Position numbers and translations under genes: made by a program. Below the pieces are notes generated by a model that did no database searches, was not told the DNA's origin, and worked only from the letters and a program-made list of their open reading frames with translations. Shown here piece after piece: positions 1 through 64,000 of a DNA stretch of 64,000 nt (position 1 is its first letter; each line of letters begins with the position of its first letter). Source of the stretch: Achromobacter sp. AONIH1 (lineage in GTDB: Bacteria; Pseudomonadota; Gammaproteobacteria; Burkholderiales; Burkholderiaceae_B); the NCBI RefSeq assembly GCF_002902905.1, contig NZ_CP026124.1, positions 930,001-994,000 of the forward strand, in the 5' to 3' direction.

Positions 1-763
1 GCGGGAACCAGTTGATCTTCTCCATGCTGCGGAACACGTGGGCGATGGGCGTGCTCTGCGCCCAGATCACCACGGTATCCACGCCGGCCGATTTCAGCTT
101 GTTCAGCTGCGAGGTCATGTCGGTGTCGGCCACGCCGAACTTCTCCACCGCCACGGCCTTCACGCCCTGCGCCGCGCCCACTTCCTCCAGGTCCTTGAGC
201 GCGCTCTGGCCGTAGCCGGTGGTCTCGATCATGAAGCCCACGTTCTTGACCTTGGGATTGCGCTTCAGGTAGCCGATCACGCCCTCGACCTGTTCGCGGT
301 CGACCATGCCGACGCGGAACATGTAGTTGTCGGCGCCGGCGCGCATGGGCTTGGTGATGTCGGTGCCCGAACCGATGGCGCCCATCACCGGCACCTTCTT
401 CTGGTTGGGAATGTGCTTCCAGGCCAGCGCGTTGCCCGAATTGGTCGGGCCGAACACGGCCACGACTTTTTCATTGTCGATCAGGTCCGTCATGTTCTGG
501 ATCGACTTTGGCGGCTGCGACAGGTCGTCGCGCACCACCAGCACCACCTTGCGGCCCAGCAGGCCGCCGGCGGCGTTGATGTCCTCGATGGCGGTCTTCA
601 GGCCCAGCACCGCGGCCTGGCCGCTCTGTGCCGAGGGCGACGCGGACAGGTCGCCGTTGAAGCCGATCTTGATGTCCTGGGCCAGCGCCTGCTGCGCGCC
701 CGCGGCCAGCGCGATGCAAGCCGCCGTTCTGGAAAGACGGGAGAGGATCCCCTTGGTGTTCAT
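1..763 (-). CDS. Branched-chain-type ABC transporter substrate-binding protein (partial, C-terminus off window)
   Basis: Reading from ATG at 763 gives a Sec signal peptide (basic start, then an Ala/Leu-rich core ending near ALAQ), followed by IKIGFNGDLSASPSAQSGQA, the opening of the LivJ/LivK-type periplasmic binding fold (Peripla_BP_6). Later segments AVFGPTNSGNALA and AIGSGTDITKP match the first lobe of that family. About 254 residues are present and the frame runs off the left edge open. It is last in an apparent operon after the SDR and flavoprotein genes, so it probably binds the compound they oxidise or a related small solute. The ligand cannot be told from sequence. Family call is firm, substrate unknown. 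Confidence 0.85.
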   Translation of the reverse strand, partial: MNTKGILSRLSRTAACIALAAGAQQALAQDIKIGFNGDLSASPSAQSGQAAVLGLKTAIEDINAAGGLLGRKVVLVVRDDLSQPPKSIQNMTDLIDNEKVVAVFGPTNSGNALAWKHIPNQKKVPVMGAIGSGTDITKPMRAGADNYMFRVGMVDREQVEGVIGYLKRNPKVKNVGFMIETTGYGQSALKDLEEVGAAQGVKAVAVEKFGVADTDMTSQLNKLKSAGVDTVVIWAQSTPIAHVFRSMEKINWFP

Positions 764-838
764 CGTTGTCTCCTGTGTTTTTATGGAAGGTGCTGCGTGT
801 CGATGAAGAATTGCGGCGCGGCGTGGCCGGGCCTGTCG

Positions 839-1600
839 CTAGACCGCCAGGAAGCCGCCGTCCACCGGCAGCGACACGCCGGTCACATAGCGCGCCATGG
901 ACGAAGCCAGGAAGACCACGGGGCCGACCAGGTCGTCGGGCTGTCCCACGCGGCCCAGCGGAATGCGTTGCATGAAGCTGGCCAGCTTGGCCGGATCCTC
1001 GCGCGTGGACGCGGTCATCGGCGTCTCAATCACGCCCGGCGCGATGGCGTTCACGCGGATGCCGTCGGCGGCCAGGTCGCGCGCCAGCGACTGCGTCAGC
1101 ATCTTCACGCCGCCCTTGGACGGCGAATAGCCCAGCGCCGCGCCCACGCCCGCGAACGAGGCGATCGAACCCACGTTGATGATCACGCCGCGCGTGGCGC
1201 GCAGCATGCCCAGGAAGGCATGGATCATGTTGAAGCTGCCGTTCAGGTTCACGTCCAGCACGCGGCGCCAGTTCTCGGCCGCGCGCGGGCTGTCCAGGCC
1301 TTCGCGGATCAGGATGCCGGCGTTGTTGACCAGCACGTCGATCGGCCCGGCATGCCGCTGCACGTCGGCGGCGGCGGCCGCGCAGGCTTCGGCGTCGGTC
1401 ACGTCCAGCGCCAGGCTCCAGGCCTGTCCGCCCGCGGCGATGATGGCGTCGGCGGTGTCGCGCGCGCTGTCCGCGCGCAGGTCCGCCGCCATCACGCGCG
1501 CGCCGGCGGCGGCCAGCCCCAGCGCCAGGGCGCGGCCGTTGCCCTGCCCGGCGCCGGTCACCAGCGCCAGCTTGCCTTGCAGCAGTCCTTCCTTGTCCAT
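839..1600 (-). CDS. Short-chain dehydrogenase/reductase (SDR), classical type
   Basis: 253 residues, normal for a classical NAD(P)-dependent SDR. The cofactor motif TGAGQGNG lies at residues 15-22, NNAG at 92-95, and the catalytic Ser145, Tyr158 and Lys162 (YSPSK) are all present. Asp40 after the second strand favours NAD(H) (inference). The C-terminus has the usual YVTGVSLPVDGG. ATG at 1600 has GGAGAA a few bases upstream. It follows the flavoprotein gene by about 60 bp and precedes the binding-protein gene by 75 bp, so it is probably co-transcribed with both. Likely oxidises a secondary alcohol to a ketone, but the substrate is not deducible. Confidence 0.9.
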   Translation of the reverse strand: MDKEGLLQGKLALVTGAGQGNGRALALGLAAAGARVMAADLRADSARDTADAIIAAGGQAWSLALDVTDAEACAAAAADVQRHAGPIDVLVNNAGILIREGLDSPRAAENWRRVLDVNLNGSFNMIHAFLGMLRATRGVIINVGSIASFAGVGAALGYSPSKGGVKMLTQSLARDLAADGIRVNAIAPGVIETPMTASTREDPAKLASFMQRIPLGRVGQPDDLVGPVVFLASSMARYVTGVSLPVDGGFLAV

Positions 1601-1661
1601 GTGCTTCTCCGTCGCGTTCAGCGGATGCGGGGCGCGCGCGTCGCGCGCCTGGCGGCCCGGC

Positions 1662-3407
1662 TCATGCCTGGGCCTCGGCTTGCGCGGCGCGCGCGGTCTT
1701 GCGGTTCGCCAGCTGGCCGGCGATGCTGCGGCCGGCGATATAGCCGAAGGTCAGCGCCGGGCCCAGCGTGATGCCCGCGCCGGGATAGTTGCCGCCCATG
1801 ATGCTGCAGGCGTCGTTGCCCACCGCGTACAGGCCGTCGATGGCCGCGCCGCCGGCATCGGTCACGCGCCCCTCGGCGTCGACCTTCAGGCCGGCGAAGG
1901 TGCCGATGTCGCCGATCATGACCTTGATCGCGTAGTACGGTCCCTGTTCGATGGGCGCCACGCAGGGATTGGGGCCGTGCAGCGCATCGCCCTGGTAACG
2001 GTTGTAGGCCTTGCTGCCCTTGCCGTGGAGCGGATCGCGGCCCAGCCGCGCTTCGGCGTTGAAGGCTTCCACCGTCTGGCGCAGGCTGCCGGCATCGATG
2101 CCGGCGCGTTGCGCCAGCTCGGCGACGCTGGAGCCGCGCAGCAGGTAGCCGGTCCGCAGATAGCGCTTGATCGGCATCGGGAACGGCGCGGCGCTGCCCA
2201 GGCCGTACTTGCGCAGCGTCTTGTGGTCGCAGACCAGCCAGGCGCAGATCTCGCCGCCGTCCTGGCAGGCGCGCACCATGTCCTGCACGAAGTCGTGATA
2301 CGACGCGCCCTCGTTGGTGAAGCGGCGGCCGTTGCGCGTGACGGCGATGACGCCGGGCTTGGCGCGGTCGATGAAGTGCGGCATGTAGCCGGGACTGCCG
2401 TCCTTGCGCGTGACCACCGACACCGGCACCCAGGCCGCGGCGTTGGGCAGGCTGGTGTTCACGCTGCCGCCCGCGCTCTCGGCCAGGCGCAGGCCGTCGC
2501 CGGTATTGCCCGAGGGCGACGGCGAATAATGCTCGACGCCGGTGGGCGCGTGGGCGTAGAGCTGCTTGCGCCGCTCGATATCGTAAGGAAAGCCGCCCGC
2601 CGCCAGCACCACGGCGCGCGCGGCGCGCACGCGCACCGATGCGCCATCGCGCTGCACCACAGCGCCTTTCACCACGCCGTCCTCGATGATCAGCGACTTG
2701 GCCGGCGCGTTCAGCCACAGCGGTATGCCCAGCTTGAAGGCGCTGGCCGCCAGCCGGCCCGCCAGCGCATTGCCGTTGGTCAGCGTCATGCCCCGGCCAT
2801 GCTTGAGCACGTCCAGGAAATGGCGCGACAGGCGCTTGGCCACGTACCAGGCCGAGGCCAGCGAACGCGTGGCGCGCATGAAGTGCACGATTTCCTTGCC
2901 CGAGCCCAGCATCATGCCGAACACGGTCAGCTCGGGCAGCGCGGGCGCCAGGTCCTTGACGTGCGCGCCCAGCTTGCGGCCGTCGTAGGGGCGCGCCACC
3001 ATCGAGCGTCCGCCCTGCTTTCCGCCGGCGGCTTCCGCGTGATAGTCGGGGAACACCAGCGGCATGTCGAACTGCACTTCGGTATTGGCGGTGAAGAAGT
3101 CCACCGCTTCCGGGCCGTGCGCCAGGAAGGCGTCGACGCGCTCGCCGTTGTAGCTGTCGCCGGCCTCGTGGCGCAGGTAGGCGCGGGCCTCGTCGAGCGT
3201 TTCATGGATGCCCTGCACGCGCGCCAGCGCGGTGCCGGGTATCCAGAGCCAGCCGCCGGAGCGGGCCGTGGAGCCGCCAAAGCGCGGCTCCTTTTCGATG
3301 ATCAGGACCTTCAATCCGGCGCTGGCCGCGGTGATGGCCGCGGCCATTCCGGACGCGCCCGATCCCACGACCAGCACGTCGCAGTCGTATTGCCGAGTAT
3401 CTTCCAC
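1662..3407 (-). CDS. FAD-dependent oxidoreductase, 3-ketosteroid-delta1-dehydrogenase / fumarate-reductase-flavoprotein family
   Basis: About 581 residues. The N-terminus carries an FAD-binding beta-alpha-beta fold (VVGSGASGMAAA, then IIEKEPRFGGSTARSGG). The C-terminus has GLYAVGNDACSIMGG, then NYPGAGITLGP, resembling the YPGPG region of KstD-type enzymes. I chose the GTG at 3407 because GGAGAC sits just upstream and VEDTRQYDCDVLVVG opens exactly at the flavin fold. A longer in-frame reading from 3515 would start with TTG and cross the operator-like palindrome. First gene of the minus-strand catabolic operon, divergent from the IclR regulator. Could act on a steroid-like or other cyclic ketone; the true substrate is open. 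Confidence 0.8.
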   Translation of the reverse strand: MEDTRQYDCDVLVVGSGASGMAAAITAASAGLKVLIIEKEPRFGGSTARSGGWLWIPGTALARVQGIHETLDEARAYLRHEAGDSYNGERVDAFLAHGPEAVDFFTANTEVQFDMPLVFPDYHAEAAGGKQGGRSMVARPYDGRKLGAHVKDLAPALPELTVFGMMLGSGKEIVHFMRATRSLASAWYVAKRLSRHFLDVLKHGRGMTLTNGNALAGRLAASAFKLGIPLWLNAPAKSLIIEDGVVKGAVVQRDGASVRVRAARAVVLAAGGFPYDIERRKQLYAHAPTGVEHYSPSPSGNTGDGLRLAESAGGSVNTSLPNAAAWVPVSVVTRKDGSPGYMPHFIDRAKPGVIAVTRNGRRFTNEGASYHDFVQDMVRACQDGGEICAWLVCDHKTLRKYGLGSAAPFPMPIKRYLRTGYLLRGSSVAELAQRAGIDAGSLRQTVEAFNAEARLGRDPLHGKGSKAYNRYQGDALHGPNPCVAPIEQGPYYAIKVMIGDIGTFAGLKVDAEGRVTDAGGAAIDGLYAVGNDACSIMGGNYPGAGITLGPALTFGYIAGRSIAGQLANRKTARAAQAEAQA

Positions 3408-3500
3408 GTTGTCTCCATACCCACTTATCGCCCCGCCGGGGCTGGCCCGCATCCGCTCGAAACGGACGGGCCTTGTTATGGTTGCGACTGTAGACAGACG

Positions 3501-3535
3501 GTTCGATAATGTCAATACTGTTCGCTATTAGCGAA
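3501..3535. promoter_or_regulatory. Operator candidate for the divergent IclR regulator
   Basis: A perfect inverted repeat TTCGCTA-T-TAGCGAA lies at 3521-3535, and the sequence GTTCGATAATG just before it (3501-3511) resembles half-sites known for IclR-family PcaR-type regulators. It sits between the flavoprotein start (3407, minus) and the IclR start (3572, plus), where an autoregulator would bind to control both directions. The palindrome is directly visible; its use as the operator is inference. Confidence 0.55.
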
Positions 3536-3571
3536 ACTACCAACATAGACAACTGAGTTCGACAAAGCAAA

Positions 3572-4423
3572 ATGGTAGCCCACACCTCTTCCGGCAAACG
3601 CCAGGCGCCCGCGGGCGCGCAGGCCGCCGCGCCCCGGCGCCGCGGCATCCAGTCCATCGAAGTCGGCGGCAAGCTGCTGCTGGCCTTGCTGGAACACTCC
3701 TCTCCCTTGCCGCTGGGCGCGCTGGCCAAGGCCGCCGGCATGTCCGGCGCCAACGCCCACGCCTACCTGGTCAGCTATGGCACGCTGGGCCTGGTGCGCC
3801 AGGATCCCGCCTCCGGCCACTACGAACTGGGGCCGCTGGCCTTGCAGCTGGGCCTGGCGGCGCTGCACCGGCTCGACCCCATCAAGATCGCCGTGCCCAT
3901 GACGCGCGAGCTGGCCGAGCGCACCGGGCAGACCATCGCCATCGCGGTGCTGGGCAACCTGGGGCCGGTCATCGTGCACCTGCACGAATCCAACTACCCG
4001 ATCCACGTGAACATGCGCACCGGCACGGTCATGTCGCTGACCAACACCGCCACCGGCAAGGTGTTCGCGGCGCTGCTGCCGCCCAAGAAGATCGAAAGCC
4101 TGCTGCACGAGGACTTCCTGCGCCTGGGCGCGGTGCCCACGCTGAGCCATACCGAGAAGTTCGAGCAGTCGCTGCGCGAGGTGCGCCAGCGCGGCGTCGC
4201 GCGCGCGGTGGGCGATCCCATCCCCGGCATCAACGGCCTGAGCGCGCCGGTGTTCGACTCCAATGGCAACGTGGTGCTGGTGATCACCGCGATCGGCGCG
4301 GCCGGCGTGTTCGACGCGCGCTGGAACAGCCCGCTGGTCGCGGACATCAAGCGCTGCGCCGATGCGGTGTCGGCCGAGCTGGGCTGGCAGAACGTGGACG
4401 CGCGCGCGACGCGGCAATCCTGA
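3572..4423 (+). CDS. IclR-family transcriptional regulator
   Basis: 283 residues. After a basic Ala/Pro-rich N-terminus, residues about 25-85 form the winged helix-turn-helix typical of IclR (LGALAKAAGMSGANAHAYL, then LGLVRQDPASGHYELG). Residues about 95-275 form the ligand-binding domain, with TIAIAVLGNLG, TGKVFAALLP and a late GINGLSAPVFDSNG segment. It is divergent from the flavoprotein-SDR-binding protein operon across about 165 bp holding a palindrome, so it probably controls that operon and itself in response to a pathway metabolite. ATG at 3572 has only a weak ribosome site. Family call is solid, effector unknown. Confidence 0.9.
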   Translation: MVAHTSSGKRQAPAGAQAAAPRRRGIQSIEVGGKLLLALLEHSSPLPLGALAKAAGMSGANAHAYLVSYGTLGLVRQDPASGHYELGPLALQLGLAALHRLDPIKIAVPMTRELAERTGQTIAIAVLGNLGPVIVHLHESNYPIHVNMRTGTVMSLTNTATGKVFAALLPPKKIESLLHEDFLRLGAVPTLSHTEKFEQSLREVRQRGVARAVGDPIPGINGLSAPVFDSNGNVVLVITAIGAAGVFDARWNSPLVADIKRCADAVSAELGWQNVDARATRQS

Positions 4424-4427
4424 AAGC

Positions 4428-4460
4428 GCAAGGGCCGCGCATGACAGGCGCGGCCCTTGC
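4428..4460. terminator. Bidirectional terminator-like hairpin
   Basis: Perfect 13-bp inverted repeat GCAAGGGCCGCGC / GCGCGGCCCTTGC with a 7-nt loop, 4 bp after the IclR stop and about 50 bp beyond the dsbD stop on the other strand. No long T-run follows on either strand. Its place between converging genes supports a shared terminator. Confidence 0.65.
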
Positions 4461-4512
4461 GGCATGGCGTGGTCCGAAGCTGCCGCGTGCGCAAGCTTGC
4501 GGCAGGCGGCAT

Positions 4513-6417
4513 TCAGCGCGTCAGCACGCGATCCAGCGATTCAGTGAAGCGCTTGGCATCCTGGAAGCCCACGACGCGCGCATCCGGCAGCTCCTTGCCG
4601 CCGGGTTCGAAGAACATGATGCCCGGCGGGCCGAACAGGCGGAAGCGCTTGAGCAGCGCCCGGTCATCGGCGTTGTTGGCGGTCACGTCGGCCTGCAACA
4701 GCAGCATCTGTCCCATGCGTTGCGCGACGCCGGGATCGGTGAAGGTGAAGCGCTCCATCTCGCGGCACGACACGCACCAGTCGGCGTAGAAGTCCAGCAT
4801 CACCGGCTGGCGGCTTTGCGCCAGCGCGGCATCCAGCTCGGCGATGGTGCGCACGCGCTTGAAGTGCGCCTCGCCAGCACTTGCCGCGCCCGGCGTGGCG
4901 GCGGCGCCGCCGTCGGCCAGATGGCCCAAGGGCTGCAGCACGTCGCGGCTGCCGCTCGCGGCGCCGACCAGCCAGGCCGCCGCGGCCAGCGCCAGCAGCA
5001 GGCCCAGGCCCTTGCCGAACATGCGGCCCGCGCCGGCGCCGGCCGGCAGCGCATCGAAGGCGCGCAGCATCACGGCGGCCACGATAGCCAGGAAGGCCCA
5101 GCCCGTCATCTGCACCCAGGTCGGCACCACCGGAATCAGCATCCACCATGCCGTGGCCAGCAGCAGCATGCCGAACAGGCGCTTGACGCCGTCCATCCAC
5201 GGGCCGGCCTTGGGCAGCAGCGCGCCCGACGAGGCGCCCACGATCAGCAGCGGCACGCCCATGCCCCAGGCCATCGCGAACAGGGCGGAACCGCCCAGCA
5301 CCACGTCGCCGGTCTGCGAGATGTACAACAGCGCGCCGGCCAGCGGCGCGGCCACGCAGGGCCCGACGATCAGGGCCGACAGCGCGCCCATCAGCAGCGC
5401 GCCGGTGTAGCGTCCGCCTGGAATGCGCGACGAGCGCTCCGACAGGCGCGCCTGGATGCCGGACGGCATCTGGAAAGTGAACACGTCGAACATGGCCAGC
5501 GCCAGCACCGCCAGCAACGCGGCGAACAGGCTCAGGATCCAGGGCGTCTGCAGCCAGGCGGCCAGGCCCGCGCCGCTCAGGCCGGCGGCCACGCCCAGCG
5601 CCGTGTACACGACGGACATGCCCAGCACGTAGGTGGCGGCCAGGCCCAGTCCGCGTCCGCGCGCGGGCTTGGCGCCGGGGGCCGTGCCGCCCACCACGAT
5701 GGACGACAGGATCGGGATCATCGGCAGCACGCAGGGCGTGAAGGCCAGCAGCAGACCCAGCACCAGGAATACACCGGCGGTCTTGGCCCAGCCCAGTCCG
5801 CCCAGCGCGTCGGCCAGCCCGGTGTCGCCCGCGCTCAGCAGGCCGCCCAGGCCGCCGGCGGATGCGCCGGCCGATGCCGCCGCGCCGGCGCCGGCCAGCG
5901 CGCCGCCCGCGACGGCGTAGCCGCCCTGCACGGGGGTCAGCTTCACGCTGTGGTCCATCGGCGGATAGCACAGGCCGGCGTCGGCGCAGCCTTGCGAGGT
6001 GGCCGTCAGCGTGAAGGCCTGGCCGCCTGGCTGCACCGGCACGCGCACGATCACGTCCTGGTGGTAGACCTCCATGTCCTTCTCGAACGTGAGGTCGTAC
6101 TTCACCTCGCCTTTCGGATAGACGGCCTCGCCCAGCGTGGCCGCGCCGTATGGACTGATGGTGATGCCGAAGCGCTCGCGGTACATGTAGTAGCCGGGCG
6201 CGACGCGGTAGCGCAGTTCGACGGTGTCCGGCGCGCTCATGGCGGCGCTGAAGACGAAGGCCTTTTCAGGATCCAGGAATTCGGCCTCGGCGCGCGCGGT
6301 GGCGTTCCAGCCCAGCCACAGCAGCGCCAGGGCCAGCAGCGCGAACAGCCGCCTGGCAAGATCCGTCCTGGACGGGCGCAGGGCGCGGCCGCCAGCCATA
6401 CCGGCAAATTGCAACAT
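4513..6417 (-). CDS. dsbD: Thiol:disulfide interchange protein DsbD
   Basis: 634 residues, full length for DsbD, which carries electrons from cytoplasmic thioredoxin across the inner membrane to periplasmic DsbC/DsbG and cytochrome c maturation. Residues 1-43 look like a signal peptide. The periplasmic alpha domain follows with the Cys144/Cys150 pair (GCADAGLCYPP). The polytopic beta domain carries Cys229 (FTPCVLPM) and Cys354 (VGPCVAAP). The C-terminal thioredoxin-like gamma domain has the CVSC centre (Cys548, Cys551). All six redox cysteines are present. The ATG overlaps the cutA stop (TGATG), so translation is coupled. A longer in-frame reading upstream only overlaps cutA in the wrong frame. 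Confidence 0.96.
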   Translation of the reverse strand: MLQFAGMAGGRALRPSRTDLARRLFALLALALLWLGWNATARAEAEFLDPEKAFVFSAAMSAPDTVELRYRVAPGYYMYRERFGITISPYGAATLGEAVYPKGEVKYDLTFEKDMEVYHQDVIVRVPVQPGGQAFTLTATSQGCADAGLCYPPMDHSVKLTPVQGGYAVAGGALAGAGAAASAGASAGGLGGLLSAGDTGLADALGGLGWAKTAGVFLVLGLLLAFTPCVLPMIPILSSIVVGGTAPGAKPARGRGLGLAATYVLGMSVVYTALGVAAGLSGAGLAAWLQTPWILSLFAALLAVLALAMFDVFTFQMPSGIQARLSERSSRIPGGRYTGALLMGALSALIVGPCVAAPLAGALLYISQTGDVVLGGSALFAMAWGMGVPLLIVGASSGALLPKAGPWMDGVKRLFGMLLLATAWWMLIPVVPTWVQMTGWAFLAIVAAVMLRAFDALPAGAGAGRMFGKGLGLLLALAAAAWLVGAASGSRDVLQPLGHLADGGAAATPGAASAGEAHFKRVRTIAELDAALAQSRQPVMLDFYADWCVSCREMERFTFTDPGVAQRMGQMLLLQADVTANNADDRALLKRFRLFGPPGIMFFEPGGKELPDARVVGFQDAKRFTESLDRVLTR

Positions 6418-6764
6418 CAGTCTCTCTTGTTCTGCACGACGGCCGTCTGTTCGCGCACCCAGTCCAGGTAGGGCGCCGCGCCGCCGATCACGGGCAGCAC
6501 GATGATTTCGGGCACGTCGTAGGGATGCATCTGCGCCAGCGCGGCAACGACCGCCGCATGGCGCGCGTAGGTGGTCTTGATGTGGATGGGCACTTCCTCG
6601 GCCCCTTCCACCTCGCCTTGCCACATGTAGATGGACAGGCCCGGCGCGCCGAGGTTCACGCAGGCCGCCAGGCCGTCTTCGACCAGCACGTGCGCGATCC
6701 GTTTCGCCAACAGCAGGTCGGGCGCATTGCTGATGATCAGCACCACGTCGTCGTCGCGCAACAT
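6417..6764 (-). CDS. cutA: Divalent-cation tolerance protein CutA1
   Basis: 115 residues, the usual length of the small trimeric CutA1 protein linked to copper/divalent cation tolerance. Typical features are SNAPDLLLAKRIAHVLVEDGLAACVN, the internal IYMWQGEVE strand, HIKTTYA and the YDVPEIIVLPV segment that ends the ferredoxin-like fold. A GGAGG ribosome site precedes the ATG at 6764. It is the first gene of a cutA-dsbD pair, an arrangement also seen in enterobacteria, and its stop overlaps the dsbD start by one base. Confidence 0.93.
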   Translation of the reverse strand: MLRDDDVVLIISNAPDLLLAKRIAHVLVEDGLAACVNLGAPGLSIYMWQGEVEGAEEVPIHIKTTYARHAAVVAALAQMHPYDVPEIIVLPVIGGAAPYLDWVREQTAVVQNKRD

Positions 6765-6891
6765 GCAGCCTCCAGGGAATACCCTTGCGGGATGTAACTC
6801 GGGGTATTTTATCGATATTGCCGCAGCCGTCCGGCGCCGCCGGATGCCCGTGCACTCATGCTCGTCTGCTCATGATCAAACAGAGGCCCGC

Positions 6892-7344
6892 ATGTCCGAC
6901 AATTGCCTGTTCTGCCGCATCGCCCGCCGCGAGATTCCCGCCCACATCCTGCACGAGGATGACCGCCTGCTGGCGTTCCTGGACATCCAGCCGGTGCGGC
7001 CCGGCCACACGCTCATCATTCCCAAGCAGCACTATCCCTATTTCGAGGACATGCCGGCGGACCTGGCCGGCCACATCCTGAACCTGGGGCAGAAGCTGGG
7101 ACGGCACATGAAGCGCCTGTATGGCGTGGACCGGGTGGGCTTTGCCTTCACCGGCATCCACGTGGCACACGCCCACGCCCATGTGATCCCCATGCACGAC
7201 CCGCAGGACGTGACGTCGACGCAGTACATCGTGCAGAAGGACCTCACCTTCACCATGCCGCCGCAGGCCCCGCAAGAGGAACTGGCGACGACCGCCGCCC
7301 AACTGCGCGGCGAATTGCACGGCGAGCCGGCGCGCGCCGGCTGA
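6892..7344 (+). CDS. HIT-family nucleotide hydrolase/transferase
   Basis: 150 residues with CLFCRIARREIPAHILHEDD at the start and the histidine-triad HVAHAHAHVIP near residues 97-107, whose middle His is the nucleophile for nucleotide alpha-phosphate cleavage in this superfamily. The zinc-type CxxC (residues 5-8) is present. ATG at 6892 was chosen because the HIT domain starts there; longer upstream readings cross the cutA promoter region. Divergent from cutA and convergent with rplQ. Likely an Ap4A- or aminoacyl-AMP-type hydrolase, but members differ in substrate. Confidence 0.9.
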   Translation: MSDNCLFCRIARREIPAHILHEDDRLLAFLDIQPVRPGHTLIIPKQHYPYFEDMPADLAGHILNLGQKLGRHMKRLYGVDRVGFAFTGIHVAHAHAHVIPMHDPQDVTSTQYIVQKDLTFTMPPQAPQEELATTAAQLRGELHGEPARAG

Positions 7345-7368
7345 AAGGCGGCGCGTATCGCCGCGCAC

Positions 7369-7402
7369 AAAAAACAAGGGCAGGTCCGAAGACCTGCCCT
7401 TG
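7369..7402 (-). terminator. Rho-independent terminator of the spc/alpha operon
   Basis: On the minus strand a perfect 12-bp stem (CAAGGGCAGGTC / GACCTGCCCTTG) with a UUCG tetraloop is followed by TTTTTTGT. It lies 25 bp past the rplQ stop, so it closes the ribosomal operon. It also abuts the end of the plus-strand HIT gene, but the T-run is only on the minus side. Confidence 0.9.
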
Positions 7403-7426
7403 TCGCTTATCGCTACCGCCTACAAC

Positions 7427-7822
7427 TTATTCGGCGGCGCTGTCTTCAGCGGCTTCATCGACTTCCGGACGGTCGACCAGCTCCATGAAAGCCATGGGAG
7501 CGTTGTCGCCTTGACGGAAGCCCATCTTCAGCACGCGGGTGTAGCCGCCGTTGCGGTTCGCGTAGCGCGGACCGATTTCGGCGAACAGCTTCACCACGGC
7601 GTCGCGATCGCGCAGACGGGCAAAAGCCAGACGCTTGTTCGCGAGCGTGGGCTCCTTGCCCAGCGTGATCAGGGGTTCGATGACGCGGCGCAATTCTTTC
7701 GCCTTCGGCAGCGTGGTCTTGATCGCTTCGTGAGTGATCAGCGAAACGGCCATGTTGCGGAACATGGCAAGACGGTGACTGCTGGTGCGGTTGAGCTTAC
7801 GCAAGCCATTACCGTGACGCAT
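7427..7822 (-). CDS. rplQ: 50S ribosomal protein L17
   Basis: 131 residues opening [20 protein letters not shown], the signature L17 N-terminus, then the [18 protein letters not shown] block. L17 sits near the exit tunnel of the large subunit. As in most bacteria it is the last gene of the alpha operon after rpoA, here separated by a 184-bp spacer and followed by a strong terminator. The C-terminus is acidic ([15 protein letters not shown]). Confidence 0.98.
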
Positions 7823-8006
7823 GATAAGTTTCCTTTGAATCTAAAGACGGCGTTTCCGCCATCGGGTTGCCGGCTCTTCTATCAACCTGCAATCAGGCCG
7901 CGGTCCGGTGAAAAACGGTGCATTTTACGACGGTTTTGCAAATCGCCCGGCCAATCGGCCGGGCGTTGCGGGCAGCGTGCCTCGCGGCGCGCCGCCCGGG
8001 TGATGC

Positions 8007-8993
8007 TTAGGGACGCTCCAGGCCCAGCGGGGGCCAGTTTTCGAGCTTCATGCCCAGCGTCAGGCCGCGTGCGGCCAGCACTTCCTTGATCTCGTTGAGC
8101 GACTTGCGACCCAGGTTCGGGGTCTTGAGCAGTTCGTTCTCGGTACGCTGGATCAGGTCGCCGATGTAGTAGATGTTTTCGGCCTTCAGGCAGTTGGCCG
8201 AACGCACGGTCAGTTCCAGGTCGTCGACCGGACGCAGCAGGACCGGGTCGATCTGCGGCGTGCCGCGGACCGGGGCTTCGTAGGAGTCGCCAGCGCCTTC
8301 CAGGGCGGCGAAGACCGAGATCTGGTCCATCAGGATGCGGGCCGACTGGCGCACCGCTTCCTCGGGCGAGATCACGCCGTTGGTTTCGATGTCCAGGACC
8401 AGCTTGTCCAGGTCGGTGCGCTGTTCCACGCGAGCGCTTTCAACGGCGTAGCTGACGCGACGAACCGGGCTGAACGACGCATCCAGCACGATGCGGCCGA
8501 TGGTGTGGGTGCGGTCTTCCGACAGCGCGCGCACGTTGCCCGGCACGTAGCCGCGGCCCTTTTCGACCTTGATCTGCATTTCCAGCTTGCCGGCATCCGT
8601 CAGGTTGCAGATGGCGTGGCCGGGATTGATGATCTCGACGTCGTGCGGCAGCTCGATGTCGCTGGCCAGCACGGTGCCGGCGCCGGTCTTGCGCAGGACC
8701 AGGGTGACTTCGTCGCGGTTGTGCAGCTTGAAGACCACGCCCTTCAGGTTCAGCAGGATGTCGACGACATCTTCGCGAACGCCCGGGATGGTCGAGTATT
8801 CGTGCACCACGCCGGTCATCTGCACTTCGGTCGGCGCGTAGCCGGTCATCGAGGACAGCAGGATGCGGCGCAGGGCGTTGCCCAGCGTGTGACCGTAGCC
8901 ACGCTCGAACGGCTCCATCACGATCTTGGCATGGTGGGTGCCGACCGGTTCGACTTCAATGGAGCGCGGCTTCAGGAAACCTTGAGTGGACAT
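8007..8993 (-). CDS. rpoA: DNA-directed RNA polymerase subunit alpha
   Basis: 328 residues, full length. The N-terminal assembly domain holds [21 protein letters not shown] linker follows, then the C-terminal DNA/activator-contact domain (about 245-315) with [20 protein letters not shown] and [15 protein letters not shown], so the UP-element-binding surface is intact. The dimer seeds beta/beta-prime assembly; rpoB and rpoC are in the same window at 49-57 kb. It lies between rpsD and rplQ with longer spacers (219 and 184 bp) than the tight ribosomal genes, which leaves room for RNA processing or regulation. Confidence 0.99.
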
Positions 8994-9101
8994 CGATTTT
9001 GTTCCTTTTCAATACCCTCGGCTCGTTACACCGATAAGGCTGATGGACAGGGTGAAACGTGAAAAACGGGGCGCGAAGAATGCGGCCCTTTACTACCGCA
9101 A

Positions 9102-9133
9102 AGCCCGCTGCGCCGAAAACGGCGTAGCGGGCT
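9102..9133 (-). promoter_or_regulatory. Intercistronic hairpin between rpsD and rpoA
   Basis: A 14-bp stem (AGCCCGCTGCGCCG / CGGCGTAGCGGGCT, one G-U pair) capped by AAAA lies in the 219-bp rpsD-rpoA spacer. On the minus strand only a short TTTG follows, so it is more likely a processing or partial-attenuation element than a full terminator. It may tune rpoA relative to ribosomal proteins (inference). Confidence 0.5.
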
Positions 9134-9212
9134 GCTGCGGGACTTGCAGACGTGTCGCAGGGAACCGCCGATGCGCCTGCGAAGGTGGCGCGTGGCGGCT
9201 CCAGGCCGGCGA

Positions 9213-9836
9213 TTAACGCGAGTACAGTTCCACGACCATCGATTCGTTGATGTCGCGAGCGACGTCAGCGCGATCGGGGGCCGACTTGAACGTACCGGTC
9301 ATCTTGGCGGCGTCGACTTCCACCCACTGGGGGATGCCGATGCTGGAGGCCAGGTCGAGCGATTCCTTGATACGGCCTTGCTTCTTGGCCTTTTCGCGGA
9401 TCGTGATGACGTCGCCAGCCTTGACCAGCATCGAAGCGATGTCGGCGGTGTGGCCGTTCAGTTCGACGGCGCGGTGGCTCACCAGCTGGCGAGCTTCGGC
9501 GCGGGTCGAGCCGAAGCCCATGCGGTAGACGACGTTGTCCAGGCGCGATTCCAGCAGCTGGATCAGCGTTTCGCCGGTGTTGCCACGGCGACGCTCGGCT
9601 TCAGCGAAGTACTTGCGGAATTGCTTTTCCAGCACGCCGTACATGCGCTTGAGCTTTTGCTTTTCGCGCAGCTGCAGGCCGTAGTCGGAAGTGCGGGCGC
9701 CCGAAGTGCGGCCGTGTTGGCCAGGCTTGGAATCCAGCTTGCACTTGGAATCCAGCGAGCGGCGGGCGCTCTTCAGGAACAGGTCAGTACCCTCGCGGCG
9801 CGAGAGCTTGCATTTGGGTCCAATATAACGTGCCAT
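9213..9836 (-). CDS. rpsD: 30S ribosomal protein S4
   Basis: 207 residues: [20 protein letters not shown] at the start, the [23 protein letters not shown] block, and the S4 RNA-binding domain at about 97-160 ([25 protein letters not shown]). S4 nucleates 16S rRNA folding and, in other bacteria, represses the alpha operon at translation. It follows rpsK by 11 bp. It has two cysteines (CKLSRREG and SKCKLDS) but not the four-cysteine zinc form. Confidence 0.98.
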
Positions 9837-9847
9837 GTGGATTCCCT

Positions 9848-10249
9848 TTAGATACGACGACGCTTCGGCGGACGGCAGCCGTTGTGCGGAACGGGCGTGA
9901 TGTCGGCGATGCTCGAGATCTTGATGCCCAGCGCGTTCAGGGCGCGGACCGACGATTCACGGCCGGGGCCGGGGCCCTTGATGCGCACTTCCAGCGTCTT
10001 GATGCCGTATTCCAGCGCAACGCGGCCAGCCGTTTCAGCGGCGACCTGCGCGGCGAACGGGGTCGACTTACGCGAGCCCTTGAAGCCAGCACCGCCCGAC
10101 GTGGCCCACGACAGCGCGTTGCCCTGACGGTCGGTGATGGTGATGATGGTGTTGTTGAACGAAGCGTGAACGTGCGCGATGCCGTCCGAGACGTTCTTCT
10201 TGACCTTTTTGCGCACGCGCGAAGCGCCGCTGGTGGAAGCTTTCGCCAT
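9848..10249 (-). CDS. rpsK: 30S ribosomal protein S11
   Basis: 133 residues with the family blocks [51 protein letters not shown] and the C-terminal [19 protein letters not shown]11 forms the platform of the 30S subunit at the E site. The spacing of 15 bp to rpsM and 11 bp to rpsD indicates one transcript. The N-terminal [18 protein letters not shown] is basic as usual. Confidence 0.98.
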
Positions 10250-10264
10250 AATCCAGTTCCTCGA

Positions 10265-10630
10265 TTATTTCTTCAGGGACGCAGCAGCACGACGCGGTCC
10301 CTTGCGGGTGCGAGCGTTGGTGCGAGTGCGCTGGCCGCGCACGGGCAGGCCGCGCTTGTGGCGCATGCCGCGGTAGGTTCCCAGGTCGATCAAACGCTTG
10401 ATCGAGAGCTGCACTTCACGACGCAGGTCGCCTTCAACCGTGAACAAACCAACGTGTTCGCGGACGCGTTCCAGTTCAGCGTCGGTCAGATCCTTGACCT
10501 TTTTGTCAAACGGGACGTTCGCCGATTCGCAGATCTTGCGAGCGCGGGTACGACCGATGCCAAAAATGGCGGTCAGGCCGATCTCGGCGTGCTGTTGCGG
10601 CGGAATGTTAATGCCAGCAATACGGGCCAT
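10265..10630 (-). CDS. rpsM: 30S ribosomal protein S13
   Basis: 121 residues with [20 protein letters not shown], the helix-two-turn-helix [13 protein letters not shown], and the conserved [20 protein letters not shown] tail that contacts the P-site tRNA. First gene of the classical alpha group (S13-S11-S4-alpha-L17). It follows rpmJ by 43 bp with no terminator, so spc and alpha genes are probably one long transcript here. Confidence 0.98.
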
Positions 10631-10673
10631 GACTGTTCCTTGAATAAATCCGTTGCGTAGTCGCTAACCCGGG

Positions 10674-10787
10674 TTAGCCTTGACGCTGCTTGTGACGCGG
10701 GTCGGTGCAGATGACACGCACGACGCCGTGACGTTTGATAACTTTGCAGTTGCGGCAGATCCGCTTAACCGATGCCATTACTTTCAT
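10674..10787 (-). CDS. rpmJ: 50S ribosomal protein L36 (zinc-ribbon form)
   Basis: 37 codons, [20 protein letters not shown] and so on, ending DPRHKQRQG. The zinc ribbon is intact: Cys11, Cys14, Cys27 and His32, so this is the zinc-binding (C+) form. The gene lies between infA and rpsM as in other betaproteobacteria. A GGAG-type ribosome site precedes the ATG at 10787. Confidence 0.97.
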
Positions 10788-10821
10788 GGTTGACTCCTAA
10801 TTTTCCGTAATCCGTATCCGC

Positions 10822-11040
10822 TCACTTGGAGCGGAACACAATCCTGGCCCGCGTCAGGTCATAGGGCGTGAGCTCCACTGTGACCTTGTCACCCGGCAGG
10901 ATCCGGATGTAATGCATACGCATCTTGCCGGAAATATGGCCCAACACCACGTGGCCGTTTTCGAGCTTGACGCGAAATGTCGCGTTAGGGAGGTTCTCGA
11001 GAACCTCGCCTTGCATCTGAATGACGTCGTCCTTGGACAT
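10822..11040 (-). CDS. infA: Translation initiation factor IF-1
   Basis: 72 residues, single S1/OB-fold domain: [20 protein letters not shown], then [20 protein letters not shown] and the closing [16 protein letters not shown]-1 occupies the 30S A site during initiation. Unlike in E. coli, infA is inside the ribosomal cluster between secY and rpmJ, which is normal for betaproteobacteria. It follows secY by 8 bp, implying coupled expression. Confidence 0.98.
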
Positions 11041-11048
11041 TCTTTTGC

Positions 11049-12374
11049 TTACCGCATCGGCAAACCCGCGCCCTTGAAGTTAGCCTTCTTGAGCAACGAG
11101 TCGTACTGGTGAGACATCATGTAGGCCTGAACCTGCGCCATGAAATCCATCGTCACCACCACAATGATCAGCAGGGACGTACCACCGAAGTAGAAGGGCA
11201 CATTCCAGCGCATCACCAAGAATTCCGGCAACAGGCACACCAACGTGATGTAGATGGCACCTGCGAGCGTCAAACGCATCAGGATCTTGTCGATGTAGCG
11301 CGCCGTTTGTTCACCCGGACGGATGCCCGGAACGAATGCGCCGCTCTTCTTCAGGTTGTCCGCCGTTTCGCGGCTGTTGAACACCAGAGCCGTGTAGAAA
11401 AAGCAGAAGAAAATAATCGCGACCGAGTACAGCGTGATGTAGAGCGGTTGACGAGGCGACAGGGCCGCAGCCAGGTCGCTAAGCCAGCGCATGTTCTCGC
11501 TGCTGGAAAACCAGCTCGTGATCGTGGCCGGGAACAGGATGATCGACGACGCGAAGATCGGCGGAATCACCCCAGCCATGTTCAGCTTCAAGGGCAGGTG
11601 CGAGCTTTGCCCGCCGTAGACCTTGTTGCCGACCTGGCGCTTGGCGTAGTTGACCGTGATCTTGCGCTGTCCGCGTTCCACGAACACCACAAAAGCGGTC
11701 ACCAGCACCACCAGAGCCACGATGAACAGCGCAGACAGCACAGACATCGAGTTGGTGCGAACCAGATCCAGCAGCGCGGCCAACGCGGCGGGCAGGCCCG
11801 CAACGATACCGGCGAAGATCAGGATCGAAATCCCGTTACCCAGACCGCGTTCCGTGATCTGCTCACCCAGCCACATGACGAACATGGTGCCGGTGACCAG
11901 GGTCACAACGGTCGTGAAGCGGAACAGCATGCCCGGATCGATCACCAGTCCCTGCTGGGACTCAAGCGCAACCGAAATGCCCACAGCCTGCACCAGCGCC
12001 AGCACGACCGTGCCGTAGCGGGTGTATTGGGTGATCTTCCGACGACCGGCCTCGCCCTCTTTCTTGAGCGCTTCCAGCGACGGCACCACCACAGACATCA
12101 GCTGCATGATGATGGATGCCGAAATGTACGGCATGATCCCCAGGGCAAAAATCGAGAAGCGCGAGAGCGCCCCGCCCGAGAACATGTTGAACAGGCCCAG
12201 GATCCCGCCCTGGTTCTGGCGGAACAGGTCCGCCAGCGCATCCGGGTTGATGCCCGGCACGGGGATGTGTGTACCCAAACGGTAAACCACCAGGGCGAGC
12301 ACCAGGAACACGAGGCGGCGCTTTAGGTCGCCGTACCGTGCTCCGGTTTTGCCCAATGCCTGCGCGTTAGCCAC
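11049..12374 (-). CDS. secY: Protein translocase subunit SecY
   Basis: 441 residues with ten predicted membrane segments. Landmarks are [16 protein letters not shown] after TM1, the plug/TM2 region [26 protein letters not shown], and the cytoplasmic loops that bind SecA and ribosomes. It forms the inner-membrane channel with SecE, encoded at 60.6 kb. The start is GTG at 12374, supported by an AGGTGA-like ribosome site. It follows rplO by 14 bp in the spc operon. Confidence 0.98.
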
Positions 12375-12388
12375 TCGTCACCTCGTGA

Positions 12389-12829
12389 TCAGGCAAGCGA
12401 GCCGCCCGCGGCTTCGATGGCGGCGCGAGCGCCGGCCGTCGCGGAAATGCCCTTGAGCACAACCTTGCGCGAGATTTCACCCGACTTGATGACCTTGGCG
12501 AAACGAACCGCCTGGCCAATCACGCCAGCGGCCTTCAGCACTTGCACGTCGATTTCGTCGACGGGCACGGCTTGCAGTTCCGACAGACGCACTTCGGCGT
12601 ACAGGTGCTGGCCCAGCGGCGTGAAACCGCGCTTGGGCAGGCGACGCTGCAGCGGCATCTGACCGCCTTCGAAGCCAACCTTATGGAAACCGCCCGAGCG
12701 CGACTTCTGACCCTTGTGACCACGGCCGGCGGTCTTACCCAGACCCGAACCGATGCCACGGCCGACGCGGCGCTTGGCGTGCTTGCTGCCCTCAGCGGGC
12801 TTCAGCGTATTGAGTTGCATATCCGACAT
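12389..12829 (-). CDS. rplO: 50S ribosomal protein L15
   Basis: 146 residues with the Gly/Lys/Arg-rich N-terminal stretch ([20 protein letters not shown]) and the [18 protein letters not shown] motif of L15. L15 is a late-assembly 23S rRNA binder. Two nearby in-frame ATGs exist (12829 and 12820). The first gives [14 protein letters not shown], with the family's usual MQLNTL four codons in. Confidence 0.97.
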
Positions 12830-12838
12830 GGTGATTCC

Positions 12839-13024
12839 TTAGGCTTCCGAGACGGAAACGAGATAATCCACCTTACGGATCATCCCACGCACCTCGGGCG
12901 TATCGACCAGCACGCGGCTGCTGTTGATACGGCCCAAGCCCAGACCGCGAACCGTGTCACGGTGCGATTGCTTGGTACCGATCACGGAGCGCACGAGGGT
13001 CACTTTGATCTGCTTCTGAGCCAT
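12839..13024 (-). CDS. rpmD: 50S ribosomal protein L30
   Basis: 61 residues, the short bacterial L30: [20 protein letters not shown] then [20 protein letters not shown] and [13 protein letters not shown]. It has 3 bp between it and rpsE upstream and 9 bp to rplO downstream, so translation is likely coupled. Confidence 0.97.
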
Positions 13025-13027
13025 GAT

Positions 13028-13549
13028 TTACCCCAGGATCTCTTCGACGGTCTTGCCGCGCTTGGCAGCAACATCCGCCGGGGTCAGGGAGGCGCGCAGG
13101 CCATTCAACGTGGCGCGAACCATGTTGTAGGGGTTGCTCGAGCCCAGGCTCTTGGCAACCACGTTACGCACACCCATCACTTCGAAAATAGCGCGCATCG
13201 GGCCGCCGGCGATGACGCCGGTACCTTCAGCAGCGGGCGAAATCAGCACGGTGGCGGCGCCATGCTTGCCGACCACGGTGTGGTGCAGCGTGCCGTTCTT
13301 CAGCGCAACCTTGAACATGCCGCGGCGGGCCTGTTCCATCGCCTTCTGGACCGACACCGGCACTTCACGCGCCTTGCCCTTGCCCATGCCGACGCGGCCG
13401 TCGCCATCGCCAACCACGGTCAGCGCGGCGAAGCTCATGGTGCGACCACCCTTCACGACCTTGCTGACGCGGTTGACCGCGATCATCTTCTCGCGCAGGC
13501 CGTCATCGTTCTCTTTTTCCGCGGCGTTCTTGCCTTGTACTTTAGCCAT
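13028..13549 (-). CDS. rpsE: 30S ribosomal protein S5
   Basis: 173 residues. The N-terminal double-stranded-RNA-binding-like domain has [20 protein letters not shown] and [20 protein letters not shown]. The C-terminal domain includes [20 protein letters not shown] and [19 protein letters not shown]5 helps maintain decoding accuracy and helicase activity at the mRNA entry. The loop linked to spectinomycin action (VSKVVKGGR) looks wild type. Confidence 0.98.
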
Positions 13550-13564
13550 TTGACAGATCCTCGC

Positions 13565-13930
13565 TTAGAACTTCAGGCCGGCTTCACGCGCGGCGTCGGC
13601 CAGCGCTTTCACGCGGCCATGGTAACGAAAGCCCGAGCGATCGAAAGCGACCAGTTCGATACCGGCAGCCTTGGCCTTTTCGGCCACGCGCTTGCCAACC
13701 AGCGTGGCGGCGGCCTTGTTGCCGCCTTGGCCGGTTTGGCCAGCCAGCTGCGCACGCACTTCGGCTTCCACCGTCGAGGCGCTGACCAGAACGCGATCGC
13801 CTTCCGGCGAAATGATGTTGGCGTAGATGTGCTGGTTCGAGCGGAAAATCGAGAGGCGATGAACGCGCAGCTCGCTGATCTTCCGGCGGGTCGGAACCGC
13901 ACGACGCAAACGGGAAACTTTTTTGTCCAT
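13565..13930 (-). CDS. rplR: 50S ribosomal protein L18
   Basis: 121 residues with [40 protein letters not shown] and the C-terminal [19 protein letters not shown] typical of L18, which anchors 5S rRNA to the large subunit with L5 (rplE, also in this operon). Confidence 0.97.
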
Positions 13931-13951
13931 GATTCGTCCTTGCGTGCGCCG

Positions 13952-14485
13952 TTATTTCTTCTTGGTTTCTTTGATGACGACGCGTTCGTCCGAGTAACGC
14001 ACGCCCTTGCCCTTGTAGGGTTCGGGTTCGCGGTACGCGCGGAGTTCAGCGGCCACCTGGCCGACGACCTGCTTGTTGGAGCCCTTGATGACGATTTCCG
14101 TCTGGGTGGGGCATTCGGCCTTGATGCCGGCCGGCAACTTGTGCAGAACGTCGTGCGAGAAACCGAGCTGCAGCTTAACGGCGTCGCCTTGGATCGAGGC
14201 GCGGTAACCCACGCCCACCAGGGTCAGCTTGCGCTCGAAGCCCTTGCTCACGCCGTTGACCATGTTGGCCACCAGCGCGCGCACGGTACCCGACATGGCG
14301 TTGGCGTGGCGGGTTTCGTTGGCGGCGACAAACGTCAGCTTGCCGTTGTCCAACGCGACCGCGACGTCGCCAGTCAGGGCTTGGGTCAAGGTGCCCAGCG
14401 GGCCCTTGACGGTGATCTGATCCTGCTGGATGCTGGCTTCAACACCCTTCGGCAGTTCGACCGGATATTTAGCGATACGTGACAT
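13952..14485 (-). CDS. rplF: 50S ribosomal protein L6
   Basis: 177 residues: [32 protein letters not shown], then the paired L6 domains with [20 protein letters not shown] and the C-terminal [21 protein letters not shown]6 lies near the GTPase centre of the large subunit. Spacing is 12 bp after rpsH and 21 bp before rplR. Confidence 0.98.
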
Positions 14486-14497
14486 TCGAATTTCTCC

Positions 14498-14893
14498 TTA
14501 GGCCACGTAGCACAGCACTTCGCCGCCGACGCCATTGGCGCGGGCCTTGCGGTCCGTCATGACGCCACGCGAGGTCGACACGATAGCCACGCCCAGGCCG
14601 TTCATGACCTGAGGAATGCTGGTGCGGCCCTTGTAGATGCGCAGGCCGGGACGCGAAACGCGTTCGATGCGCTCGATGACCGGACGGCCAGCGTAGTACT
14701 TCAGGGTGATCTCGAGCTCAGGCTTGGCCTGGGTGCCCTTGACTTCGAAGCCGTCGATGTAGCCTTCGTCCTTCAGCACGCCGGCGATAGCCGCCTTCAG
14801 CTTCGAGGAGGGCATGCTCACCGTAACTTTGTCCACTTGCTGCGCATTGCGAATGCGGGTCAGCATATCGGCGATGGGATCGCTCATGCTCAT
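14498..14893 (-). CDS. rpsH: 30S ribosomal protein S8
   Basis: 131 residues from ATG at 14893, chosen because AGGAG lies 8 bp upstream; a longer reading has no supporting site. [18 protein letters not shown] and the C-terminal [20 protein letters not shown] match S8. In E. coli S8 represses the spc operon by binding its mRNA near rplE; whether that holds here was not resolved. Confidence 0.97.
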
Positions 14894-14903
14894 ATTCTTT
14901 CTC

Positions 14904-15209
14904 CTACCAGCTGGCCTTGGTGATGCCGGGGATTTCACCCTTCATCGCCATTTCACGCAGTTTGTGGCGGGTCAGGCCGAACTTGCGGAACACGCCGCGC
15001 GGACGACCGGTGACCACGCAACGGTTACGTTGACGCGTCGGGTTGGCATTGCGCGGCAGCTGTTGCAGCTTGAGCCGAGCTTGGTAACGTTCTTCGTCGG
15101 TCTTCGACTGGTCGTCGATGATCGACTTCAACTCAGCGCGCTTGGCGGCGAACTTGTCAGCCAGCTTGGCGCGCTTGATGTCGCGATTGATGAGGGAAAG
15201 TTTAGCCAC
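14904..15209 (-). CDS. rpsN: 30S ribosomal protein S14 (non-zinc long form)
   Basis: 101 residues, [20 protein letters not shown], ending with [24 protein letters not shown] sequence (here [20 protein letters not shown]). It lacks the CxxC pairs of the short zinc form, so it is the long C-minus type. The start is GTG at 15209 with AAGGGG upstream. Alternative ATG starts would lose the conserved N-terminus. Confidence 0.97.
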
Positions 15210-15221
15210 GTCATCAGCCCC

Positions 15222-15761
15222 TTAGTTACGGAACGGGAAGCTGAAGGCGGTCAGCAGCGCCTTGGCTTCTTCGTCGGTCTTCGCGGTGGTGGTGATGCTG
15301 ATGTTCAGCCCACGCAGCGCGTCGATCTTGTCGTACTCGATTTCGGGGAAAATGATCTGCTCTTTCACCCCGATGTTGTAGTTGCCACGGCCGTCGAACG
15401 CGCGACCCGAGATACCGCGGAAGTCGCGCACGCGAGGCAGCGCAACCGCCACCAGGCGATCCAGGAATTCGTACATGCGTTGACCGCGCAGCGTGACCAT
15501 GCAACCGATCGGGTAGTTTTCGCGGATCTTGAAGCCGGCGATAGCCTTCTTGGTCTTCGTCACCACGGGCTTTTGGCCAGCGATCTTGGTCAGGTCCGAG
15601 ACGGCGTGCTCGATAACTTTCTTATCGGAGACCGCTTCCGAGACACCCATGTTCAGGGTGATCTTGGTGATGCGGGGCACTTCCATCACGCTCTTGTAGC
15701 CAAACTTGGCTTGCAGGTCGCCAGCGACCTTGCTCTTGTAGAAATCTTGCAAACGAGACAT
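15222..15761 (-). CDS. rplE: 50S ribosomal protein L5
   Basis: 179 residues with [40 protein letters not shown] and the C-terminal [20 protein letters not shown] then [21 protein letters not shown]5 binds 5S rRNA and contacts P-site tRNA. Gaps of 12 bp on each side fit tight operon packing. Confidence 0.98.
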
Positions 15762-15773
15762 GTCTGTCGCCCC

Positions 15774-16094
15774 TTACGCCTTGGCGCCGACAACGGCACC
15801 ATTGGAACGGAACACGCGGACCTTGCGACCGTCGACTTCTTGGACGCCAACGCGATCGCCACGGCCGGTGGCCGGGTTGAACAGCGCGACGTTCGAGATG
15901 TGGATCGGCATGGTCTTTTCGACGATTCCGCCCGGGTTGTTGGCCATCGGGTTGGCTTTCATGTGCTTCTTGACGACGTTGACGCCTTCGACCAGGACGT
16001 GGTCGGCATCGACGCGGGCCAGCACGGTGCCGCGACGCTTCTTGTCGCGACCGGTCAGGACGATGACTTCGTCGCCTTTACGGATGTTGTTCAT
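15774..16094 (-). CDS. rplX: 50S ribosomal protein L24
   Basis: 106 residues with the KOW motif [20 protein letters not shown] at residues 6-25 and [20 protein letters not shown], diagnostic of L24, an early-assembly initiator near the exit tunnel. It lies between rplN and rplE. Confidence 0.97.
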
Positions 16095-16105
16095 CGCGGG
16101 GCTCC

Positions 16106-16474
16106 TTACAGCACTTCCGGGGCCAGCGACACGATCTTCATGAACTTCTCGGTACGCAGTTCACGCGTAACGGGTCCGAAGATGCGGGTGCCGATGGGCT
16201 CCAGCTTGGCGTTGAGCAACACGGCGGCATTGCCACCGAAACGGATCAGCGAACCGTCCTTACGGCGCACGCCCTTGGCGGTACGAACCACCACGGCATT
16301 GTAAATTTCGCCTTTCTTGACGCGTCCGCGCGGGGCCGCATCCTTGACGCTCACCTTGATGATGTCGCCGATGCCGGCATAACGGCGCTTGGAGCCACCG
16401 AGCACCTTAATGCACATGACGTGACGCGCACCAGTGTTATCGGCCACGTCCAGCGTGGTCTGCATTTGGATCAT
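16106..16474 (-). CDS. rplN: 50S ribosomal protein L14
   Basis: 122 residues, [20 protein letters not shown], then [20 protein letters not shown] and the C-terminal [21 protein letters not shown]14 contributes to intersubunit bridges. It is normally directly after rpsQ; here rpsQ is 14.7 kb away and rplN is the first gene of a separate transcript with its own promoter and a leader of about 380 nt. Confidence 0.98.
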
Positions 16475-16853
16475 GATTTTTCCTGTTCCAACTTAACTGG
16501 AAATACGGTTTTCCCGGGGTTTTCCCCCTAGGAACTCTGCAATTCCTGCCAGTTTTGGTCCCGTCAGGTCAATCGCCCTGCTTTGGCGCCGAGTTGGCTG
16601 TGTCTGCACACTGCGCAATCGACGGCTTGCAACGCAACGACCCTGGGTTGAAATCCTGCGGGTATTCCCCCAACACGCCTGACTTGCCTGCTTCGCGTTC
16701 CGGCTGGGTCGGTATGACCGGGGCTCATCCCCGGGGTTCCCTTCCTGGCCCTTTTCGCGAAGTTCCTGCCTTTGCGCGCATCGCTCCGTAGCTGTTCACT
16801 ACCAGAGCAACACCCGATATCGAGCCGGCAGGCAAATCGACAATCTGGGAAAG
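16475..16853 (-). promoter_or_regulatory. Leader region of the rplN (spc) transcript
   Basis: About 380 bp without a convincing gene, between the predicted start of transcription near 16853 and rplN. It carries GC-rich inverted segments (for example around 16720-16740, GGGGCTCATCCCC) and a C/T-rich end. A long leader fits the need for a new regulatory region after rplN was separated from rpsQ (inference). No protein-coding signal was accepted here. Confidence 0.45.
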
Positions 16854-16859
16854 CTGACC

Positions 16860-16888
16860 ATTCTATCGCGTCTGGAATCCGCGTGCAA
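16860..16888 (-). promoter_or_regulatory. Predicted sigma70 promoter of the spc/alpha operon
   Basis: On the minus strand TTGCAC (16888-16883) is followed by a 17-bp spacer and TAGAAT (16865-16860), five of six matches to the -10 consensus. It is the only good match upstream of rplN and sits just after the end of the accessory insert. The stretch 16889-17009 shows nothing else recognisable. Confidence 0.6.
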
Positions 16889-17009
16889 GTGCTGTGTTGA
16901 AATATTGCGCATTCCCCCGGTGGCGCCTGTGGAAAACTAACCACGCCGCCGCCGCCCGGGCCCTTGGCCAGCCCACGAACCCGGCTCTTGCGGGCCAGCT
17001 CCCGGGCAT

Positions 17010-17765
17010 TCAGCCGCGCCCCTGCTTCTTGCCGTAGTAGCCCCGTTCCCAGGCATCGTGGTTGACCTTGCCACGGCGGATCTCGTCGGTGAACGGCGCC
17101 GCCATCAGCACCAGGCGGTTCAGCCACCTCACCGGCGCGCGGCACGGCCGCTCGAAATCCACGAACAGGACGGCGCGCACGCCATCGGTGTCGTTATGGA
17201 CCTGGTGGGGATACAGATCGTCGAACACCACTGCCTGACCCTCGCGCCAGCTGTAACGCTGGCCACCGACCTCGATCCAGCACTGCTCGGCGGGGTTCGG
17301 CACGACCAGGCCCAGATGCAGTCGGAGTACCCCGTTGTAGGGACCGGTGTGCAACGGAATGCGCTTGCCTGGCTCCAGGATCGAGAAAAAGGCGGTGCGC
17401 AGGCCGGGAATGTCGGCCAGCGCCCGAGCGGTGGCCGGACAGCGCCGCAGGTTGCGGTCCGACCGCAGGCCGTAGCCCATGAAGACGAAGGTCTTCCACT
17501 GATTGTCCGACGTGATCATGCCGACATCGGGGGAAATCTCGTGAAAAGACGGAAGATGATCGCGCTCTGAAAGGAGTTCCAGCAGCTCGGCGCGGAGGGC
17601 GGGGGTCTGCGCCTCCAGGGCCGAGACCCACGGAAACTGGCTGTTGTCGAAGATGGGATGGTCGCCTACCAGTGACGACAGAGCGATGCGATGGCGCAGC
17701 CAATCGATGAAGCGGAAAAAAATCCGGGAGTAGATGCTGGACGGATTCTTGTCGACGGGTTGCAC
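17010..17765 (-). CDS. Aspartyl/asparaginyl beta-hydroxylase-family dioxygenase (LpxO-like)
   Basis: About 251 residues from GTG at 17765; the open frame extends to a TTG at 17894 but that start has no support. Iron-ligand candidates are the His in [19 protein letters not shown] and the second His in [12 protein letters not shown], with the 2-oxoglutarate-binding Arg expected in RLHLGL. The jelly-roll strands [11 protein letters not shown] and [11 protein letters not shown] follow. Related enzymes hydroxylate protein side chains or lipid A acyl chains (LpxO). No membrane anchor typical of LpxO is clear apart from a short hydrophobic N-terminal helix ([13 protein letters not shown]). Divergent from the aldehyde dehydrogenase. 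Family likely, substrate open. Confidence 0.78.
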
Positions 17766-17956
17766 GGTGGATATCGGGTCCGGACAGCCAATGGTGCCCT
17801 CATTGTGTCCACCCGCCCGTGGCGGCGCAAGGGTTGGAAAGCACGGATTGGCCCCAGTCCGCCGCGCGAAACTGGTCCTCCCCTTGTCGTACAAGCTGGT
17901 TTAGACTGGCACGGACACATTTCACGCCCCCACCCATTTCGCAAGGAACGACAGGC

Positions 17957-19384
17957 ATGTATGAACAGTTGGCGCTGTATATCGACGGCGAATTCCTCGC
18001 CGGCGAGGGCAGGCGCACCCAGGACGTCATCAACCCGGCCACGCTCGAAGTGCTGGGCCAGCTGCCCCACGCCACCGAAGCCGACCTGGACCGCGCGCTC
18101 GCCGCGGCCCAGCGCGCCTTCGAGTCCTGGAAGAAATCTTCTCCCATGGACCGTTCCGCCATCCTGCGCAAGGTCGCCCAGCTGTCGCGCGAGCGCGCCA
18201 AGGAAATCGGCCGCAACATGACCCTGGACCAGGGCAAGCCGCTGGCCGAGGCCGTGGGCGAAGTCTCGTCCTGCGCCGAGCACGCCGACTGGCACGCCGA
18301 GGAATGCCGCCGCATCTACGGCCGCGTGATCCCGCCGCGCAACCCGGACGTGCGCCAGATCGTGGTGCGCGAGCCCATCGGCGTGTGCGCTGCCTTCACG
18401 CCCTGGAACTTCCCCTACAACCAGGCCATCCGCAAGATCGCCGCCGCGCTGGGCGCGGGCTGCACCGTGGTGCTCAAGGGTCCCGAGGATTCGCCGTCGG
18501 CCGTCATGGCGATCGCGCGCATGTTCCATGAGGCCGGCCTGCCCAAGGGCTGCCTGAACATCGTCTGGGGCGAACCCGCCAAGATCTCCGACTACCTGAT
18601 CCGCTCGCCCATCGTGCGCAAGGTGTCCTTCACCGGCTCGGTGCCGGTGGGCAAGCAACTGGCCGCGCTGGCCGGCGCGCACATGAAGCGCGTCACCATG
18701 GAACTGGGCGGCCACTCGCCGGTGCTGGTGTTCGACGACGCCGACATCGACCGCGCCGCCGAGATGCTGGCCAAGTTCAAGATCCGCAACGCAGGCCAGG
18801 TCTGCGTGTCGCCCACCCGCTTCTACGTGCAGAACGGCGCCTACGAGCAGTTCCTGGCGCGCTTCACCGACGTGCTGAAGAACGTCAAGGTCGGCGACGG
18901 CCTGGAAGCCGGCACCGACATGGGCCCGCTGGCGCACGAGCGCCGCGTGCCGGCCATGGCTGCCTTCGTCGAGGACGCCCAGAAGCACGGCGGCAAGGTC
19001 GTCGTGGGCGGCGGCGCGCTGGACCGCAAGGGCTTCTTCTTCGCCCCCACCGTGGTCACGGACCTGCCCGACAACGCCATGCTGATGACCGAGGAACCCT
19101 TCGGCCCGGTGGCGCCGGTGGTGCGCTTCAGCGACACCGACGAAGTGCTCAAGCGCGCCAACAGCCTGCCGTTCGGCCTGTCGTCCTACGTCTTCACCAA
19201 TTCGCTGAAGACCGCCACCAAGGTCTCCAACGGCCTGGAAGCCGGCATGGTCAACATCAACCACTTCGGCAGCGCGCTGGCCGAGACGCCGTTCGGCGGC
19301 ATCAAGGACAGCGGCATCGGCAGCGAAGGCGGCCTGGAAACCTTCGACGGCTACCTGGTCACGAAGTACATCACGCACATCTGA
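17957..19384 (+). CDS. NAD(P)-dependent aldehyde dehydrogenase (succinate-semialdehyde-dehydrogenase-like)
   Basis: 475 residues, full length. Catalytic and cofactor residues are Asn151 (TPWNFP), Lys174, FTGS at 225-228, Glu249 (MELGGHSP) and Cys283 (AGQVC). ATG at 17957 has an AAGGAA site upstream; the longer reading starting 46 codons earlier adds non-family sequence. Most like the ALDH group that oxidises short semialdehydes or glycolaldehyde-type substrates to acids. It stands alone on the plus strand with its own hairpin terminator, so the pathway is not given by neighbours. Confidence 0.92.
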
Positions 19385-19413
19385 GCGTGTTCCGGCGCCA
19401 GCCGGAATGAGGC

Positions 19414-19437
19414 AACGGGCTCCTTCGGGAGCCCGTT
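19414..19437 (+). terminator. Hairpin terminator after the aldehyde dehydrogenase
   Basis: Perfect 10-bp stem AACGGGCTCC / GGAGCCCGTT with a TTCG loop, 30 bp past the stop. No T-run follows, so efficiency may be partial. Confidence 0.65.
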
Positions 19438-19802
19438 AGCCTTGTGGCCCCGGCGTGCCGTAGCGGAACATGGCGGGCGCCCGCCCGTCGCGCGGCATGC
19501 CCTGCGATACGCACGGCGCGCCAAGCACCCGGTGCGACATGCGGCCGGCATGATCTGCGAGCGCCGGTGAGACAATTCCTCGGGGCCATTGCGTCTTGCG
19601 CCTGGCCCGTCACGGCGCCCTTGCGCGCCACTCCCTGCCCTCCTTCCGTCCCGACATCGCCCGCCTGCGACCACGCACGCGGGCTTTTTTGCGTCGCGGG
19701 CCGCGGACTCCTCCCGCCGCGACCTCCCAACCCGACCGCGTCCTCACGCGCGTCGGCACGGCGGACGGGCATGTTCCTTTCCCTCATCCGAACGAGGCTC
19801 TC
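19438..19802. other. Gene-free interval with an intrinsic terminator and no associated gene
   Basis: 365 bp between the aldehyde dehydrogenase hairpin and the next start. An open frame crosses it (from 19596) but has proline/arginine-rich composition unlike the downstream protein, so I do not count it as coding. The only clear element is the terminator at 19659-19690, listed separately. No good -35/-10 pair was found. Confidence 0.5.
19659..19690 (+). terminator. Orphan rho-independent terminator
   Basis: Stem GCCCGC-C-TGCG / CGCA-C-GCGGGC (one C-C mismatch) with loop ACCA is followed directly by TTTTTT. It is 275 bp past the aldehyde dehydrogenase stop and 112 bp before the next gene, so it either backs up the first terminator or ends an unannotated short transcript. 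Confidence 0.7.
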
Positions 19803-21995
19803 ATGCAGACCCGCACTTCCGTTCCTTCTACCTCCGTTCCCGTGCCCCGGGCCGCGTCCATGTTCTGGCAAACATGGACGTCCAACGTGGACGTCCGCCG
19901 CCAATGGGACAGGCTGGGCGTGGGCACGACGATCTTCCAATGGGTGGCCGTCAACGGCAGCTCCTTCATCCCCAATCCCTGGCTGCCGCTGCACGGCAGC
20001 CAGCTGGACCTGGCGGACATCGCCACCCGGCCCTGGGCGCGGCGCATGATCATCGGCACGCCGGGCCTGTCCGACGAGACCCAGGCCCGCGCCCGCATCC
20101 ACGAACTGGCCGACCTGGCGCAGAAGTTCGGCACGCTGTCATACCCGTCCAACGCCGCCGGCTTCTACTTCCCGGTGGAGATCGATCCCACCTACACCGC
20201 CGCGCCCGCCGACTTCGGCGCCATCTGGTCGAAGCTGCCGCGCCCCCTGTACGTGTCGGTCTACTACGGCGCCGGCGTCGACGACGCGGCCGCCGCGCAA
20301 TGGCTGGACTCATTCATCCCCCAGGACGTGACCATCCTGTTCCAGGACGGCGTGGGCGCACACGGCGCGACGCCGCAGCAGGCGCTGGCCCGCTTCGACC
20401 TGATCCGCGCGCGACACCCGAAGACCGAGATGATCGCCGAGGCCTTCCGTCCGAATCCCACGCCCGGCGGCGCCTACTTCATTCCCGCCACGGCGGCCGA
20501 ATACCAAGCGCAGCTGCAGGCCTATGCGCACCTGGATCCGGTGCACGTCTTCGACGGCCCCAACTACCTGGACGCAGCGCTGATCCAGCGCATCGGCGGC
20601 GTGGAGCCCGCCCTGCCGCCGACGGCGTTGAACGCGCGCGTCAACAGCTGGGGCGACGCGCGGCTGGACTGGCAACGCGCCAGCGCCGCGTCGGTGGCGG
20701 TGGCGAAATACCGCGTCGAGATCCTGGACGGCATGGGCGCGCAAGTGTTGCGCCGCTATGAGGTGCCCGGCGGTCAGGCTCACTGCTTCTACCCCGTCGA
20801 CGATAGCGTGGCCGATTTCGGTTTCCCGCCCGCCTACCTGGCGTGGCGCGTGACCGAAGTGGCGGCCAACGGCTATGAAAGCGATCCCTCGGCCCTGTCC
20901 GCCGGCATGGCGGTGCAGGACAACAGCTGGGCGCAGGCCGTGGTCGGCATGGCCGGCACGTCGTACACGGGCGGCTACTTTTCCGATCTGTCGGACCTGG
21001 GCAATCCCGGCACCACCGGCGTCGCGGGCCGCAAGTCCAGCGTCGCCGCCGCCACGCTGCGTCGCGCCATGGCGCAGGCGGCCGGCCTGCATATCGCGCA
21101 GATCCTGCCGGTGAACCTGACGGTCGGCGGCTCGCACCTGTCGCGCACCAGCGCGGACTTGCTGAACAGCACCAGCTACTGGTGGGACGACACGCAAGCG
21201 ACGCCCGGCCCCAACCTGCTCGCCATCCAGCCGCGCATCGCGGCGCTGGGCGTGCCGCTCACGCACATGATGTGGTCGGGCGGCGTGGAGCCGGACACCA
21301 TCTTCCAGCACCCGGCGCAGCGCGACGCCATCCTCGCGGCGGCCGCCACGGCGCTGACGGCGATCCACGCCACGGTGCGCGGCTACGGCGGCAACCCCCA
21401 GCTCAAGCTGTGGCTGCAACCGCATCTGCGCGCGTACTACGGGATTCCGCCGCGCGAAGGCACGGCGCTGCAATACAAGGCCGTGCGCGACGCGCTGGTG
21501 AACGTGGCGCGCGCCGATCCGGCGATATACGTGGGCACCTGGGTGCCGGGCGCGGCCTTCGCCTACGACTACTGGAACGAAATGCCGCAGATCGGCTGGG
21601 TGCACCCGGTGCCCTCGGCCTACCACGCGGCGGCCGAAGAAATGGGCCGGATGATGGCGCTGGACGGCGACCTGGCCGACGCGCCGCCGGTCTGGGCGGC
21701 GATGGCGCCGCCGTCTGCCCCGACCGTGCAATGGCAGCCGTCGGAAGACGTGTCGGTCAGCTGGAATCCGCCGCAATCGGGTACGGGCTGGTTCCGCGTG
21801 CGCAACCTGCACCTGGGCACCGGCGTCGTCATCGACCAGCGGGACACACCGTCGAACCAGTACGTGTTCACGCGCGCCAAACAGATCGCAACCTACGGCT
21901 ACACGACAGCGGGCGTGTCGCTCGATATCTGCGAGTTCGATCCGGCCAGCGGCGCCGAAGGGCCGGTGCTGAGCGTCACGCAGTACAAGCCTTAG
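19803..21995 (+). CDS. Large multidomain protein of unknown function (glycosidase-like N-terminal half, possible SGNH-like second half)
   Basis: 730 residues from ATG at 19803. Residues about 15-275 resemble a TIM-barrel DUF4434-type domain: MFWQTWTSNVDVRRQWDRLG, then FQWVAVNG, RMIIGTPGLSDE, FYFPVEIDPTY and YVSVYYGAGVDD spaced like barrel strands. A beta segment follows (about 275-370). Residues about 375-620 have features reminiscent of SGNH hydrolases: VVGMAGTSYTGGY, LTVGGSHLS, and WVHPVPSAYHAAAEEM near the end. The last 90 residues look fibronectin-like. No signal peptide is evident. The stop overlaps the ArsR-rhodanese stop by 4 bp on the opposite strand. Domain calls are by eye only. Confidence 0.6.
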   Translation: MQTRTSVPSTSVPVPRAASMFWQTWTSNVDVRRQWDRLGVGTTIFQWVAVNGSSFIPNPWLPLHGSQLDLADIATRPWARRMIIGTPGLSDETQARARIHELADLAQKFGTLSYPSNAAGFYFPVEIDPTYTAAPADFGAIWSKLPRPLYVSVYYGAGVDDAAAAQWLDSFIPQDVTILFQDGVGAHGATPQQALARFDLIRARHPKTEMIAEAFRPNPTPGGAYFIPATAAEYQAQLQAYAHLDPVHVFDGPNYLDAALIQRIGGVEPALPPTALNARVNSWGDARLDWQRASAASVAVAKYRVEILDGMGAQVLRRYEVPGGQAHCFYPVDDSVADFGFPPAYLAWRVTEVAANGYESDPSALSAGMAVQDNSWAQAVVGMAGTSYTGGYFSDLSDLGNPGTTGVAGRKSSVAAATLRRAMAQAAGLHIAQILPVNLTVGGSHLSRTSADLLNSTSYWWDDTQATPGPNLLAIQPRIAALGVPLTHMMWSGGVEPDTIFQHPAQRDAILAAAATALTAIHATVRGYGGNPQLKLWLQPHLRAYYGIPPREGTALQYKAVRDALVNVARADPAIYVGTWVPGAAFAYDYWNEMPQIGWVHPVPSAYHAAAEEMGRMMALDGDLADAPPVWAAMAPPSAPTVQWQPSEDVSVSWNPPQSGTGWFRVRNLHLGTGVVIDQRDTPSNQYVFTRAKQIATYGYTTAGVSLDICEFDPASGAEGPVLSVTQYKP

Positions 21996-22669
21996 TCGGG
22001 CGACTCCACCCGCAGGCCGGCGGCCTTCCATTCGGGGAAGCCGGCCTCCAGCCTGCGGGCCTGCATGCCGCGGGCCCGCAGCGCTGTCACCGCCTCGCTG
22101 GACAACACGCAGTACGGCCCGCGGCAATAGGCCACGATCTCGGCGCCGGCCGGCAGGTCGCCCAGGCGGCGCTCCAGTTCCTCGGCGGGGATGTTGACCG
22201 CGCCGGGCAGGTGGCCGAGCGCGAACTCCTCGGCCGGGCGCACGTCCAGCAGCGTCACGCTCTCGGCCTTCAACATGCCGACCAGCTCGGTAATGGACAC
22301 GCCGTCCAGCCGTTCCCGCTGGTGGATGCTGTCGGCGATGACCTCACGCATTTCGGCGTGCTGATGCTCGGCGCAGGCGCCCAGGGCGGCCAGCAGCGCG
22401 GCGATGGGGCCATCGCCCAGCCGGTACAGCACGCGCTTGCCGTCGCGGCGCGTCTGCACCAGGCCGGCGCGACGCAGATGCTGCAGATGCTGGGACGTAT
22501 TGGCGACGCTCAATCCGGACAGTTCGGACAGCCGCTCCACGGCGCGCTCGCCCTGGGCCACGTGTTCCAGCAGGACCAGCCGGTGGGCATGGCCCAGGGT
22601 CTTGGCGATCTCGGCCAGCGCCTCGAAACGCTGGGCGGAAGAAGATGAAGAAGTTGCGGACGTGCTCAT
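21992..22669 (-). CDS. ArsR-family regulator fused to a rhodanese domain
   Basis: 225 residues. After a Ser/Thr-rich start, residues about 13-105 form an ArsR winged helix (ALAEIAKTLGHAHRLVLLEH, LSGLSVANTSQHLQHLRRAGLV). Residues about 122-222 form a rhodanese domain (LLDVRPAEEFALGHLPGAVN) with the active loop CRGPYC (Cys182, Cys187). The fusion suggests a regulator that senses or handles sulfane sulfur or thiol-reactive compounds. ATG at 22669 was chosen; the longer frame starts with TTG at 22708. It has no metabolic neighbour on its strand, so it may regulate itself or a distant target. Confidence 0.88.
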   Translation of the reverse strand: MSTSATSSSSSAQRFEALAEIAKTLGHAHRLVLLEHVAQGERAVERLSELSGLSVANTSQHLQHLRRAGLVQTRRDGKRVLYRLGDGPIAALLAALGACAEHQHAEMREVIADSIHQRERLDGVSITELVGMLKAESVTLLDVRPAEEFALGHLPGAVNIPAEELERRLGDLPAGAEIVAYCRGPYCVLSSEAVTALRARGMQARRLEAGFPEWKAAGLRVESPD

Positions 22670-22739
22670 CCGGCCAACATACCATCGGCCCGATACACGA
22701 TCAATCAAGGAATTGAATGTTCTGGCCAGGGCCGGCCCG

Positions 22740-23699
22740 TCAGGACCGGGCCCGCCAATCCCGCGGCGTCATGCCGAAACGGCGCTTGAACAGCCGGCTG
22801 AAGTGCGAGGGATGCGAAAACCCCGCCTGATATGCGAGCTCGGCGATGCTGCGATGGCGATGCAGCGGGTTGAGCAGCAGTTCGCGGCATCGTTCCAGCC
22901 GCTCCTCGAAGATGAAGGCCTCGGCCGACGTTCCGCCGGCGCGCAGGATCCGGTGCAGGTACGCCACCGACAGGCCGCAGCCGTCGGCCACCCGCTGCGG
23001 CGACAGATCCGGATCGGCCAGATGCTGGCGCATGTAGGCCAGCGCCCGCTGCCGATGCGCCAGCGTCACGCTGCTGTCGGATGCCGAGGCCTGCGCCTGC
23101 CCGTCCTGCACCATGAACAGCGCGATCAGGTCGATCAGCCGCTCGCCCAATTCCGCGACTTCCCCGTCCGACCAGCCGTCCATGCCCTTGAACAGATGGT
23201 CCATGTAGCTGGCCAGCATGGCGCCTCGCGGCGAACCGTCATCGATGCGCAGCTTATGGAACGCGCCGATGCGGGAATCGCGCTGCGACAGCGCGCTGCG
23301 CGGAAACGACACGCTCAGGCTGCGATAACCGGCCGCCCCCAGCGCGGTGGCCTGGTAGGGCAGGCTCTGGTTCATCAGGTACACGCAACCCGGCTCGACC
23401 TGGAACTCCCTGCCCTGCTGCACCACCGCCAGCGGGCCGGACAGCGGCAGGCCGAAGGTGTAGAACTCCTGGTCCAGGCGCGACACATTGCCGGCGGTGC
23501 GCTCCAGCTGTTGGCCCTGGTAATGCAGGTCGTTGAACTGCAGGCTGGCGCGGCGCGCGTAGCGCACATGGCCGGCGAACTGCGCCGGCTTGCCGTGGTG
23601 CACCTCGAACGGGCCAAAGGCGTCGGCCAGCGCCTCGCGCCAGCGGTCGTAGCGTTCGGCGCCGGCATCGGCCGAAATGGCGAATTCCGTGTCCGGCAT
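22740..23699 (-). CDS. AraC-family transcriptional regulator
   Basis: 319 residues. Residues about 1-190 form an AraC_binding_2-type cupin-like sensor (LNQSLPYQATA-like strand, here LMNQSLPYQATALG). Residues about 215-315 hold two helix-turn-helix units: LSPQRVADGCGLSVAYLHRI, then SIAELAYQAGFSHPSHFSRL and the closing FKRRFGMTPRDWRA. AAGGAG precedes the ATG at 23699. It is divergent from the hydrolase-ABC importer operon with a 162-bp shared control region, so it is the probable activator of that operon, likely sensing the imported compound. Confidence 0.92.
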   Translation of the reverse strand: MPDTEFAISADAGAERYDRWREALADAFGPFEVHHGKPAQFAGHVRYARRASLQFNDLHYQGQQLERTAGNVSRLDQEFYTFGLPLSGPLAVVQQGREFQVEPGCVYLMNQSLPYQATALGAAGYRSLSVSFPRSALSQRDSRIGAFHKLRIDDGSPRGAMLASYMDHLFKGMDGWSDGEVAELGERLIDLIALFMVQDGQAQASASDSSVTLAHRQRALAYMRQHLADPDLSPQRVADGCGLSVAYLHRILRAGGTSAEAFIFEERLERCRELLLNPLHRHRSIAELAYQAGFSHPSHFSRLFKRRFGMTPRDWRARS

Positions 23700-23732
23700 G
23701 GCGCGGTCTCCTTACCCGGAAAATGGCGCAAA

Positions 23733-23760
23733 TTGATCTTGCGTCTACATATTCTTGATC
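23733..23760. promoter_or_regulatory. Direct-repeat operator candidate for the AraC regulator
   Basis: TTGATC occurs at 23733-23738 and again at 23755-23760, 22 bp apart on the same face of the helix. AraC-type dimers typically bind direct repeats about 21 bp apart just upstream of the -35 box, and this pair ends 26 bp before the predicted -35 at 23787. Visible repeat; function inferred. Confidence 0.4.
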
Positions 23761-23786
23761 CACCCTGCTGCGGGGCGGCGGACGCA

Positions 23787-23816
23787 TTGTGGACGCGCCT
23801 GGCGCAAGTCTATAGT
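23787..23816 (+). promoter_or_regulatory. Predicted promoter of the hydrolase-ABC importer operon
   Basis: TTGTGG (23787-23792), an 18-bp spacer, then TATAGT (23811-23816), which matches the -10 consensus at five of six. The weak -35 fits an activator-dependent promoter. The hydrolase start is 46 bp downstream with a GGGAGGAG ribosome site. Confidence 0.45.
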
Positions 23817-23861
23817 CAGCCGGATAAGCACACAACAACCTGGAACATCCGGGAGGAGACC

Positions 23862-24761
23862 ATGACCCAAGCGACCGCACAGGCCGCCCGTCATACGCCG
23901 GCCTCGCGCTACCTGCGCTGCGAGGGCCGGGAACTGCATTATGTGGAATGGGGCGCGCCCGACGCGCCGCCCGTCATCATGTGGCACGGCCTGGCCCGCA
24001 CCGGGCGCGACTTCGACGAGCTGGCGCAGGCGCTGGCCGACGACTATCGCATCATCTGTCCCGATGCCATCGGCCGCGGCCTGTCGCAGTGGAGCCCGGA
24101 CCCCGTCGCCGAATACCGCCTGGACTTCTACGCCCGGCTGGCGGGCGCGCTGGCCGACGGGCTGGGCCTGGCGCGCCTGCGCTGGGTCGGCACGTCCATG
24201 GGCGGCGCCACCGGCATGCACGCGGCCGCCACCACGCTGCGCGACCGCATCTCGCACCTGGTGGTGAACGACATCGGCCCCACGCTGCCGCAGCCCGCGA
24301 TCGACCGCATCCTGGCCTACGCCGGCCAGCCGCCGGCGTTCGATACCGTGACCGAACTCGAAACCTGGCTGCGCGCCGCCTACAAGCCCTACGGCTGGCA
24401 AAGCGACGAACAGTGGCGCCGCATGGCCGAGACCTCGGTACGGCGCCTGCCCGACGGCCGCGTCACCGCGCACTACGACCCGGCCATCGTCGGCCAGTTC
24501 AGCCACCACCCCGGCGACTACGAACGCTGGGAGGGCTATGACAGCCTGCGCATGCCGCTGCTGCTGCTGCGCGGCGCCGATTCCGACCTGCTGCTGCCCG
24601 ACGTGGCGCATGCGATGACCCAGCGCGGACCGCGCGCGCAGCGCATCGACTTCCCCGACTGCGGCCACGCCCCGGCGCTGAACATCGCGCCGCAGATCAA
24701 CGCCGTCAGGCAATTCCTGGCTCAACCGGATCACGCGGCGGCGACCGCCCCCGCGCATTAG
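23862..24761 (+). CDS. Alpha/beta-fold hydrolase
   Basis: 299 residues. Oxyanion region HGLARTG at 42-48, nucleophile elbow GTSMGG with Ser112, acid candidate Asp240 or Asp242 (LLLRGADSD) and His269 (DCGHAPAL) complete the triad. Start at ATG 23862 with a strong GGGAGGAG site. First gene of a six-gene operon; the binding-protein ATG is only 9 bp beyond its stop. The pairing suggests it cleaves an ester, lactone or ring-fission product imported by the transporter. No signal peptide, so it acts in the cytoplasm. Confidence 0.9.
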   Translation: MTQATAQAARHTPASRYLRCEGRELHYVEWGAPDAPPVIMWHGLARTGRDFDELAQALADDYRIICPDAIGRGLSQWSPDPVAEYRLDFYARLAGALADGLGLARLRWVGTSMGGATGMHAAATTLRDRISHLVVNDIGPTLPQPAIDRILAYAGQPPAFDTVTELETWLRAAYKPYGWQSDEQWRRMAETSVRRLPDGRVTAHYDPAIVGQFSHHPGDYERWEGYDSLRMPLLLLRGADSDLLLPDVAHAMTQRGPRAQRIDFPDCGHAPALNIAPQINAVRQFLAQPDHAAATAPAH

Positions 24762-24770
24762 GAGACAACC

Positions 24771-25946
24771 ATGATGAAACGCGTATTGCTGGCCGCGATG
24801 GCCGGCCTGTGCATGCAATCGGCCGCCATGGCCAAGGACTTCGTCGTGGCCCACGTCTACGACAAGACCGGCCCGCTGGAAGCCTATGCCAAGCAGACCC
24901 AGAACGGCCTGATGCTGGGCCTGGAGTACGCCACGCAAGGCACGATGACGGTGGCCGGCCGCAAGATCCGCGTCATCGAGAAGGACAACCAGGGCAAGCC
25001 CGACGTGGCGCGCGCGCAGCTGGCCTCGGCCTATGCCGACGACAACGCCGACATCGCCGTCGGCCCCACGTCCTCGGGCGTGGCGCTGGCCATGCTGCCC
25101 ATCGCCGAGGAATACGAGAAGATCCTGCTGGTCGAACCCGCCGTGGCGGATTCGATCACCGGCGACAAGTGGAACAAGTACATCTTCCGCACCGGCCGCA
25201 ATTCCTCGCAGGACGCCATCGCCAACGCCGTGGCCTTCGACCAGGAAGGCACGTCGATCGCCATGCTGGCGCAGGACTATGCCTTCGGCCGCGACGGCGT
25301 GAAGGCTTTCAAGGGCGCCCTGAAGCACGCCAAGATCGTGCACGAGGAATACCTGCCGGCCAACGCCACAGACTTCACCGCCGGCGCGCAGCGCCTGTTC
25401 GACGCGCTCAAGGACAAGCCGGGCCGCAAGATCATCTTCATCCTCTGGGCCGGCGCGGGCAACCCGTTCAAGATCGCCGACCTGGACCCGAAGCGCTACG
25501 GCATCGAGATCGCCACCGGCGGCAACACGCTGGCCGCCATGACGCCGCTGAAGTCGCTGGCCGGCATGGAAGGCGCCACCTATTACTACTACGGCATCCC
25601 CAAGAATCCGGTCAACGACTGGCTGGTCGCCGAGCACCAGAAGCGCTTCGGCCAACCGCCGGACTTCTTCACCGCGGGCGGCATGTCGGCCGGCATCGCC
25701 ATCGTGCAGGCGCTGAACAAGACGCAGGGCAAGTCCGACACCGACGCGCTGATCAAGGCCATGGAAGGCATGAGCTTCGACACGCCCAAGGGCAAGATGA
25801 CGTTCCGCCCGCAGGACCACCAGGCCATGCAGTCGATGTACCACTTCCGCATCAAGAACGATGCCTCGGTGCCCTGGGCCGTGCAGGACCTGGTGCGCGA
25901 GATCACGCCCGACCAGATGGACGTGCCCGTCCAGAACAAGCGCTAG
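24771..25946 (+). CDS. Branched-chain-type ABC transporter substrate-binding protein
   Basis: 391 residues. Signal peptide at about 1-22 (MMKRVLLAAMAGLC to AMA), then KDFVVAHVYDKTGPLEAYAK opening the Peripla_BP_6 fold, with IAVGPTSSGVALAMLPIAEE in lobe 1 and FFTAGGMSAGIAIVQALNKT in lobe 2. ATG at 24771 lies after a TTAGGAGA ribosome site. The ligand is unknown; the Liv family includes binders of amino acids, aromatic acids, amides and urea. It differs clearly from the partial binding protein at the left edge. Confidence 0.92.
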   Translation: MMKRVLLAAMAGLCMQSAAMAKDFVVAHVYDKTGPLEAYAKQTQNGLMLGLEYATQGTMTVAGRKIRVIEKDNQGKPDVARAQLASAYADDNADIAVGPTSSGVALAMLPIAEEYEKILLVEPAVADSITGDKWNKYIFRTGRNSSQDAIANAVAFDQEGTSIAMLAQDYAFGRDGVKAFKGALKHAKIVHEEYLPANATDFTAGAQRLFDALKDKPGRKIIFILWAGAGNPFKIADLDPKRYGIEIATGGNTLAAMTPLKSLAGMEGATYYYYGIPKNPVNDWLVAEHQKRFGQPPDFFTAGGMSAGIAIVQALNKTQGKSDTDALIKAMEGMSFDTPKGKMTFRPQDHQAMQSMYHFRIKNDASVPWAVQDLVREITPDQMDVPVQNKR

Positions 25947-25959
25947 CGCGTCGCCACTC

Positions 25960-26730
25960 ATGCTCGAAACCCAAGCGCTCACGATCCGTTTCGGCGGGCA
26001 CGTGGCCGTCGACAGTGTCAGTTGCGGCTTCGCGCCCGGCACCTTGACGGCCATCGTCGGCCCCAACGGCGCGGGCAAGACCACGTACTTCAACCTGATC
26101 TCCGGCCAGTTGCGCGCCAGCGCCGGCTCGGTGCGGCTGAACGGCCGCGACCTGACCGGACTGTCCGCGCCGGCCCGCATGCATGCGGGCCTGGGCCGGG
26201 CCTTCCAGCTGACGCAGCTGTTCCCGCGCCTGAGCGTGCACGAGAACGTGCGGCTGGCGCTGCAATCGCGCCAGCAGGGCCTGGGCTGGCGCCAGATCCG
26301 CTTCTGGCGCACCTGGGACGACGACCGCGCCCTGATCGCGCGCGCCGATGAATTGCTCGAGCGCACCCGGCTGTCCGCCCGGCGCGACTACATCGCCGCC
26401 GACCTACCGCATGGCGACCAGCGCAAGCTGGAGATCGCCATGCTGATCGCGCTGGAACCGCAGGTGTTCATGTTCGACGAGCCCACCGCCGGCATGAGCG
26501 TGGACGACGTGCCGGTGGTGCTGGACCTGATCCGCGAGATCAAGACAGACCGCAGCAAGACCATCCTGCTGGTGGAGCACAAGATGGACGTGGTGCGTGA
26601 ACTGGCCGACCGCATCGTGGTGCTGCACAACGGCCGGCTGATGGCCGATGGCGAGCCCGCCGAAGTCATCGCCTCGCCCATCGTGCAACAGGCCTACCTG
26701 GGCGTGGCCCCGACGGAGAAGACGGCATGA
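25960..26730 (+). CDS. ABC transporter ATPase, LivG type
   Basis: 256 residues from ATG at 25960. Walker A GPNGAGKT at about 33-40, Q-loop region FQLTQLFPRLSV, a divergent signature LPHGDQRKLEIAM (Pro-His in place of Ser-Gly), Walker B VFMFDEPTAGM and H-loop LLVEHKMD. The long segment between Q-loop and signature (QGLGWRQIRFWRTWDDDR) is typical of LivG. It ends overlapping the LivF-like start (ATGA). Confidence 0.94.
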   Translation: MLETQALTIRFGGHVAVDSVSCGFAPGTLTAIVGPNGAGKTTYFNLISGQLRASAGSVRLNGRDLTGLSAPARMHAGLGRAFQLTQLFPRLSVHENVRLALQSRQQGLGWRQIRFWRTWDDDRALIARADELLERTRLSARRDYIAADLPHGDQRKLEIAMLIALEPQVFMFDEPTAGMSVDDVPVVLDLIREIKTDRSKTILLVEHKMDVVRELADRIVVLHNGRLMADGEPAEVIASPIVQQAYLGVAPTEKTA

Positions 26731-27533
26731 GCGCGATAGCGCGCGGCGCGGGCGCCGCCCCAGGCACGAATACGCCGGCGGGCGAGACCCGTCCGCTGCT
26801 CGAATTGAAAGACGTGCACACGCACATCGGCGCGTACCACATCCTGCACGGCGTGGACCTGACGGTGCCCGCCGGCCAAGTGACCATGCTGCTGGGCCGC
26901 AACGGCGCCGGCAAGACCACCACGCTGCGCACCATCATGGGCCTGTGGAAAGCCTCGCAGGGCAATGTGCGCTTCGACGGCGAGGCCGCCGGCGGACCCG
27001 GCGTGCGCGTGTCACCGCCCGACATGGCGCGCCGCGGCGTCGCCTACGTGCCCGAGAACATGGGCATCTTCGCCGACCTGTCGGTGAAGGAGAACATCCT
27101 GCTGGCCGCGCGCGGCGCCGCCAACGCCAGCCAGCTCGACACGGCGCGGCTGGAATGGATCTTCGGGTTCTTCCCCGCGCTGCGCAAGTTCTGGCTGCAT
27201 CCGGCCGGCAAGCTTTCCGGCGGGCAGAAGCAGATGCTGGCGGTCGCGCGCGCCATCATCGAACCGCGCCGGCTGCTGCTGATCGACGAACCCAGCAAGG
27301 GCCTGGCGCCGGCCATCGTGCAGAACATGATCGACGCCTTCATCGAGCTCAAGCAGGCAGCCACCACCATCCTGCTGGTCGAACAGAACTTCAATTTCGC
27401 GCGCCAGGTCGGCGACCGCGTGGCCGTCATGGACGACGGCCGCGTGGTGCACGCCGGCGGCATGGCGCAGCTGGCCGAGGACGAGGCGCTGCAGATGCGC
27501 CTGCTCGGCCTTTCCCTGGGAAGCCACCAATGA
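26727..27533 (+). CDS. ABC transporter ATPase, LivF type
   Basis: 268 residues. Walker A GRNGAGKTTTLR, signature KLSGGQKQMLAVARAI, Walker B RLLLIDEPSKGLAP and H-loop LLVEQNFNFA, all characteristic of LivF. It carries about 25 extra residues at the N-terminus relative to E. coli LivF (Ala/Gly-rich). It overlaps LivG by 4 bp (ATGA) and the permease by 4 bp, so the three are translationally coupled. Confidence 0.94.
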   Translation: MSAIARGAGAAPGTNTPAGETRPLLELKDVHTHIGAYHILHGVDLTVPAGQVTMLLGRNGAGKTTTLRTIMGLWKASQGNVRFDGEAAGGPGVRVSPPDMARRGVAYVPENMGIFADLSVKENILLAARGAANASQLDTARLEWIFGFFPALRKFWLHPAGKLSGGQKQMLAVARAIIEPRRLLLIDEPSKGLAPAIVQNMIDAFIELKQAATTILLVEQNFNFARQVGDRVAVMDDGRVVHAGGMAQLAEDEALQMRLLGLSLGSHQ

Positions 27534-28540
27534 GTACCCTGGACGCCGACGCTCCGCTGCCGCAGGTCCGCGCCGACCTGCGCCCCGTGTTGCTGGTGCT
27601 GGCGCTGGCCGCCATCGCCCTGCCGCTGGTGGGCTCCTTCTCGACCTGGCTCACGCTGACCTTCGCCGGCCTGGCGATGGGCATGATCATCTTCATCGTG
27701 GCCTCGGGCATGACGCTGGTGTTCGGCTTGATGGACGTGCTGAACTTCGGCCATGGCCTGTTCATCGCCATTGGCGCCTACCTGGCGGCCACCGTGCTGG
27801 GCGCCATGGGCGACTGGACCCAGTCCGGCAGCCTGTGGATGAACCTGGCCGCCGTGCTGCCGGCCATGATCGTGGGCATGCTGGTGGCCGGCGCCGTGGG
27901 CCTGGCCTTCGAGCGCGTCATCGTGCGGCCGGTCTATGGCCAGCACCTGAAGCAGATCCTGATCACCATGGGCGGCATGATCATCGGCGAAGAGCTGATC
28001 AAGATGATCTGGGGCCCGCAGACCATTTCGCTGCCGCTGCCGGAAGCGCTGCGCGGCGCGGTGCTGCTGGGCGATGCCGCCATCGAGAAGTTTCGCATCG
28101 TGGCGCTGGTCGGCGGCCTGGCGGTGCTGGGCGGCATGCTGTGGCTGCTCAACCGCACCAAGCTGGGCCTGCTGATCCGCGCCGGCGTGGAAGACCGCGA
28201 AATGGTCGAAAGCCTGGGCTACCGCATCCGCCATCTGTTCGTCGGCGTGTTCGTGGCCGGCTCGATGCTGGCCGGACTGGGCGGCGCGCTGTGGGGGCTG
28301 TACCAGCAGTCGGTGGTGCCGCAGCTGGGCGCGCAGGTCAACGTGCTGATCTTCATCGTCATCATGATCGGCGGGCTGGGATCGACGGTGGGCTGCCTGA
28401 TCGGTGCGCTGCTGGTCGGCCTGATGGCCAACTACACGGGCTTTCTGATGCCCAAGGCCGCGCTCTTCTCGAACATCGCGCTCATGGTCGCCATCCTGCT
28501 GTGGCGCCCGCAAGGCGTCTACCCCGTCGCCAACCGCTAG
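27530..28540 (+). CDS. ABC transporter permease, LivH type
   Basis: 336 residues from ATG at 27530, which overlaps the LivF stop. About eight membrane segments with the family blocks GMTLVFGLMDVLNFGHGLFI near the start, LLIRAGVEDREMVESLGYRI in the cytoplasmic coupling loop, and FIVIMIGGLGSTVGCLIGAL. The long hydrophilic N-terminus (MSTLDADAPLPQVRADLRP) precedes TM1. It pairs with the LivM-like permease. Confidence 0.94.
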   Translation: MSTLDADAPLPQVRADLRPVLLVLALAAIALPLVGSFSTWLTLTFAGLAMGMIIFIVASGMTLVFGLMDVLNFGHGLFIAIGAYLAATVLGAMGDWTQSGSLWMNLAAVLPAMIVGMLVAGAVGLAFERVIVRPVYGQHLKQILITMGGMIIGEELIKMIWGPQTISLPLPEALRGAVLLGDAAIEKFRIVALVGGLAVLGGMLWLLNRTKLGLLIRAGVEDREMVESLGYRIRHLFVGVFVAGSMLAGLGGALWGLYQQSVVPQLGAQVNVLIFIVIMIGGLGSTVGCLIGALLVGLMANYTGFLMPKAALFSNIALMVAILLWRPQGVYPVANR

Positions 28541-28550
28541 GACCCGCCTC

Positions 28551-29618
28551 ATGTCCCTACGTCTGCTTTCCGGCGATCCTCCGCGCAGCATGGTGCTGGG
28601 CGCGCTGCTGATCGCGGTGGCGCTGCTGCTGCTTGCCGCGCCGTTCCTGTTCCCCGGACCGAAGTCGCTCGCGGTCGCGGCCAAGATCCTGGTGTTCATC
28701 GTGCTGGTGGCCAGCTACGACCTGCTGCTGGGCTATACCGGCATCGTCAGCTTCGCGCACACCATGTTCTTCGGCATCGGCGCCTATGGCGTGGCCATCG
28801 CCAGCGTGCGGCTGGAACCGGGCTGGACCGCGGTGCTGGCCGGCGCCGCCGGCGGCCTGGCGGTGTCGCTGGCCTTCGCGCTGCTGATCGGGCTGGCAAG
28901 CCTGCGCGTGCGCGCCATCTTCTACGCCATGATCACGCTGGCCGTGGCCGCCGCCTTCCAGACGCTGGTATCGCAGCTGTCGGATCTGACGGGCGGCGAG
29001 GACGGGCTGAACTTCAAGGTGCCGCAGATGCTGCGCCCCGCTTTCCGTCCCTTGTCCGAACCGCTGTTCGGCGTGACGGTGGACGGACGCATCATCACCT
29101 ACTACCTGATCGCCGCGGTCGCCGTCGTGCTGTTCCTGCTGCTGCTGCGCATCGTCAATTCGCCGTTCGGCCGCGTGCTGCAGGCCATCCGCGAAAATCC
29201 GTTCCGCGCCGAGGCCATCGGCTACCGCACGGTGCTGTACCGCAGCCTGTCCAACCTGCTGGCGGCCGCCTTCGCCACGCTGGCCGGCGCGCTCTACGCG
29301 CTCTGGCTGCGCTACAACGGGCCGGACACCTCGCTGTCGTTCGAGATCATGCTGAACATCCTGCTGATGCTGGTGATCGGCGGCATGGGCACCATGTACG
29401 GCGCGGTGATCGGCGCGAGCCTGTTCGTGTTCGCGCAAAGCTATCTGCAGGACGGCCTGCACCTGATCCACGAAACCGTGGCGGGCGTGGCGCCGCTGGC
29501 GCTGCTGTTCGAGCCTGACCGCTGGCTGCTGTGGCTGGGCATCCTGTTCGTGGTGTCGGTGTATTACTTTCCGACGGGGATCGCGGGACGGCTCAGGGAA
29601 CTGGCGAAACGGCGATAA
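28551..29618 (+). CDS. ABC transporter permease, LivM type
   Basis: 355 residues, many membrane segments. Blocks include ASYDLLLGYTGIVSFAHTMF, SLRVRAIFYAMITLAVAAAF, LTGGEDGLNFKVP, and AIRENPFRAEAIGYRTVLYR as the coupling helix region. It starts 10 bp after the LivH-like gene and ends the operon; a GC-rich hairpin follows at once. Confidence 0.94.
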   Translation: MSLRLLSGDPPRSMVLGALLIAVALLLLAAPFLFPGPKSLAVAAKILVFIVLVASYDLLLGYTGIVSFAHTMFFGIGAYGVAIASVRLEPGWTAVLAGAAGGLAVSLAFALLIGLASLRVRAIFYAMITLAVAAAFQTLVSQLSDLTGGEDGLNFKVPQMLRPAFRPLSEPLFGVTVDGRIITYYLIAAVAVVLFLLLLRIVNSPFGRVLQAIRENPFRAEAIGYRTVLYRSLSNLLAAAFATLAGALYALWLRYNGPDTSLSFEIMLNILLMLVIGGMGTMYGAVIGASLFVFAQSYLQDGLHLIHETVAGVAPLALLFEPDRWLLWLGILFVVSVYYFPTGIAGRLRELAKRR

Positions 29619-29641
29619 GCCGGCGCGCTTGCCGCGCCGGC
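29619..29641 (+). terminator. Terminator-like hairpin after the ABC importer operon
   Basis: Perfect 9-bp stem GCCGGCGCG / CGCGCCGGC with a CTTGC loop, starting directly after the permease stop codon. No T-run, so termination may be partial or may need Rho. Confidence 0.55.
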
Positions 29642-29725
29642 GCCTCGGTGGCCACGGTTCCCGGACTCAGGCAAAAGCTGCTGCTGCCTGCTTTCGCCTG
29701 GCCATCCACGGCCTCGCGCCGCGCG

Positions 29726-30256
29726 CTATTTCACGCGGCTGCGCACATCCTCCACGCTGCGCTTTACGTCATCCACGCGCCGTTGCAGATCGTCGATCTT
29801 GCGGCTGCTGGAATCCGCGTTGCTGTTCAACTGCGACACGCTGCGCGACAGTTTCTCCAGCTCGTTCTTTTGGCTGTCCGCATTGCGGCTCAGCTTGTCC
29901 AGGTCGTTGCGCTGGCCGTCGCTGCTGCGGCCGCCGTCGCCCTGCTTGCGCTCCAGCGCCGACAGTTTCTGTGTCTGTTCTTCCAGCTTGCGGCTCAGCT
30001 CCTCGTTCTTGCGCCGCAATTCCGTCAACGCATCGGCCTGCTCGCTGATCTGGCGGGTCAACTTGCTGACCTCCATGCCGGCACGCACTTGACCGTCGCT
30101 ACCGATAACGACCACGCTCTCGCTGAAGGGGCGCTGCACGGTGACGTCCTTCAATTGCACGCTATTGAGATCAGCCTGCGCTGCCGGCGCCATCAAGACC
30201 AGCACCATCGGAACAACGCCGCAAGCGGCCACGAACTTACCCACAGATCCACGCAT
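29726..30256 (-). CDS. Exported coiled-coil protein of unknown function
   Basis: 176 residues. Signal peptide at 1-28 (hydrophobic VVPMVLVLMAPAAQA, cleavage before DLN). A short beta-like region VQLKDVTVQRPFSESVVVIG follows. From about residue 63 to the end it is a nearly unbroken heptad coiled coil rich in Lys, Glu, Asp, Ser, Leu (QISEQADALTELRRKNEEL). Probably a periplasmic rod or oligomer. No family recognised. It lies downstream of another exported protein on the same strand and just outside the S10 operon. Confidence 0.7.
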   Translation of the reverse strand: MRGSVGKFVAACGVVPMVLVLMAPAAQADLNSVQLKDVTVQRPFSESVVVIGSDGQVRAGMEVSKLTRQISEQADALTELRRKNEELSRKLEEQTQKLSALERKQGDGGRSSDGQRNDLDKLSRNADSQKNELEKLSRSVSQLNSNADSSSRKIDDLQRRVDDVKRSVEDVRSRVK

Positions 30257-30282
30257 GTTTCACGCTCCTGCCGACTGAAGTC

Positions 30283-30305
30283 CGGGCACGCGGAATGCGT
30301 GCCCG
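30283..30305 (-). terminator. Hairpin between the two exported-protein genes
   Basis: Perfect 9-bp inverted repeat CGGGCACGC / GCGTGCCCG, loop GGAAT, 27 bp upstream of the coiled-coil start and about 100 bp past the preceding gene's stop. It could end the upstream transcript or structure the 5' leader of the coiled-coil gene. Confidence 0.4.
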
Positions 30306-30404
30306 CGAGAGTTGTAACAGGCGGGATCGAGGCCGGGAATACCCTGGTTCCGGACAGTTGCTACGCTGGGTTTCAGAGTTGGGGTATGCGCCGAAGGCGG
30401 CCCC

Positions 30405-31064
30405 TCAACGCGACGGCGTGCTCAAGGTATTGGCATTGCGCAGCATGCCGTCCACCTTGCGCTGCATGGCATCGACCTGGCGCCGCGCATCCATCGTGCC
30501 GTCCAGGCGCGAGCCGGCCGGCGCGGGGGCCAGCTTCGGCATGGAAGGCGGCGGCTGATCGGCCGAACTCCGGCTCAGCGGAATCGTGCCTGCCGGCGCT
30601 GCGCGCGGACCCGGCGTCTGATTGAACAAGCGTTCCAATGCCTGCAAGCGCATGCGTTGTTCGTCGACGGCGCGCTCCTGTCCGGCGAGCGCCAGCTCGT
30701 CCTCGTCTTGCGTGCCAAAAATGGCGGCATGGTCACGTGAGTCTGCGGGAAACTGCACACGCGGGTCGGGGCCGGCCGTCAGGGCATTGTTGCCCCGCTT
30801 GTCGATGGGCATCGGCACATCGCCAGGCGATGCGACGGACCTGTCCACGCCAATTTGAGCACCAGGATTTGCGACGCCGGCCTTGGCAGCCGGTCCGGCC
30901 AGCCCCTGTTCCGCCACCGGCATCGCTGGCGTGGGCGCCGCGCCCACGGGCTCTGCGGGCAGCGACTGCGCCGCGGATATCGTCCAGGCTGCCGTGCATG
31001 CAAACACGCTCATGCCGCACGCCGCGCGTGTGATCCGCTTGAAGCCTGAAAAACGGCGGCCCAT
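30405..31064 (-). CDS. Exported Ala/Pro-rich protein of unknown function
   Basis: 219 residues from ATG at 31064 (a longer frame begins with TTG at 31106). The basic MGRRFSGFKRITR and hydrophobic ACGMSVFACTAAWTISAAQS form a signal peptide. The mature part is low-complexity (GAAPTPAMPVAEQGLAGPAA), with a short helical, possibly coiled-coil, segment ELALAGQERAVDEQRMRLQA in the middle and another near the C-terminus (ARRQVDAMQRKVDGMLRNAN). No family recognised. It shares strand and export with the coiled-coil gene downstream; the two may work together (inference). Confidence 0.6.
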   Translation of the reverse strand: MGRRFSGFKRITRAACGMSVFACTAAWTISAAQSLPAEPVGAAPTPAMPVAEQGLAGPAAKAGVANPGAQIGVDRSVASPGDVPMPIDKRGNNALTAGPDPRVQFPADSRDHAAIFGTQDEDELALAGQERAVDEQRMRLQALERLFNQTPGPRAAPAGTIPLSRSSADQPPPSMPKLAPAPAGSRLDGTMDARRQVDAMQRKVDGMLRNANTLSTPSR

Positions 31065-31121
31065 GTCTTTGCCCTGCTCCACATTGCCTGATTGCGCGCG
31101 TCGCAACGGACGCGCCGGACG

Positions 31122-31157
31122 AAAAAAAACGGCAAGGGTTTGATCCCTTGCCGTTTT
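31122..31157 (-). terminator. Rho-independent terminator of the S10 operon
   Basis: Stem AAAACGGCAAGGG / CCCTTGCCGTTTT, 13 bp with a 6-nt loop. On the minus strand eight T residues complete it, 37 bp after the rpsQ stop. It shows that the S10 transcript ends here instead of running on into rplN. Confidence 0.9.
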
Positions 31158-31193
31158 ATATCAGAACGGCATGCCGTCCCGATGCACTGCTAC

Positions 31194-31475
31194 TTAGATG
31201 ATACGCGCGGCTTCAACCAGACGCACCACACGCCACGACTTCGAGCGCGAGATGGGACGGCCTTCAGCGATTTCGACGGTATCGCCTTCGTTGTACTGGT
31301 TCGACTCATCGTGCGCCTTGTACTTCGCGGAGCGCATGATGATCTTGCCGAAGATGGGGTGCTTGACGCGGCGCTCAACGAGCACGACGACAGTCTTGTC
31401 CATCTTGTTGCTGACGACCTTGCCAACCAGCGTGCGCTGGCGCTTGGCCACTTGGGTGTTTTGAGTTTCGCTCAT
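31194..31475 (-). CDS. rpsQ: 30S ribosomal protein S17
   Basis: 93 residues with [20 protein letters not shown], then [20 protein letters not shown] and [21 protein letters not shown]17 is an early 16S binder. It is the last gene of the S10 operon here; the usual next gene, rplN, is 14.7 kb away. It follows rpmC by 2 bp. Confidence 0.98.
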
Positions 31476-31477
31476 CT

Positions 31478-31669
31478 TTATTTCCCTGCCTTCTCGGTCA
31501 GCAAGGTACGCACGCGCGCGATGTCGCGGCGCACGTTACGCAGCTGGCTGGTGTTGGCAAGCTGCTGCGTGGCCTTCTGCATACGCAGACCGAATTGTGC
31601 CTTCAGCAGGCTTTCGAGCTCTTTGCCGAGCTCGGCGGCGTCTTTCGAACGGAGTTCGCTGGCTTTCAT
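31478..31669 (-). CDS. rpmC: 50S ribosomal protein L29
   Basis: 63 residues: [40 protein letters not shown], and the closing [15 protein letters not shown]. It is the short helical L29, which docks trigger factor and SRP near the exit tunnel. The gene lies between rplP and rpsQ. Confidence 0.97.
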
Positions 31670-31682
31670 GTCTTAGTACTCC

Positions 31683-32099
31683 TTAAGCACCGATATGACG
31701 CGCGACGAACGTGGTCGAAATCGGCAGCTTGGCAGCGGCCAGGCGGAAAGCTTCACGCGCGAGCTCTTCGCTAACCCCTTCCATTTCGTAGAGCACCTTG
31801 CCGGGCTGAATTTCGGCGACCCAGTACTCCGGGTTGCCCTTACCGTTACCCATACGGACTTCGGCAGGCTTCTGCGAGATCGGCTTGTCCGGGAAAATCC
31901 GGATCCAGATGCGGCCGCCACGCTTGATGTGACGGTTGATGGCACGACGAGCGGCTTCGATCTGGCGGGCGGTCAGACGGCCACGGCCGGTGGCCTTCAG
32001 ACCGAATTCGCCGAACGACACGTGGGTGCCGCGAGTCGCCAGACCGGTGTTGCGGCCCTTTTGCTCTTTGCGATACTTTCTGCGAGAGGGTTGCAGCAT
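31683..32099 (-). CDS. rplP: 50S ribosomal protein L16
   Basis: 138 residues: [20 protein letters not shown], the [24 protein letters not shown] region (here [20 protein letters not shown]), [20 protein letters not shown] and [21 protein letters not shown]16 positions A-site tRNA. It starts 2 bp after rpsC ends. Confidence 0.98.
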
Positions 32100-32101
32100 G
32101 G

Positions 32102-32893
32102 TTATTCTCCTTCAGGAGCCGGAGCCGCGTCCGCCTTGCGGGGACCACGGCCACGACCACCCGGACGACCGGTGCGAGCACCTTCCGGACGATCGCCACG
32201 CGGAGCGCGGCGCGGACGGCGTTCTTCTTCACGCGGGGCGGCGGTTTCCGGCGGCAGTTCGCCGTTGGCCAGCATGTCGCCCTTGTAGACCCAGACCTTG
32301 ATGCCGATCACACCGTAGGTGGTGTGGGCTTCGGAGGTGCCGTAGTCGATGTTCGCCTTCAGCGTGTGCAGCGGCACACGGCCTTCGCGATACCACTCGG
32401 TGCGAGCGATTTCGATGCCGTTCAGACGGCCCGACGACATGATCTTGATGCCCTGGGCACCCAGACGCATGGCGTTCTGCATCGCACGCTTCATGGCGCG
32501 ACGGAACATGATGCGCTTTTCGAGCTGTTGCGAGATCGAATCGGCGATCAGTTGAGCATCGGTTTCCGGCTTGCGGATTTCTTCGATGTTCACGTGCACC
32601 GGCACGCCCATCAGGCGTTGCAGATCAGCCTTCAGGCTTTCGATGTCTTCGCCACGCTTGCCGATCACCACGCCCGGACGAGCCGAGTAGACGGTGATGC
32701 GGGCATTCTTGGCGGGACGCTCGATGATCACGCGACCAACGGAGGCGCTCTTGAGCTTCTTCTTCAGGTACTCGCGGACGCGAATGTCTTCGGCCAGCAT
32801 GGCGCCGAAGGCCTTGTCGTCGGCGAACCAACGCGAGGACCAGTTACGGGTGACCGCGAGACGGAACCCAGTGGGGTGAATTTTCTGACCCAT
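32102..32893 (-). CDS. rpsC: 30S ribosomal protein S3 with an extended basic tail
   Basis: 263 residues against about 233 in E. coli. The KH domain region [20 protein letters not shown] and the C-terminal domain [20 protein letters not shown] and [20 protein letters not shown] are standard. The extra C-terminus is a basic, Arg/Gly/Pro-rich tail ([20 protein letters not shown] and beyond), probably disordered at the mRNA entry side. Such tails recur in Burkholderiales (from memory). Confidence 0.98.
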
Positions 32894-32902
32894 CGTGACT
32901 CC

Positions 32903-33232
32903 TTAAGCTCCGACCTTGACCGTGATGTGGCAGGTCTGCTTCTCGATACGGTTGCCGCGTCCCTTGGCGCGAGCGGAGAAGCGCTTCATCGACTGAGCCT
33001 TGTCCACGAAAATCGTGGTGACCTTCAGTTCGTCGATATCGGCGCCGTCGTTGTGCTCGGCGTTGGCGATGGCGGACTCGACAGCCTTCTTCAGGATGGC
33101 GGCGGCCTTCTTCGGCGAGAAGGTGAGGATTTCCAGCGCACGGCCGACCTTCTGGCCGCGGATCAGGTCCGCAACCAGGCGAGTCTTTTGTGCGGAGATG
33201 TGAACCCCACGGATAATGGCAGTAGTTTCCAT
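32903..33232 (-). CDS. rplV: 50S ribosomal protein L22
   Basis: 109 residues: [40 protein letters not shown] and the loop/tail [21 protein letters not shown]22's hairpin lines the exit tunnel next to the macrolide site; the loop shows no deletion or insertion visible by eye. Spacing is 3 bp after rpsS. Confidence 0.98.
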
Positions 33233-33235
33233 CGC

Positions 33236-33511
33236 TTACCTCTTCGCCTTCTTGTCCGCGGCGTGACCCTTGAACGTACGGGTCAGCGCGAACTCGCCCA
33301 GCTTGTGACCGACCATGTTCTCGTTGATGTAAACGGGAACATGCTGCTTGCCGTTGTGCACAGCGATCGTCAGACCGATGAACTCGGGCAGGATCGTGGA
33401 ACGGCGCGACCAGGTCTTGATCGGCTTCTTGTCTTTGCCCGCGACGGCCGTGTCCACCTTTTTGATCAGGTGAGCGTCGACAAACGGGCCTTTCTTGATC
33501 GAACGTGACAT
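33236..33511 (-). CDS. rpsS: 30S ribosomal protein S19
   Basis: 91 residues: [60 protein letters not shown] and the [17 protein letters not shown] tail. S19 forms the head with S13 and contacts A-site tRNA. It lies between rplB and rplV. Confidence 0.98.
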
Positions 33512-33523
33512 AGTGTTCGCCTC

Positions 33524-34351
33524 TTACTTGCGCTTGCGCCGTTGGACGATCATATTGTTCGTCCGCTTGTTGCGACGGGTCTTGAAACCCTTCGCCGGAG
33601 TGCCCCACGGGCTGACCGGCTCGCGTGCTTCACCGGTACGGCCTTCGCCGCCACCGTGCGGGTGATCGACCGGGTTCATGGCCACGCCACGAACCGTCGG
33701 GCGGACACCGCGCCAACGCATTGCACCGGCCTTGCCGATCTGGCGCAGGCTGTGTTCTTCGTTACCGACTTCACCGATGGTGGCGCGGCACTCGATGTGC
33801 ACGCGGCGCACTTCACCCGAGCGCAGACGAACCTGGGCGTACGTGCCTTCGCGGGCCAGCAGGACGGCGGAAGCGCCGGCCGAACGGACCATCTGAGCAC
33901 CTTTGCCGGGGATCATTTCCACGCAGTGGATGGTGGTACCCACCGGGATGTTGCGGATCGGCAGCGTGTTGCCGGCGCGGATCGGGGCTTCGATGCCCGA
34001 GACCAGCGTGGCGCCCACTTCCAGGCCACGGGGAGCGATGATGTAACGACGTTCGCCGTCGGCGTAGCACAGCAGAGCGATGTGCGCCGTACGGTTCGGG
34101 TCATATTCCAGACGCTCGACCTTTGCCGGGATGCCATCCTTGTCGCGACGGAAGTCGACGACACGGTAGTGTTGCTTGTGACCACCGCCACGATGACGGA
34201 CGGTGATGTGGCCGTTGTTGTTACGGCCCGAGCCACGTGTCTTCTTTTCGAGCAGCGGCGCGTAAGGCTCGCCCTTGTGCAGGTTCGGGCTGACAACCTT
34301 CACCATGCCACGGCGGCCAGCCGAAGTCGGCTTAACTTTTACGAGGGCCAT
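33524..34351 (-). CDS. rplB: 50S ribosomal protein L2
   Basis: 275 residues, [40 protein letters not shown], and the peptidyl-transferase-proximal [20 protein letters not shown] with the conserved His. It starts directly at the base after the rplW stop with no gap, so translation is coupled. Confidence 0.99.
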
Positions 34352-34648
34352 TTACTTCACCTCCGCAAAGTCGATTTCCTGGCCGTCCTTGAGCGAGACG
34401 TAGGCCTTGCGCTCATTGCGACGGCGGCCGACGAAACGGCCAAAGCGCTTGACTTTGCCCTTACGGTTGAGGACCTGCACGGACTCGACCTGCACCTTGA
34501 AGAGCAGTTCGACGGCAGCCTTGATTTCCGGCTTGGTAGCGTCAGCCACGACACGGAAAGCGACTTGCTGATTCTTCTCAGCGACGAACGTGGCCTTTTC
34601 GGTCACGATCGGAGCCAGAATGACTTGCATCAAGCGTTCAGCGTTCAT
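34352..34648 (-). CDS. rplW: 50S ribosomal protein L23
   Basis: 98 residues, [40 protein letters not shown] and [21 protein letters not shown]23 is the dock for trigger factor and SRP at the tunnel exit. It overlaps rplD by 4 bp (ATGA). Confidence 0.98.
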
Positions 34649-35265
34649 CCCAGCATCTCCTCGAGTTGAGCGATGGCCGGCTTGGTGATCAGCACTTTCT
34701 TGTAGTGGACCAGCGACAACGGATCGGCGTAACGGGGCTCGACCACGGCAACGTGCGGCAGGTTGCGGGTGGCGAGGTAAACATTTTCATCGACGTTGTC
34801 GGTGATGATCAGCACCGAATCCAGGCCCAGGCTCTTCAGCTTGGCGGCAGCCAGCTTGGTCTTGGGGGATTCGAGGTCGAACGATTCGACGACGGCGATG
34901 CGGTCTTCGCGGGCCAGCTGCGACAGGATCGAGCGGATACCGGCGCGGTACATCTTCTTGTTGACCTTCTGGCTGAAGTTTTCTTCAGGCGAGTTCGGGA
35001 AGATGCGACCACCACCACGCCACAGCGGCGACGAGGTCATACCGGCGCGAGCGCGACCGGTACCCTTCTGGCGCCAGGGCTTCTTGGTGGAGTGCTTGAC
35101 TTCGGAACGGTCCTTCTGGGCGCGGTTACCGGCACGGGCGTTGGCTTGGAAAGCCACGACGACCTGGTGAATCAGCGCTTCGTTGAAGTCACGACCAAAA
35201 ATCGTGTCGGGCGCGCTGAACGTAGCGGCAGCCTGACCTTGTTCGTTCAGGAGCTTGAGATCCAT
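34645..35265 (-). CDS. rplD: 50S ribosomal protein L4
   Basis: 206 residues: [20 protein letters not shown], then the tunnel loop [20 protein letters not shown] and the C-terminal [20 protein letters not shown]. In E. coli L4 represses the S10 operon through its leader upstream of rpsJ; here the operon starts at rplC, so any L4 control site would lie in the rplC leader. Confidence 0.98.
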
Positions 35266-35269
35266 TTAC

Positions 35270-35959
35270 TTACGCTCCCTTCTTGGCCGGGGCCTTGATG
35301 GCCGGGCGCACGACGATATCGGAGCCAGCGTGGCCGGGGACGGCGCCCTTGACCAGCAGCAGGCCGCGCTCGGCGTCAACGCGAACGACGTCCAGGTTCT
35401 GGACGGTGCGGGTGACGTCGCCCAGGTGACCAGCCATGCGCTTACCCGGGAAAATACGGCCCGGATCTTGAGCTTGGCCGATCGAGCCCGGCACGCGGTG
35501 CGAACGGGAGTTACCGTGCGACGCGCGTTGCGAACCGAAGTTGTGGCGCTTGATGGTACCGGCGAAACCCTTACCGATGGTGGTGCCCGTCACGTCGACC
35601 TGTTGGCCGGCTTCGAACACGGATTCCACGGCGATGACGGCGCCAGCCGCGAATTCAGCGGCGCGGGCGGGGTCGAGGCGGAACTCTTTCAGGATGCTGC
35701 CGGCTTCAGTGCCGGCCTTGGCGTAGTGGCCCGTTTGCGGCTGAGCCACACGCGAGGCACGACGGGTGCCATAAGCCACCTGGATCGCGGCGTAGCCGTC
35801 GGTTTCCAGCGACTTAACCTGGGTCACACGGTTGTTCGACACGTCCAGCACGGTCACCGGGATGGATTCACCTTCCTCGGTAAAAATGCGGGTCATGCCG
35901 ACCTTGCGACCCACCAGACCCAGCCGGTGAGCGGCGGGCGTGGGTGTCGAATTCGACAT
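35270..35959 (-). CDS. rplC: 50S ribosomal protein L3
   Basis: 229 residues from ATG at 35959, chosen over ATG at 35971 because GGAGAAAACG places the ribosome site correctly for the inner start. [40 protein letters not shown] and [20 protein letters not shown] mark L3, including the Gln of the methylation motif. First gene of the S10 operon here, with its own promoter near 36.17 kb. Confidence 0.97.
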
Positions 35960-36156
35960 CGTTTTCTCCATTCCCGACTGCGATTGGTCGGGGCTAATCG
36001 GGCAAAAGGTAACGGCCTTTGCCCTACGACTATGTGCAACCTGATCCGGGCTTTCCGGGCGTTTCCCTTGCGGGTTTCCTTACGGATTCCAGCAAAAGAC
36101 CTGCAACGCAAAGCGTCAGACCATAGTTAGACTTGCCACAAAATGGCAAGCTTCGC

Positions 36157-36186
36157 ATATTAGCATGTTTTTTTCAGGTAGCACAA
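36157..36186 (-). promoter_or_regulatory. Predicted promoter of the S10 (rplC) operon
   Basis: Minus strand: TTGTGC (36186-36181), 18-bp spacer, TAATAT (36162-36157), with TGC just before it as a possible extended -10. A small hairpin CTTGCCA / TGGCAAG (36132-36150) falls at the likely start of the transcript. The leader to rplC is about 190 nt and contains a near-perfect stem GGGCAAAGG / CCTTTTGCCC. Confidence 0.55.
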
Positions 36187-36387
36187 GCACTTAGCGCGTT
36201 TTCCGTGTCTGGCGCGCGACGCGGAGCGGGCGGACCGACGCAGGGCATGCATGGCGGCGCTCCAAGGAATCGCCACCTTTCATCCTGATCAATTGCTGAC
36301 CAGCGCCTTGCCGGCAAAGTAAGTGCCTGCTAACAACCGTGCCCTGCTCCCGGCCGCCGCGACGGCGTCCAGACCGGCGCCCAAAAC
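36187..36387. other. Interval upstream of the rplC promoter
   Basis: About 200 bp between the rpsJ terminator and the predicted rplC promoter. No convincing gene, promoter or repeat was seen. A small open frame crosses it (to 36451) but covers the terminator and is rejected. Confidence 0.5.
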
Positions 36388-36424
36388 AAAATGGCCGCAG
36401 TCCCGAAGGATTGCGGCCATTTTT
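36388..36424 (-). terminator. Rho-independent terminator after rpsJ
   Basis: Stem AAAATGGCCGCAGTCC / GGATTGCGGCCATTTT (16 bp, one G-U) with a UUCG loop on the minus strand and a T-rich flank TTTTGTTTTG. It lies 42 bp past rpsJ, so the str transcript ends between rpsJ and rplC. Confidence 0.88.
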
Positions 36425-36465
36425 CACAGGTCGACGGGCGAAGGTCGCCAACCTGCCACGCCTAC

Positions 36466-36777
36466 TTACTGCAGCGCGATTTCGACGTCGACGCCAGCCG
36501 GCAGGTCCAGACGCATCAGGGCGTCAACGGTCTTGTCGGTGGGATCAACGATGTCCATCAAGCGCTGGTGCGTGCGGATTTCGAACTGGTCGCGCGACGT
36601 CTTGTTGACGTGCGGCGAACGCAGCACGTCATAGCGACGGATGCGCGTGGGCAGCGGCACCGGACCACGGACGACGGCGCCCGTGCGCTTGGCGGTATCA
36701 ACGATTTCGGCGGCCGATTGATCGATCAGCTTGTAATCGAAGGCTTTCAAGCGGATGCGGATCTTTTGGTTTTTCAT
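36466..36777 (-). CDS. rpsJ: 30S ribosomal protein S10 (NusE)
   Basis: 103 residues: [40 protein letters not shown] and the C-terminal [13 protein letters not shown]10 also acts as NusE with NusB and NusG in antitermination (nusG is at 60.1 kb). Unlike in E. coli it follows tuf on the str transcript and is separated from rplC by a terminator. Confidence 0.98.
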
Positions 36778-36847
36778 GGCGTTTCCTAAAGAACGAGTGG
36801 CGAGGGCGCGGTGCGCCCCCGCTGGGTAGGTGCTGCTTGCGATCCGA

Positions 36848-38038
<1,191 letters not shown>

Positions 38039-38114
38039 GATCTCTATCCTTTGACTTTCAAGGAAATTTCGATATTTGCCGCGCCGCCTTTTGGGCGGAC
38101 GCGGCGAGGGTTAT

Positions 38115-40217
<2,103 letters not shown>

Positions 40218-40234
40218 GGTGGGTAGTCCTTAAA

Positions 40235-40705
40235 TTACCAGCGGAAATGGCTGAAAGCCTTGTTGGCTTCGGCCATCTTGTGCGTGTCTTCGCGCTTCTT
40301 CATCGCGGCGCCACGACCTTCGGACGCATCGATCAGTTCGCCAGCCAGACGCAGATCCATCGACTTCTCGCCACGCTTCTTGGCGGCTTCACGGAGCCAA
40401 CGCATAGCCAGGGCCAGGCGGCGCACGGGGCGCACTTCAACCGGCACTTGGTAGTTGGCACCGCCAACGCGGCGGCTCTTCACTTCGACGATCGGCTTGA
40501 TGTTGTTGATCGCCGTGCTGAACACCTCGATCGGCTCCTTGCCGGTCTTGGTGGCGACTTGCTCGAGGGCACCGTAAACGATGCGCTCGGCGACGGCCTT
40601 CTTGCCGTCCAGCATGACGACGTTCATGAACTTGGCGAGCTCGACGCTGCCGAACTTGGGATCGGGCAGAATCTCGCGCTTGGGTACTTCGCGACGACGG
40701 GGCAT
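40235..40705 (-). CDS. rpsG: 30S ribosomal protein S7
   Basis: 156 residues: [40 protein letters not shown], then [20 protein letters not shown] and the C-terminal [18 protein letters not shown]7 nucleates the 30S head and, in E. coli, represses the str operon between rpsL and rpsG. The corresponding spacer here is 169 bp. Confidence 0.98.
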
Positions 40706-40874
40706 TGTTGCTTCCTTGTGTCTGTTCAGTTGAACCGTGTTTCATTACACGGCCATGGCCGCCCATTACAGTGACGGCCCCTTACGTGCTGCACACTATT
40801 CCAGCTTCCACTGGCGCAGCTGCACACTTTCCGGTCTGCGGAACATCCGCGGCCGGGGTACTGCGATACAGCGA

Positions 40875-41252
40875 TTAAGCCTTCTTCGGACGCTTGGCGC
40901 CGTACTTCGAGCGGGCTTGCTTACGGTCCTTGACGCCTTGCAGGTCGAGGGAACCGCGCACGATGTGATAACGCACACCGGGCAAGTCCTTCACACGACC
41001 GCCACGCACCAGAACGACCGAGTGCTCTTGCAGGTTGTGGCCTTCACCGCCGATGTACGAAATGACTTCGTAACCGTTGGTCAGACGCACCTTGGCGACC
41101 TTACGCAGAGCGGAGTTCGGCTTCTTGGGGGTGGTGGTGTACACGCGGGTGCACACGCCGCGGCGTTGCGGGCAGTTTTCGAGCGCGGGGCTCTTGCTCT
41201 TGATGATGCTGACTTCGCGCGGCTTGCGCACGAGTTGGCTGATGGTAGGCAT
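40875..41252 (-). CDS. rpsL: 30S ribosomal protein S12
   Basis: 125 residues. The loops that determine streptomycin response are wild type: Lys43 in [12 protein letters not shown] and Lys88 in GGRVKDLPG. The C-terminus ends [15 protein letters not shown]12 monitors codon-anticodon pairing. First gene of the str operon, with a long leader of about 365 nt. Confidence 0.98.
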
Positions 41253-41617
41253 GACCTTTGAAATCCCTTTTACGTACCACTGGTAAGTACTTACGTACTC
41301 GTCTCTTCGAGCGATATGCTCTCGGAGAAGGCGGCTCGCGCAAGACCGCCTCTAACGTCAGATACGTAAAAGAGCGGGCCTGCCAGCAAACCATGGAACG
41401 CGCAGTACCGGAAACTGCGGAAAGCGAGGCGGCCACGGCATGTATCACATGAGCATGCATCGCATGCCTGTACACACACCTGGCTGCGGGGCGGGACGGC
41501 TCGTGACGCACCTCCTGACCCTGCGGTGACCTGCAAGAAGCAAGCCATGCCTGTCCTTTCCACCTTTTTTCCGCGCCCGAAAACCATACGGGCTCTGCGC
41601 GCAAATAAAGCAGTAAG
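41253..41617 (-). promoter_or_regulatory. Long leader of the str (rpsL) transcript
   Basis: About 365 bp with no credible gene between the predicted transcription start and rpsL. It has several self-complementary tracts, including GTACGTAAGTACTTAC-like sequence near 41275-41300 and GCATGCGATGCATGC near 41455-41470. Its length suggests structured 5' RNA; function not known. Confidence 0.45.
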
Positions 41618-41623
41618 CCCTTT

Positions 41624-41653
41624 AGCATAACTTGGAAAGCGCTGCACTGTCAA
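41624..41653 (-). promoter_or_regulatory. Predicted strong promoter of the str operon
   Basis: Minus strand: perfect TTGACA (41653-41648), 18-bp spacer, TATGCT (41629-41624). The stretch 41654-41919 beyond it holds only a CACGG triple tandem (near 41873-41892) and no gene. Confidence 0.65.
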
Positions 41654-41919
41654 AGAACTTTATATGCGCAGCGCAGCGGCGTGTTGGCGGCAGAAGACAG
41701 CCGATTCGGCGTAGCTGATCGGAAATGGGGCCGCATTACGCGCAAGAAGCGCGCCCGTGACAGGCTCAAGGAGCACGGCTGCGGCCTGACCGCAGGGCGG
41801 AGAATCCAAGGCTAACCGGCAATCCGGCGGAACGGCATGAACGCGCAGCGCCCAGGGGCGTCCGGCCATTGCCGGCACGGCACGGCACGGCTCGGTGCGA
41901 CGCACGCTGCCGAAGGACC

Positions 41920-42621
41920 CTATTGGTCGGCGAACAGGTAGCCGCTGCCGTACACGGTACGGATGGGCAGCATCACGCCGGCCAGCTCGGCCTTGCGCCG
42001 CAGGCGGCTGACGATCACGTCGATGCTGCGCGAGCCGCTGGAGCGGGCGCCGCCGCCTTCGACACGCAGCTCATCGCCCAATTCATTGCGGCCGACCGCC
42101 CTCCCCGCCACTTCCAGCAGCGAGCGGACGATCAGGCGTTCGTTGGCCGACAGCGAGATGGCGGTGCCCGACGGCGCGACCAGCGTCCAGCCCTGGTCGC
42201 GCAGTTCCCACTGCCCGCTGGCGGCGCCGTCCGCGCCTGCGGCCGGCTGTCCCACGGGCAGGCGGCGCGCCAGCGCCAGCAGCATGCAGGCCAGTTCGCG
42301 CGGATCCTGCGCGCCGGGCAGGCAGGCGTCGGCGCCGCTTTGCAGGCAACGCAAGCGGTCATCCAGCGAAAGCGCCTTGCCGGTCACGATGATGCCCAGC
42401 GCCGAAGAGCCATGCAGCCGGGCGATCAGGGCGTAGCCAATTTCGCCCAGGGCATCCACATCGAGTACGACGGCGTCGTGGACGCCGCTATTCAACAAGC
42501 CGAACAGTTCGAGAGAAGTCGAACAGCCGCGGGCCGAAATGCCAGCCTGCAGCAGCGCCGAAACGGCAGCAGTGCGAGCCTGCTCGTCCGGCGACATCAT
42601 AAGTATGCGCAGTTGATTCAT
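41920..42621 (-). CDS. OmpR-type response regulator with a degenerate receiver
   Basis: 233 residues from ATG at 42621 (a GTG lies four codons earlier). The receiver keeps Asp12/Glu13 and the phospho-acceptor candidate Asp54 (VVLDVD) and Thr80 (VTGK), but the invariant Lys after strand 5 is lost: CLPGAQDP stands where LPKPFDP is expected. The C-terminal winged helix is complete (LSANERLIVRSLLEVAGRAV, SIDVIVSRLRRKAE, RTVYGSGYLFAD). Divergent from the canonical regulator at 42890. Possibly phosphorylation-independent. Confidence 0.85.
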   Translation of the reverse strand: MNQLRILMMSPDEQARTAAVSALLQAGISARGCSTSLELFGLLNSGVHDAVVLDVDALGEIGYALIARLHGSSALGIIVTGKALSLDDRLRCLQSGADACLPGAQDPRELACMLLALARRLPVGQPAAGADGAASGQWELRDQGWTLVAPSGTAISLSANERLIVRSLLEVAGRAVGRNELGDELRVEGGGARSSGSRSIDVIVSRLRRKAELAGVMLPIRTVYGSGYLFADQ

Positions 42622-42709
42622 TTTCCATCCCACCCCAACCCCAAGTCCCGCATCGCCGCCGGCTTGTCATGCCTGGCGGCGGGCGACGCAGTTGAGACAG
42701 TGTGGCGGC

Positions 42710-42757
42710 TTGTTGCGCAACAACTCCAGTCAAGATTCGTCAAGTTTGCAAAGTTTG
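42710..42757. promoter_or_regulatory. Repeat-rich control region between the two response regulators
   Basis: A perfect palindrome TTGTTGCGCAACAA (42710-42723) is followed by GTCAAG at 42729 and 42739, exactly 10 bp apart, and then TTTGACG in inverted orientation. OmpR-family regulators typically bind direct repeats spaced 10 bp, so this is the likely binding site for one or both adjacent regulators. Function inferred. Confidence 0.5.
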
Positions 42758-42889
42758 ACGGTTGTTGGCATGACTTCGTCAGGGATCCGCCGCCCGAGTT
42801 ATCATTCGTTTACACAAATTTCCCCACTCCGCAACAGGAAGCCGCTACGCGTACGTGCGCAGCCCCCTCCGCGAGACACAACGCCGCCT

Positions 42890-43603
42890 ATGAAAATCGC
42901 GTCGCTGGAAGACGACCTGGACCAAGCACGCCGTATCCAGCAGGTTCTGACGGCTGCTGGCTATACATGCAGCAGCTATCAGCAGAGCCGCGACCTGCTC
43001 TCGGCCATGCGCAACGAGAGCTTCGATCTGGTACTGCTGGACTGGCACCTGCCCGATATCGACGGCGACGACGTGGTGCGCTGGCTGCGCGCCAATATCG
43101 GCCCGCGCATCCCGGTCATTTTCCTGACCAACCGCTCCAGCGAGGACGACCTGGTCGAAGGGCTGCGCGCCGGCGCAGATGACTACATCGTCAAGCCATT
43201 GCGCCCCCTGGAATTGCTGGCCAGGGTGGCCGCCCTGCTGCGCCGCAGCCAGATCGCCGAACCCGCGGACGAATCGTTCGACGTGGCGAACTACCGCGTC
43301 GAGCCCTCCGCCCGCACCATCGCGCTGAACGGCAAGGCCGTCACGCTGGCGCCCAAGGAATTCGAGCTCGCGCTGCTGTTCTTTCGCAATCTGGGCCGGC
43401 TCATGTCGCGCGACGTGCTGGCCGAATGCGTGTGGAACAGGGAAATTCCGGCCACCTCGCGCACGCTGGACACGCACCTGTCCAACATCCGGCAAAAGCT
43501 GCAGCTGCGGCCGGAACACGGCGTGCGCCTGACCTCGTCCTATGCGCTGGGTTACCGCCTGGAGCTGACCAGCGCCCAGGACGACGGCCAGCCCGCGCCG
43601 TGA
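42890..43603 (+). CDS. OmpR-type response regulator (canonical)
   Basis: 237 residues from ATG at 42890. The receiver has the acidic cluster Glu7-Asp8-Asp9, phospho-acceptor Asp51 (VLLDWHLPD), Thr79 and Lys101 (YIVKPL), all intact. The winged helix at about 140-230 has LAPKEFELALLFFRNLGRLM, RTLDTHLSNIRQKL and YALGYRLE. It heads an apparent operon with the LysM/FecR protein and the CHASE2 kinase, which is its probable partner. Confidence 0.92.
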   Translation: MKIASLEDDLDQARRIQQVLTAAGYTCSSYQQSRDLLSAMRNESFDLVLLDWHLPDIDGDDVVRWLRANIGPRIPVIFLTNRSSEDDLVEGLRAGADDYIVKPLRPLELLARVAALLRRSQIAEPADESFDVANYRVEPSARTIALNGKAVTLAPKEFELALLFFRNLGRLMSRDVLAECVWNREIPATSRTLDTHLSNIRQKLQLRPEHGVRLTSSYALGYRLELTSAQDDGQPAP

Positions 43604-43641
43604 ACGCCCCAGCCCATGCCACATCCGGAGAATCGCCCGCC

Positions 43642-44748
43642 ATGCGCCGCCACCGCGCCCTTGCTTCGCTTGTCCTGTTTTCCAGCCTGTTGCTGGGTGC
43701 CGTCGCGCATGGCCAGCCCGCGGGTTCGCTGGGAGAGGACTTCATCTACCGCGTGCGCGCCGGCGATACGCTGATCAACATCGCCAACACGTACACGCGC
43801 AATTCCGCCAACTGGAATCCGCTGCAGTCGCTGAACAAGATCGTCGCGCCCGAACAGCTGCCGATCGGCCTGGAATTGCACATCCCGCTGTCCATGATTC
43901 CGGTCCGGCCTGCAGAAGCGCGCGTCGTGCACGTCAGCGGCCAGGCCTCCGCCGCCGGCAAGACGCTTGCGCCGGGCGCCAGCCTGCCCGAAGGCAGCAC
44001 CGTCGTCACCGCGCCCAATGGCTTCGTGACGCTGGAACTGGCCGACGGCTCCAAGCTCACGCTGCCCGCGGACGGCTCGGTGGAACTGTCTCGCATGCGG
44101 CAATTCGAAGGCACCGGCCTGACCGACTCGGTGGTGCGCGTGCAGCGCGGCAGCGTGGAGTCCTCGGTGGCCCCGGAGGGCCAGGGCGTGGGTCGTTTCG
44201 AAATCCGCACGCCGGTCGCCGTCACGGGCGTGCGTGGCACGCGCTTCCGCGTGCAAAGCGGCAGCGGCGGCGTGCATAGCGAAGTCCTGGAAGGCAGCGT
44301 GCGCCTGCAGCCGCACGCCCCCGGCGCCACGCCGGCCAAGCCCGTGGCCGTGGCCCGCGGCTTCGGCGCGGCGGTCGGCGCAGACGGCACGGTTGCCGGT
44401 TTGCGCCAACTGCTGCCGGCTCCGCAGCTGGCCGCGCCGACGCGCGCCGGCGGTCAATGGACCAGCGCGTTCGAGCCGGTGCCCGGCGCCAAGAGCTATC
44501 TGGTGCGCGTATCGCGCGACGCCGATGGCGCGCAGCCCGTGTCTTCCGCGCTTTTCGCCAGCAACGACATCCGTTTTCGCGCCCCCGGCGCGGGCACCTA
44601 CTATGTCTCGGTGCGCGCGGTCGACGACCTGGGCCTGCACGGACAGGATGCCGTCGCCACCTTCGAAGGCATGAGCCAGTTGTCCACCGCGTTCGGCCTG
44701 GGCGTGGCCACCGGCACGGGCGGCTTCGTGACGCTGACTGATTACTGA
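43642..44748 (+). CDS. LysM and FecR domain exported protein
   Basis: 368 residues from ATG at 43642. Signal peptide to about residue 25 (LVLFSSLLLGAVAHG). A LysM peptidoglycan-binding domain lies at about 33-83 (YRVRAGDTLINIANTYTRNS and IGLELHIPL). A FecR domain lies at about 115-215 (GSTVVTAPNGFVTLELADGS, FEIRTPVAVTGVRGTRFRVQ). A fibronectin-like region lies at about 270-345. Cell-wall-anchored periplasmic protein that probably gives a signal to the CHASE2 kinase encoded 13 bp downstream (inference). Confidence 0.88.
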   Translation: MRRHRALASLVLFSSLLLGAVAHGQPAGSLGEDFIYRVRAGDTLINIANTYTRNSANWNPLQSLNKIVAPEQLPIGLELHIPLSMIPVRPAEARVVHVSGQASAAGKTLAPGASLPEGSTVVTAPNGFVTLELADGSKLTLPADGSVELSRMRQFEGTGLTDSVVRVQRGSVESSVAPEGQGVGRFEIRTPVAVTGVRGTRFRVQSGSGGVHSEVLEGSVRLQPHAPGATPAKPVAVARGFGAAVGADGTVAGLRQLLPAPQLAAPTRAGGQWTSAFEPVPGAKSYLVRVSRDADGAQPVSSALFASNDIRFRAPGAGTYYVSVRAVDDLGLHGQDAVATFEGMSQLSTAFGLGVATGTGGFVTLTDY

Positions 44749-44761
44749 GTTTCCCCGCGCC

Positions 44762-47077
44762 ATGGCCGACGCCGCCCACCCGCAGGACCGCAGCTCGCGC
44801 TCAGGACTGTGGCTGGCGGCGGCGCTGATCGCGCTGGCGGCTCTGCTGGGCGCGCTGAACGGGCTGGGCCGCGTCGACCAGATCCTGTATGACCGCGCGG
44901 TCGTCATGACGCCGCGCCCGGCATCGCCAGACATCCTGATCGTCGCGATCGATGACGCCACCATCGACGCACTGGGCCGCTGGCCCTGGCGCCGCGCCAT
45001 CCATGCCGCCCTGCTCGACCGCCTGCAGGGTGCGCGGGCGGTGGGCCTGGACGTGATCTTCGCGGAACCCGACACGATCAACCCGAACGACGACGCGATT
45101 CTCGCCGACAGCCTGCGCCGCAACGGCCGCGCGGTGCTGCCCGTGGTGCTGGACCGACTCGACCACCCGGGCAGCATGAGCCTGCCCATCCCGGCGCTGG
45201 CCCAGGCCGCGGCGGGGCTGGGCTTCATCAACGCGCGCATCGACGCCGACGGCGTGGTGCGCGAAAGCGTGCTGCGCGTGCACTACGACGGCGACTGGTG
45301 GCGCCATCTGGCCCTGACGCTGCTGCGCATCGGCGGCGAATCCGACGTCGCCGGCCGCCTGCTCAAGCGCGCGCAACCGGACGGCGGCATCCTGATCCCC
45401 TATTCCGGTCCGCCGGCCCATACCCGCACCGTGTCCTATCTGTCCGTGCTGCGCGGCGACCTGCCGGCGGACGCGCTACGCGGCAAGTATGTGCTGGTCG
45501 GCGCCTGGGCCACCGGCCTGAGCGACACCTATCCGACGCCGGTGTCCCATGACACGAGCGGCATGTCGGGCGTTGAAATCGTGGCCAATGTGCTGCAGGC
45601 GGCGCGCGACGATATCGCCTACCAGGCGCCGCCGCCCTGGTTGAACGCGCTGTTCTCCGCGCTGCCGGCGCTGCTGGCCTGCCTGGCCTTGTGGCGGCTT
45701 TCGCCCAAGCGCGCCCTGCTGGTGTGCCTCGCGCTGCTGGCCGCCGTGCTGGCGGCATCGCTGCTGCTGCTGTCGCAGGCCTATCTGTGGTTCGCCCCCA
45801 GCGCGGCGCTGCTGGGCGTCGCGCTCAGCTATCCGATGTGGAGCTGGCGCAGCCAGGAGGCCGCGCTGCGCTACATGGACTACGAGCTGCGCCGTCTGCA
45901 GCGCGAGTACCCGCCGGTGCTGAACGAAGCCCGCGCGCAGTCTTTCGGCCACAGCGCCTCGCTCGAGCATCGCGTCGGCGAACTGAGCCGCGCCCTGGCC
46001 CGCGTGCGCAACCTGCGGCGCTTCCTGGCGGACGGCCTGGACGGCATGCCGGACGCAACCCTGGTGTTCGACGAACAGGGCCGCATGCAATTCCGCAACC
46101 AGGCCGCGGTGATGTATTTCCAGCGGCTGGGCATGCGCCCGCCGCGCGTCGGCCATCCCGCCACGCATCTGCTCGAACGCACGATTTCTGATGACGACGC
46201 GCGCCAGCGCCTGGCCGACGCGCTGAGCGGACAGGAACGCGAATCCTCGCCCTGGAGCGCCGACCTGGAAGTGCGCGATCGCGCGGGACGCGACCTGATC
46301 CTCAAGTGCGCGCCCATCCACACGGCGGAAGGCCAATTTGCCGGCACGGTGGCCACGCTCACCGACATCTCCAGCATCCGCCAGGCCGAGCGCCAGCGCG
46401 AGGAAACGCTGCGTTTCGTGTCGCACGACATGCGCGCGCCGCAAAGCTCGATCCTGGCGTTGATCGACATGCATCACGAAGCGGACGCGCGCGACAGCCA
46501 GGACGATACCCTGCGGCGTATCGCCATGCTGGCGCGCCGCACGCTGAACCTGGTGGACGATTTCGTGCACCTGACCCGTGCGGAATCGATGGCCATCCGT
46601 CCGGTCGAGCTGGACCTGGGCAGCCTGCTGCAGGATGGCGTGGACGAGTTCTGGGCTGCCGCCCAGAAAAAGAACATCGCGCTGGCGACGCAGCCTGACC
46701 TGCCCGTGGCCTATGCGCTGGGCGACCAGACGCTGCTGATGCGGGCGCTGTGCAACCTGATCGACAACGCGATCAAGTACAGCCCGGCCGATACCCGCAT
46801 CGATTGCGGCATAGAGGAAGACGACGGCTATTGGCGCATCAGCGTGCGCGACCAGGGCCGGGGCATCGCCGCGCAGGACCTGGACAGCCTGTTCGAACCG
46901 TTTTCTCGCGTGGCCGCCGATACGCGCAAGGACGTGGGCGGCGCCGGCCTGGGCCTGGCCTTCGTGCGCACGGTGGCGCAACGCCACGGCGGCACCGCGG
47001 AGGTCAGCAGTGAACCGGGCCGGGGCTCGGTCTTCAGCCTGCGGCTGCCGATGGCGCCGGAGCACGACGGCCAATAG
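44762..47077 (+). CDS. CHASE2-domain sensor histidine kinase
   Basis: 771 residues. TM1 at about 17-36, a periplasmic CHASE2 sensor at about 40-295 (LIVAIDDATIDALGRWPWRR, FAEPDTINPNDDA, GKYVLVGAWATGLSD), three more TM helices at about 297-375, a PAS-like region at about 425-540, the HisKA helix with His555 (FVSHDMRAPQ), and the ATPase with N-box NLIDNAIKYSP, DQGRGI and GAGLGLAF. All catalytic boxes are intact. Likely phosphorylates the regulator at 42890. Convergent with the pseudokinase gene 15 bp away. Confidence 0.93.
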   Translation: MADAAHPQDRSSRSGLWLAAALIALAALLGALNGLGRVDQILYDRAVVMTPRPASPDILIVAIDDATIDALGRWPWRRAIHAALLDRLQGARAVGLDVIFAEPDTINPNDDAILADSLRRNGRAVLPVVLDRLDHPGSMSLPIPALAQAAAGLGFINARIDADGVVRESVLRVHYDGDWWRHLALTLLRIGGESDVAGRLLKRAQPDGGILIPYSGPPAHTRTVSYLSVLRGDLPADALRGKYVLVGAWATGLSDTYPTPVSHDTSGMSGVEIVANVLQAARDDIAYQAPPPWLNALFSALPALLACLALWRLSPKRALLVCLALLAAVLAASLLLLSQAYLWFAPSAALLGVALSYPMWSWRSQEAALRYMDYELRRLQREYPPVLNEARAQSFGHSASLEHRVGELSRALARVRNLRRFLADGLDGMPDATLVFDEQGRMQFRNQAAVMYFQRLGMRPPRVGHPATHLLERTISDDDARQRLADALSGQERESSPWSADLEVRDRAGRDLILKCAPIHTAEGQFAGTVATLTDISSIRQAERQREETLRFVSHDMRAPQSSILALIDMHHEADARDSQDDTLRRIAMLARRTLNLVDDFVHLTRAESMAIRPVELDLGSLLQDGVDEFWAAAQKKNIALATQPDLPVAYALGDQTLLMRALCNLIDNAIKYSPADTRIDCGIEEDDGYWRISVRDQGRGIAAQDLDSLFEPFSRVAADTRKDVGGAGLGLAFVRTVAQRHGGTAEVSSEPGRGSVFSLRLPMAPEHDGQ

Positions 47078-47092
47078 CCACGCGCCCCCGCG

Positions 47093-48391
47093 CTATTCGA
47101 AGACGTGTGAAATCACCGCGGGCTTGCCCGCCTTGATTTCCAGCGTGCCGCGGTATGGCGGCAGATCCGCATTGCGCAGCACCACCTGATATTTGCCGGG
47201 AATCAGGCGCAGCTCCTTCACCGGCGGACTGATGCCACGCGCGACGCCGTTGACCCAGACCTCGCCCCAGGGCCTGATGTCCAGCCGCACCGTCACGGGC
47301 GTCGCGATGGGCCGGGGCTTGGGTTCCTCCTGCGGCTGCGCCGGCACCGCCGGCTCGGCCTGGAAGGCGCTGTTGTCCAGGGAACGGGCCGCGCCGATCA
47401 GGGCCTCCGTTGAAGGCGGCGCGGCATCCGCGACGGCCGGCGGCTTGAACTCCGCGACGAGCACGGGCATCGTCTGCTGCGCAGGCTGCAGCCCGGGCGG
47501 CTCGGCGCGCGCCACTTGCGGCTCGGCTTGCGGCTCGGCTTGCGGCGCGGACGGCTGCGCCGGCGCCTCCGGTCGGACCATGGGCGGGTTCGGCGGCATC
47601 AGCTCGGAGCTGGTGATCAGCACATTGGGCGCGCGGCCGGACTGGAACCAGCCAACGGCGCCACCCACGACGACCAGCGCCAGCAACAGGCCGATCCATA
47701 CCGGCTTGCCGCGCTTCGCAGCCGGCTGGCGCAGATGCGCGCCGCCAACCGGCGGCGAGGCCTGCTGCGAGGCGCCGGCCGCGCCCGGGGACGCGGGCAC
47801 GGCATCTGCGTAGACCACCATGCCCAGCCTGCCCGCCAGATCCGCCAGCGACTGCGGCCGCTCGGCAGGCTGCATGGACAGGCCCTCGTCGATGACGCGC
47901 AGGAACTCCTGGCTGTACTTGGACAGGCCCAGCTGGGCCAAGGGTTCGTAGGGGTCGTCGACGCGCCGTTCCGGCGCGGGCGGCGGACGCAGGCCGGTGA
48001 CCAGCGAGTGCATCACCGCGCACAGCCCATACACGTCGGTCCAGGGCCCGCGCGGCCACTGAGCCGTGTCGGCATACAGTTCGATCGGCGCGAATCCGGG
48101 CGCGGGCGGCAGGGAGTTGCGGCGCGAGCGGGCCACCACCAGCTCAGGCAAGAGGTGGGCGCGGGCACCCTCGTCCATGCCGACGGTGTCCAGCGAGATG
48201 TCGCCACAGATCTCGCCCTGCGCATGCAAGGACATCAGCGACGGCAACAGATCGGACAGCAGGCGCTTGATGCGCGCCTCCGGCACGCCTCCCGCCGCGG
48301 TCGCGGCGATGGCGCTCAGGGGACGCAACGCCAATGGCGCGGCGCCGGAAAAAGGGCCACGCGGCGTCAACAGGCCGGCGGATGATGACAT
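47093..48391 (-). CDS. Membrane-anchored pseudokinase with C-terminal PEGA domain
   Basis: 432 residues from ATG at 48391. Residues about 1-205 follow the C-lobe of a bacterial Ser/Thr kinase but lack the glycine loop, the ATP-binding Lys and a DFG motif. The catalytic loop is CGDISLDTV in place of HRDIKPENI, and LLPELVVAR stands at the DFG position. GPWTDVYGLCAVMHSLVTGL and RPQSLADLAGRL match later kinase helices. One TM helix lies at about 228-248, then a Pro/Ala-rich linker and a PEGA domain (VRLDIRPWGEVWVNGVARGI). Probably a scaffold or sensor. Divergent from the lipoprotein gene. Confidence 0.8.
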   Translation of the reverse strand: MSSSAGLLTPRGPFSGAAPLALRPLSAIAATAAGGVPEARIKRLLSDLLPSLMSLHAQGEICGDISLDTVGMDEGARAHLLPELVVARSRRNSLPPAPGFAPIELYADTAQWPRGPWTDVYGLCAVMHSLVTGLRPPPAPERRVDDPYEPLAQLGLSKYSQEFLRVIDEGLSMQPAERPQSLADLAGRLGMVVYADAVPASPGAAGASQQASPPVGGAHLRQPAAKRGKPVWIGLLLALVVVGGAVGWFQSGRAPNVLITSSELMPPNPPMVRPEAPAQPSAPQAEPQAEPQVARAEPPGLQPAQQTMPVLVAEFKPPAVADAAPPSTEALIGAARSLDNSAFQAEPAVPAQPQEEPKPRPIATPVTVRLDIRPWGEVWVNGVARGISPPVKELRLIPGKYQVVLRNADLPPYRGTLEIKAGKPAVISHVFE

Positions 48392-48544
48392 GTTCAAGGC
48401 GGTGCTCGGGACGTGCGTACCCGGGAATGACGGTTATTAGCCCGAATATTATCGAATCTGCAACACAAGGACATTGCCGAAAATGTCCGACCGCATCAGG
48501 CTGTGGCACGATAGCGCCATCGCCAATCCTCACCAATTCTGCGC

Positions 48545-48946
48545 ATGCCCATGAAAATCCGCTCCTTCGCCGCGCTGGCCGGCGCCGTCACCATGCTTGC
48601 CGGTTGCGCCGGCATGCAACGCGCGCTGCCCGAAACGCCCGCCACGCCCCAGGCGCTGGAACAATTGCAACAAGTACGCGACCAGTACGCCGCCGGCCAC
48701 TACGGCGAAGTGGTGCGCCAGGTGGCGAAGTCGGACGAGCTGGCCGGCTCCACCCGGGCGGTGCGCGTCGAGGCCTACAAGCTCCAGGCCTTCAGCTATT
48801 GCGTCACGCGCTACACCCAGCTGTGCGTGGACAGCTTCGCCCGCATCCTGGCCCTGGACCCCTCGTTCGAGCTGGCACCCAATGAAGCAGGCCACCCGGC
48901 CTGGGGACCGGCCTTCCAGCGCGCCCGGGAGCAGGCCGGACGCTAA
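48545..48946 (+). CDS. Small lipoprotein resembling TssQ-family T6SS-associated proteins
   Basis: 133 residues. The lipobox LAGC with Cys21 predicts an outer-membrane lipoprotein. The rest is a helical, TPR-like domain (VRDQYAAGHYGEVVRQVAKS, EAYKLQAFSYCVTRYTQLCV, ILALDPSFELAPNEAGHPAW) that resembles lipoproteins annotated as TssQ. No other T6SS gene is in the window. ATG 48545 and ATG 48551 are both possible starts. Divergent from the pseudokinase. Confidence 0.65.
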   Translation: MPMKIRSFAALAGAVTMLAGCAGMQRALPETPATPQALEQLQQVRDQYAAGHYGEVVRQVAKSDELAGSTRAVRVEAYKLQAFSYCVTRYTQLCVDSFARILALDPSFELAPNEAGHPAWGPAFQRAREQAGR

Positions 48947-48996
48947 GGCCCGCGCCCCGCGAATCCCGTCCGCGCAAAAGCCCGCGCGGAAAAACA

Positions 48997-49028
48997 GAAA
49001 GGCCGCCGATTCGCATCGGCGGCCTTTC
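48997..49028. terminator. Bidirectional terminator between the lipoprotein gene and rpoC
   Basis: Perfect 14-bp stem GAAAGGCCGCCGAT / ATCGGCGGCCTTTC with a TCGC loop. TTGTTT follows on plus and TGTTTTT on minus. It lies 51 bp past the lipoprotein stop and 57 bp past the rpoC stop, closing both. Confidence 0.9.
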
Positions 49029-49084
49029 TTGTTTCCGGCCTCCCCGCGCCGGACTGCGCGCGGGGAGTTGTCCGAAGGCTCCGC

Positions 49085-57441
<8,357 letters not shown>

Positions 57442-57498
57442 GAGCACTCCGACTCGAGGTTGCATGGGCCGTCAACCACGGCCCCAGGTGATACGACT

Positions 57499-57589
57499 CC
57501 AGGAAACCCCACTGCGAAGGGCCTGCCCCCAGTAGGGGTTTCCTGGAAACGCAAAAGCCCGGGGACTGCGAACTGCGCTGTCCCCGGGC
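57499..57589 (-). promoter_or_regulatory. Double hairpin in the rplL-rpoB spacer (attenuator/processing site)
   Basis: In the direction of transcription, a 10-bp stem GCCCGGGGAC / GTCCCCGGGC (57589-57557) is followed by TTTTGCGTTT, then a 12-bp perfect stem CCAGGAAACCCC / GGGGTTTCCTGG (57546-57499, 24-nt loop). The first looks like a leaky terminator and the second like an RNase III-type processing stem. E. coli has both kinds of element at the same place; use here is inferred. Confidence 0.65.
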
Positions 57590-57604
57590 AGATGACGCAA
57601 GGTC

Positions 57605-57985
57605 TTACTTGACTTCGACCTTGGCGCCAGCTTCTTCCAGCTTCTTCTTGGCGGCTTCGGCGTCAGCCTTGGCAACGCCTTCCTTGACGGGCTTCGGAGC
57701 GCCGTCGACCAGGTCCTTGGCTTCCTTCAGACCCAGGCCGGTCAGCTCGCGCACGGCCTTGATGACGCTCACCTTGTTGGCGCCGGCTTCAGCCAGCACA
57801 ACGGTGAACTCGGTCTGCTCTTCAGCAGCGGCGGCGGCGCCACCAGCGGCCGGGGCGGCCACGGCCACAGCGGCGGCAGCAGCCGACACGCCGAACTTCT
57901 CTTCCATTTCCTTGATCAGCTCGGACAGTTCGAGCACGGTCATGCCAGCGATGGCGTCAAGGATTTCAGCTTTGTTAAGTGCCAT
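57605..57985 (-). CDS. rplL: 50S ribosomal protein L7/L12
   Basis: 126 residues: N-terminal dimer domain ([20 protein letters not shown]), an Ala-rich hinge ([20 protein letters not shown]), and the C-terminal factor-binding domain with [20 protein letters not shown] and [20 protein letters not shown]. It forms the stalk with L10 (rplJ just upstream) and recruits EF-Tu and EF-G. Confidence 0.98.
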
Positions 57986-58066
57986 TTTTCAGAACTCCAG
58001 ATATTGGGTAATGCCAGGGTTTGGGTGTCGCTCGGTCGTTCAGCGAATTCCGGAAAGGACGGGCAA

Positions 58067-58591
58067 TTAAGCCGCGGCCTTCTGGTCGCGCACGGCGGCG
58101 AGGCCACGGGCGAACTTGGTCGGAACTTCGTTGAGCGTACGCACGAATTGCGCGATGGGGGCTTGCATGGTGCCCAGCAGCTTCGACAGCAACTCTTCGC
58201 GCGAGGGCATGGTGGCCAGGGCCTTCACGCCTTCTTGGTTCAGCAAGTTGTTGGGCAGAGCGCCCGCCTTGATGACCAGCTTGTCGTTGCTTTTCGCGAA
58301 ACCTGCGAGGACCTTGGCCGCCGTAACCGGGTCGGCGCTGATGCCATAGATCAGCGGACCGGTCAGTTGTTCGGACAACGGCTCGAAAGCCGTGCCGGCA
58401 ACAGCACGACGGGCCAGCGAGTTCTTCAGAACACGCAGATACACGCCCGATTCACGCGCAGTTTTGCGCAGTACGGTGACAGAGGCGACGTCCAGACCAC
58501 GGTACTCGGCGATAACGATCGATTGGGCCTTGGCGACTTCCGCCGAGACTTCCTCGATCACCACCGCTTTCTCTTGACGATTGAGACTCAC
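58067..58591 (-). CDS. rplJ: 50S ribosomal protein L10
   Basis: 174 residues with [40 protein letters not shown] and the C-terminal L12-binding helix near [20 protein letters not shown]. The start is GTG at 58591, with GGAG about 12 bp upstream. L10 with L12 represses this operon through the mRNA leader in E. coli; the leader here is 266 bp. Confidence 0.98.
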
Positions 58592-58857
58592 GGTTTGAAC
58601 ACTCCATCAAAAGACGCTTGGGGCAGATGCCTTGCACGTCAACCGAATGCGGCGCCTGGTCGAGTTCTTCGAATAAAGAAATCTTCCTGGGGACGCCGTC
58701 TACGCTGGATCCGGACTAGGCAAGCTCCGGGATTAAGCGGGGAGGCGGGTTGGAGGGCCCTTGCGGACTATCCGGTTCACCACCCTGCTCCAGCGGTCTT
58801 TGACAGCAGCATCCGGAAGGATCCGGATGCGGCCCAAAGTACGTTACAGCCGTCGGC
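58592..58857 (-). promoter_or_regulatory. Leader between rplA and rplJ (L10 leader candidate)
   Basis: 266 bp without a gene. The clearest structure is GCATCCGGA / TCCGGATGC (58809-58830, 4-nt loop). This is the position of the L10(L12)4-binding leader in E. coli. I cannot confirm the L10 kink-turn by eye. Confidence 0.45.
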
Positions 58858-59553
58858 TTAGGCCGACAGCGAGGCGATTTCCACGCGCGCACCGCCGCCC
58901 ATCGTGGACGAGACGGCCAGCTTGCGCAGGTAAATGCCCTTGGCAGCTGCGGGACGAGCCTTTTGCAGGGCGTCGACCAGAGCGGCCAGGTTGGTTTGCA
59001 GCTGATCCACGTTGAACGACGCGCGGCCGATCGTGGCGTGGATGATGCCGGCCTTGTCGGTGCGGTACTGCACCTGGCCAGCCTTGGCGTTCTTGACGGC
59101 GGTGGCGACGTCCGGGGTCACGGTGCCGACCTTCGGGTTCGGCATCAGGCCGCGCGGGCCCAGGATCTGACCCAGGGCGCCGACGACACGCATCGTGTCG
59201 GGCGAGGCGATGACCACGTCGAAGTCCATTTGACCGGCCTTGATCTGGTCGGCCAGGTCGTCCAGACCGACGATGTCGGCGCCAGCGGCCTTGGCGGCTT
59301 CAGCCTTGTCGCCTTGGGCGAACACGGCGACGCGGACCGACTTGCCGGTGCCGGCGGGCAGCACGACCGAACCGCGAACCAGTTGGTCCGACTTCTTCGG
59401 GTCGATGCCGAGCTGCACGGCCACGTCAATCGATTCATTGAACTTGGCGACAGCGGTTTCCTTGACCAGGGCCAGGGCTTCGGCGACCGGGTACAGCTTG
59501 CTGCGGTCGATCTTCTGAGCGATAGCGGCGGCGCGCTTGGACAGTTTTGCCAT
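58858..59553 (-). CDS. rplA: 50S ribosomal protein L1
   Basis: 231 residues: [60 protein letters not shown] and [21 protein letters not shown]1 forms the mobile stalk at the E site and can repress rplKA. It starts 2 bp after rplK ends. Confidence 0.98.
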
Positions 59554-59555
59554 GA

Positions 59556-59987
59556 TTAGATCCCCTCAACCGTGATGCCCATGCTGCGGGCGCTGCCAGC
59601 GATCGTGCGGACGGCGGCATCCAGATCGGCGGCGGTCAGGTCCGGACCCTTGGCCTTGGCGATTTCTTCAGCCTGGGCGCGGGTCAGCGTGCCGACCTTG
59701 TCGGTATGCGGCTTGGACGAGCCCTTTTGCACGCCGGCGGCCTTCTTGATGAGGACCGTCGCAGGCGGGGTCTTCATGATGAAGGTGAAGCTCTTGTCCG
59801 CGAAGGCGGTGATCACCACGGGGATCGGCAGACCCGGCTCCATGCCTTGGGTCTTGGCGTTGAACGCCTTGCAGAATTCCATGATGTTCAGGCCACGCTG
59901 ACCCAGGGCCGGGCCAATCGGGGGGGAGGGGTTAGCCTTACCAGCCGGCACTTGCAGCTTGATAAAGCCGACGATCTTCTTCGCCAT
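59556..59987 (-). CDS. rplK: 50S ribosomal protein L11
   Basis: 143 residues: [40 protein letters not shown], and [20 protein letters not shown], then the RNA-binding [21 protein letters not shown] domain (here [20 protein letters not shown]). L11 is the thiostrepton/GTPase-centre protein needed for RelA activation. Confidence 0.98.
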
Positions 59988-60052
59988 GCTTATGCTCCTT
60001 GCGGGTTATATCGCCCCGGACCAGACGGACCGAGGCTCCCCGGGGGTTGATG

Positions 60053-60586
60053 TCAGGTCTTTTCGACCTGGCTGAAATCGAGTTCGACGGGCGTGGCGCG
60101 ACCAAAAATGGTGACCGACACGCGCACCTTGCTCTTTTCGTAGTTGACTTCTTCGACGTTGCCGTTGAAGTCCGCAAACGGACCTTCCTTGACCCGAACC
60201 ATCTCGCCCACCTCGAAGAGGATCTTGGGACGCGGTTTCTCGACGCCCTCTTCCATCTGGGAGAGGATCTTTTCGACTTCCTTCTCGGAAATCGGGGTCG
60301 GACGATTGCCCGAGCCACCCAAAAAGCCGGTGACGCGGTTCGTATTCTTGACCAGGTGCCACGTTTCGTCGGTCAGGTCCATTTCAACCAGGACATAACC
60401 GGGGAAAATGCGGCGCTCGGTGATCGACTTCTGACCACCCTTGACCTCGACGACTTCCTCGGAGGGCACAAGGATACGGCCGAAAGACGTCTGCAGGCCC
60501 GCGCGCTCGATGCGCTCGTTCAGGGCCTTGTGCACACTCTTTTCCATGCCAGAGTACACATGGACGACATACCAACGCTTACTCAT
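60053..60586 (-). CDS. nusG: Transcription termination/antitermination factor NusG
   Basis: 177 residues. The NGN domain opens [20 protein letters not shown] and includes [20 protein letters not shown]. The KOW domain is at the end ([35 protein letters not shown]). NusG couples RNA polymerase to Rho and to ribosomal S10. It follows secE by 9 bp. Confidence 0.98.
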
Positions 60587-60595
60587 TCGCCGTCC

Positions 60596-60976
60596 TTATT
60601 TCCAGCCCAGCAACAGGCCGTAGAGAATCCATTCGATGCCCTTGTCGAGCACCCACATGAAAATGCCCATGATCGCCACGAACGCGAAAACGATGCCCGT
60701 CATCTGGGTCGTTTCCTTGCGGGTGGGCCAGGACACGCGCTTGACTTCGTTGTAGGACTCGCTGGCGAAGCTCAAGGTGCGGCGGCCCGGCTCGCTGAAC
60801 CAGGCGATCGCGAAAGCGATCACGAGGCTGCCGACGAACACGCCGATACGTGCAGGCATGGGTTGCGCGCTGAGCACGGAGAACCCGACGATGCCAGCAA
60901 TAACGACAAGAACCGCCAGCCCGAGCTTGACCCGGTCGGCGGTACTGGTAACAGTTTCAACGCTGGTATTAGACAT
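60596..60976 (-). CDS. secE: Preprotein translocase subunit SecE
   Basis: 126 residues with three membrane segments (VKLGLAVLVVIAGIVGFSVL; RIGVFVGSLVIAFAIAWF; GIVFAFVAIMGIFMWVLDKG) and the conserved amphipathic region SYNEVKRVSWPTRKETTQMT. It is the three-TM form as in E. coli. It stabilises SecY, encoded at 11-12 kb. Confidence 0.97.
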   Translation of the reverse strand: MSNTSVETVTSTADRVKLGLAVLVVIAGIVGFSVLSAQPMPARIGVFVGSLVIAFAIAWFSEPGRRTLSFASESYNEVKRVSWPTRKETTQMTGIVFAFVAIMGIFMWVLDKGIEWILYGLLLGWK

Positions 60977-61039
60977 ATTGCGACGCGAGCCGCCTGAATG
61001 CGTAACTCGCGATGATCTCCCGCGGGTTTATCCTGGCGG

Positions 61040-61115
61040 TGGCAGGGGCAGTAGGAATCGAACCTACAACCTTCGGTTTTGGAGACCGACGCTCTGCCAA
61101 TTGAGCTATACCCCT
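61040..61115 (-). tRNA. tRNA-Trp (CCA)
   Basis: 76 nt. Minus strand begins AGGGGTATAGCTCAATTGGC; acceptor AGGGGTA pairs with TGCCCCT (one G-U). The anticodon loop CTCCAAA carries CCA, the T-arm has GGTTCGATTCC, and 3' CCA is encoded. It lies between tuf and secE as in many proteobacteria. Confidence 0.96.
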
Positions 61116-61287
61116 AAAACACTACTCGTGCTCGGCACTGCTTCGCACAGCTAGCGGTGGCGCTGTTGGCACTACATTGGCGCTACGACTGAACTACTAC
61201 TGATCACTTTCTGATCAGACCCCGCTTGTTTTGCTGTGCTTTCGCACAGTTGACTTGCGGAACCCGAAATCATACTACTTTTACAGC
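61116..61287 (-). other. Spacer between tuf and tRNA-Trp
   Basis: 172 bp with two inverted repeats: CTGATCA-N5-TGATCAG (61200-61218) and CTGTGC-TTTC-GCACAG (61235-61250). No gene. They may be tRNA-processing or promoter-proximal structures for the tRNA-Trp-secE-nusG transcript. No good promoter was identified with confidence. Confidence 0.4.
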
Positions 61288-61326
61288 AAAAAGGGTAGAG
61301 GGGCTTGAAAAGCCTCTCCACCCTTT
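61288..61326 (-). terminator. Hairpin terminator after the second tuf
   Basis: Minus strand: AAAGGGTGGAGAGGCTT pairs with AAGCCCCTCTACCCTTT (one A-C mismatch and one G-U), followed by TT, making five T residues with the stem end. It starts 7 bp past the tuf stop. Some read-through to tRNA-Trp is possible. Confidence 0.75.
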
Positions 61327-61332
61327 CTGGAA

Positions 61333-62523
<1,191 letters not shown>

Positions 62524-62571
62524 GGCTGACTCCTGACCTGGATTGCGCTTCTGACTGAAGAAAAGAAGTTG

Positions 62572-62646
<75 letters not shown>

Positions 62647-62656
62647 GTATAAATCT

Positions 62657-62730
62657 TGGAGCGGGTGAAGGGAATCGAACCCTCGTCGTAAGCTTGGAAG
62701 GCTTCTGCTCTACCATTGAGCTACACCCGC
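62657..62730 (-). tRNA. tRNA-Gly (TCC)
   Basis: 74 nt. Minus strand begins GCGGGTGTAGCTCAATGGTA; the anticodon loop CTTCCAA gives TCC. Acceptor GCGGGTG pairs with CACCCGC, and 3' CCA is encoded. 10 bp upstream of tRNA-Thr. Confidence 0.96.
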
Positions 62731-62889
62731 GGCTACCCTTTCACCTTCTCGTACTTCCCAACACCTTCAAATCCAGACCCCTGAAGCCTTACGGCCTTCG
62801 TTGCAAAGGCCGCCCAGCTCCCTGGGCTTGCATTTTAAAATCCAGGCCGCTGATGCTCTAGCCGCGCCTGGATTTAGGTATAGGGTCTC

Positions 62890-62976
62890 TGGTGGAGGAG
62901 GTTGGATTCGAACCAACGTAGGCGCAAGGCCAACAGATTTACAGTCTGCCCCCTTTAACCACTCGGGCACCCCTCC
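62890..62976 (-). tRNA. tRNA-Tyr (GTA)
   Basis: 87 nt with the long variable arm of class II. Minus strand begins GGAGGGGTGCCCGAGTGG; anticodon loop CTGTAAA gives GTA. The T-arm GGTTCGAATCC and encoded CCA are present. First element of the tRNA-tuf transcript. The 159-bp gap to tRNA-Gly holds no gene. Confidence 0.96.
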
Positions 62977-62991
62977 AGCGGAGAACTTGAG

Positions 62992-63020
62992 ATTATGAAC
63001 ACTTTCGAATCCGGTGTCAA
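62992..63020 (-). promoter_or_regulatory. Strong promoter of the tRNA-tuf operon
   Basis: Minus strand: perfect TTGACA (63020-63015), 17-bp spacer, CATAAT (62997-62992), five of six -10 matches. It lies 15 bp upstream of tRNA-Tyr, a typical stable-RNA promoter position. Confidence 0.8.
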
Positions 63021-63537
63021 ACGCCGGGATCGAAAAATTCCAATTTCCAGTCCTGCCTCCGCCGCGTTTCCGCGCAGAGGGGGCGAAGCTTACAGGTTTC
63101 TGCGAAACGCTGCACGGAAAAGTTGCACCCTCCGGGCCCGGGGACTGCGGGCACGGAGGGCGGGTTGATTCGTCTGCCGGACCAGGCTGCCCCCCTTCCC
63201 GGCCAAACAAGCCGCACCCGAACCGCCGCGTTTCGCCCTGCCTCTGCTCACAACCCTTTCAGCACCCTGCCCTCTTGCGCCCGCCCCAACAAGGGACGCT
63301 GCAGATAGACAGAACCGCCTTCCCGCTTTCACCCATCCACCAACAGATGCGCAACGGACGACGGTCACACCCTCCCCCGCCCGCGTGCCGACCGATCACA
63401 AGCGCGGCAATGCACCAGACCCCCCCCACCCTCATGCGCTCCCCGGCCGAAGAAATGGCGCAATTCTCGCAATCCGAGCGCATCAAGCCAAACCCGTCAT
63501 CTTCTTACGATACTCCGCCCCGCCCAAATTTATGAGC
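63021..63537. other. Gene-free interval upstream of the tRNA-tuf promoter
   Basis: About 515 bp, GC-rich, with C-runs (63420-63427) and short open frames that have no family features. The only accepted element is the promoter at its left edge. Confidence 0.5.
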
Positions 63538-63661
63538 CTTTACTCGCTTATATGAATAAGCAAGCTTTAGCTCATGAATTTTCATATGCAAATCTTTACT
63601 CGCAAAATATCCGACGCTTTGCTCGTAAAACCTCAATGCATGAAGTGAAGCGATTGCTCGC
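63538..63661. repeat. AT-rich island with repeated CTTTRCTCGC motif
   Basis: An AT-rich stretch in an otherwise GC-rich window. CTTTACTCGC occurs exactly at 63538 and 63594, with variants CTTTAGCTCA (63565), CTTTGCTCGT (63617) and GATTGCTCGC (63652), all on the plus strand (consensus GCGAGYAAAG on minus). It lies between the hisN-like gene and the tRNA-tuf promoter. Role unknown. Confidence 0.55.
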
Positions 63662-63710
63662 ATTCAACGCGAGACCGCGGCGCTCGAATCGCTGCCGTTC
63701 CTGATTCGTT

Positions 63711-64000
63711 TCAAGCCAGGTGCGCCAACGCGCGCATGGCCTGCTGATGCAGCTGCGGCGTCGCGGCGGCAATCACGCGGCCGTCAGAATCCAGGCCTGG
63801 CGGCTGGCCGGCCCAATCCGTGATGACGCCGCCCGCGCCTTCGATCACCGGTATCAAAGCCATATAGTCATAGGGCTGCAATCCCGCCTCGACCACCAGG
63901 TCGACATGACCGCTGGCGAGCAAGCCATAGCTGTAGCAATCGCCGCCATAGCGACGCATGCGCGTCGAACGCGCCAGGGCGTCGAATGCGGCCAGTTCGG
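63711..64000 (-). CDS. hisN: Histidinol-phosphatase-like inositol-monophosphatase-family protein (partial, N-terminus off window)
   Basis: The last 96 residues are present and the frame is open to the right edge. RRYGGDCYSYGLLASGHVDL, VVEAGLQPYDYMALIPVIEG and GAGGVITDWAGQP match the C-terminal half of the IMPase superfamily, closest by eye to HisN-type histidinol-phosphatases (the GGDCY and YDY motifs). The metal-site motif and catalytic Asp residues of the N-terminal half are outside the window, so inositol-phosphatase is an alternative. Confidence 0.75.
   Translation of the reverse strand, partial: ELAAFDALARSTRMRRYGGDCYSYGLLASGHVDLVVEAGLQPYDYMALIPVIEGAGGVITDWAGQPPGLDSDGRVIAAATPQLHQQAMRALAHLA

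Follow-up and report, generated by a model that had tools for sequence, protein, structure and literature searches.

Does the group of six genes between rpsL and rpoC in Achromobacter sp. AONIH1 constitute one undescribed envelope-signalling pathway? This had been suggested by the initial annotation of the window, a DNA stretch of 64,000 nucleotides whose numbering is used throughout (Table 1). The six genes are genuine: all six reading frames are open at the positions it gave, and both flanks of this Achromobacter-type arrangement are confirmed. Genes 1, 3 and 6 receive corrected starts, at 42621, 43642 and 48551, respectively. Profile searches bear out the domain reading of the six genes, and the envelope logic of the domains is supported. 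The description as a compact module holds in part. The genes are contiguous, but their strands give at least four transcription units: (-), (+++), (-) and (+). The response regulator (RR), the LysM-FecR protein and the CHASE2 kinase are encoded in one operon, all on the same strand, while the PEGA and TssQ genes stand apart from it as a divergent pair. The kinase and PEGA genes are convergent, with 15 bases between them. A terminator-like hairpin at 48996..49029 would keep the transcription of TssQ and rpoC apart; 8 terminator-like sites were scored in the stretch, compared with 4.7 +/- 2.2 in shuffles.

Table 1 Features of the rpsL-rpoC interval of Achromobacter sp. AONIH1 (window positions).
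Feature	Position	Strand	Basis
rpsL (flank)	40875..41252	-	Translation; also at the flank in relatives
Degenerate OmpR-type regulator (RRdeg), start ATG at 42621	41920..42621	-	Domain profiles, alignment
Direct repeat GTCAA-N5-GTCAA, candidate operator, divergent promoter region	42729..42743	+	Aligned intergenic regions
Sigma-70-like promoter candidate for the operon	42776..42805	+	Promoter scoring, alignment
Canonical OmpR-type RR (RowR/BiofilmReg RR relative)	42890..43603	+	Receiver 86 bits, Trans_reg_C 61.1 bits
LysM-FecR protein, predicted exported	43642..44748	+	LysM 27.3 bits, FecR 61 bits
CHASE2-PAS-HisKA-HATPase_c sensor kinase	44762..47077	+	Domain profiles, intact motifs
PpkA-type kinase C-lobe (pseudokinase), one hydrophobic helix, linker, PEGA end	47093..48391	-	Profiles, fold match
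Inverted repeat GGACATT-N6-AATGTCC, between PEGA and TssQ genes	48469..48488	.	Alignment; also terminator-like on -
TssQ-family lipoprotein	48551..48946	+	NCBIfam TssQ_fam (NF038027) 128.7 bits, cut-off 65
Hairpin, 15 pairs, T tail, after rpoC	48996..49029	.	Terminator-like site scoring
rpoC (flank)	49085..53329	-	Translation; also at the flank in relatives

The phosphotransfer residues are preserved in the sequences of both the kinase and the RR. The RR contains Asp51 and Lys102, and the motifs of the kinase are intact (His555, an N box at 665 and the G boxes). The kinase scores 187.1 bits for CHASE2, 27.4 for PAS_4 and 104 for HATPase_c; HisKA reaches 24.5 bits, under its cut-off of 26.9. 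Among 34 matches in the genome, it alone spans the CHASE2 part. The LysM-FecR protein has a single hydrophobic segment, the N-terminal signal peptide, and none elsewhere.

The combination of these three parts is not new. An RR, a LysM-FecR protein and a CHASE2 kinase have been published together, as excerpts of three papers document (PMC5192318, PMC4324302, PMC8552884), and the claim that no described pathway combines these parts does not stand. We reject the six genes as a single undescribed pathway; the trio is the BiofilmReg operon, already in print, and its regulator corresponds to RowR of B. cenocepacia. The excerpted BiofilmReg account ascribes the three-gene form to A. xylosoxidans, A. 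ruhlandii, A. insuavis, B. bronchiseptica and B. pertussis, and reports that an insertion in the orthologous RR turned biofilm off in B. contaminans (PMC5192318). In B. cenocepacia, suppressor mutations in the orthologous RR reduced biofilm (excerpt of PMC4324302), and the wrinkly phenotype and full biofilm require the RR (excerpts of PMC4324302, PMC8552884). Wrinkly mutants produced less exopolysaccharide than smooth RR mutants, not more, and the authors propose the Wsp pathway as an additional input to the RR (excerpt of PMC4324302). Identity to the loci L177, L182 and L187 is 43-44% for the RR, 37-38% for the LysM-FecR protein and 39% for the kinase. This moderate identity, the gene order and the published listing are the basis for the proposed kinship with the Burkholderia operon.

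RRdeg and the trio operon diverge from a common, conserved promoter region. In RRdeg, Trans_reg_C scores 38.1 bits, above cut-off; the receiver is weak, at 25.9 bits under the 30.2 cut-off. The receiver Lys is missing in all 13 aligned rows, the acidic pair is reduced, and the Asp, kept in AONIH1, is replaced in 2 of the 13. Judged by its sequence, RRdeg lacks key receiver residues and is not a canonical OmpR-type response regulator. The GTCAA repeat of the promoter region is matched exactly by 10 of the 12 intergenic regions of Achromobacter or Bordetella type. It is also exact at the operon promoter in three of five genomes searched, the exceptions being G131 and G134. It does not define a mapped regulon: GTCAANNNNNGTCAA occurs 5 times in the AONIH1 genome, compared with 4 for the reversed pattern. 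Two sigma-70-like sites were found in an 8-kb stretch (0.8 +/- 0.9 in shuffles), and a TTATCAT block lies at the promoter candidate in all five Achromobacter rows of the alignment.

The PEGA protein consists of a kinase C-lobe, a hydrophobic helix (residues 231-249), a Pro/Ala-rich linker and the PEGA end. A profile of the aligned PEGA proteins matches the C-lobe of the type VI secretion system (T6SS) Ser/Thr kinase PpkA with an E-value of 1.4e-39. The match pairs profile positions 36-191 with residues 137-297 of the chain, beginning at residue 137 of 302. PpkA is also the best fold match. The N-lobe is absent, CGD replaces HRD and there is no DFG, which upholds the term pseudokinase; an active kinase is rejected on the same sequence features. 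The protein has no Pfam match of its own, PF08308 (PEGA) included. PF08308 is matched by 6 of 17 aligned proteins (best E 0.00053), and the predicted model, poor overall (pLDDT 63), contains C-terminal strands. The inverted repeat between the PEGA and TssQ genes is exact in three of ten aligned regions, all three from Achromobacter.

TssQ has the lipobox LAGC and a conserved core. Its predicted model is all-helical, and the best fold match, at E 0.13, is not significant. Against solved structures, two BamD matches were obtained (E 0.05), both in the signal-peptide region.

Relatives of both proteins are found in T6SS loci. We take the Pfam families VipB, IcmF, DotU and VasE to be TssC, TssM, TssL and TssK, respectively, and the ClpB-like ATPase of T6SS to be ClpV. 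TssC is present in 31 of 34 TssQ-bearing genomes, while the profile search for TssC (PF05943) gave no candidates in the AONIH1 genome. Trees were rooted by midpoint only. Copies from the rpsL-rpoC site, 16 in number, make up one side of a branch (83/74). The other side is T6SS-linked, except for the g5 and g9 rows from the same interval and one G027 row. The TssQ site copies require two changes on the tree. In g9 a T6SS occupies the same interval, but the g9 copies are separate from the site copies in both trees. Since they fall outside this group, the g9 T6SS may be an independent insertion, and the case for it as the direct ancestor of the pair is weakened. A T6SS origin was also considered for RRdeg: four T6SS loci of g15 contain, next to PEGA, an OmpR-type gene whose receiver is degenerate. 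Only one of the four g15 T6SS rows had the length needed for the regulator tree; there it groups with another degenerate regulator of the AONIH1 genome, not with RRdeg. That other regulator lies near a reading frame read by eye as metG; no T6SS gene was recognised there by eye.

Within Achromobacter and Bordetella, co-occurrence is conserved. Five genes stand in identical order, as annotated, in all 35 named loci. TssQ is present at 30 of the 35, namely at every one of the 30 loci that extend to rpoC, the other five hitting a contig end. This conserved arrangement is not due to chance. Co-occurrence in the family sample (101 genomes searched, 55 kinase-bearing) holds for the trio and fails for the remainder: the RR and LysM-FecR genes adjoin the kinase in 53 of the 55, but PEGA in 12, TssQ in 10 and RRdeg in 13. 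Beside the kinase, the latter three occur in genera g1, g15 and g35 only, with the regulator alone in g30. Among 45 more distant loci, 34 keep the trio in order on one strand.

In Achromobacter, purifying selection acts on all six genes, the pair included, although most of the genomes concerned have some T6SS. The NG86 omega medians are 0.22 for PEGA (27 Achromobacter loci), 0.17 for TssQ (24 Achromobacter loci) and 0.10-0.20 for the other four genes (rpsL control about 0); because 39 of the 43 genus genomes have TssC, selection where T6SS is absent does not follow from these values. The medians for PEGA and TssQ speak against an inert relic that is retained solely through its position in the ribosomal/RNA polymerase region. 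TssQ is moreover present in 41 of the 43 genomes of the genus; of the remaining two, one is 78% complete and the other is cut by a contig end. A relic would fit the absence of TssQ from the site in G035 and G065 and the stop that interrupts the PEGA frame of G087, but we consider it highly improbable.

The conserved order, the selection on all six genes and the complete sets in the TssC-free genomes of AONIH1 and G107 could also indicate one six-gene envelope-signalling pathway in Achromobacter/Bordetella, with the pair and RRdeg recruited as sensor or output parts in the RowR-type system. We find this unlikely. The trio lacks an adjacent PEGA gene in 43 of 55 genomes, and G073 and G094 have the pair at the site without the trio. 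G065 and G035 have no TssQ there, and G065 also lacks LysM-FecR. The transcription units are separate, the candidate operator of the operon is missing between PEGA and TssQ in 10/10 regions, and synteny on the rpoC side may last without functional linkage.

It is possible, though not probable, that the PEGA protein and TssQ remain in T6SS service and act in trans on clusters at other chromosomal sites. TssC is common in the genus, and 51 of 66 genus TssC loci lack TssQ within 25 kb. Four g15 genomes have the PEGA gene on a T6SS contig and their sole TssQ at the rpsL-rpoC site. However, AONIH1 and G107, each a single contig, carry the pair without TssC, as do G027 and G087 of the family sample, and 15 genus TssQ genes lie near their own TssC. 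Of the 41 TssQ-bearing genomes of the genus, 39 have the gene next to that of the kinase.

We consider it likely that the locus joins two neighbours: a two-component operon of the RowR/BiofilmReg type, and a T6SS-derived PEGA/TssQ pair kept without TssC. The operon would be a Burkholderiales surface/envelope two-component system. The periplasmic LysM-FecR protein, probably on peptidoglycan, would signal to the CHASE2 sensor. The kinase would autophosphorylate at His555 and pass the phosphate to Asp51 of the adjacent RR. By analogy with Burkholderia, the phosphorylated RR may switch biofilm genes in Achromobacter. RRdeg probably acts on the common promoter region independently of phosphorylation. 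The pair would derive from T6SS loci, if descent ran in that direction. The pseudokinase is predicted to lie in the inner membrane, with the PpkA C-lobe, a TM helix and a periplasmic PEGA end. As with PpkA and TssW in Acidovorax, it probably contacts TssQ across the periplasm as a scaffold. A bolder idea is that a T6SS wreck was recruited in Achromobacter/Bordetella as an envelope-spanning accessory of the two-component system. The inactive PpkA lobe with its PEGA end and TssQ would then sense strain on the envelope and act as input to the RowR-type switch, and RRdeg would be a second, phosphate-independent output. We judge this decidedly unlikely.

The trio is already known in related bacteria as a surface-sensing system that controls biofilm; what is new is the retention of a probably T6SS-derived pair in TssC-free genomes. 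The matches listed from the open-licence PMC literature include no description of the pair next to a BiofilmReg operon, nothing (judged by title) on TssQ with PEGA, and nothing on Achromobacter with PpkA. T6SS accessory proteins without TssC offer a route to stand-alone roles of PpkA-type lobes and TssQ, and the Burkholderia precedent makes the Achromobacter RowR-type system directly testable. Two easy misreadings are corrected: the trio as undescribed and the PEGA protein as a full kinase. Many public Achromobacter records call the latter a 'serine/threonine protein kinase', although half of the kinase is missing.

The Achromobacter trio and the B. contaminans BiofilmReg operon share an identical gene order and strand of the RR, LysM-FecR and CHASE2-PAS kinase genes. 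The B. contaminans operon has a fourth gene, DUF4136 (excerpt of PMC5192318), which is absent here, the next gene being PEGA on the opposite strand. The Achromobacter trio is flanked by a degenerate regulator, a PEGA pseudokinase and TssQ, of which the excerpted BiofilmReg account makes no mention (PMC5192318). Like Bcen2424_1436 (RowR) and Bcen2424_1438, it encodes an OmpR-type RR together with a CHASE2+PAS kinase within a single operon; the genetic tie of that system to Wsp is from B. cenocepacia (excerpts of PMC4324302, PMC8552884). AONIH1 TssQ resembles its family (NF038027) in score, lipobox and conserved core; unlike TssQ of T6SS clusters, it adjoins a RowR-type operon in a genome without TssC. 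The PEGA protein shares with PpkA (PDB 5hnv) a homologous C-lobe and, by predicted placement, a cytoplasmic lobe, one TM helix and a periplasmic end. It differs in lacking the N-lobe and intact HRD/DFG motifs, in its PEGA end and in its genome without TssC. In the PpkA-TssW-Fha axis of Acidovorax, PpkA meets TssW across the periplasm (excerpt of PMC12607579), and by analogy the PEGA protein may have an outer-membrane partner of its own.

The window covers C1:930001-994000 of G000, a 6.65-Mb genome in a single contig. The six open reading frames that the initial annotation placed between rpsL and rpoC are present as described, and all are open. From the rpsL side they encode a degenerate OmpR-type regulator (RRdeg), a canonical one (RR), a LysM-FecR protein, a CHASE2 kinase, a PEGA protein and a TssQ lipoprotein. 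RR, LysM-FecR and the kinase (the trio) lie on the + strand, with intergenic gaps of 38 and 13 bases. The PEGA gene, on the - strand, is convergent with the kinase gene across 15 bases, and TssQ, with which it forms the pair, is divergent from it. Given these strands and a hairpin between TssQ and rpoC, the set comprises at least four transcription units. An inverted repeat in the PEGA-TssQ gap is exact in 3/5 aligned Achromobacter regions.

Coordinates of features in the window (plain numbers) and in other fetched sequences
Feature	Position	Strand
Gene 1, RRdeg	41920-42621	-
Inverted repeat, GGACATT-N6-AATGTCC	48469-48488	
Hairpin, 15 pairs, T tail	between TssQ and rpoC	
RRdeg relative, source genome G000	C1:5498078	
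Second degenerate-regulator line	G000:C1:123547-124242	
Kinase and RR matches, G065	L050:6990-10019	
Two-piece kinase match, G087	L051:7991-10274	
Two-piece kinase match, G130	G130:C1:1401502-1403815	
PEGA-TssQ pair, G027	L075:2905-5123	

The proposal that no described pathway combines these parts is contradicted by the literature, where the trio is already in print as the Burkholderia BiofilmReg operon (PMC5192318). The available passages of that paper describe how a plasposon insertion in RR turned biofilm off in B. contaminans, name the operon BiofilmReg and attribute a three-gene form to Achromobacter and Bordetella; they report none in Comamonadaceae and a damaged kinase in B. pertussis 18323. 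In B. cenocepacia, according to excerpts of PMC4324302, strains mutated in the RR Bcen2424_1436 lose the wrinkly phenotype and form less biofilm, and the authors predicted signalling to it from the CHASE2 kinase 1438 and additionally from Wsp. This regulator is called RowR in a passage of PMC8552884.

Scored at E 1e-60, the kinase occurs in 55 of 101 genomes of the family. The expected co-occurrence in relatives holds for the trio, with RR and LysM-FecR both adjacent in 53/55 kinase genomes, but not for RRdeg, which adjoins it in only 13/55 (Achromobacter, Bordetella, a genus taken as Bordetella from closeness in searches, and G030). The two exceptions to trio adjacency are G011, where RR falls under the threshold yet two RR fragments are visible, and G065, which is without LysM-FecR, has kinase and RR matches just 30 bases apart and also lacks TssQ at the rpsL-rpoC site. 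Since rpsL, rpoC or both adjoin the trio in 8/9 trio loci fetched outside the three named genera, its genomic place is old. Of 228 named loci found, 80 were kept and 45 lie outside Achromobacter and Bordetella: 34 carry a same-strand trio, RR is divergent in 4 and downstream in 2, and LysM-FecR is unmatched in 5. Trio-matching loci here include Variovorax, Sphingomonas and Halomonas, a wider range than published. RR, LysM-FecR and kinase matches lie together in L173, L176, L213, L210-L212 and L214, from Variovorax, Sphingomonas, Pseudomonas and Halomonas. The kinase match is in two pieces in G087 and G130.

The kinase comprises, in order, one hydrophobic helix, CHASE2, a hydrophobic stretch, PAS, HisKA with His555 and the ATPase boxes. 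The signal peptide is the only hydrophobic segment of LysM-FecR, and RR retains Asp51 and Lys102. Periplasmic LysM-FecR may signal to the CHASE2 domain; phosphate would then pass from His555 to Asp51, and phosphorylated RR would control promoters as the last step.

In all 13 aligned RRdeg rows the receiver has lost its Lys and the acidic pair is reduced, while the Asp is retained in 11, including the window gene, and is Asn or Glu in 2. The DNA-binding end is well conserved in these rows. A relative elsewhere in the source genome has intact receiver residues. The RRdeg-RR intergenic region is 268 bases long, and GTCAA-N5-GTCAA is exact in 10/12 Achromobacter- and Bordetella-type regions. As the motif shows no genome-wide excess over a reversed-pattern control and is not exact at this region in G131 and G134, it is a candidate operator only, proposed from sequence. 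A second line of degenerate OmpR-type regulators (L216, L225) lies near an ORF reading as metG, and also adjoins a PEGA gene in four Bordetella T6SS loci (L069, L091, L096, L097).

The PEGA protein corresponds to one half of PpkA. A profile built from 17 proteins matches Serratia PpkA with E 1.4e-39 (profile 36-191, chain 137-297), and PpkA is the best fold match of the PEGA model (pLDDT 63, weak outside the lobe and PEGA end). The N-lobe is missing, CGD replaces HRD and DFG is absent; one hydrophobic helix (231-249) is followed by a Pro/Ala-rich linker and the PEGA end. Those T6SS-linked relatives whose sequences were displayed likewise lack the N-lobe, judged by eye, and the one full kinase among PEGA matches is a distant relative in G033. 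Public records label the Achromobacter protein 'serine/threonine protein kinase' (among the matches listed, 120 of 301).

With PEGA scored at 1e-8, the 101 family genomes yield PEGA in 38 (including the G033 kinase), TssQ in 34 and the T6SS core gene TssC in 48. TssC is present in 31/34 TssQ genomes and absent in G000, G027 and G087. Where they belong to T6SS loci, PEGA and TssQ are separated by about 8 kb and usually differ in strand, L088 and L089 being same-strand cases; in G009, TssM, TssL and TssK lie between them. The rpsL-rpoC interval of G009 holds these three with an FHA protein, a ClpV-like ATPase, TssG and TssC, and PEGA adjoins rpsL. It does so too in G048, of the same genus (g9), with TssQ further in and rpoC not reached. 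T6SS genes fill the g9 interval in L065, L066 and L081 (G009, both ends covered) and in L082 and L083 (G048). At the site, PEGA and TssQ flank other genes in G005 (VgrG-like and FHA genes among them) and G046, and are adjacent with the trio absent in G073 and G094. The TssC-free G027 has a second adjacent, divergent pair like the window's, with neither rpsL nor rpoC within the 9 kb fetched.

In the lobe tree, 16 site copies form one side of a branch (83/74), extended by the G005 and G046 copies (86/76); the remaining rows are T6SS-linked except G027 and g9. The TssQ tree is more poorly resolved and needs two changes for the site copies. The g9 copies group apart from site copies in both midpoint-rooted trees. 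We infer that a T6SS locus lost its machine genes and left the pair behind; that locus may have stood in the rpsL-rpoC interval, as the g9 arrangement would suggest.

Among 43 Achromobacter genomes, 42 have the kinase, 41 TssQ and 39 TssC. The distance between kinase and TssQ is 1.5-1.7 kb in 39 genomes, and the other two have them on separate contigs; TssQ is missed in G124 (78% complete) and G135 (contig end inside PEGA). Three genomes have TssQ but lack TssC: G000 and G107, each a single contig, and G129, which is 57% complete. In G107 and G129 the six genes are all present and ordered as in the window. Fifteen further TssQ genes have a TssC no more than 25 kb away. In 11 genomes (G101, G104, G105, G137 and seven more) about 56-66 kb separate the rpoC-site TssQ from a TssC locus. 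Median omega (NG86; pairs with dS 0.05-1; 27 loci, 24 for TssQ; 177 to 349 pairs) is 0.136 for RRdeg, 0.098 for RR, 0.203 for LysM-FecR, 0.170 for the kinase, 0.220 for PEGA and 0.171 for TssQ, against about 0 for the rpsL control; because TssC is present in 39/43 genomes, these medians do not isolate selection in TssC-free ones.

Conserved gene order and joint purifying selection over the six genes would fit a single integrated pathway. We consider this unlikely: each half occurs without the other, the two are transcribed separately, and 10/10 PEGA-TssQ regions lack the candidate operator. The interval combines a two-component operon already known from this host group with a lineage-specific, T6SS-derived neighbour pair. 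The flanking RRdeg and the pair are undescribed in the available passages of the BiofilmReg and RowR papers. As a lead, the proposed membrane-spanning arrangement of the pair may be likened to that of PpkA-TssW of Acidovorax (PMC12607579).
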